Under the pieces are notes generated by a model. It saw only the letters and a list, made by a program, of their open reading frames with translations. It made no database searches and was not told where the DNA came from. Below, piece by piece: positions 1 through 64,000 of a stretch of DNA of 64,000 bases. Source of the DNA: an uncultured Lachnospiraceae bacterium (GTDB lineage: Bacteria; Bacillota; Clostridia; Lachnospirales; Lachnospiraceae); assembly GCA_947173495.1 (NCBI GenBank), contig CAMWFQ010000003.1:124001-188000 (forward strand). Reading direction: 5' to 3'. Numbering within the stretch: position 1 is the stretch's first letter; every line of letters begins with the position of its first letter. The translations under genes were made by a program, and so were the position numbers.

Positions 1-128
1 TTTCCTTCTTTCTTCTCTACCGTTACTCCCGGCCAGTTTCCGACAAATTGGTTGGATCCTGTCAAAGCATTAAATAATGTCGTCTTCCCACAGTTCGGGT
101 TGCCTGCAAGGGCAATTCTCACATTCAT
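1..128 (-). CDS. feoB: Ferrous iron transporter FeoB, N-terminal fragment
   Basis: Only the first 42 or so residues are inside the window; the gene runs off the left edge. FeoB joins a cytoplasmic GTPase domain to a membrane Fe(II) permease. The visible part has a P-loop (GNPNCGKTT, residues 9-17) followed by the FeoB-typical switch stretch [13 protein letters not shown]. The ATG at 128 follows GGAGGAAATT. It is the last visible gene of a leftward feoA-feoA-feoB unit, which fits the usual Feo system. Family identity is secure from the G-domain start; intactness cannot be judged. Confidence 0.93.
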
Positions 129-143
129 AATTTCCTCCATTCC

Positions 144-228
144 GAAGCGTCAAGCTGAGAAACCGTGAACCTAATCTTGAATTCGGTTCTGCGATTAAGA
201 AAATTTGTGACGCTCCTCCACAAATTTT
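144..228 (-). repeat. Family B intergenic hairpin repeat, copy between feoA and feoB
   Basis: In the gene-sense (minus) direction an AAAATTTGTG / CACAAATTTT inverted repeat (200-228) encloses GGAGGAGCGT. The internal GGAGCGTC (complement of 209-216) can alternatively pair with GACGCTTC (complement of 144-151), which sits just ahead of the feoB ribosome site. Related copies lie at 584-625 and 26635-26722. Function unknown; it could be a mobile hairpin or an operon processing or translation element. Confidence 0.55.
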
Positions 229-287
229 CCCGATTAAAAAAATTCTGAAACTTCTTAACGGGTGTAATCTGACCGCTTAGAAGTCTT

Positions 288-515
288 TTACACGCTTTCT
301 ACTTCAATCATTTCCGCATCCGCTTTCCTGATGGAAAGTTCATACCCGCGGACGGTCACTTCAATCGGGTCTCCCAAAGGCGCCACCTTGCGAATCTGCA
401 CATCCACCCCCCTTGTCAGCCCCATGTCCATGATCCGACGCCTGACGGCTCCCTCACCGTGGAGTTTTACCACCCGGATGGTGTCGCCTACTTTTGATTC
501 CTTCAGTGTTTTCAT
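288..515 (-). CDS. feoA: FeoA-domain protein (second of two)
   Basis: A 75-residue SH3-like FeoA domain protein, the small cytoplasmic partner that in known Feo systems binds or modulates the FeoB GTPase. The diagnostic stretch RRRIMDMGLTRGVDVQIRK near residues 24-42, followed by a GDPIEVTVRGYELSIRK-like segment, matches FeoA well. An upstream in-frame ATG at 533 exists, but the strong GGAGGAAAGAA just before 515 decides this start. It lies between another feoA-like gene and feoB, all leftward. Having two separate FeoA proteins before FeoB is common in Clostridia; whether they form a heteromer is not shown by the sequence. Confidence 0.93.
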   Translation of the reverse strand: MKTLKESKVGDTIRVVKLHGEGAVRRRIMDMGLTRGVDVQIRKVAPLGDPIEVTVRGYELSIRKADAEMIEVESV

Positions 516-583
516 TTCTTTCCTCCTCCTCATTTCATAATCATCTTCATTCCGCCGCCTTTACGCGGCGGTGTGCCATCGAA

Positions 584-625
584 CAAATTTGTAACGCTCC
601 GGCACAAATACAGGTGTGAAAAATC
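584..625 (-). repeat. Family B intergenic hairpin repeat, copy between the two feoA genes
   Basis: On the minus strand this reads GATTTTTCACACC, then ATTTGTGCCGGAGCGTTACAAAT. It matches the yerC-leader copy (26635-26676) at nearly every position over about 42 bases, and the feoA-feoB copy in the central hairpin. A separate GC-rich hairpin CCGCCGC-tttac-GCGGCGG lies at about 552-571 in the same spacer. Confidence 0.55.
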
Positions 626-678
626 AGTACTGCTGACTTTGCGTAACAGTCTTTGCCGCTGAGCTTCAAAAATACTTC

Positions 679-891
679 TCACACCATGATCTTCTGCGCC
701 ATTTCTTTGCTGACCGCGATACGGGAGTCTTTTACATTTACGATGACATTGCCCCCGATGGCATTTATCACCGTGACCGCCCCTCCTACAACAAAACCCA
801 GGTTCTCCAAATGTGTCTTTACTTCCTGCTTTCCCCCGATTTTCCTGATAATATTTTGCTCTCCTACTTCTGCCAGTGTAAGCGGCATCAT
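679..891 (-). CDS. feoA: FeoA-domain protein (first of two)
   Basis: A 70-residue FeoA-domain protein and first gene of the leftward feo operon. It has the family pattern of a conserved LxEVGE start, then HLENLGFVVGGAVTVI and a C-terminal strand ending in RIAVSKEMAQKIMV. It differs clearly from the neighbouring FeoA (288-515), so the two are old paralogues and not a recent copy. GGGAGG lies 6 bases upstream of the first of two adjacent ATG codons (891 and 888); either could start translation. A sigma-A promoter and a palindrome lie upstream at 986-1045, which suggests metal-dependent control. Confidence 0.9.
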   Translation of the reverse strand: MMPLTLAEVGEQNIIRKIGGKQEVKTHLENLGFVVGGAVTVINAIGGNVIVNVKDSRIAVSKEMAQKIMV

Positions 892-927
892 GTGTTCCTC
901 CCTTTCTTTTCAATATGTATTAGTTTT

Positions 928-940
928 CACTGACTCAGTG
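928..940. promoter_or_regulatory. Second palindrome in the feo leader
   Basis: CACTGA-C-TCAGTG is a perfect 6+6 inverted repeat in the untranslated leader between the feo promoter and the first feoA. It could be a second regulator site or an RNA hairpin. It is about 46 bases from the stronger palindrome at 986-1001. Confidence 0.35.
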
Positions 941-985
941 TGTTAAACAATAAAGTCATTATCACGCAAGGCTTTTGTTGCGGCG

Positions 986-1001
986 AACACTAATTAGTGT
1001 T
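986..1001. promoter_or_regulatory. Candidate metal-regulator operator of the feo operon
   Basis: AACACTAATTAGTGTT is a perfect 16-base palindrome placed just downstream of the feo -10 box, near the expected transcription start. Such a position fits repression. The AT-rich two-fold symmetry resembles sites of DtxR/MntR/IdeR-type iron regulators, but the regulator is not in this window, so the assignment is an inference. Confidence 0.5.
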
Positions 1002-1016
1002 TACTAACTATAAATT

Positions 1017-1045
1017 ATAATATGATCTCATGTGGCTTTTGTCAA
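1017..1045 (-). promoter_or_regulatory. Sigma-A promoter of the feo operon
   Basis: On the minus strand a perfect TTGACA (complement of 1040-1045) is followed by a 17-base spacer and TATTAT (complement of 1017-1022). The start site would fall near 1010, immediately before the 986-1001 palindrome. Between here and 1293 I see no gene, only an 11-base direct repeat (GGTGGCAAACC, about 1241-1263). Confidence 0.75.
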
Positions 1046-1293
1046 TGTTATTTTTAAACTAACCAAAGTTTCGTCATACTAACCAATATGTTAAATTTTT
1101 CTCCCATGTTCTTTTGTACAAAATATCCTTTCCTGTAAGCCGCATATTCCTTCAAACTGATCATTCCTAATCAGGAATTCTTTTCCTGTGTCCAATGACG
1201 CAATATTTTTGAATATTTGGGGCAAATCAGAATTGCGGTGGCAAACCGGTGGCAAACCACCTGTTTTTACACCCTATAAAACCTTGAAAACCC

Positions 1294-2682
1294 TTATTTT
1301 ATGCGGCTCAACAAACACACCGTCTCCACATTCGCCGTCCACGGAAACTGATCCACCGCCGTTGCACGCTCCACCACATATCCATTCTCAATAAACACTG
1401 CCAGATCCCTCACTAGGCTGGTGGGTTTGCAGGAAATATACACCATCTTTTCGATTCCATACCCGAGAATCTTTTTGAGCGCTTTGGGATGTACGCCATC
1501 TCGCGGCGGGTCCAGTATGATCAGATCCGGGCTCTCTTCAATCTCATCCAAAACCTTCAGAACATCTCCTGCAATGAACGTACAGTTATTCAGATGATTC
1601 AGCTCTGCATTTTCTCTTGCTGCCTGCACTGCCTCCTCCACAATCTCCACCCCGATCACCTTCTTTGCGCAGGGCGCCATAAGCTGTGCAATTGTGCCTG
1701 TTCCGCTGTAGAGGTCATACACCACCTTATCAGCCCTTCCTTTTTCGCCTGAAAGATCGCCGATATATTCCCTGACCGTCTGATAGAGAACCTCTGCTCC
1801 GGCAGTATTGGTCTGAAAGAAAGAAAACGCAGATACCTTAAATGTGAGTCCCAGAAGTTTTTCAAAAAAGAAATCCTTTCCATACAAAATGTCCGTGCGG
1901 TCATTTTTAATAACATCCGCTACTGAATCATTTATGATATGCAAAACGCCAGTTATTTTTCCTTTCAGTTTCAGAGAAAGAAGCTGCTCCTTCCACCCTT
2001 CAACTCTGTTCTCACCCTCGTCCTGCTGAGATGTGGTCACCAGCGCAGCCAGAATCTCCCCTGTGCCCGATGCCTTTCTGATCAGAAGATGACGCAGATA
2101 GCCCGTATGCCGCAGTCTGTGATAAAAGCTGCAGCCCTCAAAATAATCTCTGGTCGCGGCCAGAATCTTCCTATAATCCTCGTCCACGATCCGGCAGTCA
2201 GAGACTGTGACAATATCGTAAAAACTCCCTCTCTTATGCATGCCAAGGCACAGAGGGCCATCCTTGACCTCATCCCCAAAGGAAAATTCCATTTTATTGC
2301 GGTATTCCTCCGTTACAGGACTTTTTCTGATTCCTTCAAATAACCACTCCTGCGTCTGGCCGGATAATACTCCCTCCAAAAGCCTTCCGACCTGATCTTC
2401 CTTGATCTTCAACTGTTCTTCATACGGCAGTGACAGGTACAGGCAGCCTCCACACTGTCCGAAATGACTGCAAGGATTTCCCTTCTCCAGAACCGAGTTT
2501 TCTTCTGTCTGTTTCAGCCGTCCTTCTGCCCTTCCATTTCTCTTTTTTTGAACGATAAATGTGATCTTCTGCCCCGGAAGCACATTTTTCACCACACACT
2601 GTCCTTCCTCTGTCCGAACGATTCCTTTATTGGGGAAATCCACTCTCTCCACAATTCCTGTCAGTTCCTGTCCTTTTTTCAT
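1294..2682 (-). CDS. rlmCD: 23S rRNA (uracil-5)-methyltransferase, RlmD/RlmCD type
   Basis: A 462-residue SAM-dependent RNA methyltransferase of the RumA/TrmA family, which makes 5-methyluridine in 23S rRNA. An N-terminal TRAM domain (about residues 1-60) is followed by a 4Fe-4S cysteine set (CSHFGQCGGC plus a later SDC), the SAM-binding DLYSGTGTIAQLMA, the DPPRDG motif and the catalytic cysteine in YISCKPTSL. The start at 2682 is set by AGGAGTGAACAG. The frame stays open upstream to 3000, but that part is made only of intergenic repeats, so the long version is rejected. RlmCD versus RlmD specificity is not decidable here. Confidence 0.92.
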   Translation of the reverse strand: MKKGQELTGIVERVDFPNKGIVRTEEGQCVVKNVLPGQKITFIVQKKRNGRAEGRLKQTEENSVLEKGNPCSHFGQCGGCLYLSLPYEEQLKIKEDQVGRLLEGVLSGQTQEWLFEGIRKSPVTEEYRNKMEFSFGDEVKDGPLCLGMHKRGSFYDIVTVSDCRIVDEDYRKILAATRDYFEGCSFYHRLRHTGYLRHLLIRKASGTGEILAALVTTSQQDEGENRVEGWKEQLLSLKLKGKITGVLHIINDSVADVIKNDRTDILYGKDFFFEKLLGLTFKVSAFSFFQTNTAGAEVLYQTVREYIGDLSGEKGRADKVVYDLYSGTGTIAQLMAPCAKKVIGVEIVEEAVQAARENAELNHLNNCTFIAGDVLKVLDEIEESPDLIILDPPRDGVHPKALKKILGYGIEKMVYISCKPTSLVRDLAVFIENGYVVERATAVDQFPWTANVETVCLLSRIK

Positions 2683-2778
2683 CTGTTCACTCCTGATTCC
2701 TGCATAATTACCTGCGAGACAGCTTATTAGTCGAATGGGGAGCGATTTTTCCTTATATTTTCTGCCCCTATTTTCTCT

Positions 2779-2963
2779 GTGCGCCCCTGTACAATCGAGC
2801 AGGGAAGGTTTTCTCCCTTCTCGCACGCGGCCCACACGACGCTTTAGCGGCAAACTTCCTCTGCATGGGCCTGCACAATCGAGTAGGGAAGAGCTATCTT
2901 CCCCTACTCGCGCGCGGGGCGCACGTTGCGTAAGCAACAATTTCATCTGTGCGCCCCTGCGCA
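2779..2963 (+). repeat. Family A intergenic hairpin repeat, tandem copy
   Basis: Two tandem, partly diverged units of a GC-rich repeat. Each contains a GAGCAGGGAAG...CTTCCCYRCTCG hairpin, a GCTTTAGCGGC or GTTGC-gtaa-GCAAC small hairpin, an ACTTCCTCT-like single-stranded segment and outer arms such as GGGCGCAC/GTGCGCCC that can pair with each other. Related copies are at 10217-10358, 22408-22520 and, in part, 31468-31525 and 42879-42915. Confidence 0.7.
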
Positions 2964-2970
2964 TAAATAT

Positions 2971-2998
2971 GGGATGTACATTTCTTTTTGTACATCCC
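2971..2998 (-). terminator. Hairpin downstream of the acidic membrane protein gene
   Basis: GGGATGTACA / TGTACATCCC is a perfect 10-bp stem with an 8-base loop, 42 bases after the stop of the leftward 3041-3364 gene. There is no good T-run on either strand, so termination is only probable. Confidence 0.45.
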
Positions 2999-3040
2999 AC
3001 AATACATCATTTTTAAGTTCTCACATTCTTAATTACCTGC

Positions 3041-3364
3041 TTATTCTGACTTGGCCTCTCCCGCAGGCTCATTGGATTTCTGAGGCTTCTCCTCCACGTC
3101 GTCTTCTTCGTCCTCAAAAAAATCGTCCTCAAAGTCATCGTCGAAATCATCATCAAAGTCTTCCAGATAATCCGGTGTAAGATAACGATAGACTGCATAG
3201 GCAATTGCGGCTACTGCTGCAACTGCACCAATGATCGCCAGTACCCATACGATTGTATTAACCTTCTTCTCTTCTTCCTTATGATTCCAGTAATCCTTCA
3301 ATTCCTTGATATCATGCGTCCTGACGAAATCCATCAGTTCCTCTACTTTGTTCCATGTATTCAT
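3041..3364 (-). CDS. Small single-pass membrane protein with acidic tail, function unknown
   Basis: I do not recognise a named family. The 107-residue product has a charged amphipathic N-terminal part (residues 1-35), one clear hydrophobic helix (about residues 36-63, rich in Ala, Ile and Val) and then a strikingly acidic tail with repeated Asp/Glu-Phe-Asp runs (about residues 66-92), ending in a Lys/Pro/Glu stretch. The start at 3364 follows GGGAGGCATAAACA. It lies between rlmCD and pcrA, all leftward, separated by over 100 bases from each. The acidic tail is probably disordered; a role in ion binding or protein contact is only a guess. Confidence 0.75.
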   Translation of the reverse strand: MNTWNKVEELMDFVRTHDIKELKDYWNHKEEEKKVNTIVWVLAIIGAVAAVAAIAYAVYRYLTPDYLEDFDDDFDDDFEDDFFEDEEDDVEEKPQKSNEPAGEAKSE

Positions 3365-3506
3365 TGTTTATGCCTCCCTTTCCTGCAATACCTGCTCTGA
3401 TTTTCATTTAAAAATGACTTTTTGAATTATTATTTCCTTTATGATTAATAATATAACATTTAACGTAAAAATTTACTACTCAAATTTGAAAAAGTTTACA
3501 AAATTT

Positions 3507-5855
3507 TTAAACTTTTACCAGCCGGGCAAATGCTGCATACATAATTTTTTGTCCGCACTCGTCAAAATCCACTGTTACTTTGTAATCCCTTGGACCCGGT
3601 TCCAAGCCGGTAACAGTTCCCTCACCATATTTCACATGCCTTACCCTCTCGCCAACGTCATAATCCGGCTTTCCGCCGCTGATTCCTCCTATCCCCTTAC
3701 TGATTCCGGCGGCGCTCAGGGCAGCCGCCTTATCGCCTGCAATAAACGGCTTATTTTCTTCCGCAGTTCTTCTGGGCCGCAGTACGGCAACCGGCCTGCT
3801 TCTCACATTTCTTTCTGACGCACCATATTGAGAATTTTCCGATTGAAACGTATCTGTACCAAAATCCGTTCTGCTGCTCCCTGTCCCTGCATTGGGTATG
3901 TCTTTCTCTTCCGCTCTCCTGCTTCCGGGCCTGCGGTCCATAAGCTCCTCGGGAATTTCCATTACAAAACGGCTGACTGCATTCATCTGAGTCTCTCCCC
4001 GGATCATCCGCATCCTTGCATAGCAGAGGGTGAGGTCCTCCTTTGCTCTGGTGATACCTACATAGGCCAGCCGACGCTCCTCCTCGATCTCTTCCGGGTC
4101 ATCCGAAGCAATCGTCATATAACTGGGAAACACGCCATCCTCCATTCCGGCCATATATACATGCGGAAATTCCAGCCCCTTTGCGCTGTGCAGCGTCATA
4201 AGCAATACCCTGTTGCCGTCATTTTCCACATTATCAATGTCTGCTACCAGAGCCACCTCTTCCAGGAACTCCCTTAAAGTCGGCTTATTATGTACCTCCT
4301 CAAAAGCAGCGATCTTACTGATCAGCTCGTCAATATTTTCAATACGCCCTTCTGCGTCCTCATCATTGGATGCCTCCAGTTCCCGCACATAGCCGGTAGT
4401 CTCTATCACATCCCTGATCAGATCTGACAGGCTGTAAAATTCAAGTTTCCCCCTGAATGCTCTGATCATATTTGTAAAAGTCCTCAGCTTTGCAACGCTC
4501 TTTTTGAGTCCTTCAATCTCGTCCGCCTGGCAGAGCGCATCATAGAAGCTGATATCCCGCATATCCGCATAATCCTGTATCCTGACCACAGAAGATGTAC
4601 CGATTCCTCTTCTGGGCACATTGATAATACGCTTCACCGCCAGGTCATCCTGTCCGTTATCGATGGTTTTCAGATAGGCAAGCAGATCCTTGATCTCTCT
4701 TCTGGCATAAAAATTCGTGCCGCCTACCACATCGTAGGGAATGCCTTCCACAATAAACCGCTCTTCCAGAAGTCTGGCCTGGGCATTGGTGCGGAAAAGA
4801 ACCGCACAGTCCCGGTAATCAGCCCGATTCTGCCTCTTTTTTCTTACAATATCATCCGCAATGAACTCCGCTTCCTCAAAAGCATTCAAAAACTGCATAA
4901 AGTGAATTCTGCTGCCTGCGCCCTTATCCGTCCAGAGAGACTTTGGCTTTCTTTTGACATTATTGCGGATCACAGCATTTGCCGCATCCAGCACATTCTG
5001 AGTCGAACGATAATTCTGCTCCAGCCGAATCACCTCCGCTTCAGGGTAAACTTCTTCAAACTCCAGAATATTTCTGATATTCGCTCCACGGAATTTGTAG
5101 ATAGACTGATCATCATCCCCCACTACACAGAGATTATGATGGGTATCAGCAAGAAGTCTGACCAGCTCAAACTGAGCCGTGTTGGTATCCTGATATTCAT
5201 CCACCATAATATATCGGAAGCGTTTCTGATACCCCCCAAGCACTTCCTGATCTGCTTTAAAAAGCTCCACTGTTTTCATAATCAGATCGTCAAAATCCAT
5301 TGCATTGTTTTTTTTGAGCACTGCCTGATATTCCCTGTAGGCAGCGGCAATTTTCTGCATCCGGAAATCGCCAAAGGCATTCCTCTCAAATTCCTCCGGA
5401 GTGATCAGTTCATCTTTGGCTGAGGATATGACCGAAAGGATACTCCTTTCCTTCATCTGCTTTGTATCGATCATCAGATGCTTACAGATTTCTTTCATCA
5501 CAGATTTCTGATCATCTGTATCGTACACCGTAAAATTATTTTCATATCCCAGCCGGTCCGCATAACGATGCAGTATTCTCAGACAGGTAGAGTGAAAAGT
5601 AGTAACCCAGATACTCTCTGATCCGATTCCTACCAGATTTTCCACTCTCTCTTTCATCTCTCCGGCCGCCTTGTTTGTAAAGGTAATCGCCATAATATTC
5701 CACGGATTCACCCCCAGCTCATCCACCAGATAAGCAATCCTGTGCGTGAGTACGCGGGTCTTGCCGGACCCTGCTCCCGCCAGCAAAAGCACAGGTCCTT
5801 CCGTAGTGAACACTCCCTTTTTCTGCTGTTTATTCAGTGTGTCATAAATGCTCAT
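3507..5855 (-). CDS. pcrA: ATP-dependent DNA helicase PcrA/UvrD
   Basis: A 782-residue superfamily 1A helicase of the UvrD/PcrA type, which unwinds DNA 3'-5' in nucleotide excision repair and at stalled forks. The Walker A motif GAGSGKT is at residues 27-33, and further helicase motifs include TFTNKAAGEMKERV, the Walker B-like MVDEYQDTN, GDDDQSIYKFRGA, LEQNYRST and, late, TLHSAKGLEF and YVGITRAKEDL. The C-terminal end (VGERVRHVKYGEGTVTGLE) is the usual PcrA tail domain. Length is slightly above average, owing to a Ser/Gly-rich linker at about 655-720. The ATG at 5855 is preceded by GGGAG. The SPFH gene ends 22 bases upstream, so co-transcription is likely. Confidence 0.95.
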   Translation of the reverse strand: MSIYDTLNKQQKKGVFTTEGPVLLLAGAGSGKTRVLTHRIAYLVDELGVNPWNIMAITFTNKAAGEMKERVENLVGIGSESIWVTTFHSTCLRILHRYADRLGYENNFTVYDTDDQKSVMKEICKHLMIDTKQMKERSILSVISSAKDELITPEEFERNAFGDFRMQKIAAAYREYQAVLKKNNAMDFDDLIMKTVELFKADQEVLGGYQKRFRYIMVDEYQDTNTAQFELVRLLADTHHNLCVVGDDDQSIYKFRGANIRNILEFEEVYPEAEVIRLEQNYRSTQNVLDAANAVIRNNVKRKPKSLWTDKGAGSRIHFMQFLNAFEEAEFIADDIVRKKRQNRADYRDCAVLFRTNAQARLLEERFIVEGIPYDVVGGTNFYARREIKDLLAYLKTIDNGQDDLAVKRIINVPRRGIGTSSVVRIQDYADMRDISFYDALCQADEIEGLKKSVAKLRTFTNMIRAFRGKLEFYSLSDLIRDVIETTGYVRELEASNDEDAEGRIENIDELISKIAAFEEVHNKPTLREFLEEVALVADIDNVENDGNRVLLMTLHSAKGLEFPHVYMAGMEDGVFPSYMTIASDDPEEIEEERRLAYVGITRAKEDLTLCYARMRMIRGETQMNAVSRFVMEIPEELMDRRPGSRRAEEKDIPNAGTGSSRTDFGTDTFQSENSQYGASERNVRSRPVAVLRPRRTAEENKPFIAGDKAAALSAAGISKGIGGISGGKPDYDVGERVRHVKYGEGTVTGLEPGPRDYKVTVDFDECGQKIMYAAFARLVKV

Positions 5856-5877
5856 TTAGTAACTCCCGCTATTTTTA

Positions 5878-7152
5878 TTATGAAGGTCTTTTAGATCCGC
5901 ATTCAGAGCAGAACTTCCCGTTATTTATTGTGCCGCAGGCACAAGTCCAGGTCTGCGGCCTGGGTGCTCCGCATTCGGAACAGAACTTTCCTCTGTTACC
6001 ATTCTGCCCGCAGCCGGTACATTTCCATCCGGAATTTTCATTTTCAGATACAGCTGCTGCGGTTCCTGTATTCTCTGCCCCTTGACCGGGGGCTGTCTGA
6101 TATTGTCCCTGCCCTGTCTGCGGCTGGACATATGGCGCCTGCTGTCCCATCTGAAAGAGCTGCTGGGCATTCATGCCACCCGTCTGGGCTGCCATATTCA
6201 TCCCTGCAAAAGCCATCATGGGTCCGGCGGACTTATTGGATGCCGCCGCTTTCATCGCCTCCGCCTGAGCTCCCACCAGCGTTGCTGCCGCCATATTGGG
6301 ATTGCGCAGTACCGCGCTTCTTTGCAGCTCTTTGATCATATCCTCATCTTCCTGAGAAGCTTTCACCGTATTGACGCCAAAGGATACAATCTCCAGTCCC
6401 CGAAGCTGCGCCCACTTTTCGGACAAAACCTGATTCAGGGCATCCGCCAGCTCCATAGTATGAGCCGGAATCGCACTGTAGCGGATACCCATAGCCGAAA
6501 TCTTTGCAAACGCCGGCTGAAGCGCTGTCATGAGCTCTGTTCTCAGCTGGCCTTCTATTCTGCTCTTATCATAATCCTCCGTCACATTGCCACATACGTT
6601 AGCATAAAATAACAGGGGATTTGAAATCTTGTAGGAATATTCTCCATTACATCTGATTGAGATATCAATATCCAGACCAATATTCTGATCTACCACACGG
6701 AATGGAACCGGATTGGCTGTCCCATATTTATTTCCCATGATCTCTTTGGTATTAAAATAGTAGATTCTCTGATCCTTTGCGGTATCTCCTGCAAAGGCCA
6801 TCCGTCTGCCTGCCGTCTCAAATGCCTTCAGAATATTCTCTCCCAGCTCTCCGTAGAACAGACTTGGTTCGGTGGAGATATCATATGTAAACTCTCCCGC
6901 TTCTGCGCTGAATTCCATCACTTTTCCCTGATCCACGATCAGCACACACTGCCCTTCATTTACTGCAATCACGGAGCCGTTGGATATGATATTATCCTCT
7001 CCTTTATTGTTTCCGCCGCTCCTTTTTCCGCTGCGCTTTTTCCCCTTTGCCACCAGAATATTGTTTGCAAGGGAATCACAATAAAAATACTCTCTCCACT
7101 GATCGGCCATAACGCCTCCGGCAGCACTGGTAATTGCTTTGATCAAGCCCAT
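5878..7152 (-). CDS. SPFH-domain protein with two C-terminal zinc ribbons (YdjI-like)
   Basis: A 424-residue protein of the virion-core-like SPFH group (B. subtilis YdjI is a known relative). It has an N-terminal SPFH/band-7 region (about residues 20-270), an Ala/Met/Gln-rich linker (about 290-365) and two short zinc ribbons at the C-terminus, each ending in GKFCSECG (four cysteines each). No signal peptide or strong membrane helix is seen. Family members scaffold membrane-associated complexes, but the exact role is unknown. GGAGGACAGGAAATT precedes the ATG at 7152. It sits upstream of pcrA and 53 bases after the GH31 gene. Confidence 0.82.
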   Translation of the reverse strand: MGLIKAITSAAGGVMADQWREYFYCDSLANNILVAKGKKRSGKRSGGNNKGEDNIISNGSVIAVNEGQCVLIVDQGKVMEFSAEAGEFTYDISTEPSLFYGELGENILKAFETAGRRMAFAGDTAKDQRIYYFNTKEIMGNKYGTANPVPFRVVDQNIGLDIDISIRCNGEYSYKISNPLLFYANVCGNVTEDYDKSRIEGQLRTELMTALQPAFAKISAMGIRYSAIPAHTMELADALNQVLSEKWAQLRGLEIVSFGVNTVKASQEDEDMIKELQRSAVLRNPNMAAATLVGAQAEAMKAAASNKSAGPMMAFAGMNMAAQTGGMNAQQLFQMGQQAPYVQPQTGQGQYQTAPGQGAENTGTAAAVSENENSGWKCTGCGQNGNRGKFCSECGAPRPQTWTCACGTINNGKFCSECGSKRPS

Positions 7153-7205
7153 AATTTCCTGTCCTCCATTTCCATTTTACAACTCATTCCTGTCGCTGTT
7201 ACTGA

Positions 7206-9605
7206 TCAATATGCTCCCAGAATCTCCAGCACTGCTCTCTGCAGTTTTTCATCCACGTCCATCGCCTGGAGTTCACTGATCATTGCCGCCGGGTCTGCTT
7301 TACCCGACTCTGCTATTTCGTAGATCCTGTCTTTTACAGAAAATGCAATCTCTGCCCTGTTCAGGAACTCATAGAGCATCTTTTCCACCGGATTGGGGGC
7401 CACATCACACTCTGCGGGGAGAATGATCTCCACTTCCTCCCGGGGATCGATCTGCTCTAAAAAGACGACAAATGAAGATTCTCTGCATGTGAACACTGCC
7501 TTCTGCTCTGTATGATTCACAAACACGTCGGCACCTGTTGCCGTTATCTTATGAAATTCTATCCTCCAGTTCCTTTTTGAAGGAATGAGGGAAACATCTC
7601 CCACCGCCGGCAGAATCGTAAAGCGCCTTCCCGCCCAGTCAAGTTTCATCTCTGTTCTGACGCAGCTTCCCTCCTGATAGGCTTCAGAGACATTGTCGTC
7701 CTCGTACAGGGTGAAGCTGTTATCCGCACCTGGATAGACCCGTACCACAAGTTCTTCCGGGTTCTCCATGACCGTCTTTGTGTCAAAAGCATCTGTCATG
7801 GGAATAATAGCTCCCCCGCCGGCGAACACCGGCATTCTCTCGATTTCCCGGTACAGGCACAGATTTCTTCCGCCGCGGTATACCGTGTCCGTAAAGAAGT
7901 CAAACCACAATCCCTCCGGCAGCCAGGCTTTTACCTCCGCCGCATTCAATCCCTCCACACAGGGAGAGGTGATGGGAGCCACCATAAGGCTGCTTCCAAA
8001 GAAATACTGATTTTTGCGCAGATAAGCTTCTTCCTTTTCCGGATACCGGTAATAAAGAGGCTGGCAGACAGGCTCTCCTTCCTCCCATGCCCGATGATTC
8101 ATGGTGTACAGATAAGGAATCATCTGATGGCGAAGACGCAGGAATTCCTTCATCATCTCACAAATATCTTTCCGGAAACGCCAGGGCTCTTTGCCGTTAA
8201 AGGCACTGCTGGTGCTGTGCAGACGGTTGACAGGCGAAAATACGCCCAGCTGATACCATCTCCCTTCCAGCTCGTCATCCTTTTTTCCCTGCATATGGCC
8301 TCCGATATCATGACTCCACCAGCCATATCCTATATTGGATGCCGTACTTGTAAAATACGGCTGAAAATCCAGAGAATCCCAGGTAATTACCGTATCCCCC
8401 GAGAATCCCACAGGATAACGATGGGAGCCCGGTCCTGCATAACGTGAAAATGTCATGGGGCGCCTGCCATCTCTTCCACTGTCCAGATAGTGATAATGAT
8501 TCAGCATCCACAGGGGATCCAGGCCTTCCAGCTTCGTATTAGTTCCCTGCTGCCAGTCCAGCCACCAGAAATCCACTCCCTGTTCTTCCAGAGGATGATG
8601 TACCTTTTCCAGATACACTTCCAGGAATTTGGGATCCGCAATGTCAAAATTCACCGGCTCTTCCTTTGATGCATCGCGTCCCATGGCCTTTGCCACCTCA
8701 GGATAGCATTCCTCATATCCCCGGATCCCATCTGCAGGATGCACATTCAACGTGGTTTTCATTCCTCTTTCATGCAGTCCCTTCAGAAAACGTTCCGGAT
8801 CCGGAAAAAATTCCCGGTTCCAGGTATATCCCGTCCACCCGGTTCCGTATTTGGGATCGATATTCACCAGATGCCAGTCCATATCGATCACTGCCACTGC
8901 AAAGGGAATCTTCTCCTGTTCAAATCTGTCCATTAATTCCCCATATGACTTCTCTGTATATTTGAAGTATCTGCTCCACCAGTTTCCAAGGGCAAAGCGC
9001 GGCAGCATAGGCGTTTTGCCGCAGAGGTAATAGAAATCCTTCAAAGCTTCCAGATAACGGTGCCCATACGCAAACAGATAGATGTCCTTAATCCCCTTTT
9101 GCCTGGGTTCCACCCATCCATCTTCTCTGATCAGGAGGGTACGGGAATCATCCAGCGCCACACAGCCGCTCTTATAAGACATAAGCCCCTCTTCCAGCTC
9201 ACATGCTCCGTTCACTTCATCCAGCGTCCTTGCCGTCCCCTTCAGAGAATTTCCCTTTTCCCCATAGTGCCAGGCAAGACGGCTTCCTCCCGTATTCCCT
9301 TCTTCCTCCATTCCCAGGCAGGACAGGAAAAGACCGTGTGCTGTAAACTCCTTTCCATCATAAAACATCCGGAAATACTCCGTGCTGATCTCCAGTCCAT
9401 CTTCTGTCTCCCGACAGGTATAATCCACCTTTGGGAAATCTCTGTTTAAAACTGTCTGTGTTGCCTCATCCGTAAATCGCCCCTCCGGACTATATTCCAT
9501 CCGCACAAGACGCTCTGTCAGCAACGTGATCCGGTAGCACTTCCCCCGGATCATATTATCCCTGATCGCCCCGGGATGCGCCTGCAGCTTTAAATGTGAT
9601 CTCAC
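7206..9605 (-). CDS. Glycoside hydrolase family 31 alpha-glycosidase
   Basis: A 799-residue GH31 enzyme, probably an intracellular alpha-glucosidase or alpha-xylosidase since no signal peptide is seen. The N-terminal beta-sandwich runs to about residue 190, then the TIM barrel carries GNWWSRYFKYTEKSY, the nucleophile region FWWLDWQQG (Asp350) and the acid/base region GFSGDT (Asp404). C-terminal sandwich domains include YPGADNSFTLYEDD, typical of the family. The WLDWQQG form differs from the classic WxDMNE of starch-type alpha-glucosidases, so substrate is open. Translation appears to start at a GTG (9605) after GGAGGTAAGAAAAA. No transporter is adjacent. Confidence 0.9.
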   Translation of the reverse strand: MRSHLKLQAHPGAIRDNMIRGKCYRITLLTERLVRMEYSPEGRFTDEATQTVLNRDFPKVDYTCRETEDGLEISTEYFRMFYDGKEFTAHGLFLSCLGMEEEGNTGGSRLAWHYGEKGNSLKGTARTLDEVNGACELEEGLMSYKSGCVALDDSRTLLIREDGWVEPRQKGIKDIYLFAYGHRYLEALKDFYYLCGKTPMLPRFALGNWWSRYFKYTEKSYGELMDRFEQEKIPFAVAVIDMDWHLVNIDPKYGTGWTGYTWNREFFPDPERFLKGLHERGMKTTLNVHPADGIRGYEECYPEVAKAMGRDASKEEPVNFDIADPKFLEVYLEKVHHPLEEQGVDFWWLDWQQGTNTKLEGLDPLWMLNHYHYLDSGRDGRRPMTFSRYAGPGSHRYPVGFSGDTVITWDSLDFQPYFTSTASNIGYGWWSHDIGGHMQGKKDDELEGRWYQLGVFSPVNRLHSTSSAFNGKEPWRFRKDICEMMKEFLRLRHQMIPYLYTMNHRAWEEGEPVCQPLYYRYPEKEEAYLRKNQYFFGSSLMVAPITSPCVEGLNAAEVKAWLPEGLWFDFFTDTVYRGGRNLCLYREIERMPVFAGGGAIIPMTDAFDTKTVMENPEELVVRVYPGADNSFTLYEDDNVSEAYQEGSCVRTEMKLDWAGRRFTILPAVGDVSLIPSKRNWRIEFHKITATGADVFVNHTEQKAVFTCRESSFVVFLEQIDPREEVEIILPAECDVAPNPVEKMLYEFLNRAEIAFSVKDRIYEIAESGKADPAAMISELQAMDVDEKLQRAVLEILGAY

Positions 9606-9722
9606 TTTTTCTTACCTCCGTCCACTCTTCCTTAACAAAGAAGTTTTCCACTATTTTACTCCTTAAGCTGTCCCATAACAAGACCTCATTCCAATATCCT
9701 GAAAAGAATCGTTACAAATAAT

Positions 9723-9941
9723 GTTACTATTCACGGCCAATATCAGTTAGTTGACGGTAACGGATGCGGGGAGGACAAAAAAATTCTCCGTCGCCGCGCT
9801 TTCGCTCCATAAAAAGCGTAACGGGTACCAGGTTCGTGAAATACCTCACCAAGTACCGATGCTTTTTAAGGGGCTCCTTGAGAATTTTTCTGTCCTCCTG
9901 GCTTAAATGTTAGCTTACTGACATTGGCCGTGAAAAGTAAC
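9723..9941. mobile_element. MITE-like non-autonomous element with 8-bp target duplication
   Basis: The ends read GTTACT(A/T)TTCACGGCCAAT(A/G)TCAGT(T/A)AG as inverted repeats (28 bases, 4 differences), and a second inner pair GAGGACA(A/G)AAAAATTCTC matches at 17 of 18 positions. The element is flanked by exact 8-base direct repeats CAAATAAT at 9715-9722 and 9942-9949, the hallmark of transposition. At 219 bp it has no coding capacity, so a transposase must act in trans. A shorter relative is at 50936-51081. Confidence 0.85.
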
Positions 9942-10108
9942 CAAATAATATCCGTCCGGAAAGTTTTCCCGGGATATTTCCGGTAATCCCAGGCTATAAA
10001 CAAAGGTTTATGATAACTTAAGATTTTCTTTCTAATTCGGCAACACTTTAGACACAAATTTATTGTAACCTGTATTTAAACAATAAGAGTTACTCTTACG
10101 TTCATAAA

Positions 10109-10211
10109 AGAAGCCGCCGGTGCTGAAATGCGGTGCTGACCGGCTTCGACAAAATACTACAGGCGCCGCCTGTTTACATATGAGCCGATACCGGATCCGG
10201 TACCGGCTGTT
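10109..10211 (+). other. Cluster of three hairpins ending in a T-run; possible small RNA
   Basis: Three consecutive stems are seen: GAAGCCG/CGGCTTC (10109-10149 or so), CAGGCG/CGCCTG (about 10160-10173) and AGCCGATACCGGA/TCCGGTACCGGCT (10183-10208), the last followed by GTTTTT on the plus strand. No plus-strand gene precedes it, so it may be a small structured RNA with its own terminator, or a stand-alone repeat. No clear promoter was identified. The rest of 9942-10108 holds nothing I can name. Confidence 0.35.
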
Positions 10212-10216
10212 TTTAT

Positions 10217-10358
10217 GCGCAGGCCCTCATAAGGAAGTTTGCTGCCAAAGCAGCATTCGGGCCGCGCGCGAACAGGGGCAAAGTTCTTCCCCTGCTCGAT
10301 TGCGCAACCCCATGTAGAGGAAATATGCCGTCAAAGCGGCGCATGGAGCGCGCGAGCT
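10217..10358 (-). repeat. Family A intergenic hairpin repeat, inverted copy
   Basis: In minus orientation it reads GCCGCTTTGACGGC, a CATATTTCCTCTA segment, then CATGGGG, a GAGCAGGGG/CCCCTG hairpin with GCGCGCG, then GCTGCTTTGGCAGC and AAACTTCCTTATGA. This is the same order of elements as at 2779-2963 and 22408-22520, but in the opposite direction. Confidence 0.65.
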
Positions 10359-10483
10359 TTGGATAACATTTAATATTTTATTCCTGTCAAAACACCCTTT
10401 TGTCATCCGCACATATAATAAACAAAAACAGCCGCACTTTTCTGTGACTGTTTATTTCATTCCATTAAACAACGGAGGTTATT

Positions 10484-11551
10484 ATGAAAAAAAATTTAAC
10501 TGTCAAAAGATCTTTCCTCCTGCCCGGTGCTTTCAGAAAAACCGCAGGAATCATGCTTGCCATAGTACTTTTTGCCTGTACTCTGGCCGGCTGCGGAAAG
10601 GACGCTGCATCTGACACAGGAAAAAGCGCAGGAAGCTCTCTCAAAAAGGTAACCTTGAATGAAGTGGCCCATTCCATATTTTATGCGCCCATGTATGTAG
10701 CGATCGAAGAGGGTTATTTTAAAGAGGAAGGGATTGACCTGAACCTTGTCACCGGTTTCGGCGCGGATAAAACCATGACAGCTGTCCTGACCGATGAGGC
10801 GGATATCGGATTTATGGGCAGTGAATCGACGATTTACACCTATGCCGGCGGTACACAGGATTATGTGGTCAACTTTGCACAGCTGACACAACGCGCCGGC
10901 AACTTCCTTGTCTCAAGAGAGCCTGTCGATAACTTTTCCTGGGATATGCTGAAGGGATCCACTGTTCTTGGCGGCCGTGCCGGCGGGATGCCCGAAATGG
11001 TATTTGAATTTATTCTGAAAAAGAACGGCATCGATCCCAAAGCAGACCTGGATATTGACCAGAGTATTGATTTCGGTTCCACTGCCGCAGCATTCTCAGG
11101 TGGGCAGGCTGATTTTACAGTCGAGTTCGAGCCACACGCGACCTCCCTGGAGACCAAAGGCGACGGCTATGTAATAGCCTCTCTGGGAAAAGATTCCGGT
11201 TATGTCCCCTACACTGCCTTCAGTGCAAAACAAAGCTATATAGAGGCGAATCCCGAAGTCATCCAGTCCTTTACCAATGCCCTTCAAAAGGGTATGGATT
11301 ATGTAGCGGATCATACTCCCGAGGAAATCGCCAAGGTCATTCAGCCTCAGTTTGAAGAGACCGACCATGATACCCTGGTGACCATCATCACCCGTTACCA
11401 TGAACAGGACACCTGGAAGAAGGATCTGATCTTTGAAGAGGATTCCTTTACCCTGCTTCAGAATATCCTGGAGGAGGCCGGTGAACTGCCTGAACGGGTC
11501 CCCTATGAAAAGCTGGTGGATACCTCCTTTGCCGAAAAGGCAGCAAAATAA
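10484..11551 (+). CDS. NMT1/THI5-like ABC substrate-binding lipoprotein
   Basis: A 355-residue periplasmic-type binding protein of the SsuA/NMT1 group, which binds nitrate, sulfonates, taurine or thiamine-pyrimidine precursors for ABC uptake. A long signal peptide ends in the lipobox LAGC (Cys37). The mature part begins with the family pattern FYAPMYVAIEEGYFKEEGIDLNL, followed by GSTVLGGRAGGMPEMVFEFILKK and the VIQSFTNALQKGMDYV helix region. ACGGAGGTTATT precedes the ATG. No permease or ATPase gene is next to it, so it is an orphan or works with a remote transporter. It is the only rightward gene between rlmCD and DUF1836. Confidence 0.85.
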   Translation: MKKNLTVKRSFLLPGAFRKTAGIMLAIVLFACTLAGCGKDAASDTGKSAGSSLKKVTLNEVAHSIFYAPMYVAIEEGYFKEEGIDLNLVTGFGADKTMTAVLTDEADIGFMGSESTIYTYAGGTQDYVVNFAQLTQRAGNFLVSREPVDNFSWDMLKGSTVLGGRAGGMPEMVFEFILKKNGIDPKADLDIDQSIDFGSTAAAFSGGQADFTVEFEPHATSLETKGDGYVIASLGKDSGYVPYTAFSAKQSYIEANPEVIQSFTNALQKGMDYVADHTPEEIAKVIQPQFEETDHDTLVTIITRYHEQDTWKKDLIFEEDSFTLLQNILEEAGELPERVPYEKLVDTSFAEKAAK

Positions 11552-11567
11552 TATCCAGCTAAAACCA

Positions 11568-11599
11568 CAGCCCGGAACATTTTTTCTGTTTCCGGGCTG
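11568..11599 (+). terminator. Hairpin after the NMT1-like gene
   Basis: CAGCCCGGAA / TTCCGGGCTG forms a 10-bp stem with a T-rich loop 17 bases after the stop codon. It sits between convergent genes and may serve both. Confidence 0.6.
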
Positions 11600-11626
11600 T
11601 CATTCTGTATTTATATTTCTGATTTT

Positions 11627-11974
11627 CTATCCCTCTTTTTTCTCATGATCATAAATGATCAGTGCCATGACCTGCAATTCTTCTTCCTCCAGATTCATCA
11701 GGCTATGTCCCTTCCCGGAAGAAGTAAAATAGTGCTCGCCTTCTCTGAGGGTCAGTGTTCTCTCGTGATTGTCATCAATGGTTGCCGTTCCCTTCAGAAC
11801 ATAATAGTCTTCGCCGTCGCCGTTGTGCACATGATATCCCACAGAGCATCCTTTCTGCAGAGTCACCTTTGCATAAACACGGTTCATCCCATGCATTTCC
11901 TGTGCTTCCAGTATATGATCAAAGTGTACCGTCCCCTGACCACCCAGAAACTCTTTCTGATCCACACTTTTCAT
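11627..11974 (-). CDS. Cupin-domain protein
   Basis: A 115-residue single-domain cupin. The metal-binding motif 1 is GYHVHNGDGEDYYVLKG (His, His, Glu) and motif 2 falls in TSSGKGHSLMNLEEEEL (His). Small cupins of this kind bind sugars or act as isomerases or sensors; no specific reaction can be assigned. The start at 11974 follows GGAGGAATC; an upstream in-frame start at 12040 would read through a strong hairpin and is rejected. It lies downstream of the GH78 gene and may belong to the same glycan locus. Confidence 0.82.
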   Translation of the reverse strand: MKSVDQKEFLGGQGTVHFDHILEAQEMHGMNRVYAKVTLQKGCSVGYHVHNGDGEDYYVLKGTATIDDNHERTLTLREGEHYFTSSGKGHSLMNLEEEELQVMALIIYDHEKKEG

Positions 11975-11994
11975 GATTCCTCCATTCCAGTTCC

Positions 11995-12096
11995 GCAGAC
12001 CTCCTTTGGTACACCTTTGTCCGGCGGGGTTTCCGGTCATATTCTATGCCCGCAAAACCCGCCGTGCACGCTTCGGAGGTCTGCTGTTTTTTTTTT
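11995..12096 (+). other. 90-base near-continuous hairpin followed by T10
   Basis: GCAGACCTCC (11995-12004) pairs perfectly with GGAGGTCTGC (12075-12084). Inside, GTACAC/GTGCAC, then GGCGGGGTTT with AAAACCCGCC, and an apical GGTCATA/TATGCCC can pair, so almost the whole 90 bases fold on themselves. On the plus strand it ends in TGTTTTTTTTTT, so it looks like a large terminator or a small RNA. On the minus strand it would be part of the cupin leader. No plus-strand gene needs termination here. Confidence 0.5.
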
Positions 12097-12145
12097 GCGC
12101 TGCTTTGTTGCACAAAGCCATGAATGGCTTAACTGATGAGATAAA

Positions 12146-14563
12146 TTATATATTGGTTTGGTCAAAAAAGCAATCCGTATAAACTTTTCCCCTGTATTCA
12201 CTCTCGTCCCATTGAAGCTGTATCTTCCCCTGTTCGTCCTTTTTCCATTCCACTTTGATATTTCCCCGGGGTGTTGCCACTGTTCCCCTTGCCCAGTTAA
12301 GAAATGCAGGATGAGGTCGAATCATCGCTTCCTCATATCCCGGTTTTATGGGGCGTACCCCTAAAATCACAGAAGGAAATTCATACAAAGCCGTTGCGCC
12401 CCATGCATGACAGTCGCTTCTGCCCTCCCCGGTACTTTCCATGCAGGTCGTCATATGATTGCGCAGCATTTCCCGCCACGGTTCCCACGTTTCACAGGCC
12501 GCTTCGTCATACAGCCCTGCCAGTTCCAGCGCCCGGAAATAATAAAAGGACATTGCTACAGAACACTCTGTCAGCGGGAAAAATTTTTCACCCACGCTCT
12601 TCCTTTTCCCATGCAATACCTTTTTCATCAGCGCAGCCGCCTTCTCTTTCTCCGCCAGGCCGGTCAGTACGGCAAAAACCTGACTATGCTGACTGTAATC
12701 CTCTGTGTATCCCGGTCCATCCTGAAACAGTCCCTTTTCCTCATCGTAGCACTTTTCTATAATTGCCTTTTTCAGTCTGCAGATTTTTTTCTCATATTCT
12801 GTCTGTTTTTCGTCCTTTTCCAGAAACCCTGCCATCTCCGCAGTCTTCTGCATTGCCATCAGGTACAGCATACTTTCCATGGTCAGAGGCCCCCGGCGAA
12901 TGGCATTGGGCACACCCCATTTCCATTGCTGTGTCCAGTCAATAAAGGACCAGAACGGGTGCTCGCCGTTATATCCGCCTATGCGCCCTACCAGTCCATC
13001 CTCTCCTGTCCGCTCCTCAAAAAACTGCAAAATTCTCTCCACCGTCAGAAAATAGCTTTCCACCAGTTTCCGGTCGCCAAAATACATCATATGATCATGA
13101 ATCATAAAGATATAATACAGGGCAAAGCCCGGTATCAGATTCGGATGCATGGAAGGATAGCAGCAGTTGATCATCCCGTCCGGCCTTAAGGAGCGATGAA
13201 AATCCTCTATACATTTCCGCGCCAGCCTGTCGTCCGCACTGACACAGTAGGTGAAAAGAATCTGCGCCCGTGTATCCATAGCGTACTGCAGCTGTTCATA
13301 ATAAGGGCAATCCTCATAGGTCTCATGCATACAGCACTGGAGGGTTCGAAGGCTCAGCTGCCAGATGGCATCCATCTCCCGCTCTGAAGCCTCCACCTGA
13401 GATCGGGATTCCAGTGGATAACCGGTCTCACGGTATGCTATCTTCCGGATCAGCAGCGGCTCCTTCCCTGTCCGGACAGTCAGCTTCAAAAAACGAAAGG
13501 TTCTGAATGTAAACGTAACATATCTCTCCGGATCCTCTTTTGTCCCGCTGCCCCCTGCCACATAGGTATCCGTATAGCCGGACAGCCTGCCCCTTTTCCA
13601 GTCCTGTCTGTCTCTTTTTACCCATTTTCCCTCTTCATTCTGCACACAGTAGGACTCCGCCCAGAGCATTTCGATCTCACTGTTTTCTCCCCCTGTAATC
13701 TCCAGCAGAGGATACGCCGTAGTTTCCTGCCCTGCATCCAGCTCTATGACATGAACTGTGCCTGGCGCAAGAAGGATCCCTCTTTTTCCCTCGATCAGTT
13801 CCTGCCAGTCTTCCTTCGATGTCTCCGACTGCCGGATACAGGAAATCCTCTGCCACCTTTTTTCTGTCTCGGGGAGTAATGGGATTGGTCTCATCATAAG
13901 ATTTCGGGGACTCCTGCCCAAAGGCACCTCCCCGCTTCTATATGCCCTGGCGCTCCGCCACCCTGTCCTTTCCTCTGTCTCCTGTCCGGCAGTCTTCTGT
14001 CGTTTCTCCTCTCTTTTCTTACAACTCCTCCCTCCCGGCCTGTCCCATCCGTTCTCCAGCAGATGTCCGTCCACCATCTCCTTGTTCCAGAGATATCTGC
14101 TGTGTTCATCTTCAGGCAGAATCCGGATCCCTTCACATACTTTGACCTGCCACTGTTCATCGGCAGAAATTCCAAGTTTGCCTTCTACCTCATGAAAATA
14201 CAGATGAGGTACCTCTGTCCGAAACATGGAAAAGCATCCGAGTCCGCTCTCCTGAGGATACCGCAGTACCTTAACTGCTATCACATTTTCGCCTTCTACT
14301 AAAAAGGGAGCCAGATCCACCTGCTCATAGTACCATACAAAGGAATCCCCTTTACAGGGGCCGCAGCATACATCACTGCCGTTTACCATAATGCGGTAGC
14401 GTGTATCCGCGCTTATCTGTACCAGTACCTGATCCGGTACCTGCATAAGATGCAGTTCTCTTCTGAAAAATACCATTAAGGGCTGTGTTTTTTCCCTGCT
14501 GTCTCCCTGCGGCAGCCAGATATACTCCGTTTTCTTTTCCCATGGATTATCCTTATGCTCCAT
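12146..14563 (-). CDS. Alpha-L-rhamnosidase-like protein (GH78)
   Basis: An 805-residue GH78-type enzyme, expected to release terminal alpha-L-rhamnose. An N-terminal beta-sandwich region with a sugar-binding-like fold (to about residue 380) is followed by the alpha/alpha barrel. The conserved YEDCPYYEQLQYAMDTRAQ stretch holds Asp418 and Glu423, though it lacks the exact DERxGWxGDA form of classical members, so the catalytic set may be diverged. HPFWSFIDWTQQW and a C-terminal GVRPIKPGYEEAMIRPHP sandwich complete the family pattern. No signal peptide, hence cytoplasmic. It is read leftward behind the CE15-like gene. Confidence 0.82.
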   Translation of the reverse strand: MEHKDNPWEKKTEYIWLPQGDSREKTQPLMVFFRRELHLMQVPDQVLVQISADTRYRIMVNGSDVCCGPCKGDSFVWYYEQVDLAPFLVEGENVIAVKVLRYPQESGLGCFSMFRTEVPHLYFHEVEGKLGISADEQWQVKVCEGIRILPEDEHSRYLWNKEMVDGHLLENGWDRPGGRSCKKREEKRQKTAGQETEERTGWRSARAYRSGEVPLGRSPRNLMMRPIPLLPETEKRWQRISCIRQSETSKEDWQELIEGKRGILLAPGTVHVIELDAGQETTAYPLLEITGGENSEIEMLWAESYCVQNEEGKWVKRDRQDWKRGRLSGYTDTYVAGGSGTKEDPERYVTFTFRTFRFLKLTVRTGKEPLLIRKIAYRETGYPLESRSQVEASEREMDAIWQLSLRTLQCCMHETYEDCPYYEQLQYAMDTRAQILFTYCVSADDRLARKCIEDFHRSLRPDGMINCCYPSMHPNLIPGFALYYIFMIHDHMMYFGDRKLVESYFLTVERILQFFEERTGEDGLVGRIGGYNGEHPFWSFIDWTQQWKWGVPNAIRRGPLTMESMLYLMAMQKTAEMAGFLEKDEKQTEYEKKICRLKKAIIEKCYDEEKGLFQDGPGYTEDYSQHSQVFAVLTGLAEKEKAAALMKKVLHGKRKSVGEKFFPLTECSVAMSFYYFRALELAGLYDEAACETWEPWREMLRNHMTTCMESTGEGRSDCHAWGATALYEFPSVILGVRPIKPGYEEAMIRPHPAFLNWARGTVATPRGNIKVEWKKDEQGKIQLQWDESEYRGKVYTDCFFDQTNI

Positions 14564-14632
14564 AATATCACCTCTTTTCTGTTATTTTACAAAGGTAAAT
14601 GCTGTGTTTCACGCAGCGCGAAATCAGCGCTT

Positions 14633-15670
14633 TTATATTTTCATAAATTCATCCAGCGCTCTCCAGTCCTCTTCCTCCACGCCGTGTTCGCCCTCCCGAA
14701 GATAATAGGCAGCGCCATCTCCGGCGAGCAAAGTGCCTGCAGGAGGCCAGATCCAGGTGTCGATACCTTTCTTCTCTCCCGCCTTATATGCCTCCTGGGC
14801 ATACATCAGTCCCAGAAACTCCGCGTAAGGATCTGACCAGATATCTTTTGTGCTGCTGGTCACAAGGAGCTTTCGGGGCGCAATCAACGCAAGCAGAAAA
14901 TGCTGGTCAAAGGGAATCTCCTGATCTGCGCCTTTATACTGTTCCATTCCTCTGCACAGCCAGTGCGGAAAATTCTCCATCATTTGGGTCAGGCGTTCAT
15001 CTCTCTTTCCTCTGTTAATGGCTGCTCCTCCACATCCGGAGTTAAAGCTGACCGTCATGTAAATCTTTTCCTCACAGGCCCCGCACCAGAGAGCTGCCTT
15101 CCCCAGACGGGACAGCCCTGCCGCTACGATCCTCCCGGAATCAATATCCTCTCTCTTTTTCAGAAGCGAGATCACAATCCGCATTCCCAGCGCCCATCCC
15201 GCCAGCGTCCCCATGGAATTTTCTGTTCTTTTCTTTCCGCACAGAGCCTCCACAAGTCCCTGGGGGAACAGTGCCGGATCATCCTTTACAATTTCCCCGG
15301 CTTCACATAAGGCCACTGCATACCCGTTCTCCAGCAAAAATGCCGGAGGCATATTTCTTTCGCCGGGCTTTTTCCATTTTCCTTCGGCCTTCATTCCCTG
15401 TCCGAGGTACACAATCACCGGGAATTTTTTCCCCGGCTTCTCCGGTATCCAAAGTGCTGCCGTATACTGGTGGCTGCCGTATTCTCCCTGCACATTTATG
15501 TGATATTCCTCACAGTCCCCTGCCTGTTTTAAATCTGCAGATACTGAATATCCCGTTTCCGGTTCTCTGCCGTACATCTGATCCGCCAGAAGCTCCCTGA
15601 TCTCTTTTCTGCGTTCCTTCCAGCTTCCGCTTAACGCGCCTAAAGGCGGTACTTTTCTGAAATCCTTCAT
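14633..15670 (-). CDS. Alpha/beta-hydrolase esterase, CE15 (glucuronoyl esterase)-like
   Basis: A 345-residue serine esterase. The nucleophile elbow GLSRLGKAALW (Ser187) matches the G-x-S-R-x-G-K signature of CE15 glucuronoyl esterases, which cut ester links between glucuronic acid and lignin or other alcohols. NSGCGGAA, ENFPHWLC, PFDQHFLLALIAPR and a late EHG (His329) are also family features. Known CE15 enzymes are mostly secreted, but no signal peptide is seen here, so it may act on imported oligosaccharides. It is between the LplC-type permease (12-base gap) and the GH78 gene, so it is almost surely in the same operon. Confidence 0.75.
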   Translation of the reverse strand: MKDFRKVPPLGALSGSWKERRKEIRELLADQMYGREPETGYSVSADLKQAGDCEEYHINVQGEYGSHQYTAALWIPEKPGKKFPVIVYLGQGMKAEGKWKKPGERNMPPAFLLENGYAVALCEAGEIVKDDPALFPQGLVEALCGKKRTENSMGTLAGWALGMRIVISLLKKREDIDSGRIVAAGLSRLGKAALWCGACEEKIYMTVSFNSGCGGAAINRGKRDERLTQMMENFPHWLCRGMEQYKGADQEIPFDQHFLLALIAPRKLLVTSSTKDIWSDPYAEFLGLMYAQEAYKAGEKKGIDTWIWPPAGTLLAGDGAAYYLREGEHGVEEEDWRALDEFMKI

Positions 15671-15682
15671 TTTTTTCCTCTC

Positions 15683-16618
15683 TTATCCCTTTACTGATCC
15701 GATGGTGATCCCTTTTGTAAAATATTTCTGGAAAAACGGATACAAGACCATTACGGGAATTACTCCCATAACGGACAGCGCCATCCTGATAGCCGTACTG
15801 GGCATGGTCATCCCCTGCAGATTGGCCATCATCGCTTCGTTTCTTCCACTGTTCAGATATTGAATATCCTGCATCATTTTATTCAGATAATTCTGCAGAC
15901 TGTACAAATCCATACGGTTTGACAAATAATATAAACCATTCTGCCAGTCATTCCAATACCCAAGCGCCACAAATAATCCGATGGTAGCCATGATAGGCGT
16001 TGAAATGGGGATCACAATTCTGCAGAAAATATGAAATTCCCCGGCCCCATCCACCCTTGCCGCCTCAAGAAGCTCCCCCGGAATATTCGCTGCAAAATAA
16101 TTCTTCATAAGAATCAGGTTAAAGGCGCTCATCAAAAGTCCCGGGATAATCAGTGCAAAGATGGTATTTTTAATATGAAAAATCCTTGTCCACATCATAT
16201 AGGACGGGGTTAACCCTCCATTGAAAAGCATGGTAAAAAACACAAAGAAAAGAAAAGCATTTCTGCCCGGAAGATCCTTTCTTGAGAGCGGATATGCCAT
16301 CGTGGACGTAATGCCCAGGCTTATGACTGTCCCCACCACAGTTACCAGGATACTGATTCCGTATGCCCTCACCATCTTGATTCCGGAAGCAAACAAATAT
16401 TCATAGGCAGCAAAGCTGATTTTCTCCGGAAAAAAGCTGTAGCCATTCCGAATCAGCGTGCCTTCATCCGTTATAGAAGAAGAAATAAGCAGGATAAACG
16501 GGGCAAGCGCCGCTGCCGCCAGCAAAAACAATACCAGATTAATGAAGAACTGCTGAACCTTTCTTCCTGTTGACATAACCTCGCGGCTGCTGTCGGATTC
16601 TCTCTTTAAACCTGTCAT
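15683..16618 (-). CDS. Carbohydrate ABC transporter permease, LplC/YtcP type
   Basis: A 311-residue inner-membrane permease of the CUT1 class with about six membrane helices. The ATPase-contact loop EAARVDGAGEFHIFCRIVIP is clear near two thirds of the length, and the C-terminal PFFQKYFTKGITIGSVKG ending is typical of LplC/YtcP. GGGGGAG lies 7 bases before the ATG. It pairs with the LplB-type permease just upstream and the binding lipoprotein. As usual for this class, no ATPase is in the operon; a shared MsmX-like ATPase elsewhere is expected. Confidence 0.93.
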   Translation of the reverse strand: MTGLKRESDSSREVMSTGRKVQQFFINLVLFLLAAAALAPFILLISSSITDEGTLIRNGYSFFPEKISFAAYEYLFASGIKMVRAYGISILVTVVGTVISLGITSTMAYPLSRKDLPGRNAFLFFVFFTMLFNGGLTPSYMMWTRIFHIKNTIFALIIPGLLMSAFNLILMKNYFAANIPGELLEAARVDGAGEFHIFCRIVIPISTPIMATIGLFVALGYWNDWQNGLYYLSNRMDLYSLQNYLNKMMQDIQYLNSGRNEAMMANLQGMTMPSTAIRMALSVMGVIPVMVLYPFFQKYFTKGITIGSVKG

Positions 16619-16632
16619 ATGATCACTCCCCC

Positions 16633-17565
16633 TTAGTATAGCGCACTGTCTTCATCAACCCTGCGGACAATTCCATTCACAATCACAATGACAATGAATC
16701 CCACCACGGACTGAAACACTCCGGCCGCGCTGGACATAGCCGTATTGTTCAGCTGCATCAGCGCTCTGAATACATAAGTATCAATGGTATTGGTCGTACT
16801 GTAAAGCGCTCCTGAATTCAGCGGAAGCTGGTAGAACAGACCGAAATCCGACCGGAAAATATTCCCCACTGACATCAGCACCATAATTATGATGGTGGTT
16901 TTCAGAAGCGGGAGCGTGATCAGACGGATCTGCTGCCCTCTTTTGGCCCCATCGATAGACGCCGCCTCGTAAAGCTCTCTGTCAATTCCCAGAATCGCAG
17001 AAAAATAGACGACACTTCCGTATCCCAGCCCCTTCCATAAGTGCGTGATCGTCAGGATAAACGGCCAGTATCGGGGTTCAGAATACCAACTGACAGGCTC
17101 TAATCCAAGCAACGGCAGAACCGAATTATTCAGAAATCCGTTTTCCACATTCAGAAAGGCATATCCGATATATGCCACGATTACCATGGAGATCAGCTGG
17201 GGCAAAAGGAGAATTGTCTGATACAGCTTTTTCCATACGGAGCTGATCACCTCATTCAACAGTATGGCTACCGTCACCCCCGCTATCGTCCCCAAAACGA
17301 TAAAGACAAGATTATATAATATGGTATTTCTTGTAATAACAAAGGCATCCTTCGTTGCAAACAGGAAACGGAAATTATCAAATCCTGTCCACTGAGATGC
17401 AAAAATTCCTTTGGAATAATCGATCTTTTTAAAGGCAATAAATATTCCAAACATGGGGAAATAATTATTAATAATCAGATAAAGGGTACCCGGAATCATC
17501 ATTATGTAAAGAGGCCGCATGCGTTTCCATTTAAGCCGCCTCCCTTTATGGGATGTTTTTGGCAT
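16633..17565 (-). CDS. Carbohydrate ABC transporter permease, LplB type
   Basis: A 310-residue permease with about six helices, partner of the LplC-type protein. It starts with a basic segment then RPLYIMMIPGTLYLIINNYFPM, the usual LplB opening, and carries the loop EAASIDGAKRGQQIRLITLP. The frame is open to 17628, but AAGGAG eight bases ahead of 17565 decides the start. It is 14 bases ahead of the LplC-type gene and 81 bases behind the binding-protein gene. The substrate is probably an oligosaccharide carrying rhamnose or uronate, judged only from the neighbours. Confidence 0.93.
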   Translation of the reverse strand: MPKTSHKGRRLKWKRMRPLYIMMIPGTLYLIINNYFPMFGIFIAFKKIDYSKGIFASQWTGFDNFRFLFATKDAFVITRNTILYNLVFIVLGTIAGVTVAILLNEVISSVWKKLYQTILLLPQLISMVIVAYIGYAFLNVENGFLNNSVLPLLGLEPVSWYSEPRYWPFILTITHLWKGLGYGSVVYFSAILGIDRELYEAASIDGAKRGQQIRLITLPLLKTTIIIMVLMSVGNIFRSDFGLFYQLPLNSGALYSTTNTIDTYVFRALMQLNNTAMSSAAGVFQSVVGFIVIVIVNGIVRRVDEDSALY

Positions 17566-17646
17566 AGCTCCTGCTCCTTTCCGGTCTTTTGACATAACAG
17601 GATGCCATCTTCTTTCGTAAAACGGCACCCCGTCATGTTATCATGC

Positions 17647-19233
17647 TTACTGGATGTGATTGTCCGCCGCCCATTGATCAAGCTGTCTTTGCTTTTCTTC
17701 AATTATAGTATTGATCCCGGCGTCCTCAAGCTTCTTAAGGAATTCAGGCAGATTTTTGTCTACGTCAATGGAGCCTGACCGCAATCCGTTTTTGTATTCA
17801 TCGATCACCGCCGTACAGGCCGCCGTTTCCGTCTGAACACTGCTGTTGTCAAAGACAAACCCCAGAACTTTGGCCACATCCGCCGTCTCATTGTTTTCCT
17901 TCAGGGTCTTGTTGTAATCCGCCACGGTTCCCTCCATCTCAAGCGCAATCAGCTGATTGGGAACAGCCCAGAAGTTAGAGTGGTGATAGGACGAGGTATT
18001 GGCGTCAATGCCTTCCGGATACGCCGCCTTGCCTTCCTCCGTCAGTACATAATGAACATCCTCCACGCCAAATGTAAGGAGCGTCTCTATTTCCGAATTG
18101 GTATACAGTTCATTCAGCACCTTCATGGATGCCACGGGATCCGCAGCCGTTACCGGAATGGAATAGGTCATGCCGCTGACATTTCCAACCAGAGGAAGGG
18201 AGAGCTTTACGCAGGTAAAATCATAGCTGGTATTGTTTTTCAGCTGCGCATCCCACCCGATCTCACTGTTGCTTAATACAGAGAATCCTTTTCCGCCGGA
18301 GAGGATCGAATTGGAGGATTCTGTTGTGGTAGCCACATCCTTCATAATAAATCCCTTTTGATACCAGTCGCGGAGCAGATAGCAGCATTCCTCAAACTGT
18401 TTGGATGCATAATAGTTCACTACATCCATACTGTCGCCTCCCATGACCACCCCAAGGTCATCCCCCAGATTGGTCCGCGGAATTATCTCATCCAGGCGTA
18501 CATTTCCCACCTGATCCGCCACCAGAGGAATCAGATCCGGCTCGTTATCCGCCACCTTCTGCAGAATCTCTTCCATGAGCCTTAAATTTGCACTCTGGGA
18601 TTCCCAGTCGGGCTGCTGGCTGAAGCCATCCAGCGAAAGATCATATTTTTTCAGCAGGTCTGTTCTTGCCCCGAACTGCATAACCGCTCCTCTTCCATTT
18701 ACATTGGGCAATCCGTAAACCTTCCCATTTACCATGACGCCCTGCATGTACTTTTCCCCTACTTCCGCTTTGGCCTCCTGTCCGTATTCCTCCAAAAGCT
18801 CCGTCATATCCAGGATCTGATTCTGGGCAATTGCCGTATTGTAGGAACCCGCCGTCTTCGCCACATCAATCCTCGTCCCGCTGGAAAGATCCAGATTCAT
18901 CTGATTGTCATAGTTTGATCCATCGATGGCCTCCAGTCTGATTTTACAGTTGATCTTTGGAATCAGAATCTCATTCATGGCGTCCTCTACCAGTTGCAGA
19001 TCCGTCAGAACCGGTCCATAGTTTGCAAACCGGAATATCACCTCCGCGGGCTCGCTTTCCTCTCCGTCATCTCCTCTCGCCTCTGATGCCTCTCCGCCTT
19101 TCTGCTCCTGTGCTGACTGCATCCCGGCATCCATCTGCTCTCCGCTTCCGGTGCTTCCTGAACATCCGGTCATCACTGCCGCCATTGCAAGCGCTGCAAA
19201 AAGCGCCATCCATTTCTTCCAGACTTTACTCAT
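17647..19233 (-). CDS. Extracellular solute-binding lipoprotein (LplA type)
   Basis: A 528-residue carbohydrate-binding lipoprotein, the extracellular receptor for the LplB/LplC permeases. The signal peptide ends in the lipobox MTGC (Cys24), followed by a Gly/Ser/Glu-rich linker to about residue 65, then VIFRFANYGPVLTDLQLVE and the typical two-lobe fold. AAGGAGGAAGGTT precedes the ATG at 19233. A strong terminator-like hairpin lies upstream (19317-19384), so it is probably made from its own promoter as well as by read-through from yesN. Confidence 0.92.
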   Translation of the reverse strand: MSKVWKKWMALFAALAMAAVMTGCSGSTGSGEQMDAGMQSAQEQKGGEASEARGDDGEESEPAEVIFRFANYGPVLTDLQLVEDAMNEILIPKINCKIRLEAIDGSNYDNQMNLDLSSGTRIDVAKTAGSYNTAIAQNQILDMTELLEEYGQEAKAEVGEKYMQGVMVNGKVYGLPNVNGRGAVMQFGARTDLLKKYDLSLDGFSQQPDWESQSANLRLMEEILQKVADNEPDLIPLVADQVGNVRLDEIIPRTNLGDDLGVVMGGDSMDVVNYYASKQFEECCYLLRDWYQKGFIMKDVATTTESSNSILSGGKGFSVLSNSEIGWDAQLKNNTSYDFTCVKLSLPLVGNVSGMTYSIPVTAADPVASMKVLNELYTNSEIETLLTFGVEDVHYVLTEEGKAAYPEGIDANTSSYHHSNFWAVPNQLIALEMEGTVADYNKTLKENNETADVAKVLGFVFDNSSVQTETAACTAVIDEYKNGLRSGSIDVDKNLPEFLKKLEDAGINTIIEEKQRQLDQWAADNHIQ

Positions 19234-19316
19234 AACCTTCCTCCTTATCATGTATTTGGCCGTTTTTCTGCTTTTGCATAACCGGCCTCTCCTGAAACAT
19301 CTTTATCATATAACAG

Positions 19317-19384
19317 AAAAAAAGAATAATCTTGCAGAATTCAGTCTCCTTTTTTAGTGATACCGATATTCTGCATGATTATTC
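19317..19384 (-). terminator. Terminator or attenuator between the response regulator and the transport operon
   Basis: On the minus strand GAATAATC-at-GCAGAAT pairs with ATTCTGC-aa-GATTATTC across a roughly 27-base loop and is followed by TTTTTTTC. It would end transcripts of the regulator genes before the transporter genes. The loop contains AAAAAAGGAGA. Confidence 0.75.
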
Positions 19385-19439
19385 CCTTATCCTGTTTCCC
19401 CTGAATTTTTATCCGGACTTTCTCTAAAACGACATTCTG

Positions 19440-20687
19440 TTAAAATTCAGACCTGGATCTTTTTTTTATTCTGTATTCCTTGGGCGTACAGCCGGTTTCC
19501 TTCTTAAACACATTGGAAAAGTAGGAAAAGTTCTGGATTCCCACCTGCATTGCCACCTCACTCACAGAAAGGCTCTCATTGCAAAGGAGCTCCTCCGCCT
19601 TTTTCAGTTTCTCCTTTATGACATAATCCGATATGGTACAGCCTCTCTCCTTTTTCAAAATTCTGTTCAGATAATCGGGATTCAGATGTACACTTGAGGC
19701 GACATCTCCCCGCGTAATCGGCTGATCAAGATGTGACCGCACAAATTGCTCTGCCTGTCTGACGATTTCTTCCATATTTGTAAGGTTCTCATACTCTGCG
19801 GTTCCCTGCGCATCCTTTTCGTGCTCCTTCAAAAGCAGTTCTTTATACTTTTCCCACAGCTCTTCACAATAAGAAGGTTCCTGCACAGACACTCTCACCT
19901 CTGCTCCCAGAAGCTGCGCGCTCTCCTGCACGCATCGCTTACTGTCTCTGTCCACTCTCTTCCAGGAATCCTTTCCATGGCCTATTATGATAATATCCCT
20001 CTCGATCATACAGCCGGAACTTAGTGAAAAATCTCCGCAAAAAATCTCATAAGAAATATTCTGAATGCCGCGCAGTACCTTCAGGTAGTCCCAGCGTCCC
20101 AATTCCGTGTGAACCTTGCACAGCCGGATCAGCACCAGGAAATAGTCAGGCTCCAGATCCAGACTGACTCCGTAATTGCCTGCCTCCGCAACGATCTCTT
20201 CCGCTTCCTTACCGTCATTGCTGAGCAACAGCCTCCTCCACCATTCCCTGGATACCACATCCTTATTTCGATTCCAGTATTCACCCAGACGGGACTGTGT
20301 ACGGGTCTGCCTGTTCTTCTCAAGCTGCCGGATCCCTCTTTCGATCTCACCCTCCAGCTCCTGGAAATCGATTGGCTTGACCAGATAACTGAAGCAGTTA
20401 AGTTTCATCGCATCTCTGGCATAAGAGAATTCTTCGTGGCAGGAAATGAAAATGAAAATGGTGTCTTCTCTCTGCTCATGAACCCACTGTAAAAAATCCA
20501 TCCCCGACTCATCCGGCATTTCGATATCACTGATAATCACATCGATTTGATTCTCCATACACATCCGCCTGCCCGATCTGGCGTCAAAGGCGGTCAGCAC
20601 TTCGTTAATACCAATCCTTTCCCAATCCACAGCGCTCTTGATGGCACGTATACTGTAGATCTCATCATCTACGATCAATGCTTTCAT
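19440..20687 (-). CDS. Response regulator with AraC-type DNA-binding domain (YesN-like)
   Basis: A 415-residue two-component regulator. The receiver domain (residues 1-120) starts MKALIVDDE and has the phospho-acceptor in DVIISDIEMPDESG and the conserved Lys in YLVKPIDF. A middle linker of unknown fold (about 130-310) leads to two helix-turn-helix motifs of the AraC class at the C-terminus (SVHLNPDYLNRILKKERG and VGIQNFSYFSNVFKKETG). The start at 20687 follows AAGGTGAAAGAA and overlaps the kinase gene by 23 bases. It most likely activates the adjacent transporter operon in response to its sugar. Confidence 0.92.
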   Translation of the reverse strand: MKALIVDDEIYSIRAIKSAVDWERIGINEVLTAFDARSGRRMCMENQIDVIISDIEMPDESGMDFLQWVHEQREDTIFIFISCHEEFSYARDAMKLNCFSYLVKPIDFQELEGEIERGIRQLEKNRQTRTQSRLGEYWNRNKDVVSREWWRRLLLSNDGKEAEEIVAEAGNYGVSLDLEPDYFLVLIRLCKVHTELGRWDYLKVLRGIQNISYEIFCGDFSLSSGCMIERDIIIIGHGKDSWKRVDRDSKRCVQESAQLLGAEVRVSVQEPSYCEELWEKYKELLLKEHEKDAQGTAEYENLTNMEEIVRQAEQFVRSHLDQPITRGDVASSVHLNPDYLNRILKKERGCTISDYVIKEKLKKAEELLCNESLSVSEVAMQVGIQNFSYFSNVFKKETGCTPKEYRIKKRSRSEF

Positions 20688-22338
20688 TTCTTTCACCTTC
20701 ATCTGACTGAAAATAAATTCTGGTATGGGCGCCTTCCTCATTCCATATCTCTATTCCCATTTCTCCTGAATACAAATATCTCATTCTCTGATAAACATTT
20801 CTGATTCCGACATGCATGTTTTCTTTCTGCCAATAACTTTTGTCCTGAAATTCTCTGAGGATCCCTTCCCCGTATCCCTCGCCGTTATCCCCTATCACAA
20901 ATTCCACCCGGTTTTGAGTAAGGCTTCCTGTTATTTGAATCATCAGTTTCTGATCTGTCCCCAAATGTGCATATTTCACAGAATTTTCCACGAAAGTATG
21001 AAGCAGAAAAACCGGGATCCTGACCCTCATCAATTCCGAGGGAATATCTATATAGCACTGAATCTCTCTGGCATTTCTGAGTCTTTGCAGCTGCAGATAA
21101 TTTTTCAGATTTTCCAGCGCCTCCTCTACCGTCTCATGGAAATCCTTTCTGGAAAACATATACCGCATATATTTTGAAAGGTAACGGCATATTTCCTGTA
21201 TGGCACTGTTTTCTCCAATCTGCGCCATGCTGTAAATTGTATTAAGCGTATTTAAGTAAAAGTGAGGTTCAACCTGCATCTGATAATACTGCAATTCCAC
21301 GTTCTGTCTTTCTATCTTCTGGGTATACTGCTCTATCTTCATCCGTCCGATCTGGGATACCATCTCATTAAAAGCACGTCCGATCTTCTGAAATTCAGAG
21401 GAAAAAGCCGAAAAATCCATTCGAACTTCCAGATTGCCCTCCGCCACCTTACCAAAGGCTTCCACCGTCTTATTCACCGGCACCAGTATCCGTTTCCTCG
21501 TCCACCATACGTTTAAAAGCAGGATAAGAATTCCTCCCAGGCTTAAAACGATTAACAAAACAGAAAACTTTGCATAACTGTAAAAAAAGGTTGGTGTACT
21601 CACCCTGAGATAAAAATCCGTGCTCTTTTGCGGAAGAAACAGGGATACCGCCAGTTTTCCGGGCCCGTCTTTTAACTCGTTCTCCTGTATTTTTCCCTTC
21701 TCTGCTTCCATTTGAAACTGTTGCTGCAGGCTGTGGGCAGAAATCACACATTCTTCCGGCATATCAGCGGAGATCTGCCGCAGGAGTCTTTCCACATCGC
21801 ACCACACACCAAAATAAATACCGTTATAAATACTGCTGTAAAGCAGATACGGACTGCCCTGTATTTCCAGAAATTCCCAGTTACTGATATTATCTTCTCT
21901 GTCTCCATACTGATATACATATCCTTTTATATCCTGAGGCGTTTTATACTTCAGACTGGAATTCATGCAGAACAGAATTGTTTCGTCCAGAGGAGAGGCA
22001 TAAAAACATCCATCGATATAATGCATCACCGGGGTCATAAAGTCCAGCTGCTTCATCATCTCATTGTTGACAAAATATCTTTTATCCGTATCCTTCTGCT
22101 GCAACATCACCGCATATTCCACGACTGTATTGGACATCAGAAGGCCAAACACTTTCATTTCACTCTCCACATCATAGATGAACTGCCCCAGAAAATACTC
22201 GTTCCGCATCCGGGTTTCCCTGGCAAACAGATACAGATTATAAAAGGTACTGACCAGCAGTGCCCCAATCGCGATCACCGCTATAAAAGCGCTCTGGATC
22301 CCCAACTGTCTGACAATGGATTTCTGCTTTTTCTTCAT
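20665..22338 (-). CDS. Sensor histidine kinase, YesM-like
   Basis: A 557-residue membrane kinase. One helix at about residues 15-38, an extracellular sensing region to about 265, a second helix to about 290, then HAMP. The phospho-acceptor region QVEPHFYLNTLNTIYSMAQ is the short H-box of the His_kinase (YesM/LytS) class and the ATPase domain has VENSVKYAH and GDNGEGYGEG. An in-frame TTG at 22344 is possible, but the ATG at 22338, 10 bases after GGAAGG, is preferred. It forms a two-gene unit with the YesN-like regulator. Confidence 0.92.
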   Translation of the reverse strand: MKKKQKSIVRQLGIQSAFIAVIAIGALLVSTFYNLYLFARETRMRNEYFLGQFIYDVESEMKVFGLLMSNTVVEYAVMLQQKDTDKRYFVNNEMMKQLDFMTPVMHYIDGCFYASPLDETILFCMNSSLKYKTPQDIKGYVYQYGDREDNISNWEFLEIQGSPYLLYSSIYNGIYFGVWCDVERLLRQISADMPEECVISAHSLQQQFQMEAEKGKIQENELKDGPGKLAVSLFLPQKSTDFYLRVSTPTFFYSYAKFSVLLIVLSLGGILILLLNVWWTRKRILVPVNKTVEAFGKVAEGNLEVRMDFSAFSSEFQKIGRAFNEMVSQIGRMKIEQYTQKIERQNVELQYYQMQVEPHFYLNTLNTIYSMAQIGENSAIQEICRYLSKYMRYMFSRKDFHETVEEALENLKNYLQLQRLRNAREIQCYIDIPSELMRVRIPVFLLHTFVENSVKYAHLGTDQKLMIQITGSLTQNRVEFVIGDNGEGYGEGILREFQDKSYWQKENMHVGIRNVYQRMRYLYSGEMGIEIWNEEGAHTRIYFQSDEGERNESIDRR

Positions 22339-22407
22339 AGTCAATTTTCCTTCCCGATCTTTCAGATTTGATTATACTTCACACCGAAGCATCGGGCAAT
22401 ACTGAAA

Positions 22408-22520
22408 ACTTCCTCTGTGCGGGCCTTCGCAATCGAGCAGGGAAGGCTTTTCTCCCTACTTGCCGCGCGGCCCGTGCGCCGCTTTAGCGGCATACTTCCT
22501 TTGCACGGGCCTGCGCATAA
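22408..22520 (+). repeat. Family A intergenic hairpin repeat
   Basis: The cleanest copy of the family. ACTTCCTCTGTGCGGGCC is followed by a CGAGCAGGGAAG/CTCCCTACTTG hairpin and GCGCGGCCCGTGC, then GCCGC-ttta-GCGGC, then a second ACTTCCTTTGCACGGGCC. The arm GGCCCGTGC can pair either with the GCGGGCC before it or the GCACGGGCC after it, so two alternative folds exist. Confidence 0.7.
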
Positions 22521-22528
22521 AAGCAAAC

Positions 22529-22559
22529 GGCCCCGGCAAAACTCTTTTTGCCCGGGACC
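22529..22559 (-). terminator. Terminator of the sigma-factor operon
   Basis: On the minus strand GGTCCCGGGCA pairs with TGCCGGGGCC (one bulge) around an AAAAGAGTTT loop, followed by GTTTGCTTTT. It lies about 100 bases after the last gene of the leftward ECF sigma operon. Confidence 0.6.
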
Positions 22560-22623
22560 GCGCGAAATACTGTCAGCTTCTTTCTTATTATCTCTTAAAT
22601 CTGTATCTGCCAATCATTCTGTT

Positions 22624-22663
22624 CAGCTATGCTCACAGCTATGCACAGCTATGCACAGCTATA
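22624..22663. repeat. 10-bp tandem repeat at the end of the small membrane protein gene
   Basis: Four consecutive 10-base units, CAGCTATGCT then CACAGCTATG twice and CACAGCTATA. The last unit overlaps the stop codon (22659-22661) of the leftward gene. Probably replication slippage. Confidence 0.6.
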
Positions 22664-22991
22664 CCCCCCAGTACACCCACTCTATCAATCCCATAATCAT
22701 GGAAAAGCAGGTAAGCACTGCCATGAGAATGATCGCCGGCACATCGTAGACGATGCGGCTCTGCTCCAGGAGCTCGCCCTTTTCGTCACGCACCTCATAG
22801 TTTTTGCTGCGGCATCCCCAGAGGATCTCAATGCCCAGAATAATCAGGATGACCGGCCAGATATGCCATATGATCTCATAATTCAGTGCCGGCAGGAACA
22901 GACGGGCCAGGAATGCGATTCCTGTCATCACGAGAACAATTCCAAAGGTAACGGTTCCCACTCTGTGTACTTTGATCGTCGTTTTTTCCAT
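22659..22991 (-). CDS. Small membrane protein with LiaI/DUF5668-like helices
   Basis: A 110-residue protein. Two hydrophobic helices (about residues 13-33 and 40-58, the latter with IIWHIWPVILIILGIEIL) resemble the LiaF/DUF5668 transmembrane motif, then a short charged loop and a third helix near the C-terminus ending in WVYWGV. The ATG overlaps the stop of the preceding gene (TGATG), a sign of translational coupling. It is the last gene of the ECF sigma operon. LiaI/LiaF-like proteins act in envelope stress; that role here is inferred from the operon. Confidence 0.78.
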   Translation of the reverse strand: MEKTTIKVHRVGTVTFGIVLVMTGIAFLARLFLPALNYEIIWHIWPVILIILGIEILWGCRSKNYEVRDEKGELLEQSRIVYDVPAIILMAVLTCFSMIMGLIEWVYWGV

Positions 22992-23695
22992 CACTGCTCC
23001 TCCTGCGTACCGCTCTCCTGAATGACTTCTTCCTCCCCCTTATCACAGGGAAGTCCTGTTCTTCCGGTACTGTTCTCCCCTTCATTCCATTTATCCTGTC
23101 CGATACTGCCCATCGGCTCACTGTTGTCCTGCTGCTGTCTTCCCCGTTCGGCTTCCTCAATACTTTCCAGCGGCTCACAGCCTGTTTTCTTCCCGTTGAT
23201 CATACGAAGTCCCATATAAATAATTCCGATTCCGATCAGGGATCTCGGCAGATAATCGCCGATCCTCCACATCAGTCTTGAGATAAAGCGGTACCCATCC
23301 GGCAGGATATTTGACAGAAAGGATGCGCAGGTATCCAGCAGAAGACATACGCCCAGAAAGATCAAAAAGAATGCCACCCATTTATTGTATTTTGCCACTA
23401 CATTTTTAAGCGTCGGCAGTTCATCCAGACCGAACAGGTACCCATCCTTCACCTGTTCAAATTCTTCATCGGTCAGACTTGCCAGATGATTGGCATGAAA
23501 AAATCCGTAGAACCATATCACAATGCATATGGCCGGAAGGGCTCCCAGATTCATCCATGTCGTGACTATGATCAGCATTACAAACAAAAACATCAGACTC
23601 AGTCCGGTTTTCATAAATCCCATATACATTTCAGCCGCGCCCGGAAACAGGGAAAAACAAAAGGTTAAAAATTTGCTCTTTTTCTTGGTTTTCAT
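22991..23695 (-). CDS. Multi-pass membrane protein, TM2-like N-terminus
   Basis: A 234-residue membrane protein of unknown function. It starts with a basic segment and FCFSLFPGAAEMYMGFMKTG, the Pro-Gly-turn pattern seen in TM2-type domains, and has about four hydrophobic segments (residues 9-60, 105-130, 150-165). The last 65 residues are polar, Glu/Gln/Gly-rich and probably disordered in the cytoplasm. AAGGAGAATAAGA precedes the start. It sits between the anti-sigma gene and the small LiaI-like protein, and likely senses or responds to envelope state with them. Confidence 0.78.
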   Translation of the reverse strand: MKTKKKSKFLTFCFSLFPGAAEMYMGFMKTGLSLMFLFVMLIIVTTWMNLGALPAICIVIWFYGFFHANHLASLTDEEFEQVKDGYLFGLDELPTLKNVVAKYNKWVAFFLIFLGVCLLLDTCASFLSNILPDGYRFISRLMWRIGDYLPRSLIGIGIIYMGLRMINGKKTGCEPLESIEEAERGRQQQDNSEPMGSIGQDKWNEGENSTGRTGLPCDKGEEEVIQESGTQEEQ

Positions 23696-23727
23696 TCTTA
23701 TTCTCCTTTATTCTGTCCAAACTCTTA

Positions 23728-24198
23728 CTACATTCCCAGTAACCTGTCAAACCATGAATTGATCCTCTGGTTCATCTGACGGGTACTTTCGTTCAGCACA
23801 TAGTTAATATCCACACTCTCTTCATCCTCCCTCTCCTGCACCCGGTCTGATACGGCATATGAATACTTCGCCGTTTCATATTTCCCGTTTTTTTCCTGAA
23901 AAGGAAACACCAGGAGAAGAAACAGTGCCGCCGCCATTCCTGCCAGAATTTTTACCCTGTACAAAAAGTCCACATAACGCCTGCGGCCACGATCCACATG
24001 AGATTTCTGATCACGAGTATCCGGAAAAAATCGGACCTCGCCTTCTCCTCTCCCGGTTTCCGGCAGTTCTTCTCCGATTTTTTTCGGGAACGCCCGGCTT
24101 AAAATCTGCTCTTTCATATGTCCCGGCGCGTAAAGTTCCTGTTGCTCCATCCGTTCTATAAAGAGTTTCAGTTCTTCGTCTGTAGGGTATCCTTTCAT
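23728..24198 (-). CDS. Probable anti-sigma factor, single-pass membrane protein
   Basis: A 156-residue protein with a soluble N-terminal part (residues 1-80), one membrane helix (about 85-102, Ala/Leu/Phe-rich) and a roughly 50-residue outer segment. No HCxxC zinc motif of the ZAS class is seen, so the anti-sigma role rests on position: its ATG overlaps the sigma-factor stop by four bases (ATGA at 24195-24198), the usual coupling of an ECF sigma and its membrane inhibitor. Confidence 0.72.
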   Translation of the reverse strand: MKGYPTDEELKLFIERMEQQELYAPGHMKEQILSRAFPKKIGEELPETGRGEGEVRFFPDTRDQKSHVDRGRRRYVDFLYRVKILAGMAAALFLLLVFPFQEKNGKYETAKYSYAVSDRVQEREDEESVDINYVLNESTRQMNQRINSWFDRLLGM

Positions 24199-24737
24199 TC
24201 CGGTTCCTCCTTTCCATAAAACTTTTTCAACATCTGCCTGGCCCGATAAATCTGTGTCTGAATGGTTTTTACATTTTTTCCCTGTTTCATTGCAATCTCT
24301 TTTGGACTGCGCTCTTCCAGGTAATAGGCTCTCGCAATTTCATCGTAAGGAGGTTTCAGCCTTTCGCACTGCTGTCGTAAGGTATTCTTCACTTCCTCCT
24401 CAATACAGATTTCTTCCGGCGATCCCCTTTCTTCAACAGCCTGCTCGAAAAAGACATCTTCCGTAGGAATATTTCTGTGACTGGCGCTGCGCAGGTAGTC
24501 AATACTCTTGTTGGTAGCAATCCTGCAGATCCATGCTTTCTCATTATTTCCGTCAAAGGACTCATATTTCTGGTAAGCAGAGAGAAACGTTTCCTGCATC
24601 AGATCCTCCGCCGCAAAATAATCGCCGGTCAGTTTATAGCAGATGGAAAAAACAAGTTTATCATAGGTATCAATCATTTCAGAAAGCCTGCTTTCTGTAC
24701 AGCCCCTCTGCATCACTCCGGTACTTATTCTCTCCAC
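24195..24737 (-). CDS. ECF-type RNA polymerase sigma factor
   Basis: A roughly 180-residue sigma-70 family factor with only regions 2 and 4. Region 2 has FSICYKLTGDYFAAEDLMQE and AWICRIATNKSIDYLR. Region 4 has ARAYYLEERSPKEIAMKQG and KTIQTQIYRARQMLKK, the DNA-reading helix-turn-helix. The start is uncertain: a GTG at 24737 with a weak ribosome site or an ATG at 24713 after CCGGAG. It heads a four-gene leftward operon with an anti-sigma and two membrane proteins, suggesting an envelope stress response. Confidence 0.92.
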   Translation of the reverse strand: MERISTGVMQRGCTESRLSEMIDTYDKLVFSICYKLTGDYFAAEDLMQETFLSAYQKYESFDGNNEKAWICRIATNKSIDYLRSASHRNIPTEDVFFEQAVEERGSPEEICIEEEVKNTLRQQCERLKPPYDEIARAYYLEERSPKEIAMKQGKNVKTIQTQIYRARQMLKKFYGKEEPE

Positions 24738-24830
24738 CCCGCTTTCTGCTTTTCTTTCTTCATTATCTATAACGACTTAATCTCCCTGTTATCTTCATTT
24801 TTTTTATTTTTTTATTTTCTCATATCAAAC

Positions 24831-24859
24831 TTGTCATGTGGTTTTAAATACTATATAAT
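24831..24859 (+). promoter_or_regulatory. Sigma-A promoter of the DUF1836 gene
   Basis: TTGTCA (24831-24836), a 17-base spacer and a perfect TATAAT (24854-24859), about 50 bases ahead of the start codon. Confidence 0.75.
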
Positions 24860-24909
24860 AAATAACAGGTCCATAGGACTTAGTATTCCAAAAGCGAGGC
24901 ATGATTCTT

Positions 24910-25551
24910 ATGACAATCGACAGGGAAGATTTGATAAACAGTATTATAGACAGCCTGGGCAGGATCCACCATATTAATCTGGAGGATATTCCTAATATCG
25001 ACCTCTATATGGACCAGGTAACTACCTTCATGGATAAGAACCTGAGAAGCACTACCCGAAATCCCGATGCGGATAAGATCCTGACCAAAACCATGATCAA
25101 CAACTATGCCAAAAACGATCTTCTTCCCCCTCCTGTCAAAAAGAAGTACAGCCGGGAGCATATTCTTCTGCTGATCTTTATCTACTATTATAAAGGAATC
25201 CTCTCCATAGGGGATATTCAGACGCTTTTACGTCCCATCACGGAAAAATATTTTCATACCAGCGGCAGCCTTGATTTGGGAGCCGTCTATGAGGAAGTAT
25301 TCAGTCTGGAAGAGCAGGAGATTGCCGACCTTCAGGAAGATATCGTAAGGAAGTTTTCCATTTCCCAAAAAACATTTCCCGATGCTCCGGAAGAAGATCA
25401 GGAAATTTTACAGCTCTTCTCCTTCATTTCCATGCTCAGTTATGATGTCTACGTAAAAAAGCTGCTGATCGAAAAGATGATCGACAGCTTTAAGAGCGCG
25501 ACTGCAAAGGACAGCCGCCATATGGAGGATAAAAAAGACAAAAATCATTAA
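24910..25551 (+). CDS. DUF1836-domain protein
   Basis: A 213-residue soluble protein of the DUF1836 family, widespread in Clostridia and probably DNA-binding (a MerR-like helix-turn-helix). The family pattern is visible as [46 protein letters not shown] at about residues 59-105. The C-terminal half is helical. The ATG at 24910 is preferred over that at 24901, since the GCGAGG site is only one base from the latter. Its stop overlaps the stop of the convergent exonuclease gene by three bases. Target and role are unknown. Confidence 0.85.
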
Positions 25552-26222
25552 ATATTCTGCGTATACCGGCAGCGGGGGAATTCTTCACATCCGTAAAAGG
25601 GACCGTATTTTCCTTTTCTTTTTATGAGCATTCCGCCGCATTTGGGGCAGCTTAAAGCGTCAGCGCTCTGTTCCTTCAGAATCTTTGTCATCTCTTCATA
25701 ACAGCACTGATTCATCCTGCAGTCCTGAAGCGCTCTGTGAGCGCCTTTTGTTTCTATCTGAAAATGTTCTGCAATATCCGTAAGTCTGTGGCGGGAAAGC
25801 TCGGGAAGGCATCTTCTCGCCATATACAGCGTATCTACATAATCATTGTCAAGCGTTCTCCCCAGCGACCTGTACGCGGCATCATAGGCAAAATTCATGT
25901 CAAAGGTATGTATATTATGCCCCACTAAAACACTGACCCCGATAAAAGCCAGAAATCCTTCCATGGCCTCCCCAATGTCCGGCGCATCCTTTACCATATC
26001 GTCTGTGATTCCATTGACCTGTGTGGCATCCGGCGGTATCGGCCTGTGAGGATTCACCAGCGTGGAGTAGGAATCCACCACCTTATGCGCGCATACTCTG
26101 ACCGCCGATACTTCAATAATATCATCCCGCTCCTGACTCACCCCTGTGGTTTCCAGGTCAAACACTACATAATCCGCCGGATAATTACCGGTCAGCCTTT
26201 TTCCTTTGTTTCGTACTTTCAT
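25548..26222 (-). CDS. DnaQ-type 3'-5' exonuclease fused to a topoisomerase zinc finger
   Basis: A 224-residue protein. The DEDDh exonuclease domain has FDLETTG (Exo I), [11 protein letters not shown] (Exo II) and [11 protein letters not shown] (Exo III), as in PolC/DnaQ proofreading units. The last 40 residues form a separate four-cysteine zinc finger of the topoisomerase I C-terminal type (CPKCGG and, later, [11 protein letters not shown]). GAGGAAAAAG precedes the ATG at 26222. The fusion suggests a stand-alone exonuclease that binds single-stranded or structured DNA or RNA. Confidence 0.88.
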
Positions 26223-26256
26223 CTTTTTCCTCATTTCCTATTCTCTTTTGTATCTC

Positions 26257-26481
26257 CTACCAGACCGTCTCGATCTCGTCTTCTTTTACTCCATAAGAGG
26301 CCATAAAGTTCTGCAGATCCTTCTCTCCCGTGATCAGCATCAGTTCTTCTATCCGCCCTGTCTTTTCATCGCGGAAGCCGGCCACCTTTTCCCCTGTACA
26401 GATGCTGGCCCGGATCACAGGCTTTTTATCTGTTTTATCATAAGATATATTTAAATTACCGTTTTTCTTTCTTTTCCACAT
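26257..26481 (-). CDS. Small conserved-looking protein, function unknown
   Basis: A 74-residue hydrophilic protein. It begins with a basic stretch (MWKRKKNGNLNISY), has a central KPVIRASICTGEKVAGFRD and an acidic end. No membrane segment, cysteine motif or known domain is seen. AGGGGGCAGCGT lies before the start and the exonuclease gene begins 34 bases after its stop, so the two are probably one transcript. Confidence 0.68.
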   Translation of the reverse strand: MWKRKKNGNLNISYDKTDKKPVIRASICTGEKVAGFRDEKTGRIEELMLITGEKDLQNFMASYGVKEDEIETVW

Positions 26482-26567
26482 ACGCTGCCCCCTCTGGTAA
26501 CGATTCAGCCGTATAACTCATAATCTTTCAGGCTGTCACCATAGCTCCCTCTGTCTTTTTAAACAGC

Positions 26568-26596
26568 TTTACTTTAAAACTTTAATATGTTAAAAT
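26568..26596 (+). promoter_or_regulatory. Promoter of the yerC gene
   Basis: TTTACT (26568-26573), a 17-base spacer and TAAAAT (26591-26596) predict a start near 26603 and a leader of about 135 bases. Confidence 0.6.
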
Positions 26597-26610
26597 ACCA
26601 TTGTGCGAAT

Positions 26611-26722
26611 GCATTCTGCCGGGCGGTAAATGCAGATTTTTCACACCCGGATTTGTGTCGGAGCGTCACAAATCTGCGGCTTTGCGGCGGCAGAATTATG
26701 CCCCTTGTCACGTAGACGCTCC
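26611..26722 (+). promoter_or_regulatory. Structured leader of yerC containing family B repeat
   Basis: ATTCTGCCG (26613-26621) pairs with CGGCAGAAT (26688-26696), and within it GCAGATTT pairs with AAATCTGC. A second option pairs GGAGCGTC (26660-26667) with GACGCTCC (26715-26722), which lies right before the GGAATGGAG ribosome site. The core (26635-26676) is nearly the same as the minus-strand repeat at 584-625. It could be a cis-regulatory RNA or an inserted repeat. Confidence 0.5.
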
Positions 26723-26737
26723 GGAATGGAGATTATC

Positions 26738-27031
26738 ATGAACAAAAAAATTCAGTCAGATTCCGTAGACCATCTGTTTGAAGCTATTTTATGCCTGAGA
26801 AATAAAGAAGAGTGCTACAGTTTTTTTGAAGATCTGTGCACGGTCAACGAACTTGTCTCCATCTCTCAGCGGTATGAAGTAGCTTCCATGCTCAAAAGCC
26901 GCAAAACCTATCTGGAAATTGCCGAAAAAACCGGTGCCTCCACCGCAACTATCAGCCGTGTAAACCGGTCTCTGAATTACGGAAACGAGGGCTACGATCT
27001 GGTATTCGGACGTTTAAACGAAGTTAAATAG
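26738..27031 (+). CDS. yerC: YerC/YecD-type TrpR-related protein
   Basis: A 97-residue helical protein of the YerC/YecD family, which shares the TrpR repressor fold. VNELVSISQRYEVASMLKSR and the helix-turn-helix-like YLEIAEKTGASTATISRVNRSL are diagnostic. The start at 26738 follows GGAG with 6 bases; longer upstream frames run through the leader hairpin and are rejected. It has its own promoter and an unusual structured leader. What it controls is not known from the sequence. Confidence 0.92.
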   Translation: MNKKIQSDSVDHLFEAILCLRNKEECYSFFEDLCTVNELVSISQRYEVASMLKSRKTYLEIAEKTGASTATISRVNRSLNYGNEGYDLVFGRLNEVK

Positions 27032-27069
27032 ATCCTTTTACAGATAACAAAATGGATAATCCCCGCGGA

Positions 27070-27780
27070 TTATCCGTTAATGTCTATCAATATCATGGGA
27101 TCAATATACTGATCGTTCTGCATGATCTGATATCCCAGCTCCTGATTGTCTTTCCCTATACTGAACAGTATATATCCTTTTCCCAGTTCTTCTCCATTTT
27201 TTACAAGCGGAGTTCCATTATTACGGTAAATGGAATGGTAGCCGTTGCCATGGTCAATGATCACCTTTGTTCCGTATTGCTCATCCGCATCCACGCTCAC
27301 AACCGTTCCCGTTCCTGTGGTAAGTACATTAATGCCCAGAACCGCTGTAAATATCAGCATAGGTTCTTCCTCTTCCGACTCTTTCATGGTAGCGGATCCG
27401 CTTAAGGGAAAACCCTTGGGAAGCGCATTCTCAATGGTCTCCTGTGAAAGGGCATCTTCCGCTTCTGTTTTTTTGCTGACAGCCTCGCTCAGAACCGTAA
27501 CCTTGCTTGAAAGCGTGGAATTTTCTATCGTCAGCGCTTCATTTTCATCTGTCAGATCATTGATCGTAACAGTCTGCTCCATGATATTTTTTCTTGCGTT
27601 ACTGATTATGATCGCATCATAAACGATCTTACAGATCACCAAAACGGCCAGCACAAAAAGAAGGGCGGCCGCCACCTCGACTATGACAGAATTTATCGTA
27701 TGCCTGTTTATGGTGCCATCTTCTTTCTCTGTCACCAGAAGCAGAGCATACTTACTTTTCCTTTTTGACTGCCTCTCCAT
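27070..27780 (-). CDS. M23-like membrane protein, probably catalytically dead
   Basis: A 236-residue protein. A basic N-terminus, one membrane helix (about residues 32-53), a coiled-coil part (about 65-110) and a C-terminal LytM/M23-like fold (about 145-236) with GTGTVVSVDADEQYGTKVIIDHGNGYHSIYRN. Active M23 enzymes need an HxH motif late in the domain; here the same place reads LGYQIMQNDQYIDP with no histidine, so zinc binding is probably lost. Such proteins often activate amidases, as EnvC/NlpD do. It is convergent with yerC, 38 bases away. Confidence 0.8.
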   Translation of the reverse strand: MERQSKRKSKYALLLVTEKEDGTINRHTINSVIVEVAAALLFVLAVLVICKIVYDAIIISNARKNIMEQTVTINDLTDENEALTIENSTLSSKVTVLSEAVSKKTEAEDALSQETIENALPKGFPLSGSATMKESEEEEPMLIFTAVLGINVLTTGTGTVVSVDADEQYGTKVIIDHGNGYHSIYRNNGTPLVKNGEELGKGYILFSIGKDNQELGYQIMQNDQYIDPMILIDING

Positions 27781-27924
27781 GATTCACTTATCACCTCCGG
27801 TTGATCTTCTTTATTTTATCACAGTTTACAAATATGCGCAACTTTATTTACCTTTTCCAGCCATTCAGGCGTGAAATATTCGGATGTTTTCCGTTTTGTC
27901 AATAAAATTTTTGAAAAAATTTTC

Positions 27925-27953
27925 TTTACTTTTAATAATGATTGTGCTATTCT
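27925..27953 (+). promoter_or_regulatory. Promoter of the cold-shock gene
   Basis: TTTACT (27925-27930), 17 bases, TATTCT (27948-27953). The resulting leader is about 85 bases and contains GTCACA-tact-TGTGAC, consistent with a structured cold-shock leader. Confidence 0.6.
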
Positions 27954-28044
27954 AGGTTCATTGCAGTATTCTGCCCCGGCAGAGTCTGTAGTCACATACT
28001 TGTGACAGGCACACTATTACTTAATTTTTCTTGGAGGTATCTAT

Positions 28045-28245
28045 ATGAACAAAGGTACAGTAAAGTGGTTTAACAACCAAAAGGGATACGGTTTCATCTC
28101 CGATGAATCAGGAAATGACGTATTTGTACACTACTCAGGACTGAACATGGAAGGCTTCAAATCTCTTGAAGAGGGCGCTTCCGTAGAGTTCGATGTAGTA
28201 AACGGCGAAAAAGGACCTCAGGCCGTAAACGTAACAAAATTATAA
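28045..28245 (+). CDS. csp: Cold-shock protein, CspA family
   Basis: A 66-residue single cold-shock domain, an RNA chaperone that binds single-stranded nucleic acid. Both RNA-binding motifs are present: KGYGFI (RNP1) and VFVHY (RNP2), after the standard [12 protein letters not shown] start. TTGGAGG lies 8 bases ahead of the ATG. A hairpin (ATAATCAG...CTGATTAT) directly follows the stop, and a stronger terminator lies about 115 bases further on. Confidence 0.97.
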
Positions 28246-28359
28246 TCAGCCTCCTGCTGATTATAGTTCATTAATCAGTAACAAGATGTGCCATTTCTTA
28301 ATATAAATGTTTCATTTTATTATGAATTCGCAATATTGTTTTTCCGATTAATATGAATG

Positions 28360-28406
28360 GCTGTGCCCGGATCAATTTCGGATCCGGGCACAGCTTTATT
28401 TCTTTT
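28360..28406 (+). terminator. Strong terminator downstream of csp
   Basis: GCTGTGCCCGGATC pairs perfectly with GATCCGGGCACAGC over 14 bp with a 7-base loop and is followed by TTTATTTCTTTT. Confidence 0.85.
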
Positions 28407-28413
28407 GAAAAGA

Positions 28414-28443
28414 TTGTATCCTTCCTCCAATCCATGGTATACT
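28414..28443 (+). promoter_or_regulatory. Promoter of the GGDEF gene
   Basis: TTGTAT (28414-28419), an 18-base spacer and TATACT (28438-28443), directly after the csp terminator and about 70 bases ahead of the start codon. Confidence 0.6.
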
Positions 28444-28514
28444 GAATATGATAATGTTGGAACAAAAGGTCTTTTGTTGCACGCGGAATAAAAACCGGGA
28501 ATGGAGGTCTGGAA

Positions 28515-29879
28515 ATGGAAAATACTACGCGTAAAGCTGTCAGGGGAATCAAAATACGCAACATGAATTTCATTATGATTCTTATATCCTGCATCCTGTA
28601 CCTGATGCTTCTCTTTGCCACCTTTCACGCATCCCGCCAGTACAAATCCATGATCCGCGCCACGGAAGAATATATCACCTGTGAAGATTATGCCGTCCTC
28701 GTAACGTCTGCCTCCGATTACCTTACAGAAAAGGTTCGTCTGTATACTGTTACGGCGGACCCTGTACACGTACAGGACTATTTTACGGAAATTCATGTAA
28801 ACAGGGGACGTGACCGCGCCCTGGAATCTCTGCAGACCTACCATGTGGATGATGAGATCTACGGCTACCTTCAGGCTGCTCTTGATCATTCCAATCGTCT
28901 GATGGAAAAAGAAATTTACGCCATGAAGCTGATTGCCGCCGCCCGGGGTGCCGATCTCTCAGGCTTTCCGGAAGAAATACAAAAGAAAATTCTTCCGCCG
29001 GACGATCTGCGTCTGAGCTCTGAACAGATGACTGCCAAAGCGCAGGAGCTCGTGTTCGGCAGCGCCTATCAGGATTCCAAAGAGCTGATCAGCAGTAATG
29101 TGAGACACTTTCTGGACAGTATCGTTGACGAAACAGAGGCCAAGCTCTTTGCCAGCGCCGGCAGTTTAAAGCACACCATGCATAATCAGCAGCTTCTGAT
29201 CAGCATCCTTTTTGTGGAAAACATCATCACTTTTATACTGATCATCTGCCTGATCATCAAGCCTCTGCAGATTTACATCAAAAATATCAAAGACTCCAAA
29301 ATGCTGGAAATATCAGGTTCCTATGAATTCAAATATCTTGCTCTGACCTATAATAACATCTACGAACTCAATACCGCAAACGAGGCCATCCTCAGATATC
29401 AGGCGGAGCATGACCCTCTCACCGGCATCATCAACCGGGGCGCCTTCGACCAGCTGCGGGAGCTTTTGAAACTCAATCCCTCTCCTATGGCTCTGCTGAT
29501 CATCGATGTGGATCAATTTAAACAGGTCAATGACGGTTATGGCCATGAAACGGGCGACAGCGTTCTCAAAAAAGTGGCAAAGCTTTTAGAAGAAGGCTTC
29601 CGCTCCACAGACTTCCCGGCCCGTATCGGCGGAGATGAATTCGCCGTGATTGTAACGGATGCCGCTCCGGAGATCGAACCTCTTATTCTGGACAAAATTA
29701 ACAGCATTAACCATACGCTGATGAATCCTGCCGATCATCTTCCAAAGGTATCCGTAAGTGTCGGCGGGGCTTTCTCCGAAAAGGGATTCACAGACGATCT
29801 CTACCAAAAAGCAGATTCCGCTCTTTATCAGGTAAAGGAAAACGGACGCTGCGGCTGCCGCTTCTACAAAGAATCATAA
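28515..29879 (+). CDS. Membrane diguanylate cyclase (GGDEF)
   Basis: A 454-residue c-di-GMP synthase. An N-terminal helix (about residues 18-40), an extracellular helical sensor region of unknown ligand (about 45-230), a second helix (about 235-255) and a C-terminal GGDEF domain from about 295. The active site GGDEF starts at residue 372 and the product-inhibition I-site RSTD is at 363-366, five residues before it, so the enzyme should be active and feedback-controlled. Metal-binding IIDVDQFKQVND is present. No EAL or PilZ gene is nearby. Confidence 0.95.
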   Translation: MENTTRKAVRGIKIRNMNFIMILISCILYLMLLFATFHASRQYKSMIRATEEYITCEDYAVLVTSASDYLTEKVRLYTVTADPVHVQDYFTEIHVNRGRDRALESLQTYHVDDEIYGYLQAALDHSNRLMEKEIYAMKLIAAARGADLSGFPEEIQKKILPPDDLRLSSEQMTAKAQELVFGSAYQDSKELISSNVRHFLDSIVDETEAKLFASAGSLKHTMHNQQLLISILFVENIITFILIICLIIKPLQIYIKNIKDSKMLEISGSYEFKYLALTYNNIYELNTANEAILRYQAEHDPLTGIINRGAFDQLRELLKLNPSPMALLIIDVDQFKQVNDGYGHETGDSVLKKVAKLLEEGFRSTDFPARIGGDEFAVIVTDAAPEIEPLILDKINSINHTLMNPADHLPKVSVSVGGAFSEKGFTDDLYQKADSALYQVKENGRCGCRFYKES

Positions 29880-29904
29880 AAATATCCGTTTCCCGCAAAG
29901 CAGC

Positions 29905-30696
29905 TTATTGAAAGTTCTCTCCCTGTCCGATGAAGGAGAGAACTTCCTCAAGCTTCATACTTCCGCCAAACAGATCCAGCGCGCTTCCGATCGTAACGTC
30001 TACCTTTCCATTTCCCAGCTTTTTTAGTTTCATGAGATCTTCCATATTATGGACGCCTCCCGCATAGGTTACGGGAATCGTGCACTCTCTTCCAAGAAGT
30101 TCTGAAAGCTCCTCCTCTATTCCTTCCGCTCTTCCCTCCACATCCACTCCATGAACCAGAAACTCCGCGCAGTACCGTGCAAGCTCCTGAAGTAACTCTC
30201 TGTCGATTCTTATATCTGTATCATTCTGCCATCTGTCGGTAACAATATAATAGCTCTCTCCCTTTTTGCGGCAGCTTAAATCCAGTACCAGACGCTCCTT
30301 TCCCGTTGCTGCAAGCATCTCCCTTAACCTGTCGCGGTGAAACTTTCCTTTTTGAAAAACATAAGACGTGACAATCACATGAGAGGCTCCTGCTTTCAGA
30401 AATTCTTCCGCATTTGCAGGCGTGATCCCTCCGCCTGCCTGAAAGCCTTCCGGATAAGCTCTCAGCGCCTTCAGCGCCTGTTCCCTGGTGGCTTTATAGT
30501 ATTCGCTTGATGGAGGATTCAGCATGATAACATGTCCTCCCTTAATCCCTTTTTCCCTGTAAAGCTCTGCATAATACCCGGCATCCTTTTCAGCTACAAA
30601 ATTTTCCGCCGCCGCGTCCTTCTGATCTCTGAGGCTTCCTCCTATGATCTGCTTTACTTTACCGTTGTGAATATCAATGCATGGTCTGAATCTCAT
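29905..30696 (-). CDS. hisA: HisA, eukaryote-type (HIS6-like) isomerase
   Basis: A 263-residue TIM barrel, phosphoribosylformimino-AICAR-P isomerase, the fourth step of histidine synthesis. The start MRFRPCIDIHNGKVKQIIGG and inserts such as LNPPSSEYYKATREQALKAL match the yeast HIS6 branch better than standard bacterial HisA. YPEGFQAGGGITPANAEEF and IPVTYAGGVHNMEDLM hold the phosphate-binding loops. The start at 30696 follows GAGG; an ATG at 30714 is also possible. No other his gene is in the window. Confidence 0.87.
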   Translation of the reverse strand: MRFRPCIDIHNGKVKQIIGGSLRDQKDAAAENFVAEKDAGYYAELYREKGIKGGHVIMLNPPSSEYYKATREQALKALRAYPEGFQAGGGITPANAEEFLKAGASHVIVTSYVFQKGKFHRDRLREMLAATGKERLVLDLSCRKKGESYYIVTDRWQNDTDIRIDRELLQELARYCAEFLVHGVDVEGRAEGIEEELSELLGRECTIPVTYAGGVHNMEDLMKLKKLGNGKVDVTIGSALDLFGGSMKLEEVLSFIGQGENFQ

Positions 30697-30898
30697 TTTC
30701 CGCTTTATCCTCATTTCTTTTACATTTGTTTTATTTTAACATATTTTTTTATTCTTACGCCCAAATCCCTCTTTTTCCATAAAACTTTCATAAATGTATC
30801 AATTCCGGACAGGTATATTTTTAAATTCATTGCACATAATAGCAAAAGAACTGACGATAATGCAGTTCTTATATATGTTCTTATAAAGGAGGTCAATT

Positions 30899-31444
30899 AT
30901 GAAAAATATGAGAAAACTGATCACGGTATCTCTTGTCATTGCAACATTCTGCATGCTCACTGCCTGCGGAACCGACAAAAAGAACAATTCAAATGATATG
31001 GCCGGAAACACTAACGCCACCACAGACAACGGCACCACCGGAACGGATACCACCGGAGGCAGCGCTGACAACGGCAACACGGTCGACAGCGATACCACAG
31101 GCAATGGGACGGCCGGAACAACCGGCACCGGCGCCAATGGAACCGGGACAGCAGGAAATGACACGGCCGCGGATCCGGCAGGAAGCAGTGCAAACGGTAA
31201 TGTCAACAGCGCCACTGCAGGCTCCGATCATGACAATGATTCCCTTCTGGATGATGCAGGCGATGCTGTCAGCGATGTAGTAGACGACATTGCAGACGGC
31301 GTTTCCAATGCAACGGATGATGTATTGGGGGATGGCGATAATAACGCCTCCGATAACAATGACAGCACAGACAACGCGACTGCCAAAAATAATACCACTT
31401 CCGGAACAACGAACGGTACCGGCAAAAACACTGTCAGGAGATAA
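30899..31444 (+). CDS. Low-complexity Asn/Thr/Gly/Asp-rich lipoprotein
   Basis: A 181-residue protein with a short signal peptide and lipobox LTAC (Cys23), then about 155 residues of disordered sequence dominated by Thr, Gly, Asn, Asp, Ala and Ser. A short region around 108-140 (DDAGDAVSDVVDDIADGVSN) looks like an amphipathic acidic helix. No catalytic domain is seen. AAGGAGG with a 6-base spacer precedes the ATG. It is probably a surface-exposed spacer or adhesin-like lipoprotein; function is unknown. It is convergent with fbp. Confidence 0.82.
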   Translation: MKNMRKLITVSLVIATFCMLTACGTDKKNNSNDMAGNTNATTDNGTTGTDTTGGSADNGNTVDSDTTGNGTAGTTGTGANGTGTAGNDTAADPAGSSANGNVNSATAGSDHDNDSLLDDAGDAVSDVVDDIADGVSNATDDVLGDGDNNASDNNDSTDNATAKNNTTSGTTNGTGKNTVRR

Positions 31445-31467
31445 CAGCCGCCATATACTGCAGTCGG

Positions 31468-31525
31468 GCAGGGAAGATTTCCCTGTGCATCTAATAATCG
31501 AGCAGGGAAAAATTTTCCCTGCTCG
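31468..31525. terminator. Two hairpins between the lipoprotein and fbp genes (family A-like)
   Basis: GCAGGGAA/TTTCCCTGTGC (31468-31488) and the strong CGAGCAGGGAAAA/TTTTCCCTGCTCG (31499-31525) lie between convergent genes. The second hairpin matches the central hairpin of the family A repeats; it probably ends both transcripts. Confidence 0.7.
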
Positions 31526-31531
31526 CGTTAT

Positions 31532-33502
31532 TCAGTGCTGCTTTTCCACGATTACACCATCCCGGTAGGCCTGCAGCAGTTTCTCCAGCTGTCTGATGCT
31601 GTCCCGAATCTCGGCGCCGCTGTCCGTATCCCATACCCGAATCCTGGCGGGCGCAATTTCCACCACCGTGGAATCCGAATAAATATCCGACTCCCGCAGG
31701 ATCGCCGCTTCCATAGAATCGAAAGGCTCATGAGCAACCAGACGCATGCCTCTGGAGTCCGACACAAGGGTATAGCCTGCAATCCCTGTCTTGCCCTGAT
31801 AAGCCTTGGAAAAACCGCCGTCTATAATCAGAAGCCTGCCGTCGCATTTAATGGGCGTATCGCCCTTTTTCAGCTCTACAGGCACATGTCCGTTAATAAT
31901 GTGAGACTTGTTTATATCCAGCCCGAATTCTTCCATGATACGCCGGACGATCTGCTCCTGATCCAGCATGGAATAATAGCTGTTCTTCGTCTCCCTGTGG
32001 GCGTTGCTGTCATCAATAAAATATCTCTCAAAGGTAGCCATTTTATCCTTTCCGAAAACAGGAGAATTGGGTCCTGCCCAGATATACCAGATGTAATCCT
32101 GGGATTTACGCATTTCTACCGGATCGTTCTTGGCATAATAGCCCTTTCTGGCAAAGGTGTCCAGCACATCATACAGTGCCCTCCCTTTATACTTTAAGCC
32201 ATCAATATTTACCGACTTGAAATTGCCCTCCTCGTCCAGAGGCATACAGCCGTGATAAAGAAGATTGGAGTCGTGGATCTTGTAAAGACCTCCGTTGGAA
32301 TAGAGGAATCTCACATGACGCTGAAGCTTTTCACATCTCAAAAAGGCCTGGCGCAGTCTCCCCATTACCTGTTCCTCATCCGGCGTCAGCTTGTAAGGAT
32401 CCTTCGGATCCACAGTAGGAAATTCCGTATCTTTCACAGGGTATTCCTGTCCGTTAATCGTAACGGTTTTCTTCTCATAATTGATCTTATCCAGAAGAAG
32501 CCTGTCATCCATACCAAATTCAGGATGCCTTTTGATCACCTGTCCCTCCAGCTTAAACTGCAGGATGGATATGGCCTTATGAATCTTCATGTCCAGATTC
32601 AGATCCTTGGTGTTGTAATCGGTATTATATTTAATGGCAAAAGCGTCACAGTTTACATCCTGATAATGATCCAGCGCAAAAGTGGCAAGCGGCACCAGAT
32701 TAATGCCGTATCCGTCTTCTATGGTATCCAGGTTTCCGTATCTGGCAGCTACCCGCAGCACAGTGGCGATACACGGAAGATGTCCGCAGGCGGCTCCCAT
32801 CCATACAATATCGTGGTTGCCCCACTGAATATCCACAGAATGATAGTGCATCAGCGTATCCATTACGATATGAGGACCAGGACCTCTGTCATAAATGTCC
32901 CCCACAATATGGAGATGATCGATCACCAGTCTCTGGATCAGATTACTGAGGGCCACAATAAAGTCCGGCGCCCGCCCCAGCCGGATGATCGTATGTATAA
33001 TTTCGTTATAATAACCTTCCTTATCGGAAATATCCGATTTCTCTGTAATCAGCTCTTCTATGATGTAAGAGAAATCCTCCGGCAGTGCTTTGCGCACCTT
33101 GGACCTGGTATATTTGGAAGCCACCCGTTTGGTAATCTGAACCAGCCTGTGAAGTGTAATCTTGTACCAGTCCTCAATATTATCCTCCTGCCGGGAGACA
33201 ATCTCCAGTTTTTCATGAGGATAATAAATAAGGGTTGCCAGCGATTTCTTGTCCTTCTGGCTTAAGGTATTTCCAAATTCCTCGTCGATCTTACGCCTTA
33301 CCGCGCCGGAACCATTCTTCAGAACATGGTTGAACTGCTCATATTCTCCGTGAATGTCTGTCATAAAGTGCTCGGTCCCCTTGGGCAGATTTAAAATTGC
33401 CTGCAGATTGATAATCTCTGTGGAGGCCGCCGCTATATTCGGATATTGCTTGGCCAGACTCTTTAAATATTTCAGTTCCATCCTTTGAAGTTCGTCTTTC
33501 AT
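31532..33502 (-). CDS. fbp: Fructose-1,6-bisphosphatase class III
   Basis: A 656-residue manganese-dependent FBPase of the Firmicutes type, a gluconeogenic enzyme that makes fructose 6-phosphate. The calcineurin-like metal centre is seen in FMTDIHGEYEQF, HIVGDIYDRGPGPH, QWGNHDIVWMG and INGHVPVELKKGDTP. Length is typical of the class. The start at 33502 follows GGAAGG; the frame is open to 33547 but has no better site. It is 38 bases after dapB on the same strand, so read-through from the dap operon is possible. Confidence 0.95.
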   Translation of the reverse strand: MKDELQRMELKYLKSLAKQYPNIAAASTEIINLQAILNLPKGTEHFMTDIHGEYEQFNHVLKNGSGAVRRKIDEEFGNTLSQKDKKSLATLIYYPHEKLEIVSRQEDNIEDWYKITLHRLVQITKRVASKYTRSKVRKALPEDFSYIIEELITEKSDISDKEGYYNEIIHTIIRLGRAPDFIVALSNLIQRLVIDHLHIVGDIYDRGPGPHIVMDTLMHYHSVDIQWGNHDIVWMGAACGHLPCIATVLRVAARYGNLDTIEDGYGINLVPLATFALDHYQDVNCDAFAIKYNTDYNTKDLNLDMKIHKAISILQFKLEGQVIKRHPEFGMDDRLLLDKINYEKKTVTINGQEYPVKDTEFPTVDPKDPYKLTPDEEQVMGRLRQAFLRCEKLQRHVRFLYSNGGLYKIHDSNLLYHGCMPLDEEGNFKSVNIDGLKYKGRALYDVLDTFARKGYYAKNDPVEMRKSQDYIWYIWAGPNSPVFGKDKMATFERYFIDDSNAHRETKNSYYSMLDQEQIVRRIMEEFGLDINKSHIINGHVPVELKKGDTPIKCDGRLLIIDGGFSKAYQGKTGIAGYTLVSDSRGMRLVAHEPFDSMEAAILRESDIYSDSTVVEIAPARIRVWDTDSGAEIRDSIRQLEKLLQAYRDGVIVEKQH

Positions 33503-33540
33503 TTTCGTCTTTTCCTTCCGTCCGGGCTCTCTTTCGCTTT

Positions 33541-34308
33541 TCAGCACCCGGCCTGACCGATCACGTCGCTCATATCATACAGCCCCGGCTCTCTGTCTTT
33601 CAGGAACTTGGCAGCCTGAACCGCACCTTTTCCGAAAACGGCTCTGGAATACGCCGTATGAGAAAAAGTGATCACTTCATCCGCCCCCGCGAAAATCACG
33701 TCATGCTCTCCCACAATGGTTCCGCCTCTCACTGCTGAAAAGCCGATCTCTTTCTGTGGACGTTTTTCTCTCCTTCCACTTCTGTCAAATACGAATTCAT
33801 ATTCTCCGGGAAGCGCCTGTCTCACACTTTCCCCCAGAGCCAGCGCCGTACCGCTTGGGGCGTCTACCTTCATCCTGTGATGCTTCTCCACGATCTCGGC
33901 GTCAAACCCTGCAGGTCCCAGTATTGCCGCCGCTTCCTTTAACAGTTTCATCAGCATGTTAATACCCAGAGACATGTTAGCCGACTTAAGAACCGCTGTC
34001 TTTCCGGACACCTCCCGTACTCTTGCCAGCTGCTCTTCCTTCAATCCCGTGGTACACAGAACGCAGGGTACCTGCTCCTTTTCACAATAGTCCAGCAGTC
34101 CGTCTATCGCCGCCGCCGTACTGAAATCAATCACTACATCTCCTTTGATGGTACATTCACTGATACTGGAAAAGACCGGGAAGGAATTTTTCCCCTCATC
34201 AAAAGTATCCACTCCCGCCACGATGGTAATTTCCTCATCCTCCGCAATCAGTTCCGAGATGATCCTCCCCATCCTGCCGTTACATCCATGCATGATCACT
34301 CTTGTCAT
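33541..34308 (-). CDS. dapB: 4-hydroxy-tetrahydrodipicolinate reductase
   Basis: A 255-residue NAD(P)H-dependent reductase of the lysine/diaminopimelate pathway. The start MTRVIMHGCNGRMGRI holds the dinucleotide-binding GxNGRMG motif, and EIVEKHHRMKVDAPSGTALALG is the substrate-binding and catalytic signature. AAGGAGGACTTGT precedes the ATG at 34308; an extension to 34353 is rejected. It follows dapA by 51 bases and shares its lysine riboswitch control. Confidence 0.97.
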   Translation of the reverse strand: MTRVIMHGCNGRMGRIISELIAEDEEITIVAGVDTFDEGKNSFPVFSSISECTIKGDVVIDFSTAAAIDGLLDYCEKEQVPCVLCTTGLKEEQLARVREVSGKTAVLKSANMSLGINMLMKLLKEAAAILGPAGFDAEIVEKHHRMKVDAPSGTALALGESVRQALPGEYEFVFDRSGRREKRPQKEIGFSAVRGGTIVGEHDVIFAGADEVITFSHTAYSRAVFGKGAVQAAKFLKDREPGLYDMSDVIGQAGC

Positions 34309-34359
34309 ACAAGTCCTCCTTGCCGGAGCCCTCTGCAGGGCCCCCGATTCCATCGTCTT

Positions 34360-35244
34360 CTATAAAATCCCGTATTCTCTCATTGCCAGTTCCAGCCTGA
34401 CCGCATTCTGCTCCTCCATCTCCGTGAGGGGCGGACGCAGAGCGCCTGCCTTCTTTCCCATAAGATTCAGAGCCTTTTTCACCGGAATCGGATTCACCTC
34501 CGAGAAAAGCGCATTGCACAGAGGAAGCGCTCTGAGCTGCTCCGCACAGCTTCCTTCAACATCGCCTGCAAAGAACTTTGCACAGATTTCATGGGTCTGC
34601 CTGGGCGCCACATTGGACAGCACTGAGATTACGCCTTTTCCGCCCAGTGAAAGCAGAGGCACAATCTGATCGTCATTGCCCGAATACAGATCCACCTTTC
34701 CATCCGCCAGCTGCATCAGTCTGGCAATCTGACTGATATTACCGCTGGCTTCCTTGACCCCTGCAATATTCTCCACCTCGCTGCAGAGCTTTACCGCTGT
34801 TTCCGGTGCAATATTACAGCCCGTACGGCTGGGAACATTATAAAGGATGCAGGGAATCTCCACAGCATCTGCAATGGTCTTATAATGCGCATAAAGGCCT
34901 TTCTGCGTAGCCTTATTATAATAAGGTGTCACCAGAAGAAGCGCATCCGCTCCCAGCTTCTGTGCTTCCACAGACAGATAGACAGCCGTATGCGTACAAT
35001 TAGAACCTGTTCCCGCCACAACCGGAATCCGGCCCGCCACCTTTTCCACACAGTATCCGATCACATCCAGATGCTCCTCATGTGTCAGAGTAGACGATTC
35101 GCCCGTAGTTCCGCAGACAATAATTGCATCTGTTCCCTCCGCTATCTGAAATTCGATCAGTTCTTTGAAGCTCTCATAGTCTACTTCCCCGTTTTCTTTA
35201 AATGGTGTGACAATTGCAACACCCGCGCCTGTAAAAACAGCCAT
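34360..35244 (-). CDS. dapA: 4-hydroxy-tetrahydrodipicolinate synthase
   Basis: A 294-residue TIM-barrel aldolase that condenses pyruvate with aspartate semialdehyde. GTTGESSTLTHEEH, YYNKATQKGLYAHY, YNVPSRTGCNI and the Schiff-base lysine in GVKEASGNI are all present. The start at 35244 follows AAGGAGGGAAAGGAT, right after the riboswitch terminator; the longer frame to 35277 runs into that terminator and is not used. First gene of dapA-dapB. Confidence 0.97.
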   Translation of the reverse strand: MAVFTGAGVAIVTPFKENGEVDYESFKELIEFQIAEGTDAIIVCGTTGESSTLTHEEHLDVIGYCVEKVAGRIPVVAGTGSNCTHTAVYLSVEAQKLGADALLLVTPYYNKATQKGLYAHYKTIADAVEIPCILYNVPSRTGCNIAPETAVKLCSEVENIAGVKEASGNISQIARLMQLADGKVDLYSGNDDQIVPLLSLGGKGVISVLSNVAPRQTHEICAKFFAGDVEGSCAEQLRALPLCNALFSEVNPIPVKKALNLMGKKAGALRPPLTEMEEQNAVRLELAMREYGIL

Positions 35245-35259
35245 ATCCTTTCCCTCCTT

Positions 35260-35289
35260 AAAAAAATCGATGCACACTGACTGCGCACC
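35260..35289 (-). terminator. Terminator of the lysine riboswitch
   Basis: On the minus strand GGTGCGCA pairs with TGTGCATC (8 bp, GTCAG loop) and is followed by GATTTTTTT, ending just before the dapA ribosome site. It is the expression platform that stops transcription when lysine is bound. Confidence 0.88.
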
Positions 35290-35309
35290 GACTACTATAG
35301 ATACTCCTT

Positions 35310-35520
35310 CATCGGATAGCCCTCCATCAGGATCGGTTCAGAATCGCTTCAGAATCACTGATGACAGTCATACGGCTGTTTGCCGTATGCCCAGGAAACT
35401 GTCCTGCAGAAAAAACAGCTTCCTTCGGCGCTTTTTCCTTTCATTTTTCTTCTCCTGTGCCTGCCACATCCAAAAAATTACTCATCAAAAACGCAACCTC
35501 TACCTCTTGATCTCCATTTC
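35310..35520 (-). ncRNA. Lysine riboswitch (L-box) aptamer
   Basis: In the gene-sense direction the conserved L-box elements appear in order: AGAGGTAGAGGTTGCG, GATGAGTA, GGAGAAGAAAAATGAAAGG, GCCGAAGGAAGC, a CCTGGGCATACGG helix with CCGTATG, and the closing GGAGGGCTATC, whose CTATC pairs with GGTAG of the first element. It precedes dapA and is followed by an intrinsic terminator, so it should switch dapAB off when lysine is high. Exact ends are approximate. Confidence 0.92.
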
Positions 35521-35561
35521 TATGAAATTGATTTCTGTTTAAATTGTTCTAAATTAAATAC

Positions 35562-35590
35562 ATCATAACACTGACAGAAAGAACTGTCAA
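35562..35590 (-). promoter_or_regulatory. Sigma-A promoter of the dapA operon
   Basis: A perfect TTGACA (complement of 35585-35590), 17 bases and TATGAT (complement of 35562-35567), directly upstream of the lysine riboswitch. Confidence 0.85.
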
Positions 35591-35595
35591 TGCGC

Positions 35596-36081
35596 TCACT
35601 TGATATTTTCAATTCTGGAAATTCCATCCGCCAGAGCGCATATTTCATCATCCAGGTAGATTCCCGTCAGAATAATATCCGTCTCCTCGTCTCTCGCCGC
35701 CAGAAGCTCCTTTAAATCCTCCGGTGTAATGATCCGGTTATCAATAAGTCCCAGAATCTCATCCAGTATCAGCAGATCACACTCTCCGGTGGCGAGAACC
35801 TTTTTGGCAAAATGGAGCCCGTTTTTAATATTAAAAATCTCTTCCGACTTCTTTTCTCCGGTAAGCTCGTCAAAATTCACATCCGACTTCTCAAAAGAAA
35901 AAATCTTGATCTCAGGCTCCAGTCTGTCAAAAAAAGCAGAATGGGCAAGCTCCTTTCCCTTCAGAAAGCGGATCGCGAGAACACTTTTCCCTTCTGAAGC
36001 TGCCAGAACAGCCCTGCCCAGTGCCGCCGACGATTTTCCCTGGCCCTCTCCACTGTATATGTATACGGATCCACAACTCAT
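35596..36081 (-). CDS. Cob(I)alamin adenosyltransferase, BtuR/CobO type
   Basis: A 161-residue P-loop enzyme that adds the adenosyl group to corrinoids using ATP. The P-loop YSGEGQGKSSAALGRA (about residues 9-24), a VLAIRFLKGK strand and the DLLILDEILGLIDN Walker B region are typical of CobA/CobO/BtuR. GAGGTGAAGAT lies before the ATG. It stands alone with no other cobalamin gene near, which fits a salvage role. Confidence 0.92.
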   Translation of the reverse strand: MSCGSVYIYSGEGQGKSSAALGRAVLAASEGKSVLAIRFLKGKELAHSAFFDRLEPEIKIFSFEKSDVNFDELTGEKKSEEIFNIKNGLHFAKKVLATGECDLLILDEILGLIDNRIITPEDLKELLAARDEETDIILTGIYLDDEICALADGISRIENIK

Positions 36082-36240
36082 ATCTTCACCTCTATGATTC
36101 TGTCTTAATATAATATTAATAATTTAATGCTTTAACCATACCATAGAAGTGTATAAAAATCAACCGCCGCCTTTGTTCGTCACAAACCGTCACGGGCTGC
36201 GGCCTTTTTCTCCGGCTGTTCAGATCAGTCGTAAGCTCCT

Positions 36241-36870
36241 CTATTCTTCCACAAGCTCCAGCTTGCTCACCGAAACCTCGTACGCAATTCTTTTCTCCGC
36301 GTCCTCCTCAGAAATACGCTTCATATATTCTCTGCTCTGTATCCTTCCCCAGATCTCGCACCGGGTACCCACCGTAAAATTACTTGCAAACCTTGCATTT
36401 CTGCCCCAGCAGATGCAGGGGATATAGTCACTTTTTCCATAAGGCCTGTTCACCGCAAGCAAAAGGTCGGCGATCTCCCTCCCCAGAGGAGTTTTCCGGT
36501 AAACAGGCTCCTTGCAGATATAACCGTCCAGATAAATCTGGTTTGTCTTTGAGCTCTCCGGCGTCTCATCCACAAATTCAATCTCCCGTGCAAACACGGA
36601 AAGCACCAGCCGGTTTTTGCGCTCCTCATGGCGGTTGTAGGAACGGAATTGTCCCTGAACCATAATCATAAGGCCTTTATAATTCTCCTCAACGTTGATC
36701 AGACGCTCCGATACCATCACCGGGATAATATCACTGGAATCGCTTAACCTGGGCACATTCACATTTACCATGTAGAATCCTTCCCCGAAAATTTCATGGC
36801 TGAATACAAAATCGCTTACGATCTCCCCCATGATTACCACCTGGTTGTTTTCAATTACCTTATCTGTCAT
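36241..36870 (-). CDS. SSB-like protein with two OB-folds
   Basis: A 209-residue protein. The C-terminal half (about 110-209) is a recognisable single-stranded-DNA-binding OB-fold: TPLGREIADLLLAVNRPYGK, SDYIPCICWGRNARFAS and GTRCEIWGRIQSREY. The N-terminal half (about 8-105) has the shape of another OB-fold (EIVSDFVFSHEIFGEGFYMVNVN and LMIMVQGQFRSYN). It lacks the acidic DDDIPF tail of housekeeping SSB. GGGAGAACAACT precedes the ATG. Its role, perhaps in recombination or repair, is unproven. Confidence 0.82.
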   Translation of the reverse strand: MTDKVIENNQVVIMGEIVSDFVFSHEIFGEGFYMVNVNVPRLSDSSDIIPVMVSERLINVEENYKGLMIMVQGQFRSYNRHEERKNRLVLSVFAREIEFVDETPESSKTNQIYLDGYICKEPVYRKTPLGREIADLLLAVNRPYGKSDYIPCICWGRNARFASNFTVGTRCEIWGRIQSREYMKRISEEDAEKRIAYEVSVSKLELVEE

Positions 36871-36957
36871 AGTTGTTCTCCCTTCTTACATTTTAAGAAT
36901 TTTTTCCCGTAATGTATTACTATATATATGAAAAAAATTCCCATTCAGAACCGTTAT

Positions 36958-38052
36958 TTACCGCGGTTTCCGACAATGTAATTGAGCGGGGAGGGAGAAG
37001 TAAAATGCAACGCCTCCACATTTGTTTTCAACGCCGTAGTTCAAATTCTGCATAGACAAAATCTGTGCGACAATCGCAAGTCCTAATCCCGAACCGCTGT
37101 ATGTGGAATTTCTGTCACGATAAAATTTCGTCCAGATTTTTGAAAGGTTTTCCTGCGGGATAGACGAACCCTGGTTAAAAATAGAGAAATCCAGCATACC
37201 GCTGTTTTCTTTCAGCGACAGTTTCAAAATGCCGCCCGGACAGACATTCCTTCTGGCATTAACGATCAGGTTGTCCAATACCTGTTCCATCCGGCTTTTA
37301 TCAGTATTGACATAGACAGGCCGCTCCGGTAATTCATATTGCAGGTCAAAATCTGCGTCCGGGATGTCGATCAGCAGGCGTCCCGCAACGGTTTCCAGAA
37401 ATTCAACGAAATCAAAGCATTCCGGGTGAAGCTGCGCGGCTCCATTTTCAAGGGCCGACAGGTCCAGCAGGGTGGCGATCAGATGTCCCATGCGCTCTGT
37501 TTCCGCTATGATGACTTCGGAATACCTCTGCCTTTTTGTCTCGTCCGGCTCGTCCTGCATTCCTTCAGCATAAGCCCGTATCACTCCTAAAGGGGTTTTC
37601 ATTTCATGGGAAAGGCTGTCTACCAATTCCTTTCTTTCCATCAGGAGAAGCCTTTCCTGTTCCACGTCCCTTTCAAGCCGGGCGTTTGCAGTTTGAAGCT
37701 GTAAAAGCGCCTGCTGCAAATTTTGAGACATTTTATTTAGATTTTCAGACAGCTCGCCAAATTCATCATTTGTATTGATTTTACAGGGAGACGAAAAATC
37801 AAGATGCGCCATTTGGCGGGCAGCCCGGCTCAACTTAGAAACAGGATCTGAGATAAAGCGTCCCATTAAATAGTCAACAGCCAAAACCAGCGCTGTGACA
37901 AAGAAAAGCCAGATCCAAAATGAAAGATCCGGGTCGATGGACATTCTGGTCGATACAACATAAGAAATAATCAGAATAATTCCCGCTGTCTTGGAAACCA
38001 TTATGATTTTTTTGCGGACAGTCTTCAAGGTAAAGTTATCTTTTATACGCAT
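36958..38052 (-). CDS. Sensor histidine kinase, VanS-like
   Basis: A 364-residue membrane kinase with two closely spaced helices (about residues 18-35 and 45-62) and hardly any outer loop, so it probably senses within the membrane. HAMP follows, then the H-box SLSHEMKTPLGVIRAYAEGM and the ATPase boxes (DNLIVNARRN, and SGSGLGLAI). The start overlaps the regulator gene by 10 bases with GAGGTGGCAGT before it. No resistance genes are nearby, so a vancomycin role is not supported. Confidence 0.9.
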   Translation of the reverse strand: MRIKDNFTLKTVRKKIIMVSKTAGIILIISYVVSTRMSIDPDLSFWIWLFFVTALVLAVDYLMGRFISDPVSKLSRAARQMAHLDFSSPCKINTNDEFGELSENLNKMSQNLQQALLQLQTANARLERDVEQERLLLMERKELVDSLSHEMKTPLGVIRAYAEGMQDEPDETKRQRYSEVIIAETERMGHLIATLLDLSALENGAAQLHPECFDFVEFLETVAGRLLIDIPDADFDLQYELPERPVYVNTDKSRMEQVLDNLIVNARRNVCPGGILKLSLKENSGMLDFSIFNQGSSIPQENLSKIWTKFYRDRNSTYSGSGLGLAIVAQILSMQNLNYGVENKCGGVAFYFSLPAQLHCRKPR

Positions 38053-38717
38053 ACTGCCACCTCAAACTTATAGCCGGAACGGATCAGCGTCACAATATGT
38101 TTGCCTTCATCGCCCAATTTCCGGCGCAGGGTTTTGATGTGCGTATCCACAGTCCGGGTCGTTCCCTCGAAATCATAGCCCCATATTCGATTCAACAACT
38201 GTTCCCGGCTGAAAATCTGTCCGGGGTTTGCCATGAAAAAGTGTAGTAGTTCATACTCTTTGTGAGTCAGTGCAATTTCCTGTCCATCCACAAAGACTTT
38301 ATGAGAAGCCGGAATAACGGAGATTTTTCCGGCATTTACGGTGTCCGCCGGGATTACAGATGAACGACGCAATAAAGCGTTTACCTTTGCCAAAAGCACT
38401 TTGGGGCTAAATGGCTTTGTCATATAGTCATCCGCGCCCAGATCATAGCCTTTCAGCTTATCGTCCTCACCGCTCTTTGCAGTCAACATGACAACCGGAA
38501 GATCGCTCATTTTCCTTGCCATCTTACAGACGGAAAAACCGTCAAGGTGCGGCATCATAATATCCAGTATCATTAAATCCACAGGATTGTTTTTCAGTAT
38601 CATCAGCGCGTCCACACCATCGTCCGCAGCAAAGCAGGTATGGCCGCCCCGCCGCAAATAGTCAACAATAATTTCCTGCATATTTTTTTCATCTTCAACA
38701 ACCAATATATTTGCCAT
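38043..38717 (-). CDS. OmpR-family response regulator, VanR-like
   Basis: A 224-residue regulator. The receiver domain starts ILVVEDEKNMQEII, with the phospho-acceptor in DLMILDIMMPHLDG, then VMLTAKSGEDD and the MTKPFSP lysine. The C-terminal winged helix has LTHKEYELLHFF and TRTVDTHIKTLRRKLG. The start at 38717 follows GGAGGGCTGTCTT. It is the first gene of a regulator-kinase pair whose targets are unknown. Confidence 0.93.
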   Translation of the reverse strand: MANILVVEDEKNMQEIIVDYLRRGGHTCFAADDGVDALMILKNNPVDLMILDIMMPHLDGFSVCKMARKMSDLPVVMLTAKSGEDDKLKGYDLGADDYMTKPFSPKVLLAKVNALLRRSSVIPADTVNAGKISVIPASHKVFVDGQEIALTHKEYELLHFFMANPGQIFSREQLLNRIWGYDFEGTTRTVDTHIKTLRRKLGDEGKHIVTLIRSGYKFEVAVCV

Positions 38718-38740
38718 AAGACAGCCCTCCGCCTTCTCGA

Positions 38741-39193
38741 TCACCTCTTCATTTTTATAATATATTCCGTGGTTCCCTCTTCCGGCCGGCGCTCCGTTGT
38801 CAGGTAAAAGCCGTGGGACTGATAGAACTGGACAGCCCTTTTATTCTTTTCCAGAACGAACAGCTCTTTTACATCAAAGATGCGCACCGCAAAATCGATC
38901 AGCTCCGCCCCTATCCCTCTTCCCTGGAAAAAAGGCTCCACATACAGCTCCTGTACCCTCTCACCTTCTATATGGATCATTCCCTTTACAAATTCATCGT
39001 CATAGACCCAGATCTTTTCCAGCTTCCCCGGATCGGCCAGATACTCCTGTGCCAGCGGAAGAACCTGAATTTCTCCAAAGGACACCTGATCATCCCGGAA
39101 AATGGGCCGGTACGTCATTCTCTTGGTAAAAACCAGTATTTCCGCCAGTCTTGAGATATCCTTCGGTGCTGCTTTTCTGATATTTTTATCCAT
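38741..39193 (-). CDS. GNAT-family N-acetyltransferase
   Basis: A 150-residue acetyl-CoA-dependent transferase. The acetyl-CoA loop is ELYVEPFFQGRGIGAELIDFA and the C-terminal FYQSHGFYLTTERRPEEGT is typical. GGGGAGCAAT precedes the ATG. It ends 24 bases before the VanR-like gene and may share its transcript. Substrate unknown. Confidence 0.88.
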   Translation of the reverse strand: MDKNIRKAAPKDISRLAEILVFTKRMTYRPIFRDDQVSFGEIQVLPLAQEYLADPGKLEKIWVYDDEFVKGMIHIEGERVQELYVEPFFQGRGIGAELIDFAVRIFDVKELFVLEKNKRAVQFYQSHGFYLTTERRPEEGTTEYIIKMKR

Positions 39194-39255
39194 ATTGCTC
39201 CCCTTTCCTCACCATTCCCGAGCTCTTCGCGGCTGCAGATGGTGCGATACGCACG

Positions 39256-39305
39256 GCAGATTTCATCAGCCGAGCAGATTTCATCAGCCGGGCAGATTTC
39301 ATCGA
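39256..39305. repeat. 18-bp tandem repeat between transglutaminase and GNAT genes
   Basis: Two complete and one partial unit of GCAGATTTCATCAGCCGR start at 39256, 39274 and 39292. On the minus strand they lie just after the transglutaminase stop. An open frame of about 64 codons crosses them but overlaps the GNAT gene and has no ribosome site. Confidence 0.65.
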
Positions 39306-39318
39306 TCATGGGTATTTG

Positions 39319-40206
39319 TCATCCTTCATAGAGAGATTCTATGGCGACATACCGGTTGGAGAGGCCCTCCTCATACGCAAGCCAGCGGCGGAAAATCTCA
39401 AAATCCCCCCAGTTTCTGATCCGCCATCGCAGATTCTCAACCATTCTTTTATGCACATCAAAGCCTTCCGGCGCCATCTCCAGCATATTGCCGTACTCCC
39501 GGTGCTGTCCGTATCCCTGCACGCTCCTGCACCGCAGAAAGAACAGATTTTTCGCGTAATATTCCTTTACGTCCTCCGTATCCTCAACCCTTTCCCCGTT
39601 GTAATTGATGCTGTCGGAAAATTCATACGCTCTTCCTTCGGCAATGCAGCTCCGTATTTCATACAGATTCAGGATTTTCCCTTCCGGATCCACACACCAG
39701 CTTCCGTAAGTAGGATCCAGCATGACCCATTTGCCCGGCTCTGAAAGATACGCTTCCACCACCACATGATTATCGCCATCCTCTGTGCTCTCCGGCATCA
39801 TATACATGACCCGCGCCCTGATTCCTGCCGCCAGCAGACATTCACATAATACAATGGACATGGCCAGGCAGTTGATTCCTATGAGCAATGAGCCAGGCGG
39901 CTGTCCATAGAGATACGAAGCAGGCATTTGGCGAATGCCGCGAGGGTCAAAGGCCGCCTCCAGCAGGGTCAGCGCATCCTGTCTGTGAGAATTGTCATAG
40001 TTTCCGGTATGACGTATATGAGTATTTACCCAGGCAAGCAGGTGGAAGGCTTTTTCAGAATCTCTTTCGCCTGCAACTGCCGAGATGTGGTATCTGTCCT
40101 CCAATTCCCTGTATTCCGGCGCCTGAAGGATATAATGGATTTCGGTCTTATCGGACACTTGGAATTTCGTATTTTCTTTTATTTTAGTAATAAACTCCTT
40201 TTTCAT
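39319..40206 (-). CDS. Transglutaminase-like cysteine protein
   Basis: A 295-residue cytoplasmic protein with a transglutaminase/protease-like fold. The likely triad is Cys in INCLAMSIVLCECLLAAG, His in NHVVVEAYL and Asp in MLDPTYG. No signal peptide. GGAGAGGAAG precedes the ATG at 40206, inside the end of the preceding GNAT gene (23-base overlap), so the two are translationally linked. Substrate not known; such proteins can be proteases or peptide N-glycanase-like. Confidence 0.82.
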   Translation of the reverse strand: MKKEFITKIKENTKFQVSDKTEIHYILQAPEYRELEDRYHISAVAGERDSEKAFHLLAWVNTHIRHTGNYDNSHRQDALTLLEAAFDPRGIRQMPASYLYGQPPGSLLIGINCLAMSIVLCECLLAAGIRARVMYMMPESTEDGDNHVVVEAYLSEPGKWVMLDPTYGSWCVDPEGKILNLYEIRSCIAEGRAYEFSDSINYNGERVEDTEDVKEYYAKNLFFLRCRSVQGYGQHREYGNMLEMAPEGFDVHKRMVENLRWRIRNWGDFEIFRRWLAYEEGLSNRYVAIESLYEG

Positions 40207-40774
40207 CTTCCTCTCCGTTCTGAAGCGTTTGTGCGGCGGGGTTACCTGCCCCCTCATGCGTCCCGATGATCTTTTCCATCCAGATCATATTGTACCATCG
40301 GCCAAATTTGTATCCGCAGTTATGGAATTCCCCCACTTTTTCGTATCCCAGATGCCCGTGAAATTCCGCGCTGTTTTTTGTAAGATATTCATCTTCTTCT
40401 GCCGGATATCCGATGCAGGCGTACAGATTCAGAATTCCCATTTCCTTCAGCGCCTTTTCCAGCGCCTCATACAGCCTCCTGCCAAGGCCGCGCCTTCTTT
40501 CGTCATGTGCCAGATAGATGGTCATCTCGGCGGACCTTTCGTAGGCCGCGCGCCCCACAAAAGGCCCTGCATAAGCGTATCCCGAAATCACGCCATCTGC
40601 CAGAATACAGAGATAGGGATACTTTTTCAGGGTGTTGGAAATCCGTCTTTTGAATTCTTCCAGAGAGGGCACCTCGTATTCGAAGGAAATGGCAGTATTT
40701 TCCACATAAAAGGCATAAATATTTAAAAGCTGCTTTGCATCCTCTTCGGTTACGGCTCTTATCTCCACATTCAT
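40184..40774 (-). CDS. GNAT N-acetyltransferase, phosphinothricin-type
   Basis: A 196-residue GNAT enzyme most like the PAT/YncA group, which acetylate amino-acid analogues. It begins VEIRAVTEEDAKQLLNIYAFYV, has the acetyl-CoA loop DERRRGLGRRLYEAL and LNLYACIGYPAEEDEYL, and VGEFHNCGYKFGRWYNMIWM near the end. A polar tail of about 20 residues overlaps the transglutaminase gene. AAGGAGGACGTTTT precedes the ATG at 40774. Confidence 0.88.
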   Translation of the reverse strand: MNVEIRAVTEEDAKQLLNIYAFYVENTAISFEYEVPSLEEFKRRISNTLKKYPYLCILADGVISGYAYAGPFVGRAAYERSAEMTIYLAHDERRRGLGRRLYEALEKALKEMGILNLYACIGYPAEEDEYLTKNSAEFHGHLGYEKVGEFHNCGYKFGRWYNMIWMEKIIGTHEGAGNPAAQTLQNGEEDEKGVYY

Positions 40775-40929
40775 AAAACGTCCTCCTTCCATACCTGTGA
40801 TTCACAAGATTTATCTGACATAGCCGTGAATCATGTCATTCAGTCAACGATATCAGCCGTAAACTGCAGCCTGTCGTTTTCTATAAAATATCACAGAATC
40901 CCCTTCTGATAAAGAAATTCTTTTAATAA

Positions 40930-40958
40930 TTGCAAGCCGAAGCGATTGGTGCTATACT
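40930..40958 (+). promoter_or_regulatory. Promoter of typA
   Basis: TTGCAA (40930-40935), 17 bases and TATACT (40953-40958), about 50 bases before the typA start. Confidence 0.65.
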
Positions 40959-41010
40959 GAAACAGTTTGAACAGAAATCATGTGTATTGTTGGCAGCTTG
41001 GAGGATTATA

Positions 41011-42864
41011 ATGAGACAGAAACGGGAAGATATAAGAAATATTGCGATTATCGCTCATGTGGATCATGGCAAGACCACGCTGGTGGATGAACTCTTAAAG
41101 CAGAGCGGCGTGTTCCGTGAAAATCAGGAGGTAGCCGAACGGGTCATGGACTCCGGCGACATCGAGAGAGAGCGGGGCATCACCATCCTCTCCAAAAATA
41201 CTGCCGTCACTTACAAAGGAACCAAGATCAATATCATCGATACGCCGGGACACGCGGACTTCGGCGGCGAGGTGGAGCGCGTGCTTAAGATGGTAAACGG
41301 CGTTGTTCTTGTGGTGGATGCCTTTGAGGGCGCCATGCCCCAGACGCGGTTTGTCCTGGGCAATGCCCTGGAACTGAAGCTCCCCGTGATTGTGTGCGTC
41401 AACAAGATCGACCGTCCGGAAGCGCGCCCCAGGGAGGTGGTGGACGAGGTTTTAGAGCTTTTCCTGGAGCTGGATGCGGACGAAGAACAGCTTGACTGTC
41501 CTTTTGTATTTGCCTCCGCCAAGACAGGCACCGCCTCTCTTGATCCGGACCAGCCCGGAAGCAGCATGGTGCCTCTCTTTGAAACCATCCTTGATTACAT
41601 TCCGGCGCCGGAGGGAGATCCCGAAGCCGGCACCCAGGTACTGATCAGCACCATCGACTACAACGAATATGTGGGAAGGATCGGTGTGGGCAAGGTGGAC
41701 AACGGCTCTGTAAAGGTAGGTCAGGAGGTGGTCATCGTCAATCACCATGACCCGGACAAGCTGCGCAAGGTGAAGATCAGCAAGCTTTATGAGTTTGACG
41801 GTCTGAATAAGGTGGATGTGGCTCAGGCGCAGATGGGTTCTATTGTGGCTATTTCCGGCATCTCCGATCTTCACATCGGCGATACTCTCTGTTCCCCGGA
41901 ATCTCCCTGCCCCATTCCTTTCCAGAAGATTTCAGAGCCCACCATTGCCATGCACTTTATTGTCAACGACTCCCCTTTGGCGGGAAAGGAAGGCAAATAT
42001 GTAACCAGCCGCCATCTGCGGGACCGGCTTTTCCGGGAACTGAATACAGACGTTTCCCTCCGGGTGGAGGAGACCGACACCACCGAGGCCTTCAAGGTAT
42101 CCGGCCGTGGCGAGCTTCATCTTTCCGTGCTGATCGAGAATATGCGCAGAGAGGGCTATGAATTTGCCGTAAGCAAGGCGGAGGTTCTCTACAAAACCGA
42201 TGAAAACGGCAAAAAATTAGAGCCCATGGAGCTCTGCTATATTGATGTGCCGGAAGAATTCTCGGGAACCGTTATCGAAAAGCTGAGCCAGCGCAAGGGT
42301 GAACTGCAGAACATGGGAACTGCCTCCGGCGGATATACCCGTCTTGAGTTTTCCATTCCTTCCAGAGGGCTGATCGGATATCGTGGAGAATTTCTGACCG
42401 ACACCAAAGGAAACGGCATTATGAACAGTATTTTCGACGGTTACGGCCCTTATAAGGGAGATATCCAGTACCGCAAGCAGGGATCTCTCATCGCCTTTGA
42501 AGCGGGTGAGGCAATCACCTATGGCCTGTATAACGCCCAGGAAAGAGGAACCCTTTTTATCGGTCCCGGAGAAAAAGTCTACTCGGGTATGGTAGTTGGA
42601 CAGAATGGGAAAAGCGAGGATATTGAACTGAATGTATGCAAAAAGAAACAGCTCACCAACACCCGCTCCTCCAGCGCGGACGAGGCTCTGCGTCTGACGC
42701 CGCCTAAAATCCTTTCCCTGGAACAGGCGCTTGAGTTTATCGATACGGATGAGCTTTTGGAGGTCACCCCCAAATCATTACGGGTCCGCAAAAAAATACT
42801 GGATCCAACCATGCGCAAGCGCGCCGCCATGCGTGAAAACAGTCTGCGCCAGGCAGGTCAATAA
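41011..42864 (+). CDS. typA: Translational GTPase TypA/BipA
   Basis: A 617-residue ribosome-binding GTPase used in stress and late ribosome assembly. [48 protein letters not shown] and [11 protein letters not shown] are the G motifs, and [19 protein letters not shown] is the BipA signature near residue 460. The start at 41011 follows TTGGAGGATTATA; the frame is open to 40930 but crosses the promoter. Confidence 0.97.
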
Positions 42865-42878
42865 CAGAATATTCGGGC

Positions 42879-42915
42879 ACTTAGCGGCCTATTCTCCTGT
42901 GCGGACCTGTGCAAT
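42879..42915 (+). repeat. Remnant of a family A repeat
   Basis: CTTAGCGGCCTATTCTCCTG followed by TGCGGACCTGTGCAATA matches the TTAGCGGC-ATACTTCCT-TTGCACGGGCCTGCGCA core of the family with several changes. Confidence 0.45.
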
Positions 42916-42971
42916 AAAAAGAAGCGGTTAAAAAAGCAGGAAAGATTCTCTGCTTTTTTAACCGCTTTTTT
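42916..42971. terminator. Bidirectional terminator between typA and mgtE
   Basis: AAGCGGTTAAAAAAGCAG pairs with CTGCTTTTTTAACCGCTT over 18 bp, with T-runs on both sides (TTTTTT after it on plus, TTTTT on minus). Confidence 0.9.
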
Positions 42972-42978
42972 GTTGGCT

Positions 42979-44331
42979 TTATCCGATATGCAGAAGCATG
43001 GAGGCGATCTGAAAGTATGCCAGAAGGGAGAGCACGTCCACAATGGTGGTGATAAAAGGGCTCGCCATAACTGCCGGATCAAATCCGATCCTCTTTGCCA
43101 GCATGGGAAGCATACAGCCCACCACCTTTGCGATCAGCACCGCCGCCATAAGCGTCAGACATACCACAACGGCCACCATAATCCCTACCCTGTCAAACAA
43201 AAGGAGCTTTAAAAAATTGGCGGCTGCCAGGGTACACCCGCACAGTGCGGCCACCCGCACTTCCTTCCAGACCACCCGGAAGGCATCCTGAAATTCGATC
43301 TCTTTCAGGGAGAGGCCGCGGATGATGGTAACGCTGGCCTGTCCTCCCGCATTTCCGCCTGTGTCCATGAGCATGGGAATATAGGCGATGAGTACGCCGC
43401 AGGCCATCAGCGCGTCCTCAAATGCCGTAAGAATACTCCCTGTAAAGGCCGCCGAAATCATCAGCAGCAAAAGCCAGGGCATTCTCTTTTTCCAGGTTTC
43501 CACCACTCCTGTCTTCATATAGGGCTTGTCCGACGGCACGATAGCCGCCATCTTCTCCATATCCTCCGTGGCCTCTTCCTGCAGGATATCCACCACGTCA
43601 TCCACCGTTATAATCCCCACCAGACGGTTTTCATTGTCCACCACCGGCATGGAGGTAAAATCATATTTCTGGAACTGTCCCGCCACCTCTTCCTGATCCA
43701 TCAGCGTGTTGATATAGATCACATTCTCATGCATGATCTCCCCGATTACGGCATCCCCCGGGTTGATCAGCAAATATCGCAGCGCCACGGTTCCCACGAG
43801 CTTTCGCTTGGTATCCAGCACATAGCAGATGTTGATGGTCTCGCTGTCCATCCCCACCTTTCTGATCCGGGCTATGGCCTCCTCCACGGTCATGTTCTCT
43901 TTCAGATCCACATATTCCACCGTCATGATACTCCCGGCGGAATCCTCCGGATATCTGAGCAGGTGATTGATATCTCTCCTGGTATCCGGATTGGCGTTGG
44001 CCAGAAGCTTTTTGACCACATTGGCGGGCATTTCCTCCAAAAGGTCCGTAGCATCGTCGGCCATAAGATTATCAATAATGCCTGCCGCATCCTTTTCCGA
44101 CAGGCTGGTAATAATAAACTGCTGGCTCTCCACCTCCATATAGGAAAACACATCTGCCGCAAGATTCTTGGGCAGAATGCGGAAGATCTTCAAAAGCTCC
44201 TCCTCCTTCAGCTCCTCCATGATCACCGCCATGTCGGCGGCGTTCATTTCCGCCATCTTCTGGCGGAGCCTGGTGTATTGCCTGGTGGTAAGCAGCTGTC
44301 TTACCGTCTCAAAATCTCTGATTTCTTCCAT
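42979..44331 (-). CDS. mgtE: Magnesium transporter MgtE
   Basis: A 450-residue Mg2+ channel-type transporter. The N-domain (about 1-130) of helical repeats with MNAADMAVIMEELKEEE is followed by two CBS domains (about 135-255, with SAGSIMTVEYVDL and FTSMPVVDNENRLVGIITVDDVVDIL) and five membrane helices with the PMLMDTGGNAGGQASVTIIRGL signature. It has its own promoter, a hairpin leader and an overlapping short ORF upstream. AAGGAG before the ATG lies inside that short ORF. Confidence 0.96.
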   Translation of the reverse strand: MEEIRDFETVRQLLTTRQYTRLRQKMAEMNAADMAVIMEELKEEELLKIFRILPKNLAADVFSYMEVESQQFIITSLSEKDAAGIIDNLMADDATDLLEEMPANVVKKLLANANPDTRRDINHLLRYPEDSAGSIMTVEYVDLKENMTVEEAIARIRKVGMDSETINICYVLDTKRKLVGTVALRYLLINPGDAVIGEIMHENVIYINTLMDQEEVAGQFQKYDFTSMPVVDNENRLVGIITVDDVVDILQEEATEDMEKMAAIVPSDKPYMKTGVVETWKKRMPWLLLLMISAAFTGSILTAFEDALMACGVLIAYIPMLMDTGGNAGGQASVTIIRGLSLKEIEFQDAFRVVWKEVRVAALCGCTLAAANFLKLLLFDRVGIMVAVVVCLTLMAAVLIAKVVGCMLPMLAKRIGFDPAVMASPFITTIVDVLSLLAYFQIASMLLHIG

Positions 44332-44444
44332 AGCAATTCTCCTTCATATGTGATTTTTATGTATGAGGCAGCTGCGCTGTCCCATACTATACTCCGCCGG
44401 TGAGGAGGGATGTCTGCATTACTGTCTGTTATTTTCTTTTTCAT
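44301..44444 (-). CDS. Leader ORF overlapping the mgtE start, out of frame
   Basis: A 47-residue reading frame (starts MKKKITDSNADIPPHRRS, ends KKSEILRR) opens at an ATG with an excellent AAAGGAGGAATCTC ribosome site, passes over the mgtE ribosome site and start, and stops 30 bases inside mgtE. It lies within the mgtE leader RNA. No similarity is known to me. It could be a regulatory leader peptide, like those controlling other Mg2+ transporters, coupling its translation to mgtE. It is too short for sure proof of coding. Confidence 0.5.
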   Translation of the reverse strand: MKKKITDSNADIPPHRRSIVWDSAAASYIKITYEGELLWKKSEILRR

Positions 44445-44474
44445 GAGATTCCTCCTTTCCCGCGCCTGTTGCCA

Positions 44475-44499
44475 TCAGGAACTGTTCAGCAGTTCCTGA
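44475..44499 (-). promoter_or_regulatory. Hairpin in the mgtE leader RNA
   Basis: TCAGGAACTG / CAGTTCCTGA is a perfect 10-bp stem with a 5-base loop, about 30 bases before the leader ORF. It is not followed by a T-run, so it is not a simple terminator. No M-box (ykoK) consensus was found in the leader. Confidence 0.6.
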
Positions 44500-44546
44500 C
44501 GTAAGGCTGCGCACAAATCTGACTGAAAATTGCTTTTCTTTTCTTA

Positions 44547-44575
44547 ACTTTAGTTCAGGGTCTTTCATTTGTCAA
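44547..44575 (-). promoter_or_regulatory. Promoter of mgtE
   Basis: A perfect TTGACA (complement of 44570-44575), 17 bases and TAAAGT (complement of 44547-44552). The -35 box abuts the yigZ terminator. The leader is about 210 bases long. Confidence 0.7.
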
Positions 44576-44576
44576 C

Positions 44577-44617
44577 AAAAATCGAACAGGGAAGATCATT
44601 CCAGATCTTCCCTGTTC
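44577..44617 (-). terminator. Terminator of yigZ, overlapping its stop codon
   Basis: GAACAGGGAAGATC pairs with GATCTTCCCTGTTC, followed by GATTTTTG on the minus strand. The yigZ stop (44596-44598) lies at the foot of the distal arm beside the loop, so the end of the coding region forms the proximal arm. Confidence 0.82.
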
Positions 44618-45267
44618 TTGCCTGTGTCCATGTAATACCCCTCTCCCACAGCTTCCACCCGCGCCCTGCCGCAGGTAGCCTCCGTGAGGGCTTTGATCAG
44701 CTCCTCCTTCTGCTCCGCCGGTACACGCACATCCATCTCCACCTTCTCCGTATACCTGGCGTCCGAAATTTCCGTCTTTCTGGCCTCCAGAAGATACTGG
44801 ACCCTGCCTGCGTCCGTATAGTCGAGCCCGATCCGCAGGCGGCATCCGTAACGCATGGTTGCGATCCCTGCATTCTCAAGTCCTGCCTTCACTGCCTGGG
44901 TGTAAGCGCGTACCAGCCCTCCGGTTCCCAGAAGCGTACCGCCAAAATATCTTGTCACAACGGCTGCCGCATTCGTCACTTCCGCCCCCAGCAACACCTC
45001 CAGCATGGGCTTTCCCGCTGTTCCTCCCGGCTCTCCATCATCGCTGCATCTTGTGAGCTCTCTGTTCCTTCCTATAATAAATGCGGTACAATTGTGTCTG
45101 GCGTCATAATACTTCTTTCTTACAGACTCAATAAATACTGCCGCTTCCTTCTCTGAAGAAACCGGGGCAATATTCGCGATAAAACGGGATTTCTTTTCTT
45201 CATATTCTCCGATCCCCTGGCGGTATACCACCTTATAGGGTAAAAACTCTGTTTTCTTATCTTCCAT
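44596..45267 (-). CDS. yigZ: YigZ/IMPACT family protein
   Basis: A 223-residue protein of the YigZ/YvyE (IMPACT) family, thought to act in translation control. The N-terminal domain carries the signature CSDDGEPGGTAGKPMLEVL and VTRYFGGTLLGTGGLVRAY, then a DUF1949-like C-domain (about 140-215). AAGGGG is 6 bases before the ATG at 45267; an ATG at 45273 is too close to it. Confidence 0.93.
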   Translation of the reverse strand: MEDKKTEFLPYKVVYRQGIGEYEEKKSRFIANIAPVSSEKEAAVFIESVRKKYYDARHNCTAFIIGRNRELTRCSDDGEPGGTAGKPMLEVLLGAEVTNAAAVVTRYFGGTLLGTGGLVRAYTQAVKAGLENAGIATMRYGCRLRIGLDYTDAGRVQYLLEARKTEISDARYTEKVEMDVRVPAEQKEELIKALTEATCGRARVEAVGEGYYMDTGKNREDLE

Positions 45268-45367
45268 ATTCATCCCCTTGCTTTCTTATCTCACTTCCTG
45301 AAGTTTATCACAGAGGAGAATAAAAGTGTACCAGAATGAGAATAATTCTTAATAAAATATAAAAAAA

Positions 45368-45396
45368 CTTTATTTCAGTCCTGCATTTTGGTATAC
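45368..45396 (+). promoter_or_regulatory. Possible promoter of the PBP1A gene
   Basis: TTTATT (45368-45373), 17 bases and TATACT (45391-45396), about 60 bases ahead of the start codon. The -10 box is good, the -35 box weak. Confidence 0.5.
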
Positions 45397-45455
45397 TCTA
45401 GGTATTGTAATTTTTTACGAATATCATTTTATTTACACGGAGGTACAGCATATAC

Positions 45456-48182
45456 ATGAATTACAGCAAAAAAGGGATCAAAGCCAAACAGAAGTCCCTG
45501 CATGCCACCTCGACCAGACTGGGAAAAAAGCTTCTGGTTTACAGCCTGGAGCTCTCTCTTCTCTGCGTTCTGGCGGTAGGCATTATCGGCGTCAGCCTGG
45601 GGTTCGGCATTTTCAAGGGCGTGATCGACACCTCGCCCAGTATCGAAAACGTCAAGGTTACGCCTACCGGCTTTTCCACCTTTGTCTATGATCTTGAAGG
45701 GAATCAGACTGCCAAACTGATCTCCCAGAATTCCAACCGTATTCCGGTGACCTGGGATATGATTCCCGAGGATCTGGCGCACGCTTTTGTCGCTATAGAG
45801 GACGAACGTTTTTATGATCATAATGGCATTGATATCAAAGGTATCTTCCGGGCGGCCTATGTTGGTGTCATGAATAAGTTCCACTTTACAGAAGGCGCCA
45901 GTACGATTACTCAGCAGCTCTTAAAGAACAACGTTTTTACCGACTGGACAAGCGAGACCGGCTTTGCCGACAAGATGAAGCGGAAGATTCAGGAGCAGTA
46001 CCTTGCCATTGAACTGACGAAATCCATGTCCAAGGATGAGGTTCTCCTGAATTATATGAACACCATTAACCTGGGCCAGAATACCCTGGGGGTTCAGGCC
46101 GCTTCTCAGCGTTACTTTAATAAGTCGGTAAACTCCCTTACCCTTTCCGAATGCGCTGTGATCGCCAGTATTACGCAGAACCCTTCCCGGTTTAATCCGA
46201 TCACGCATCCGGAAAAAAATGCCGAGCGGCGTCAGAAAGTTCTGAAAAATATGCTGGATCAGGGGTATATCTCTCAGGAAGAACATGATGCCGCCATGGC
46301 AGATGACGTTTATTCCCGTATCCAGGTCGTTAACGAAGACACAGGTGAAGCTACGGTTAATACATACTTTGTGGACGCATTAACCGATGATGTGATGAAT
46401 GACCTTCTGGCGGCAGGCTATAATGAGACTCAGGCTTTTACGCTGCTCTACAGCGGCGGTCTGAAGATTTATTCCACCCAGGATCCGCACATTCAGGCGA
46501 TTTGTGATGAAGTTTTTTCCAATGAAGAGAACTATCCCGCCGATACCCGCTGGTATCTGAACTACGCGCTGACCATCAAGAAATCCGGAGGCGATCTTGA
46601 GAATCACAGCACTGAAATGTTCCGGGACTATTTCAAGCTGCAGAATCCTTCCTTTGATCTGATCTTTAATTCTCAGGAAGATGCCCATACGATGATCGAG
46701 GAATACAAGGCCGCTCACCTGGAATCCGGCGACGAGGTCTTTGACGAATCGATCTCGCTGACGCCGCAGCCGCAGGTTTCCCTTACGGTAGAGGATCAGC
46801 ATACCGGGTATGTGGTTGCCATGGTGGGCGGTCGCGGGCCCAAGGAAGCCAGCAAGACGCTTAACCGGGCTACTGATGCCAAGCGGCAGCCTGGCTCTAC
46901 TTTCAAGATCATTGCAGCCTATGCTCCCGCCTTTGACAGCGCCGGACTGACACTGGCTACCATGTTGAACGACGCGCCTTTCAACTATGCAGATGGCCGT
47001 CCGGTCAACAACTGGTACAGTACCGGATACAGAGGAATGAATTCTCTCCGGCAGGGAATCAAGGATTCCATGAATATTCTCGCTGTTAAGACCCTGACCA
47101 TCATCACCCCTCAGCTGGGCTTTGACTATGTAAAGAACTTTGGTTTTACCACCGTAGTAGACCGGAAAGAAGTCACAGTAAACGGAAAGACTCAGATCTT
47201 TTCCGATATTCAGCAGTCTCTTGCCCTGGGTGGTCTGACGGTAGGCGTCACCAATGAAGAGCTGAATGCCGCTTATGCGGCCATTGCCAACGGCGGTACC
47301 TACATCAAGCCCAAGCTTTACACGAAAGTAGTAGACCATGATGGCAACGTCCTGCTGGATAATACACAGCCGGACTCCAAACAGGTGATCAAGGAAACCA
47401 CTGCCTGGCTTTTAACCAATGCTATGACAGATGTTGTAATACAGGGTACCGGTACTGCTGTCAATTTTGGAAACATGGCCATTGCCGGTAAAACCGGAAC
47501 TACCTCGTCCTACAATGATGTCTGGTTCGCCGGTTATACCCCTTACTATACGGCCTCTACCTGGACGGGCTATGACAACAATACCAAACTGCGCAAGGGA
47601 GAAGAGCGGAATCTGGCCAAGAAGCTCTGGCGGGCAGTTATGGCCAGAATTCATGAAGATCTTCCCAGTGCATCTTTCCCGATGCCTGCGGAGGGCATTG
47701 TACAGGCCACCGTCTGTGCGCGTTCCGGGAAACTGCCTATTGCGGGATTATGTGATGGCACCCTGAGGAGCGAGTACTTTGCAGAGGGGACTGTTCCCAC
47801 TGAAAGCTGTGATGTCCACTATCAGGGAATGATCTGCCAGTACACCGATCTTCCTGCCAGCGAAGAATGTCCCTTCAAAGTCGAAGGTATACGGGAACTG
47901 ACGCCGCCTGAGCATCCTGCATTGCAGCAGGGATCCGCTGTAACCCAGCAGGTTACCAATGAAGACGGTTCTGTCTCCACAGTAGCTGTGCCTCAGGATC
48001 AGACCAGCATCTGTCCTCATAACTGGGAATTTGTCACACAGCCGGATGCGGAAGCGATCATAGAACAAATGCGAAATGAAATTGCGGCAAGAGCAGCGGC
48101 TGCCGCTGCGGCTGCCGGCGAGGGCGCTCCTCCCGCCGAACCTGTTCCTACTGATGACAGTAACGGGGAAGCCACGGAATAA
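45456..48182 (+). CDS. Bifunctional penicillin-binding protein 1A
   Basis: A 908-residue class A PBP that polymerises and cross-links peptidoglycan. A cytoplasmic basic N-terminus, one helix (about 25-55), the glycosyltransferase domain with catalytic Glu115 in AIEDERFYDHNGID and EGASTITQQLLKN, then the transpeptidase domain with the active Ser481 in RQPGSTFK, SMN and GKTGTT motifs. The C-terminal 130 residues are a linker with CPHNW and an Ala/Pro-rich disordered tail. A transcription terminator follows. Length and order are typical of Clostridia. Confidence 0.96.
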   Translation: MNYSKKGIKAKQKSLHATSTRLGKKLLVYSLELSLLCVLAVGIIGVSLGFGIFKGVIDTSPSIENVKVTPTGFSTFVYDLEGNQTAKLISQNSNRIPVTWDMIPEDLAHAFVAIEDERFYDHNGIDIKGIFRAAYVGVMNKFHFTEGASTITQQLLKNNVFTDWTSETGFADKMKRKIQEQYLAIELTKSMSKDEVLLNYMNTINLGQNTLGVQAASQRYFNKSVNSLTLSECAVIASITQNPSRFNPITHPEKNAERRQKVLKNMLDQGYISQEEHDAAMADDVYSRIQVVNEDTGEATVNTYFVDALTDDVMNDLLAAGYNETQAFTLLYSGGLKIYSTQDPHIQAICDEVFSNEENYPADTRWYLNYALTIKKSGGDLENHSTEMFRDYFKLQNPSFDLIFNSQEDAHTMIEEYKAAHLESGDEVFDESISLTPQPQVSLTVEDQHTGYVVAMVGGRGPKEASKTLNRATDAKRQPGSTFKIIAAYAPAFDSAGLTLATMLNDAPFNYADGRPVNNWYSTGYRGMNSLRQGIKDSMNILAVKTLTIITPQLGFDYVKNFGFTTVVDRKEVTVNGKTQIFSDIQQSLALGGLTVGVTNEELNAAYAAIANGGTYIKPKLYTKVVDHDGNVLLDNTQPDSKQVIKETTAWLLTNAMTDVVIQGTGTAVNFGNMAIAGKTGTTSSYNDVWFAGYTPYYTASTWTGYDNNTKLRKGEERNLAKKLWRAVMARIHEDLPSASFPMPAEGIVQATVCARSGKLPIAGLCDGTLRSEYFAEGTVPTESCDVHYQGMICQYTDLPASEECPFKVEGIRELTPPEHPALQQGSAVTQQVTNEDGSVSTVAVPQDQTSICPHNWEFVTQPDAEAIIEQMRNEIAARAAAAAAAAGEGAPPAEPVPTDDSNGEATE

Positions 48183-48205
48183 TATCTTTCCTATGATACA
48201 AAACA

Positions 48206-48257
48206 GGCTGCGCTGAAAGATCTGATATAGCCGATCTTTCAGCGCAGCCTTCTTTTC
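48206..48257. terminator. Bidirectional terminator between PBP1A and xpt
   Basis: GGCTGCGCTGAAAGATC pairs perfectly with GATCTTTCAGCGCAGCC (17 bp), followed by TTCTTTTCT on plus. Confidence 0.9.
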
Positions 48258-48328
48258 TCTGATTCTGTTCCCAATATCATTTATCAAAATGTCTGTTTTG
48301 CAGCTGCCTGGCTCATTGCTCGCAGAAA

Positions 48329-48907
48329 TCAGTGCCGGAAAACGATCTCTCCGGTCTCATCGTTCATTCTCTCCACGATGGCCAGGGATTCCACCCTGAT
48401 TCCCTGATCCCGCAAAAGGCTTCCTCCCTTTTGAAAGCCTTTCTCGATGGCAATCCCCACTCCTTCCACATGGGCGCCGGCGTTTTTGATCAGATCTATC
48501 AGCCCAAGTACCGCACAGCCGTTGGCAAGGAAATCATCGATAATCAGCACATGGTCATCCTTTCCCAGATATTTTTTGGACACGATCACATCATAAATCC
48601 TCTTATGTGTAAAGGACTCGATCCGGGTAACATACTGTTCACCGTCCAGATTAATACTCTGAGATTTTTTGGCGAACACCACCGGCACATGAAAATACTG
48701 TGCCGCAGAACAGGCAATTCCAATTCCTGACGCTTCAATCGTCAGTATTTTATTGATCTTTTCACTGGGAAATAAGCGCCTGAACTCCTTTCCCATTTCA
48801 TTAAACAGCTCCACATCCATCTGATGATTCAAAAATGAATCCACTTTCAGTACATTACCGGGTTTGATGTTGCCATCCCTGCGAATCCGTTCCTCCAAAA
48901 GCTGCAT
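48329..48907 (-). CDS. xpt: Xanthine phosphoribosyltransferase
   Basis: A 192-residue purine salvage enzyme turning xanthine and PRPP into XMP. The start [23 protein letters not shown] and [15 protein letters not shown] match Xpt, and the PRPP loop is [22 protein letters not shown] precedes the ATG at 48907; the extension to 48949 is rejected. No purine riboswitch is visible in the 90 bases between it and the upstream MATE gene, so it may be read from that gene's promoter. Confidence 0.95.
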
Positions 48908-48997
48908 ATGTCCTCCTTCATCCGGCCTTGCAGTTATCCTTTTGCACATCTTCCGGACGACTGCTGTCCCTTTGCTCTTCTTTTGTTCTTTTTTATT

Positions 48998-50422
48998 TTA
49001 CTCCTCTTCCCCTGTCTTTATCAACCTCTTTCTGCTCCACTTACCGGATCGGTATCGTACAAAGGAGATCAGGAAATTGGTTGTCCAGCCCATGGGAATT
49101 GCAAACCATACGGCCCGGACGCCCCATAGCGGTGAACACACAAAGGCTACCGTTACACGAATTCCCAGATTGACCAGATTGGCCAGGGTAAAGACCACCA
49201 CATCTCCTGCTCCCCGCAGCACCCCATCCGTGATCGCCTTCACACCGATGCAGATAAAGAAAAAGGCGATAAAGGATAAGTAGGCATTTCCCGTCTCAAA
49301 CGCCGCCTGCCCGCTGCTCTCTTCCAGAAAGGCGCCGATAATGGCTTCATGGAACAGGGTAAGGCTCAGACAGATGATCACGGCAAACACTGCCGCCATA
49401 CGAACAGCGGCAAAATACCCCTTTTTTACCCGTTCCGGCTTTCCCGCTCCGAGATTCTGCGCCGTAAAGGTTGAGACCGCATTTCCGGTGGCAATCATAG
49501 GGACAATACAGATGGATTCGATCCGTGTCCCCGCCGTATACCCTGCCAGCACGGAGGATCCATAGCCGTTGACCACAGACTGCACCAGAAGCATTCCGAT
49601 GGAAACTATGGACTGCTGAAGCATGGATGGAATCGCCACCCTGATCATACTTCCCAGCATCTGTACGTCAAACAGCCGAATCCTCTTCTGCCCCCTCTGG
49701 TCCGCTGTCTGCAGTTCCGCCGAATACTGTACTGTTTCCCTGATGGATTCCTCCTCTGTCCGGTGTGCTTTCAGCGCTCTCATCAGAAGCAGAAAGGATA
49801 CCACCGCAGAAATGCCCTGGGCCAGAACCGTAGCTATAGCCGCCCCTGCTATCCCAAAGCCAAAGCCCCTCACAAGCGCCAGATCCATCCCAATATTAAA
49901 CAGGGAAGAAAAGATCAGAAGATACAGCGGCGTTTTGGAATTTCCCATGGCATTGAAGATGGATGAGAGGATATTATACATAAACAGAAAAGGGAGACCC
50001 ACAAAATAAATATTCAGGTAAAGCAGCGCATCGCTCAGGATATTTCCGGGCGTATTGAGAGCTGTCAATATACTCCTGCCAAACACAAGCCCCACAGCTC
50101 CCATGAAGATACTCACTGCCAGAAAGCTGATCAGCGCCGTATACACAGAGGTTTTCATCTTCCCGTAAAGCCCTGCTCCCAGATATTGAGAAATGATCAC
50201 AGAGGAACCAATCCCGCCGCCTATGGCAATCATAATGAAAACCGTAGTCAGCGAATAAGAAGCTCCAATCGCTGCCAGCGCATCCTCTCCCACAAACTGT
50301 CCCACTATGATAGAATCCACCGTAGAATAAAACTGCTGAAACAGATTTCCCAGAATCATGGGCAACGCAAAGAAAAACAGAGATTTTCCCGGACTGTCCT
50401 CAAGCATGCTGTATTTTTTCAT
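48998..50422 (-). CDS. MATE-family efflux transporter
   Basis: A 474-residue, 12-helix multidrug/Na+ or H+ antiporter. LFFFALPMILGNLFQQFYSTVDSIIVGQFVGEDALAAIG at the N-terminus is the MatE signature and it repeats in the second half (VAIPSMLQQSIVSIGMLLVQSVVNGYG). The promoter ahead of it holds a perfect inverted repeat, suggesting repressor control. Substrate unknown. Confidence 0.94.
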   Translation of the reverse strand: MKKYSMLEDSPGKSLFFFALPMILGNLFQQFYSTVDSIIVGQFVGEDALAAIGASYSLTTVFIMIAIGGGIGSSVIISQYLGAGLYGKMKTSVYTALISFLAVSIFMGAVGLVFGRSILTALNTPGNILSDALLYLNIYFVGLPFLFMYNILSSIFNAMGNSKTPLYLLIFSSLFNIGMDLALVRGFGFGIAGAAIATVLAQGISAVVSFLLLMRALKAHRTEEESIRETVQYSAELQTADQRGQKRIRLFDVQMLGSMIRVAIPSMLQQSIVSIGMLLVQSVVNGYGSSVLAGYTAGTRIESICIVPMIATGNAVSTFTAQNLGAGKPERVKKGYFAAVRMAAVFAVIICLSLTLFHEAIIGAFLEESSGQAAFETGNAYLSFIAFFFICIGVKAITDGVLRGAGDVVVFTLANLVNLGIRVTVAFVCSPLWGVRAVWFAIPMGWTTNFLISFVRYRSGKWSRKRLIKTGEEE

Positions 50423-50491
50423 AGAGATTTGTTCCTTTCATCGCTCTCATTTCATATTCCTCCCGGAAATCTCTTCCTTAATGCAGATATA

Positions 50492-50520
50492 ATAATAACT
50501 CAGTAGTTATTTTACCACAA
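50492..50520 (-). promoter_or_regulatory. Promoter of the MATE gene with overlapping operator
   Basis: TTGTGG (complement of 50515-50520), 17 bases and TATTAT (complement of 50492-50497). AATAACT / AGTTATT (50494-50511, 4-base spacer) is a perfect inverted repeat between and over the boxes, as in MarR/TetR-controlled efflux genes. Confidence 0.55.
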
Positions 50521-50601
50521 AGTCATTATATAAGCATCAAAAAGATTCTTTGTGACAGTACCAAAGTACTGTCTACAACTGTCTACCGGATTATAGACAC
50601 A

Positions 50602-50637
50602 CAAAAAAATGGAAACCCTGTCAAAATCAAGGTTTCC
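50602..50637 (-). terminator. Terminator after tRNA-Thr
   Basis: On minus, GGAAACC pairs with GGTTTCC across a loop, followed by ATTTTTTT. Confidence 0.8.
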
Positions 50638-50652
50638 GCACTCTTAATCAAA

Positions 50653-50724
50653 GCTGCTGACGGGAATCGGACCCGTGACCTCCGCACTACCAATGCGACG
50701 CTCTACCGACTGAGCCACAGCAGC
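50653..50724 (-). tRNA. tRNA-Thr (anticodon GGT)
   Basis: A full cloverleaf of 72 bases on the minus strand: acceptor GCTGCTG/CAGCAGC, D-stem GCTC/GAGC, anticodon loop TTGGTAG (GGT, reading ACC), T-arm ACGGGTCCGATTCCCGT. The CCA end is not encoded. Confidence 0.96.
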
Positions 50725-50753
50725 CTGCGATGCTTCTTGCATCAACGAACTAT

Positions 50754-50783
50754 ATTCTATCACAGCATGATTTATTTTGTCAA
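50754..50783 (-). promoter_or_regulatory. Promoter of the tRNA-Thr gene
   Basis: A perfect TTGACA (complement of 50778-50783), 18 bases and TAGAAT (complement of 50754-50759), about 30 bases upstream of the mature tRNA. Confidence 0.75.
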
Positions 50784-50935
50784 TCACATAATGTAAAATC
50801 CTGCAAATTATCAAAATTCAGATAATTTATTCACACATGCCTTCATTTGGCCCGTACTAATTATATACTTTACCACAAAAATGATTACGAGTCTACTCTT
50901 TTTTTAATTAATTGATACAATAATAGTAACAGTTC

Positions 50936-51081
50936 GTTACTGTTCACGGCTCAGGAATGCGCACAGGCTGCGCATTCCGTGAGAACTTGAGGCAGGTGTG
51001 AGGGGCGATTTTTGCGTAGCAAAACCTGGAATATCGCCCCGAATTGTTGCTATGAGCGGCCCCCAGGCCGGGAAGAGTAAC
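50936..51081. mobile_element. Second MITE-like element, shorter relative
   Basis: Its ends GTTACTGTTCACGGC and GTTACTCTTCCCGGC (complement of the right end) share the terminal GTTACT-TTC-CGGC of the element at 9723-9941. The direct repeat AGTAACAGTTC occurs across both borders (50925-50935 and 51076-51086), so the exact target duplication is ambiguous (at least AGTTC). The 146-bp body holds a GGAATGCGCA/TGCGCATTCC hairpin and GGGGCGAT/ATCGCCCC arms. No coding capacity. Confidence 0.6.
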
Positions 51082-51148
51082 AGTTCAACCGGCCGGGAAG
51101 ACTGTACCTGTAATTTATAGCAATGCTTCGTAAAGAAAGGAGACAGAC

Positions 51149-52123
51149 ATGATCGAATTTACAGAAGTAAGCAAGATCTACCGGGTGGCAAAGCGTCAGG
51201 CGGGAATGAAAAATGCGGTAAAATCCTTTTTCTCCAGGCAGTACAACACTGTGCACGCTCTGCAGAATGTGAGCTTTTCCATCCGGGATGGCGAAATGGT
51301 AGGTTATATCGGCCCGAACGGAGCCGGGAAAAGCACTACCATTAAAATTATGTGCGGAGTCCTTACGCCGGAGAGCGGAACCTGTATGATCAACGGCCGC
51401 GTCCCATATAAGGAGAGGGTTGCCCATGTGCGCGATATCGGTGTGGTATTCGGCCAGCGCAGCCAGCTCTGGTGGGATGTACCGGTGATCGACAGCTTTG
51501 ATCTGATCCGGGACATCTACCGGGTGGATGAAAAAACCTATCGGAAGAATGTCAGCGAGCTGGCAGACCTTCTGGATCTGGGGGAAATTCTTCAGACCCC
51601 TGTCAGGACCCTGAGTCTGGGCCAGAGAATGCGGTGCGAGATTGCGGCTTCCCTCCTGCACAACCCAAAGGTATTGTTTCTGGATGAACCCACGATTGGA
51701 CTGGACGCCGTATCCAAGCTTGCCGTACGAAAGTTTATCCGGGAGCTGAATGAAAAGAAAGGCACTACCATTGTCCTCACTACCCATGATATGCAGGATA
51801 TCGAAGCGTTGACAGAGCGGGTCCTTCTGATCGGCAGAGGGCGGATCCTTCTGGATGGAAAACTTGATGATCTGAAAAAGCATATTTCAGAACGCAAGAC
51901 TATGGTCATTCAATACCAGGGAAACCCTCCCATATTGATGAAGGAAATGACACAGACGGAAAGTTCCCAGGGACGTATGAAAGTCAGTTTTGATCCCGGA
52001 GAGATTTCCGTATCAGGCGCTATCGCTTATTTTGCTGCGAACACAGAACTTCTGGATGTGTCGGTCGCAGACATTTCCACAGAGGAAATGGTTGCCGAAT
52101 TGTATAAGGAGTACCGCCTATGA
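51149..52123 (+). CDS. ABC transporter ATP-binding protein (ABC-2 exporter)
   Basis: A 324-residue ATPase. Walker A GPNGAGKST (about residue 54), Q-loop VFGQRSQLWWD, signature LSLGQRMRCE, Walker B VLFLDEPTIGLDA and the switch His in TTHDMQD. The last 80 residues form an accessory domain as in ABC-2 drug or antibiotic exporters. AAGGAGACAGAC precedes the ATG. It overlaps the first permease by four bases. Confidence 0.94.
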   Translation: MIEFTEVSKIYRVAKRQAGMKNAVKSFFSRQYNTVHALQNVSFSIRDGEMVGYIGPNGAGKSTTIKIMCGVLTPESGTCMINGRVPYKERVAHVRDIGVVFGQRSQLWWDVPVIDSFDLIRDIYRVDEKTYRKNVSELADLLDLGEILQTPVRTLSLGQRMRCEIAASLLHNPKVLFLDEPTIGLDAVSKLAVRKFIRELNEKKGTTIVLTTHDMQDIEALTERVLLIGRGRILLDGKLDDLKKHISERKTMVIQYQGNPPILMKEMTQTESSQGRMKVSFDPGEISVSGAIAYFAANTELLDVSVADISTEEMVAELYKEYRL

Positions 52124-52935
52124 GAGCAGAATTAAACGTATATTTTTCTATGTTCCGCATCCGTTTTAACCACAATCTCCAATACCGGGCAGTCGTACTG
52201 GGCGCTGTTCTCAAAGGCTTTTTGTGGGCGATGATGGAGATTCTGGGTTATCTGGCAATCTACCGCACAGGCGGAGATTCGCTGCCTATGGATTTTTCCA
52301 GTACGGTTTCTTATGTATGGGCACACCAGTCATTCATTGTCCTGTTTTCAGTGGTATTTGCAGACAGTGAGATTTATTCCTCGATCCGAACGGGAGCCGT
52401 GGTGTATGATCTGGCCCGTCCGGTGGGACTTTACGGAAGATGGTTTTGCCAGTCGGCCTCTAACCGCTTTTCGTTCTCTCTTGTAAACTGCCTGCCGGTC
52501 CTGATTCTGGGTATTCTCATGCCCGCGCCCTTCAGGCTCGTGCTGCCTGCATCCGCCCTGCAGCTGCTTCTGTTTCTGGTATCCACGCTGCTTGCTTTCG
52601 GCGTAACGGTGGCAATTGCCATGCTGATGTATGTTTCTCTTTTCTATTTTATTTCGCAAAGGGGGATCAGGATCATCGTCAGAATCACAACCTCCTTTTT
52701 CTCCGGAGGCGTGATTCCCCTCCTCTTTTTCCCCGGACCGGTGCGCAGGATCGCGGAGTGTCTTCCTTTTGCAGCCATGCAGAATATGCCGCTGCAGATC
52801 TTCTGCGGCACCATCAGCGGAGCAGATGCCGTAAAGGGAATCATGTTTCAATTATTCTGGCTCTGTATATTGATTCTGGCGGGATGGGCCGCTATGGGAC
52901 AGGCCACCAGAAAAGTAGTGGCGTTTGGAGGTTGA
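52120..52935 (+). CDS. ABC-2 type permease (PF06182-like), first subunit
   Basis: A 271-residue membrane protein with about six helices. It begins MRAELNVYFSMFRIRFNHNLQYRAV, the opening of the ABC2_membrane_6 (DUF990) family. The ATGA overlap with the ATPase and the next permease one base after its stop show a tight operon. Probably forms a heterodimeric exporter; cargo unknown. Confidence 0.88.
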   Translation: MRAELNVYFSMFRIRFNHNLQYRAVVLGAVLKGFLWAMMEILGYLAIYRTGGDSLPMDFSSTVSYVWAHQSFIVLFSVVFADSEIYSSIRTGAVVYDLARPVGLYGRWFCQSASNRFSFSLVNCLPVLILGILMPAPFRLVLPASALQLLLFLVSTLLAFGVTVAIAMLMYVSLFYFISQRGIRIIVRITTSFFSGGVIPLLFFPGPVRRIAECLPFAAMQNMPLQIFCGTISGADAVKGIMFQLFWLCILILAGWAAMGQATRKVVAFGG

Positions 52936-52936
52936 A

Positions 52937-53713
52937 ATGAAATTATACTGGAATTATTTTATAATGGAATTAAAAAGTCAGATGCAGTACAAAGCTTCTT
53001 TCCTTTTAACAATGATTGGACAGTTTCTGACTGCGTTCACCACCTTCTTTGGAATACAGTTTCTGTTTGACCGGATCGATGGTGTGGATGATTTTACTTA
53101 TGGGCAGGTGTTGCTGTGCTTTTCCGTCATCATGATGTCTTTTGCCATTGGTGAAATGATTGGCGGAGGACTGGCTGTCTTTCCTGATCTGTTGCGAGAA
53201 GGAAGCATGGACCGGATCCTTGTCCGTCCAAGAAGCATCCTTCTGCAGATTATCATGCCGAATATGGACTTCTCCCGTCTGGGACTTCTGGCGCAGGCCG
53301 CCATCGTGCTGGGCATTGCCATCCCTGCCAGCTCTGTTGTATGGACCTGGCAAAAGGTAGTGGTATTTATCCTGATGATTCTCTGCGGGAGCGTGATCTT
53401 CTTCTGCCTGTTTCTTCTGGTGGCGTCGATCTCCTTTTTCACCCTGCAGTCCCTGGATTTTATGGATATCTTTACCTATGGAATGCGTGATTTCGGAAAA
53501 TATCCTTTTTCTGTCTATGGAGAAAGTATCCTTATGTTTCTTACCTTTGTGATTCCGCTGGCACTGATTCAGTATTATCCGCTGCTTTATCTGCTGGACA
53601 GGCAAAACGGCATTTTGTATATACTCTCGCCCGTTTTATCTCTCTTCTTTGTGATACCTTCCGTACTTCTTTACAAAATCGGGCTTAGTAACTACAAATC
53701 CAGCGGATCATAG
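52937..53713 (+). CDS. ABC-2 type permease (PF06182-like), second subunit
   Basis: A 258-residue membrane protein, also about six helices, with MKLYWNYFIMELKSQMQYKASFLL at the start and LREGSMDRILVRPRSILLQ in a cytoplasmic loop, both typical of the same DUF990-type family as its partner. GGAGGTTGAA precedes the ATG at 52937. It is last in the three-gene exporter operon, followed by a terminator shared with the convergent MCP gene. Confidence 0.88.
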   Translation: MKLYWNYFIMELKSQMQYKASFLLTMIGQFLTAFTTFFGIQFLFDRIDGVDDFTYGQVLLCFSVIMMSFAIGEMIGGGLAVFPDLLREGSMDRILVRPRSILLQIIMPNMDFSRLGLLAQAAIVLGIAIPASSVVWTWQKVVVFILMILCGSVIFFCLFLLVASISFFTLQSLDFMDIFTYGMRDFGKYPFSVYGESILMFLTFVIPLALIQYYPLLYLLDRQNGILYILSPVLSLFFVIPSVLLYKIGLSNYKSSGS

Positions 53714-53741
53714 CTCCTTCGGATCATGAAGCTTATTGTAA

Positions 53742-53786
53742 CAAAAGAGCGAAAGCATTGACGTAATATGCTCACTGCTTTCGCTC
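53742..53786. terminator. Bidirectional terminator between the ABC exporter and the MCP gene
   Basis: GAGCGAAAGCA (53747-53757) pairs with TGCTTTCGCTC (53776-53786). On the minus strand it is followed by TTTTGT, on plus by TTAAC. Confidence 0.8.
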
Positions 53787-53807
53787 TTAACTATCTTGAT
53801 GAAAAAT

Positions 53808-54743
53808 TTACTGCTCCCTGATAATGGGTGCAACCTGAGCCATCAGATTATCGATATCCTCAAACATGGCGCTTTTGGTGGTTCCCAGACGGCTTGCTCT
53901 GTTAATATGCTTTACGACTTCTCTGTACTGGCTTCTTATCTTGTCAAAAAATCCGCACAGGGTACTGAGCGCCGTTTTGGAATCTCCAATCACCTCTGAT
54001 ATCTGTGTATGTACTTCTGTGGCTCCCTCCGCCGCACGGGTGATCTGATCGAACATTTCGTAAGTTTCCTGTACCTTTTCAAGGCTCTGGCCCAGCGCCT
54101 TCTTTGAGCTGTCAATACTCTCGCTCAGCTTATCCGTTCCCTGCTCCACATCTTTGATATCTGAATCCACTGCCGCTGCCAGATCTTTGATCTCATCCGC
54201 AAGCTTCTTTACCTCCACAGCAACTACGGCAAATCCTTTTCCCTTTTCACCCGCCCGGGCCGCCTCAATAGATGCATTGATCGCAAGGATATTCGTCTGA
54301 TCTGCAATGGACACGATCTGATTCATCCTCTTCTTGATGTGATCCACCGATTCCTGCAGCGTCATAAAGGTACTTCCCATTTCGTCAAAATGAGTCTCTA
54401 CCTCCTGAGAACTGTTTTTGAGGGTTTCTACCTCATTCTGGGCCTGAGAGACCGATTGTGAGATTTCATCCTTCACCGTCACAAACTGTTCTGAGACATC
54501 CTTAACACTTGAAAAATTCTGTCCCATGTCTTCCAGTTTTTCCTGAAATTGTTCTGTTTCTCCCAAAACACCGTCAAAAGAACTGCCTACCAGGCTCAAT
54601 TCCCACAAAGACTGTACTTCCTTCTGTACCAGATCTGTATGGTACTGTTTTAAGCTGTCCATCACATACAGAACCGGATACATTTCTTCTTCTCTGCTCT
54701 GTTTTTTCCCTGCTCCCTGTTTATTGTCTCCGCGAAACAGCAT
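53808..54743 (-). CDS. Soluble methyl-accepting chemotaxis-like protein
   Basis: A 311-residue MCP without any membrane helix or periplasmic sensor. A short N-terminal part (1-90) leads to the coiled-coil signalling domain with the hairpin tip [20 protein letters not shown] and [35 protein letters not shown] precedes the ATG. It is 17 bases after a FIST-domain gene, which probably supplies the sensing function. No che or flagellar genes are in the window, so it may feed another output. Confidence 0.93.
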
Positions 54744-54760
54744 GTCTTTTTCTCCCTCCC

Positions 54761-55816
54761 TTATTCAAATACAACACATGTCATGGATTGATTGACAAAC
54801 TGATTGTTATAGTGCTCTCCGTATCCCACAAGCCCCGCATGATTTCCCAGCGTGCTCATTTCCTTCAGATACTCCTGCATATAGCCGTTTTCAGAAAAAA
54901 GCTTATACCTGAAAAGACAATTAACAGAAAATACAGCCGACCGTTTCGGGAAATCCTGCGCTATCTTTTGAATCGTCTCCCTTACGATCTCCTTATAATC
55001 TCCCAGCTCCAGAAGAATCAGCACATCAGAATCATTTACCTGCCTGAAGCAGGCCAGCGCATTCCCGCTTACCTCCTTAATGGAAATAATACAGGTCTCG
55101 TCTCCGTTGATCTTTCCAAAGGGATTCTTAAAGGTCTGCGTTAAGATCTGCTGTTCCGTTACATGAAGAATGTCCTGATACACCTGCCTGGCAGGTTTCC
55201 CATTGAGAGCGCCCATAATGTATTTGGCTTTGTCCGTATCAGAGGCAATAAACCGATAATTCCCCATCTTGTGATAAATGTTTTCTTTGTACGCTCTGAC
55301 TCTGCCGCCCTGATTTCTCACAAGAGCGTAAGCCACTGCGTCCTCATAAATCCGACCGTTGACAGATACCTTCCCGCCATCGCCGGTTCCTCCTACCAGA
55401 GAAATATTCCGCTTTCTCAAAGCTGTATGTATCGTGGTCAGCACACAGGCATCATTGCCGGAACAAAAATCAATGCATATCGTGTCCGCCTGGGCCGCGT
55501 TTACCTTCTGCAGATCCTCCTCCAGCCTTCCAATATACTTTACCGGCATAACCGATACCTGCTCCAGCACATTCGCCGCTGCGCTGACCCCTCCCAGAAA
55601 AGCAACCACGCCCACACCATGCTCCGCCACACGGGTATCATAACACATCCCGATACATCCGATACTGGGCACCTGCGGGTATAGCTTTTCCAGTTCTTTT
55701 ACATGCTTCTCAAACTGATCACTGTTAGACATCAGCATAATCAACTGAGGATTCGTCAGCCCCCTGACGGCTTCTTTCAGATCCCCTCGCTGGCTCATAC
55801 CAAAAAACTGTCTCAC
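54761..55816 (-). CDS. FIST-domain sensor protein
   Basis: A 351-residue cytoplasmic protein with FIST_N (about 25-200; [23 protein letters not shown] and [10 protein letters not shown]) and FIST_C (about 210-340; [21 protein letters not shown] at the end). FIST proteins are thought to bind small ligands such as amino acids. A GTG start at 55816 after GAGAGGAATGGATA is likely. The partner soluble MCP follows 17 bases later. Confidence 0.88.
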
Positions 55817-55950
55817 TATCCATTCCTCTCTTCCTGTTCATTCTGATATTCTTACGTAAATGTTATTATACTTGATAGGAACAAACAGCGTCAAGAATAA
55901 ATCCTCAGTTTGTAACGATAGTAACTATTTGGCCTTTTGTAAGAATCCTT

Positions 55951-57132
55951 TTACCAGACAAACAACGATTTTCCTTTCAGTCGCAGGATCGCCTCTATTA
56001 AATAGTAATCGCCATAAATTATGGGAACCTCCGTATTCTCCCCTGTCGGATCATGATAGAAAAAGGTTCCGCCATCTACAATAGAATCAACCTCCGGATC
56101 CCAATTATTAAACTTCTCATCGCAGGCTCTGAGGATACGGAAAGCAGCTTCTGTATACAGCTTCTTCTCATGTTCCCCTACATGCTCCGCCAGCTCCAGA
56201 AGCCCGCATACTGTTATCATTGCCGCTGTGGAATCATATTTCACCGGCTTTTCCGGAGCCCGGTAATCCACCAGAGGAAGCCAGTCATTGACTGCCATAT
56301 TTGAAATGCAGTAATGCGCGCAGCTCTTGGCTGTATTTAAGAACGATTCATCTCCTGTATGCCGGTAGCTCAGCGCAAACCCATATACGGCCCAGGACTG
56401 TCCGCGGCTCCAGGAAGATCCTCTCTCATAACCCTGTCCTGCCGGATTATCCACAAACTCTCCCGTTTTTGCATCAAAGATTACAACATGATTACAGCTC
56501 CCATCCTCCCGCACAATATACTTCTGTGCAGTCTTTGCATGGCTTATGGCAATCTGTTCAAAGCGGGGATCATTGATCTCCCGGCCCGCCCAATAGAGCA
56601 GCGGAATATTCATCAGACAGTCAATAATCATCCATCCGCTCACATCATCCTTTCCGTTAAAGGATTCATTCCAGGCCCGGATATATTTTCCCGCTATATT
56701 ATAGCGGCCGGCCAGCAGATTCGCCACATGCAGCCCTCTGCGCCGGGAGTCCCTGTTTCCTGTCTTCCGGTAATTTGCCACTGAAGAGAGCAGATACATA
56801 AACCCCACATCATGATGCAGTCCTTCAAACCCGCTGATCGCCTCTTCAAGCCGTTCTTCCACACCCTCAGCCGTTTTTCTGTATGCCTCATCGCCGGTAG
56901 CCTCATACATCTGCCAGAGCATTCCCGGCCAGAATCCGTTGGTCCAGAAATAAATTCCTCCGGGAAAATCCAGATCCTGATACCTTCCATTGCGGGGACT
57001 GTATGGAATCATCGTCCCCACTCTGGCACACTCCTTTTTCATTTTGACCACCAACTTCTCATACACGTCGTCAACCCATTCCTGATCAGAGCATTTCATC
57101 TTCTCTAATCCGCCTGCATTTTTTTCCTGCAT
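55951..57132 (-). CDS. GH88 unsaturated glucuronyl hydrolase
   Basis: A 393-residue alpha/alpha barrel enzyme that hydrates and splits unsaturated uronic acids left by polysaccharide lyases. Asp108 in GLHHDVGFMYLLSS and Asp171 in WMIIDCLMNIPLLYWA match the catalytic pair of the family; WSRGQSWAVYGFALSYR is also diagnostic. No signal peptide. GGAGGACACG precedes the ATG at 57132. It is next to an AraC regulator on the same strand, 132 bases apart. Confidence 0.9.
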   Translation of the reverse strand: MQEKNAGGLEKMKCSDQEWVDDVYEKLVVKMKKECARVGTMIPYSPRNGRYQDLDFPGGIYFWTNGFWPGMLWQMYEATGDEAYRKTAEGVEERLEEAISGFEGLHHDVGFMYLLSSVANYRKTGNRDSRRRGLHVANLLAGRYNIAGKYIRAWNESFNGKDDVSGWMIIDCLMNIPLLYWAGREINDPRFEQIAISHAKTAQKYIVREDGSCNHVVIFDAKTGEFVDNPAGQGYERGSSWSRGQSWAVYGFALSYRHTGDESFLNTAKSCAHYCISNMAVNDWLPLVDYRAPEKPVKYDSTAAMITVCGLLELAEHVGEHEKKLYTEAAFRILRACDEKFNNWDPEVDSIVDGGTFFYHDPTGENTEVPIIYGDYYLIEAILRLKGKSLFVW

Positions 57133-57264
57133 CGTGTCCTCCATTTCTGCACAAACCGTAAAACCCGGATTTATGCCTCGTATTTTATTTTAGTTAATTA
57201 TAACACTAAAAAAAAACGCCGGTTAGAAATAACAGACAGCTTTTAGTAAAAACCCATATAAATT

Positions 57265-58464
57265 TTACAGAAGAGACCACTGTTCCTTCCGGTAGTTCTG
57301 TGGTGAAACTCCCTTGTTGATCTTAAATACCTTGGAAAAATAATTACTGTCCTCATATCCCACATAAGCGCTGATCTCCTGCACGCTCAGTCTGCTCTCC
57401 AGAAGAAGCTCCGCCGCTATCTCACAGCGCTTTTTCGCCAGATACTGCTTGAACGTCATGCCGGTTTCCTGACAGAAGACCTTTACCAGATGCTGCTGAT
57501 TGATTCCCGCCTCCTTTGCCAGCTCTTTTACGGTAATTGGCTTTGCCAGATGAATACACATATAATCGATGGCTTTCCTCACACCGGAAGAATAATGATT
57601 CTTCTGTTTCTCCTGTACTTCTCTGCAGACGCTCTCAACCAGCTCCTCTGTCAGATCCTTCAGTCCTGCGGCAAAAGTCGTACGCTGCATCTTCTGAGCA
57701 TATTCCTGGCTGAGAGAATCAATGACAACCGGACTCAGTCCCGCCTTCCGCGCCCCCATTCTCACCAGCGTCCTCATGATGGCGGCTCCGGTGATCTGAT
57801 CCTTGAGTTCATCTGAAAGAAATCTCAGTCCCGCACACACTTCCCTGAATTCTTCCATACATTCCCGGGCCTTTTCTGTTTCTCCCAGACTCACAGCCGT
57901 GATAAATTTCTCCTCCACATGATAGCGCCTGTTGATCATACGAATGTCCTCTCCACATTCCGGGAAAGGCAAATCCGCCTTCTCACATTCCATATCCATA
58001 TAAAGTCTTCTGACCCCGCGGACAATACCGCATTCATCTATATGCTCTGCTATAAGCAGGGCGATTTTGACCGAATAGTTCTGTTGAGAAACCGGAAACC
58101 GGCAGCGATAGGATTTATAAGACGAGATATCCGCCTCGGACGCCCTCAATCTGATCAGAAGACGTTGGGCAGCGCTTTCATTCCATCCCTCTTCCACATA
58201 AGGCCCCAGCAGTATCCACTTTTCCGCTGCCTTAAAAAGGATTAAATGAGATTGAAAGGGCTCCACTACATCATAGACCACTTTCTCCTTTCCCTTTTCA
58301 AAAAACTCCAGTAATCCTCCGGCTGTAAGTATTTTCTGGATCTCTGTGGAAAAGCAATATCTTCTTTCAAATTCCTTCAGAACCTCCGGATCCTCCTCAT
58401 ACACAGTCAGCTCCATGCCCGTCAGCGAAGGAACCAGAATCAATGCCGATTCAAGAAAATTCAT
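57265..58464 (-). CDS. AraC-family regulator with an unrecognised sensor domain
   Basis: A 399-residue regulator. The C-terminal 100 residues hold two AraC helix-turn-helix motifs (KPITVKELAKEAGINQQHL and YVGYEDSNYFSKVF). The N-terminal 280 residues include a PocR-like portion (WILLGPYVEEGWNE) that I cannot assign with certainty. The start at 58464 follows GGAG with 6 bases. It likely controls the GH88 gene downstream. Confidence 0.85.
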   Translation of the reverse strand: MNFLESALILVPSLTGMELTVYEEDPEVLKEFERRYCFSTEIQKILTAGGLLEFFEKGKEKVVYDVVEPFQSHLILFKAAEKWILLGPYVEEGWNESAAQRLLIRLRASEADISSYKSYRCRFPVSQQNYSVKIALLIAEHIDECGIVRGVRRLYMDMECEKADLPFPECGEDIRMINRRYHVEEKFITAVSLGETEKARECMEEFREVCAGLRFLSDELKDQITGAAIMRTLVRMGARKAGLSPVVIDSLSQEYAQKMQRTTFAAGLKDLTEELVESVCREVQEKQKNHYSSGVRKAIDYMCIHLAKPITVKELAKEAGINQQHLVKVFCQETGMTFKQYLAKKRCEIAAELLLESRLSVQEISAYVGYEDSNYFSKVFKINKGVSPQNYRKEQWSLL

Positions 58465-58503
58465 ATTGTTCTCCATTCCGGAGCATGTTTTTCGCACATT
58501 CGT

Positions 58504-59892
58504 CTACTCCTTATGCACTTCTCCTGTCATGACAGGGCTATCCAAAATCTTGTTCAGACGCATGAAGAGCATGGAACCGGTCACTGCCGCTGCCAGAATA
58601 TCACTCACAGGCTCCGCCACAAACACGCCAAATACCTGGTTTGAAAAGATATGCGGCAGTATAAAAATAAGCGGAATCAGAAGCACCAGCTTCCTTAAAC
58701 ACGCCATCAGCAGGCTGATCTTCGCCTGGCCCAATGCCATAAAGGTCTGCTGACACCCGATCTGCACGCCTGTTGAAAAGATTCCCGCCATATAAATTCT
58801 CATTGCCCACACCGTATAATCCACCAGATCAGAATCGCTGCTGAATATCCCGGCAAAGACCCGGGGGAAGATCATCAGCAAAAGCCACATCACGGTGGAA
58901 TAAGAGACACAGGCAGTAAACTGACAGCGGAATGCCTGCTTCACTCTTTCCTTTTTCCCTGCTCCGAAGTTGAAGCTCATAATAGGCTGACCACCCTGGC
59001 AGATTCCCTGCAGCGGCAATGTGATCAGCTGACTGCAGGAGGAAATGATCGTCATGGCTCCCACAGCAACATCTTTTCCATAGCGGGAAAGACTGCTGTT
59101 AAAACTGATATTCAGAATACTTTCTGTGCTGAGCATCACAAAAGTGGAGATTCCCAGTGCCAGACATGGAAGGATCACCTGAGGAACGATCTTCATATCG
59201 GATAAGGTAAGCTTCAATATCGTCCTGGGTCCTCTCAGAAACCAGAGCACCCACACGGCGCTGACCGCCTGGCTGAGCACGGTGGCGATCGCCGCTCCCT
59301 GTACGCCCATTCCAAAGCCAAATATAAAGACCGGATCCAGTACAATGTTGCACACAGCCCCTACTACTGTCGTAATCATACTGAACTTTGCAAATCCCTG
59401 CGTCGTGATAAAAGGGTTCAGTCCCATTACGATCATTACAAATACGGTTCCCAGAATATAGATCCTGGCATAAGAGAGCGCGTAAGGCAGCGTCACATCG
59501 CTGGCGCCGAACAGCCTGAGCAGCTGCGGCGCAAACAGATAGAACAGAACCGTCAAAAGTACTGCAAAAATCATTAATACCGAAAAACAGTTTCCCAGAA
59601 TTTTCCGGGCGCCTTCCCGGTCATTTTTCCCCATGGCAATGGCAGCCCTGGGAGCGCCGCCGGAACCTGCCAGCATGGCGAACGCATTGATCATCATCAG
59701 AATCGGAAGGAACAGTCCCACACCGGTCAGCGCAGATGCTCCTGCATCCGGAATATGCCCTATATAGATTCTGTCCACAATATTGTACAACATATTGATA
59801 AGCTGTGCGACCACTGCAGGGATCGCCAGATTCAGCATCAGCCGCGGAATACTTCCACTGCCCATATCCTGACTTTTCTTCTGTTTTGCCAT
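58504..59892 (-). CDS. MATE-family efflux transporter (MepA-like)
   Basis: A 462-residue, 12-helix transporter. MLNLAIPAVVAQLINMLYNIVDRIYIGHIPDAGASALTGVG is the first MatE half and LPLQGICQGGQPIMSFNFGAGKKERVKQAF is the characteristic mid-loop. GGAGGTTAT precedes the ATG. It lies between two AraC genes; 39 bases separate its stop from the next regulator start. It may export sugars or drugs. Confidence 0.93.
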   Translation of the reverse strand: MAKQKKSQDMGSGSIPRLMLNLAIPAVVAQLINMLYNIVDRIYIGHIPDAGASALTGVGLFLPILMMINAFAMLAGSGGAPRAAIAMGKNDREGARKILGNCFSVLMIFAVLLTVLFYLFAPQLLRLFGASDVTLPYALSYARIYILGTVFVMIVMGLNPFITTQGFAKFSMITTVVGAVCNIVLDPVFIFGFGMGVQGAAIATVLSQAVSAVWVLWFLRGPRTILKLTLSDMKIVPQVILPCLALGISTFVMLSTESILNISFNSSLSRYGKDVAVGAMTIISSCSQLITLPLQGICQGGQPIMSFNFGAGKKERVKQAFRCQFTACVSYSTVMWLLLMIFPRVFAGIFSSDSDLVDYTVWAMRIYMAGIFSTGVQIGCQQTFMALGQAKISLLMACLRKLVLLIPLIFILPHIFSNQVFGVFVAEPVSDILAAAVTGSMLFMRLNKILDSPVMTGEVHKE

Positions 59893-59988
59893 ATAACCTC
59901 CTGCCTTCCATTTCCAACTGCAGACTATCGTTTCCTGCTAAAAATTGTATCAGAGTTTTTCCCGCTTCGCAAGAATGAACCGCCGCAC

Positions 59989-60867
59989 CTATATCTGAAT
60001 TTTGGAATATCCTCCGCTCCGGATATAGTCGCGGAACTGTACCGGGGTCATGTTCATATGTTTCCTGAATACCTTACTGAAATAATTGGATCCGGAAAAT
60101 CCACACGCCTTTCCGATCTCCGCTATCTTCATGGATGTGGATCCCAGCAAATCCACCGCTTTTTCCAGACGCATCCTTGTCAGATAATCGATAGGCTTCA
60201 TTCCGGTATTTCTGTAAAATTCCCGCGAGAGATGGCTCCGGCTTACCTTCAGATATGCGGCTGTGTCCGATATTCCGATATCTCTGCTGCTGTTTTGTCT
60301 GATATAGTTTCTTGCCCGGGCAGTCAGATCCGAATCGGAATCCACACTGCTCTGCTGCCTGGCGCACAGAAGACACAGAAACTCAAACGCTTTACTGCTG
60401 AGAGCAAAAGCGCTTTGCGCTTTCTGTTCCTTTGCTGCAGCGTGAAGCGCAACAATCAGCCTCACCGCTTCATGATATACCGGCAGTTCCAAAACCTTTC
60501 CCAGATGCTCTTCTATATACCGGCAGTAGCATTCTGCACCATTACTTTCAAACATCATGTAAATGAACTCCCAGGGTGCCTGATTGCGCTCCTCATCAAA
60601 GTAATAGCTCTCCTCTCCGGGCATTTCCAGAAAAAAGGCTTTTCCTTCATCCGCCAAATACTCCTGTCCGGCGATATTGACCATACCGCTTCCCTTAAGC
60701 GTATATTGAAACAGCCAGGCCGGTCCCCTCCCCCTCGTCTCCCAGTGGTATCGGGAGGAGTAACGGCTTTCCCTGCCGATGGCGGTCATCCGTATGAATG
60801 GTTCCTCCACATCCTCCAGAAAATGAAACCCATAGCTGTCCACGATATCTTCTCCATGTGTGTACAT
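59989..60867 (-). CDS. AraC-family regulator with cupin sensor
   Basis: A 292-residue regulator. The N-terminal cupin-like domain (about 1-150; YHWETRGRGPAWLFQYTLKGSG) probably binds a sugar, and the C-terminal DNA-binding part has ISDTAAYLKVSRSHLSREF and ACGFSGSNYFSKVFRKHMNMTP. GAGGTAAATTTTTG precedes the ATG at 60867. It is divergent from the GH4 gene with a 211-base spacer, so it very likely controls that gene. Confidence 0.92.
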   Translation of the reverse strand: MYTHGEDIVDSYGFHFLEDVEEPFIRMTAIGRESRYSSRYHWETRGRGPAWLFQYTLKGSGMVNIAGQEYLADEGKAFFLEMPGEESYYFDEERNQAPWEFIYMMFESNGAECYCRYIEEHLGKVLELPVYHEAVRLIVALHAAAKEQKAQSAFALSSKAFEFLCLLCARQQSSVDSDSDLTARARNYIRQNSSRDIGISDTAAYLKVSRSHLSREFYRNTGMKPIDYLTRMRLEKAVDLLGSTSMKIAEIGKACGFSGSNYFSKVFRKHMNMTPVQFRDYIRSGGYSKIQI

Positions 60868-61078
60868 CAAAAATTTACCTCTTTCTATCAAATTGTTACC
60901 ATTGAAAAAATGACCGTCCTTATTTATGATAGAGAAAAATGATGATCTCTATAGATTTTCCCCGGAAATATACCAAATTATAGCTATAGTATCATGTCAA
61001 GGAATGACTCTGCAAATTAAGTATAGCATCCGGATGTCTGAATGTAAATCATCAAAAAATTACACAGGAGGCACAGAC

Positions 61079-62572
61079 ATGGGTAACAACAGATCTTTTA
61101 AAATCGCATTTATAGGAGCCGGCAGCATCGGCTTTACAAGAGGACTTCTGGCAGATATCCTGACCGTTCCGGAATTTCGGGATATCGAAGTGGCTTTCAC
61201 GGACATCAATCCGGATAATCTGAGAATGGTAACACAGCTTTGCCAGCGGGATATCGATGAAAACGGGCTTTCCATCAAAATTCAGTCAACCCTGGACCGC
61301 AGAGAGGCGTTCCGGAATGCAAGGTACGTGATCAACTGTGTCAGAATCGGGATGCTAGAAGCTTTTGAGACGGATGTGGAGATTCCTCTGAAATATGGAG
61401 TGGATCAGTGTGTGGGGGATACCCTCTGCATCGGCGGAATCATGTACGGGCAAAGAGGAATTCCCGCCATACTTGCATTTTGCAGGGACATCCGCGAGGT
61501 CGCCGAACCGGGCTGTATCCTGCTGAATTACTCCAATCCCAATGCCATGATCACCTGGGCATGTAATAAATATGGCAACGTTCCCACTTACGGTCTCTGT
61601 CACGGCGTTCAGCACGGCCACGACCAGATCGCAGAAGCTCTGGGGCGCAAAAAAGAAGACGTGGATATTATCTGTGCGGGCTTAAATCATCAGACCTGGT
61701 ATATCAGCGTAAAAACCGACGGGCAGGAGCGCACGGGCGAACTGTATGAACTGATGAAGCAGGCTGAATTTGCAAAGGACGAAAATATACGCCTTGATGT
61801 GATGAAGAATTTCGGGTATTACTCTACCGAGTCAAACGGCCATCTCTCAGAATATCTGATGTGGTACAGGAAACGCCCCGAAGATATGGAAAAATGGATC
61901 AACTACAGCTCCTGGATTCAGGGGGAAACGGCCGGTTATCTCCGCGTCTGCAGGGAAAGCAGGAACTGGTTTGAGACAGATTTTCCCAACTGGCTCAAAG
62001 AGCCTGCAAAAGAGTTTATACCGGAAAAGCGTTCCGGCGAACACGGGAGCTATATTATAGAAGGTCTTGAAACCGGCAGAAGATACCGGGGCTGTTTTAA
62101 TGTGATGAATCATGGCTGTATCACCAACCTGCCAGACGAATGCGTGGTGGAGGTTCCCTGCTATGTGGATTACAACGGAATCTCCATTCCAAAGGTCGGC
62201 GATCTTCCCCTGGGCTGCGCCGCAGTCTGCTCCCAGAGCGTATGGGTTCAGAGGCTGGCAGTGGAAGCCGCTGTCCATGCCGATATCCGCCTGCTCTATC
62301 AGGCTGCCATGATGGATCCTCTCACCGGCGCCGTCTGCACCCCGGATGAAATCCGGCAGATGGTAGACGAAATGCTGGTAGCCGGCAGCAAATGGCTGCC
62401 CCAGTACCAGGACGAAATTCTCCGGGCAAAGGAAAGATTAGCGAATGAAACCGTTCCCTGTCGTCCTGCCAAAGGCTTTAAGCAGCACACCAAAACCGTT
62501 GCGGAAATGGCCGAAGAAAAGGCCAGATACAGAGCCCTGGCCTCCGCGGCAGCAAAGGAAAATGTGAAATAA
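61079..62572 (+). CDS. GH4 NAD+-dependent alpha-glycosidase
   Basis: A 497-residue GH4 enzyme (MelA/LplD/AglA family), which uses NAD+ and Mn2+ in an oxidative elimination. The dinucleotide site is IAFIGAGSIGFTRGLLADIL near the start; LLNYSNPNAMITW and the metal-binding Cys174-His175 in LCHGVQHGHDQI follow. The CHG form rather than CHS suggests uronide (alpha-glucuronide or galacturonide) rather than galactoside specificity, but this is an inference. AGGAGGCACAGAC precedes the ATG at 61079. Divergent from an AraC gene. Confidence 0.9.
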   Translation: MGNNRSFKIAFIGAGSIGFTRGLLADILTVPEFRDIEVAFTDINPDNLRMVTQLCQRDIDENGLSIKIQSTLDRREAFRNARYVINCVRIGMLEAFETDVEIPLKYGVDQCVGDTLCIGGIMYGQRGIPAILAFCRDIREVAEPGCILLNYSNPNAMITWACNKYGNVPTYGLCHGVQHGHDQIAEALGRKKEDVDIICAGLNHQTWYISVKTDGQERTGELYELMKQAEFAKDENIRLDVMKNFGYYSTESNGHLSEYLMWYRKRPEDMEKWINYSSWIQGETAGYLRVCRESRNWFETDFPNWLKEPAKEFIPEKRSGEHGSYIIEGLETGRRYRGCFNVMNHGCITNLPDECVVEVPCYVDYNGISIPKVGDLPLGCAAVCSQSVWVQRLAVEAAVHADIRLLYQAAMMDPLTGAVCTPDEIRQMVDEMLVAGSKWLPQYQDEILRAKERLANETVPCRPAKGFKQHTKTVAEMAEEKARYRALASAAAKENVK

Positions 62573-62587
62573 ATCAGATCTGACAAC

Positions 62588-62631
62588 AAGTCTGAGGGGG
62601 AAGCACAAAAAATTTCCCCCTCAGACTTTTC
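62588..62631. terminator. Bidirectional terminator between GH4 and the metallohydrolase
   Basis: AAGTCTGAGGGGGAA pairs with TTCCCCCTCAGACTT, with A and T runs in the loop and TT on either side. It overlaps the stop of the convergent gene. Confidence 0.82.
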
Positions 62632-63574
62632 AGAATGCCAGCGTCATCCCATCATAAGACACAAGAATCCCATATTTTGCCGCTTCTGCAACCAGCTCCT
62701 CATATACCTGCCCACAGTTATGGGAAAAATGATTGCAGACAATTATCGTGTCATCATCCGCCATACCTTCTTTCCGCATCTGCTCCACCACCTCAAGATT
62801 GGTTTTCAGGCTCATATGTCCGTTGCGCCACTCACCCGTCATTCCCGGGCCGCCTGTACAGTCCAGGGAAATCAGGTCATAACGCCCTTCCTCCTTAAGC
62901 ATCTCCCAGGTATTCTCCGGGAAAACGCCGGTATCATGGGCATAGAGAACCTTTCCTGACCTGGGGGCCGTGTCCATCCTGTCTTTCTCTGACAGCGGAC
63001 TCTCTGCCGAAGCATTCTCTTTCAATGGGGCATCCCCTTTCCATGAAGTATTCTCCTTCTGCGGGGCATCCTCCCACAGGATGGAATAGATCACCGGCGA
63101 GGTCTCCTGCTCGTGATTTGCCCAGAGGGGCATTACCTGATACTGTCCCCGGCTGCCTGCATAAAAGCGCCGCCCCGGCTCTATCAGCTTTACATCCGCC
63201 TCGCCATGCATCGTCGGCCTCTCTGTCATCCTGCGCAGCTTTTCATATCCGTCTTTTGCCGCATAAAAATGCAGAACCCGGTGTTCCCCGGTATAATCGG
63301 CTTCCGCCATCTCCACATCCTCCGGATAAAGGTGGTCACTGTGGCTGTGGGTAATCAGGCAGTCGCCGATTTTCTCCCAGTCCAGCCCATACTGAATGGA
63401 ATGCCACACCGTATCCGGCGGGAAATCCAGCAAAAGCTCGTCATTTATAATAGCCTGGGATCTGGAACGGATATTGCGCCCCCCCAGCGCCCGTGATCTT
63501 CTGCAGACCCCGCAGCTGCAAAACAGAGAGGGTATTCCTTCATATGCCGCTGTTCCCAAATATTGAAATTTCAT
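62630..63574 (-). CDS. MBL-fold metallohydrolase, PhnP-like
   Basis: A 314-residue metallo-beta-lactamase-fold hydrolase. The N-terminus has two CxxC-type zinc pairs (SLFCSCGVCRRSRAL) as in PhnP, then THSHSDHLYPEDVEMAE, the metal-binding HxHxDH, and SLDCTGG and CNHFSHNCG later. An odd 35-residue polar insert rich in Lys/Glu/Ser (about 170-205) carries a short repeated APxKEN unit. AGGAGGTACCTT precedes the ATG at 63574. Probably a cyclic phosphodiesterase; no phn operon is nearby. Confidence 0.85.
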   Translation of the reverse strand: MKFQYLGTAAYEGIPSLFCSCGVCRRSRALGGRNIRSRSQAIINDELLLDFPPDTVWHSIQYGLDWEKIGDCLITHSHSDHLYPEDVEMAEADYTGEHRVLHFYAAKDGYEKLRRMTERPTMHGEADVKLIEPGRRFYAGSRGQYQVMPLWANHEQETSPVIYSILWEDAPQKENTSWKGDAPLKENASAESPLSEKDRMDTAPRSGKVLYAHDTGVFPENTWEMLKEEGRYDLISLDCTGGPGMTGEWRNGHMSLKTNLEVVEQMRKEGMADDDTIIVCNHFSHNCGQVYEELVAEAAKYGILVSYDGMTLAF

Positions 63575-63679
63575 AAGGTACCTCCTGATGGTATTGTCAC
63601 TACCGTCCTCCTGCCCGAAAAGGTTGCTGCTGCCTGTGTTTTCTCTCCGCACAAGACGCCTGTCGTTTACCGGCTGCTC

Positions 63680-64000
63680 TCACATGGCCTCCAGCAGGCC
63701 CGAGATGCCTCCCTGCCTGAAAATCTCCTTATAGTAACCGATCTCCTCCTGAATGATCCCGTCGATGACACGCATTCCCAGAAGCTCCACCGGCGCCCGG
63801 TCATCCGTCAGAAGATGTCCGCCTTTATCGCACCTCTGCAGTCCGGCGCTCACCCGCTCCATCATAGCGCAGAGCTGCCCGTCCTCAAGCTCCTTTGCGT
63901 TTTGGGCAAGGAGCTCCTCTATCCCGCTGTTCTGAGAGGCGAACAGCTCCCGGTTGGTAGATCCGGCCACATCCACTGTGCAGACGGTATCAAACACCTC
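63680..64000 (-). CDS. C-terminal fragment, possibly spermidine-synthase-like protein
   Basis: The last 106 or so residues of a gene that enters from the right edge. The visible part reads FDTVCTVDVAGSTNRELFAS near the start, then a helical tail ending in GGISGLLEAM. The VDVAGSTNRELFAS run resembles the C-terminal part of fused MFS/spermidine-synthase proteins, but this is a weak match made from memory, and the active site would lie outside the window. Confidence 0.4.
   Translation of the reverse strand, partial: EVFDTVCTVDVAGSTNRELFASQNSGIEELLAQNAKELEDGQLCAMMERVSAGLQRCDKGGHLLTDDRAPVELLGMRVIDGIIQEEIGYYKEIFRQGGISGLLEAM

Follow-up and report, generated by a model that had tools for sequence, protein, structure and literature searches.

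MITEs are usually regarded as hollowed-out transposons, the interior of which is meaningless. Repeat hairpins of enterobacteria (for example ERIC/RU), and REP, are strong hairpins that are intergenic and present in many copies. Among insertion sequences, the end consensus of the IS66 family begins with GTAA. For two IS66 elements, ISPpa5a and ISPpa7, the rows of a published table give the value 8 in a column that we take as the direct repeat (PMC3281130).

In our study, the window was the whole analysed stretch of 64,000 nucleotides from an uncultured Lachnospiraceae bacterium. It was found to contain a 219-bp unit at nucleotides 9723–9941, bordered on both sides by exact 8-bp repeats. We consider it probable that this unit is a non-autonomous, nested IS66-type MITE that is moved in trans and that carries a conserved, minus-strand, RNA-like hairpin module (the core) common to several carriers. 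The features of the locus, and of its relative in the window, are as follows.

9715–9722, no strand: left 8-bp target duplication CAAATAAT, an exact repeat
9723–9941, plus strand: complete 219-bp MITE, with a diverged copy (86%) at G000:C25:2159-2366
9723–9737, plus strand: left IS66-type terminus GTTACTATTCACGGC, like the termini of IS66-family elements in relatives
9738–9752, plus strand: second layer CAATATCAGTTAGTT, which resembles an IS4-family end (CAATGTCATTAAGTT) by sequence comparison
9770–9788, minus strand: 3' arm of the core hairpin stem P1, from inverted-arm detection and the core alignment
9781–9887, minus strand: conserved three-way-junction hairpin core (covariance model R1, 108.4 bits, the window copy being among the 23 sequences from which the model was built)
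9798–9805, minus strand: mini-hairpin GC-GAAA-GC with a GNRA tetraloop, as read on the minus strand
9880–9898, minus strand: 5' arm of stem P1, from inverted-arm detection and the core alignment
9912–9926, minus strand: right-hand second layer, reading CAATGTCAGTAAGCT on the minus strand, from sequence comparison
9927–9941, minus strand: right IS66-type terminus GTTACTTTTCACGGC, from the analysis of end motifs and duplications
9942–9949, no strand: right 8-bp target duplication CAAATAAT, an exact repeat
50936–51081, plus strand: second MITE of the superfamily, 146-bp type with similar ends and no core-model match

The initial annotation had described a 219-bp element between exact direct repeats, and these coordinates confirm it. 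It had given the element 28-base terminal inverted repeats in multi-step inverted arms around an inner inverted pair. A terminal inverted repeat does exist, but the 28 bases are the outer part of 33-nt arms (9723–9755 and 9909–9941) that are 85% complementary. The inner pair is present and measures 19 nt (9770–9788 and 9880–9898; 95% complementary), and a third inverted pair was found at 9804–9817 and 9861–9874. The multi-step arms are real, but that description was incomplete, as they represent nested modules, namely an IS66-type terminus, an IS4-like layer and a separate hairpin. The element folds better than its shuffled versions, with z values of -9.1 (plus strand) and -11.9 (minus strand), and none of the 200 shuffles matched it. 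The element was rightly called non-coding; it contains no gene of credible length, and the sole ORF noted was a mechanical one of 63 aa (9866–10057, minus strand), which overlaps the right end. It has the characters of a MITE, with a length of 219 bp, terminal inverted repeats and no transposase gene.

To the left of the element lies a gene of glycoside hydrolase family 31 (7209–9605, minus strand) and to its right an NMT1/THI5-like binding-protein gene (10484–11548, plus strand), which places the element in a divergent intergenic stretch. Among the matches listed from 37 genomes of the genus, both flanks of the locus together were present in no relative and no orthologous empty site was seen for the insertion, and the search for plasmid or phage carriage gave zero matches at E 0.01. 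Other features were also seen in the window. Two intergenic blocks within 10018–10214 (10018–10067 and 10104–10214) are conserved up to 88% in several members of the genus, and in G023, G021 and G060 they lie on contigs other than that of the neighbouring gene's match. Another repeat, at 10205–10355, has matches of about 71–88% in the element's own genome (contigs C18, C11, C12, and C14), in G020 and in others. A lysine riboswitch is present on the minus strand at 35309–35510 (127.5 bits).

Judged from its ends, the window element can be placed in a MITE superfamily with GTTACTnTTCA ends. The 17-base end recurs. At up to three mismatches, five matches were found in the window (0.08 expected) and 34 in the element's own genome, against 19 for the reversed control. 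A stricter pattern of 14 bases, 12 of them specified and with no mismatch allowed, gave 17 matches in the own genome against 0 in the control, and across the genus 201 matches in 20 of 37 genomes against 9 in the control. The counts were highest in G025 (58) and G029 (57), followed by G001 (19), G000 (17), G005 (12), and G030 (12). Since the control itself gives 9 matches and most of the matches lie in these six genomes, lone matches elsewhere may be due to chance. Ends lying 60–260 bp apart were paired in the collected loci (L001–L229), which gave 67 pairings, including alternatives at one locus. The 8-bp duplication was exact in 22 of these pairings and had at most one mismatch in 30, whereas the offset controls, with one side shifted by 1–12 bases, gave 0–1 duplications and a 9-bp duplication fitted only one pairing. 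In the own genome, the duplication was found at 9 of the 16 loci with an end pair (seven exact, two with one mismatch).

The internal types of the superfamily, in a comparison that counts the window locus under several ids, include that of the window (219 bp), a common type of 144–146 bp, a type of 193–197 bp with the same core, and others. The shorter relative described for the window (50936–51081, 146 bp) belongs to the common type. It is real and has similar ends, but a clean 8-bp duplication is absent, with AACAGTTC on the left and AGTTCAAC on the right. One MITE copy was nested within another at L160, and a tandem pair lay 8 bp apart at L171. In G029 (L189, 3126–3208), a copy of 83 bp is flanked by an exact duplication of 8 bp; it resembles the core-carrying type minus the core and most of the left arm. 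Four loci of the own genome (L018, L020, L025, and L031) contained GTAAC or ATAAC, resembling the element's end, in the 8-bp duplication or the left flank, and it is possible that the element prefers an end-like target at these loci.

The transposase partner of the MITE is likely to be a divergent IS66-family insertion sequence. The 8-bp duplication had been held to narrow the transposase family, and it did so. In relatives, we located complete elements of the IS66 family that have GTTACTTTTCA, GTTACAGTTCA or GTAACTATTCA at their ends and are bordered by exact 8-bp duplications. The own assembly, in 52 contigs, gave no match for an IS66 transposase (PF03050), so the element is probably dormant there. 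G005 and G025 each contain a divergent IS66-type transposase gene (57.6 and 58.0 bits to PF03050, cut-off 23.1) followed by a GTTACTTTTCAC sequence whose last base lies 58 and 70 bp past the stop codon, respectively; the left ends of these two copies were searched for and not found, and the copies are incomplete. In G005, the core-carrying MITE at L156 starts with GTTACTTTTCACACGTACGCCA and the IS66 copy ends with GTTACTTTTCACACCCACGCCA, 20 of the first 22 bases being in agreement. The terminus common to MITE and IS66 is short, about 12–15 bp, and reaches about 22 bp in G005. G023 (L095) contains a complete IS66 element of 1824 bp that has GTAACTATTCAG at its ends and is flanked by an exact duplication of 8 bp, and that of G018 (L093) has GTAACTATTCAG at both ends and no exact duplication. 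Of the 30 IS66 loci of the genus inspected for GT..AC ends together with a duplication, L095 was the one clean case and L100 a weak one.

A scan of public genomes with the G005 and G025 proteins gave 23 fetched loci, 20 of which were examined; two of them (L207 and L223) are apparently the G005 and G025 copies again. A terminus ending in GTAAC was found 38–139 bp downstream of the transposase match in 16 of the 20 loci, once with a mismatch, and both ends were found in eight. The exact 8-bp duplication was present in two of the seven testable two-ended copies, namely L222 (TTTGGCAA) and L213 (TCTTACTT), and the five others, which lack it, may be old or rearranged. Of the two copies with the duplication, one is 2303 bp long, has the ends GTTACTTTTCATGGGGTGGGGAA and comes from an uncultured Acetatifactor; the other is 2237 bp long, has the ends GTTACAGTTCAGAC and comes from a Butyrivibrio MAG. 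A short ORF lies upstream of the transposase ORF in one complete partner copy. The 8-bp length agrees with the IS66 rows in the table of PMC3281130. The ends start with GTTAC in the window element and its closest partners and with GTAAC in L095 and L093, and three partner proteins score less than the NCBIfam IS66 cut-off of 180 (126, 95, and 144 bits), which L093 exceeds (242). As the closest partners depart from the GTAA consensus and three of the four proteins lie below the cut-off, the partner is called a divergent IS66 subgroup. The numbers of IS66 genes do not track those of MITE ends; G007 has 10 IS66 genes and 0 ends, and G025 has 1 and 58, respectively. The reading as a MITE that has an IS66-type partner is thus far well supported, and taken alone it is ordinary.

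Conservation is higher in the interior of the element than in its arms. Read as RNA of the minus strand, the interior forms a three-way-junction hairpin that consists of the stem P1, a junction stem, a long hairpin P2, and the mini-hairpin GC-GNRA-GC. P1 is about 22 bp long and free in sequence, with a G-A-rich internal loop alongside. The core set contained 43 sequences, of which one with an N was dropped, and the remaining 42 gave 38 near-unique hairpins. Alignment A2 held 32 of the 38 and alignment A3 held 23 of the 32; these sequences were chosen by hand, and long insertions, near-duplicates, and some others were left out. In the minus-strand alignments of 32 and then 23 sequences, the junction stem GCC/GGC was also seen as GTC/GAC, ACC/GGT, GGC/GCC, and GAC/GTC. 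The 23 sequences contained 120 double-change cells against 37.5 in shuffles. In 100 matches, which are not independent since the sequences behind the model and many copies from G120 are among them, and whose alignment was fitted to the model, there were 749 double-change cells against 230 shuffled (0 of 500 shuffles) and 93.9% paired cells against 73.3% shuffled. The tetraloop was GNRA in 31 of the 32 aligned cores and in 97 of the 100 matches (GAAA 37, GAGA 26, GCAA 19, GGGA 8, GGAA 6, and GCGA 1), and this variation almost wholly within GNRA argues for selection on minus-strand RNA. The asymmetry of G-U against A-C, which serves as a test of RNA over DNA, was suggestive in the 32 sequences (21 to 8, p 0.024) and weak in the 100 matches (51 to 39 cells, 11 to 5 columns). 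Taken on sequence grounds, the double-change pairs and the GNRA-bound tetraloop appear to form the conservation pattern of selection on a folded minus-strand RNA.

The core had no Rfam match at the gathering threshold, at E up to 1 for nine loci or at E up to 10 for the window stretch, and on this ground a known Rfam RNA was rejected. A kink-turn has a 3-nt bulge and tandem G-A pairs, flanked by C and NC stems. A GGA/GAC internal loop is common in the cores; a classical kink-turn was not upheld, as column 11 pairs with column 98 (G-C in 22 and G-U in 1 of 23). The orientation of the core to the neighbouring genes, determined for 76 of the 100 matches and given as the strands of the upstream and the downstream gene, was -/- in 28, +/+ in 20, -/+ in 16 and +/- in 7, one side being unknown in 5, and no clear bias was seen. 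Seven of the 76 overlapped an ORF of at least 150 aa.

Some part of the window element was found by blastn in 23 of 60 genomes, all within the genus, and its middle (positions 67–157 with their neighbours) occurs alone in relatives, amid other arms and ends. At E up to 1e-4, the covariance model had matches in 84 of 250 Lachnospiraceae genomes, every one of them from a different genus. Fifteen of the 84 contained at least 15 matches, and others one or two. A search of G120 alone, with E up to 1e-3, gave 79 matches. Among 291 genomes drawn from the whole class, the model matched 7, all of them Lachnospiraceae, and no other family was present among the matches listed. A further search with the core model covered 94 of the collected loci. 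Closely spaced inverted pairs of cores, with gaps of about 100–180 bp, were seen in G019 (L051 and L073), G171 (C30, C11, and C20), and G281 (C29). Derivation of the core from an IS66 element was rejected, as no core match was found in the 14 of the 23 fetched IS66 loci that were searched, nor in L093 and L095.

A second carrier was found in G248, where the core lies in an element of about 204 bp with AGGTAATTGCGAAAC ends and duplications of about 14 bp. The duplications matched at 14 of 14, 12 of 13, and 11 of 14 bases in three loci and at 9 of 12 in a fourth, the comparison covering these four of the five loci fetched. This carrier is a different kind of transposon.

The nested layers also bear on the origin of the ends. 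Immediately inside the 15-bp terminus, the sequences CAATATCAGTTAGTT and CAATGTCAGTAAGCT resemble the IS4-family end CAATGTCATTAAGTT of relatives, and the GTTACT ends might accordingly be those of an IS4-family transposon instead of IS66. IS4-family transposases (NF033592, PF01609) do lie behind CAATGTCATTAAGTT ends, which in several genomes follow GTTACTnTTCAC-like sequence, directly after the IS66-type terminus. We consider this origin very unlikely, and it is largely refuted by two complete IS4-family copies, which begin with CAATGTC and have duplications of 9 and 10 bp (ATTCATAGG and ATTCACATAT), against the 8 bp of the MITEs. Because these duplications lie in the preceding sequence, ATTCAC is part of the target and not of the IS4-family end; ATTCA(C), which also occurs in the IS66-type terminus, seems to be a preferred target of the IS4-family element. 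CAATGTC ends were seen directly behind GTTACTnTTCAC-like sequence in most of G021 L169, G015 L170, G001 L113 and L136–L138, and G005 L075–L077, which would fit a target preference of IS4-family-like elements for that sequence. The spread of the core is a separate question. A REP-like palindrome moved by a RAYT/Y1 transposase would fit the high copy number, the hairpin form and the inverted pairs with gaps of about 100–180 bp, and a GGAG adjoins the core hairpin. It is nevertheless the least probable of the readings considered here and was rejected, as 6 of the 12 core-bearing genomes tested, including G000 and G120 with its 79 core matches, gave no match for Y1_Tnp (PF01797); the core model was applied to 11 of the 15 Y1 loci, and one (L356) gave a partial match, cut by the contig end.

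Two further readings concern the relation of the core to its arms. The core may be a long inverted repeat inherited with the MITE, its conservation being due to recent spread and not to selection. Many copies within a genome do have arms and core in common, as expected of recent amplification, and the counted core matches are not independent; against this, the core persists over 84 genera as arms and carriers change, the tetraloop stays almost wholly within GNRA (97 of 100), and the junction stem changes by double substitutions, so that we find this reading improbable. Somewhat less doubtful, though still unlikely, is that the core represents a previously undescribed class of structured RNA or hairpin that is mobile, with a lower stem of about 22 bp renewed at insertion, and that the MITEs are secondary carriers that captured it. 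The core would then insert at the tip of a pre-existing inverted repeat, or its insertion would copy one flank as an inverted duplicate. P1 is 21–23 bp long in 42 of 76 copies from several genera. In G120, no common ends outside P1 were seen in five aligned copies, and over the 26 of the 79 matches that were used, the outer 15 bases of P1 were 85% paired against 36% in the flanking control (G-T counted as paired). Among 11 pairs of G120 copies with at least 90% core identity, the outer arms were 13–33% identical in eight and 53–93% in three, and a second group of copies has arms in common. At one G120 locus, the orthologous sites in G324, G334, and G312 hold apparent decayed right halves, with the same arm in G324 and G334; G336 has the core with different arms, and the hairpin was not seen in five others shown (9 of the 19 fetched loci were shown). 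This pattern suggests that an arm is inherited in place, and yet that the arms are not fixed for the core.

We keep to the nested IS66-type MITE with a conserved hairpin module. An IS66-family transposase acting in trans would recognise the GTTACTnTTCA termini and move the 219-bp unit, leaving the 8-bp duplication, as the matching ends and the duplication length suggest. The core hairpin is a module in its own right that has spread through the Lachnospiraceae in more than one carrier. By analogy with bacterial repeat hairpins, it would act when intergenic transcription reads through it, most likely as a structured element of RNA processing or stability. Its function is thus putative, and the core has the appearance of a structured, mobile element that is so far undescribed.

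No published account of an IS66 MITE or of a Lachnospiraceae structured core was found among the papers listed, as judged by title and abstract opening in mostly non-subscription literature. The interior of a MITE is here a conserved fold common to at least two unrelated carriers, and this allows a test of whether a functional RNA fold can be dispersed within a bacterial family by small mobile elements. The ends, the 8-bp duplication and the covariance model together provide an annotation handle for this repeat, of which G120, the one genome searched alone with the model, has 79 matches.

Compared with the IS66 family (DDE_Tnp_IS66, PF03050), the partners share the IS66-type transposase, the terminal inverted repeats, and the 8-bp duplication (L095, L222, and L213), whereas the window element contains no transposase and the ends of the closest partners begin with GTTA instead of GTAA. 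ERIC/RU and REP resemble the core as many-copy intergenic repeats with strong hairpins; the core differs from them in its three-way junction, its GNRA mini-hairpin, its sequence-free P1 of about 22 bp, and the absence of an Rfam match. Bacterial MITEs such as MITEPsy1 are, like the window element, short and non-coding, with terminal inverted repeats, a target duplication, and presumed mobilisation in trans (PMC3189936). In contrast to such MITEs, the window element has an interior that is conserved far beyond the element itself and is common to unrelated carriers.
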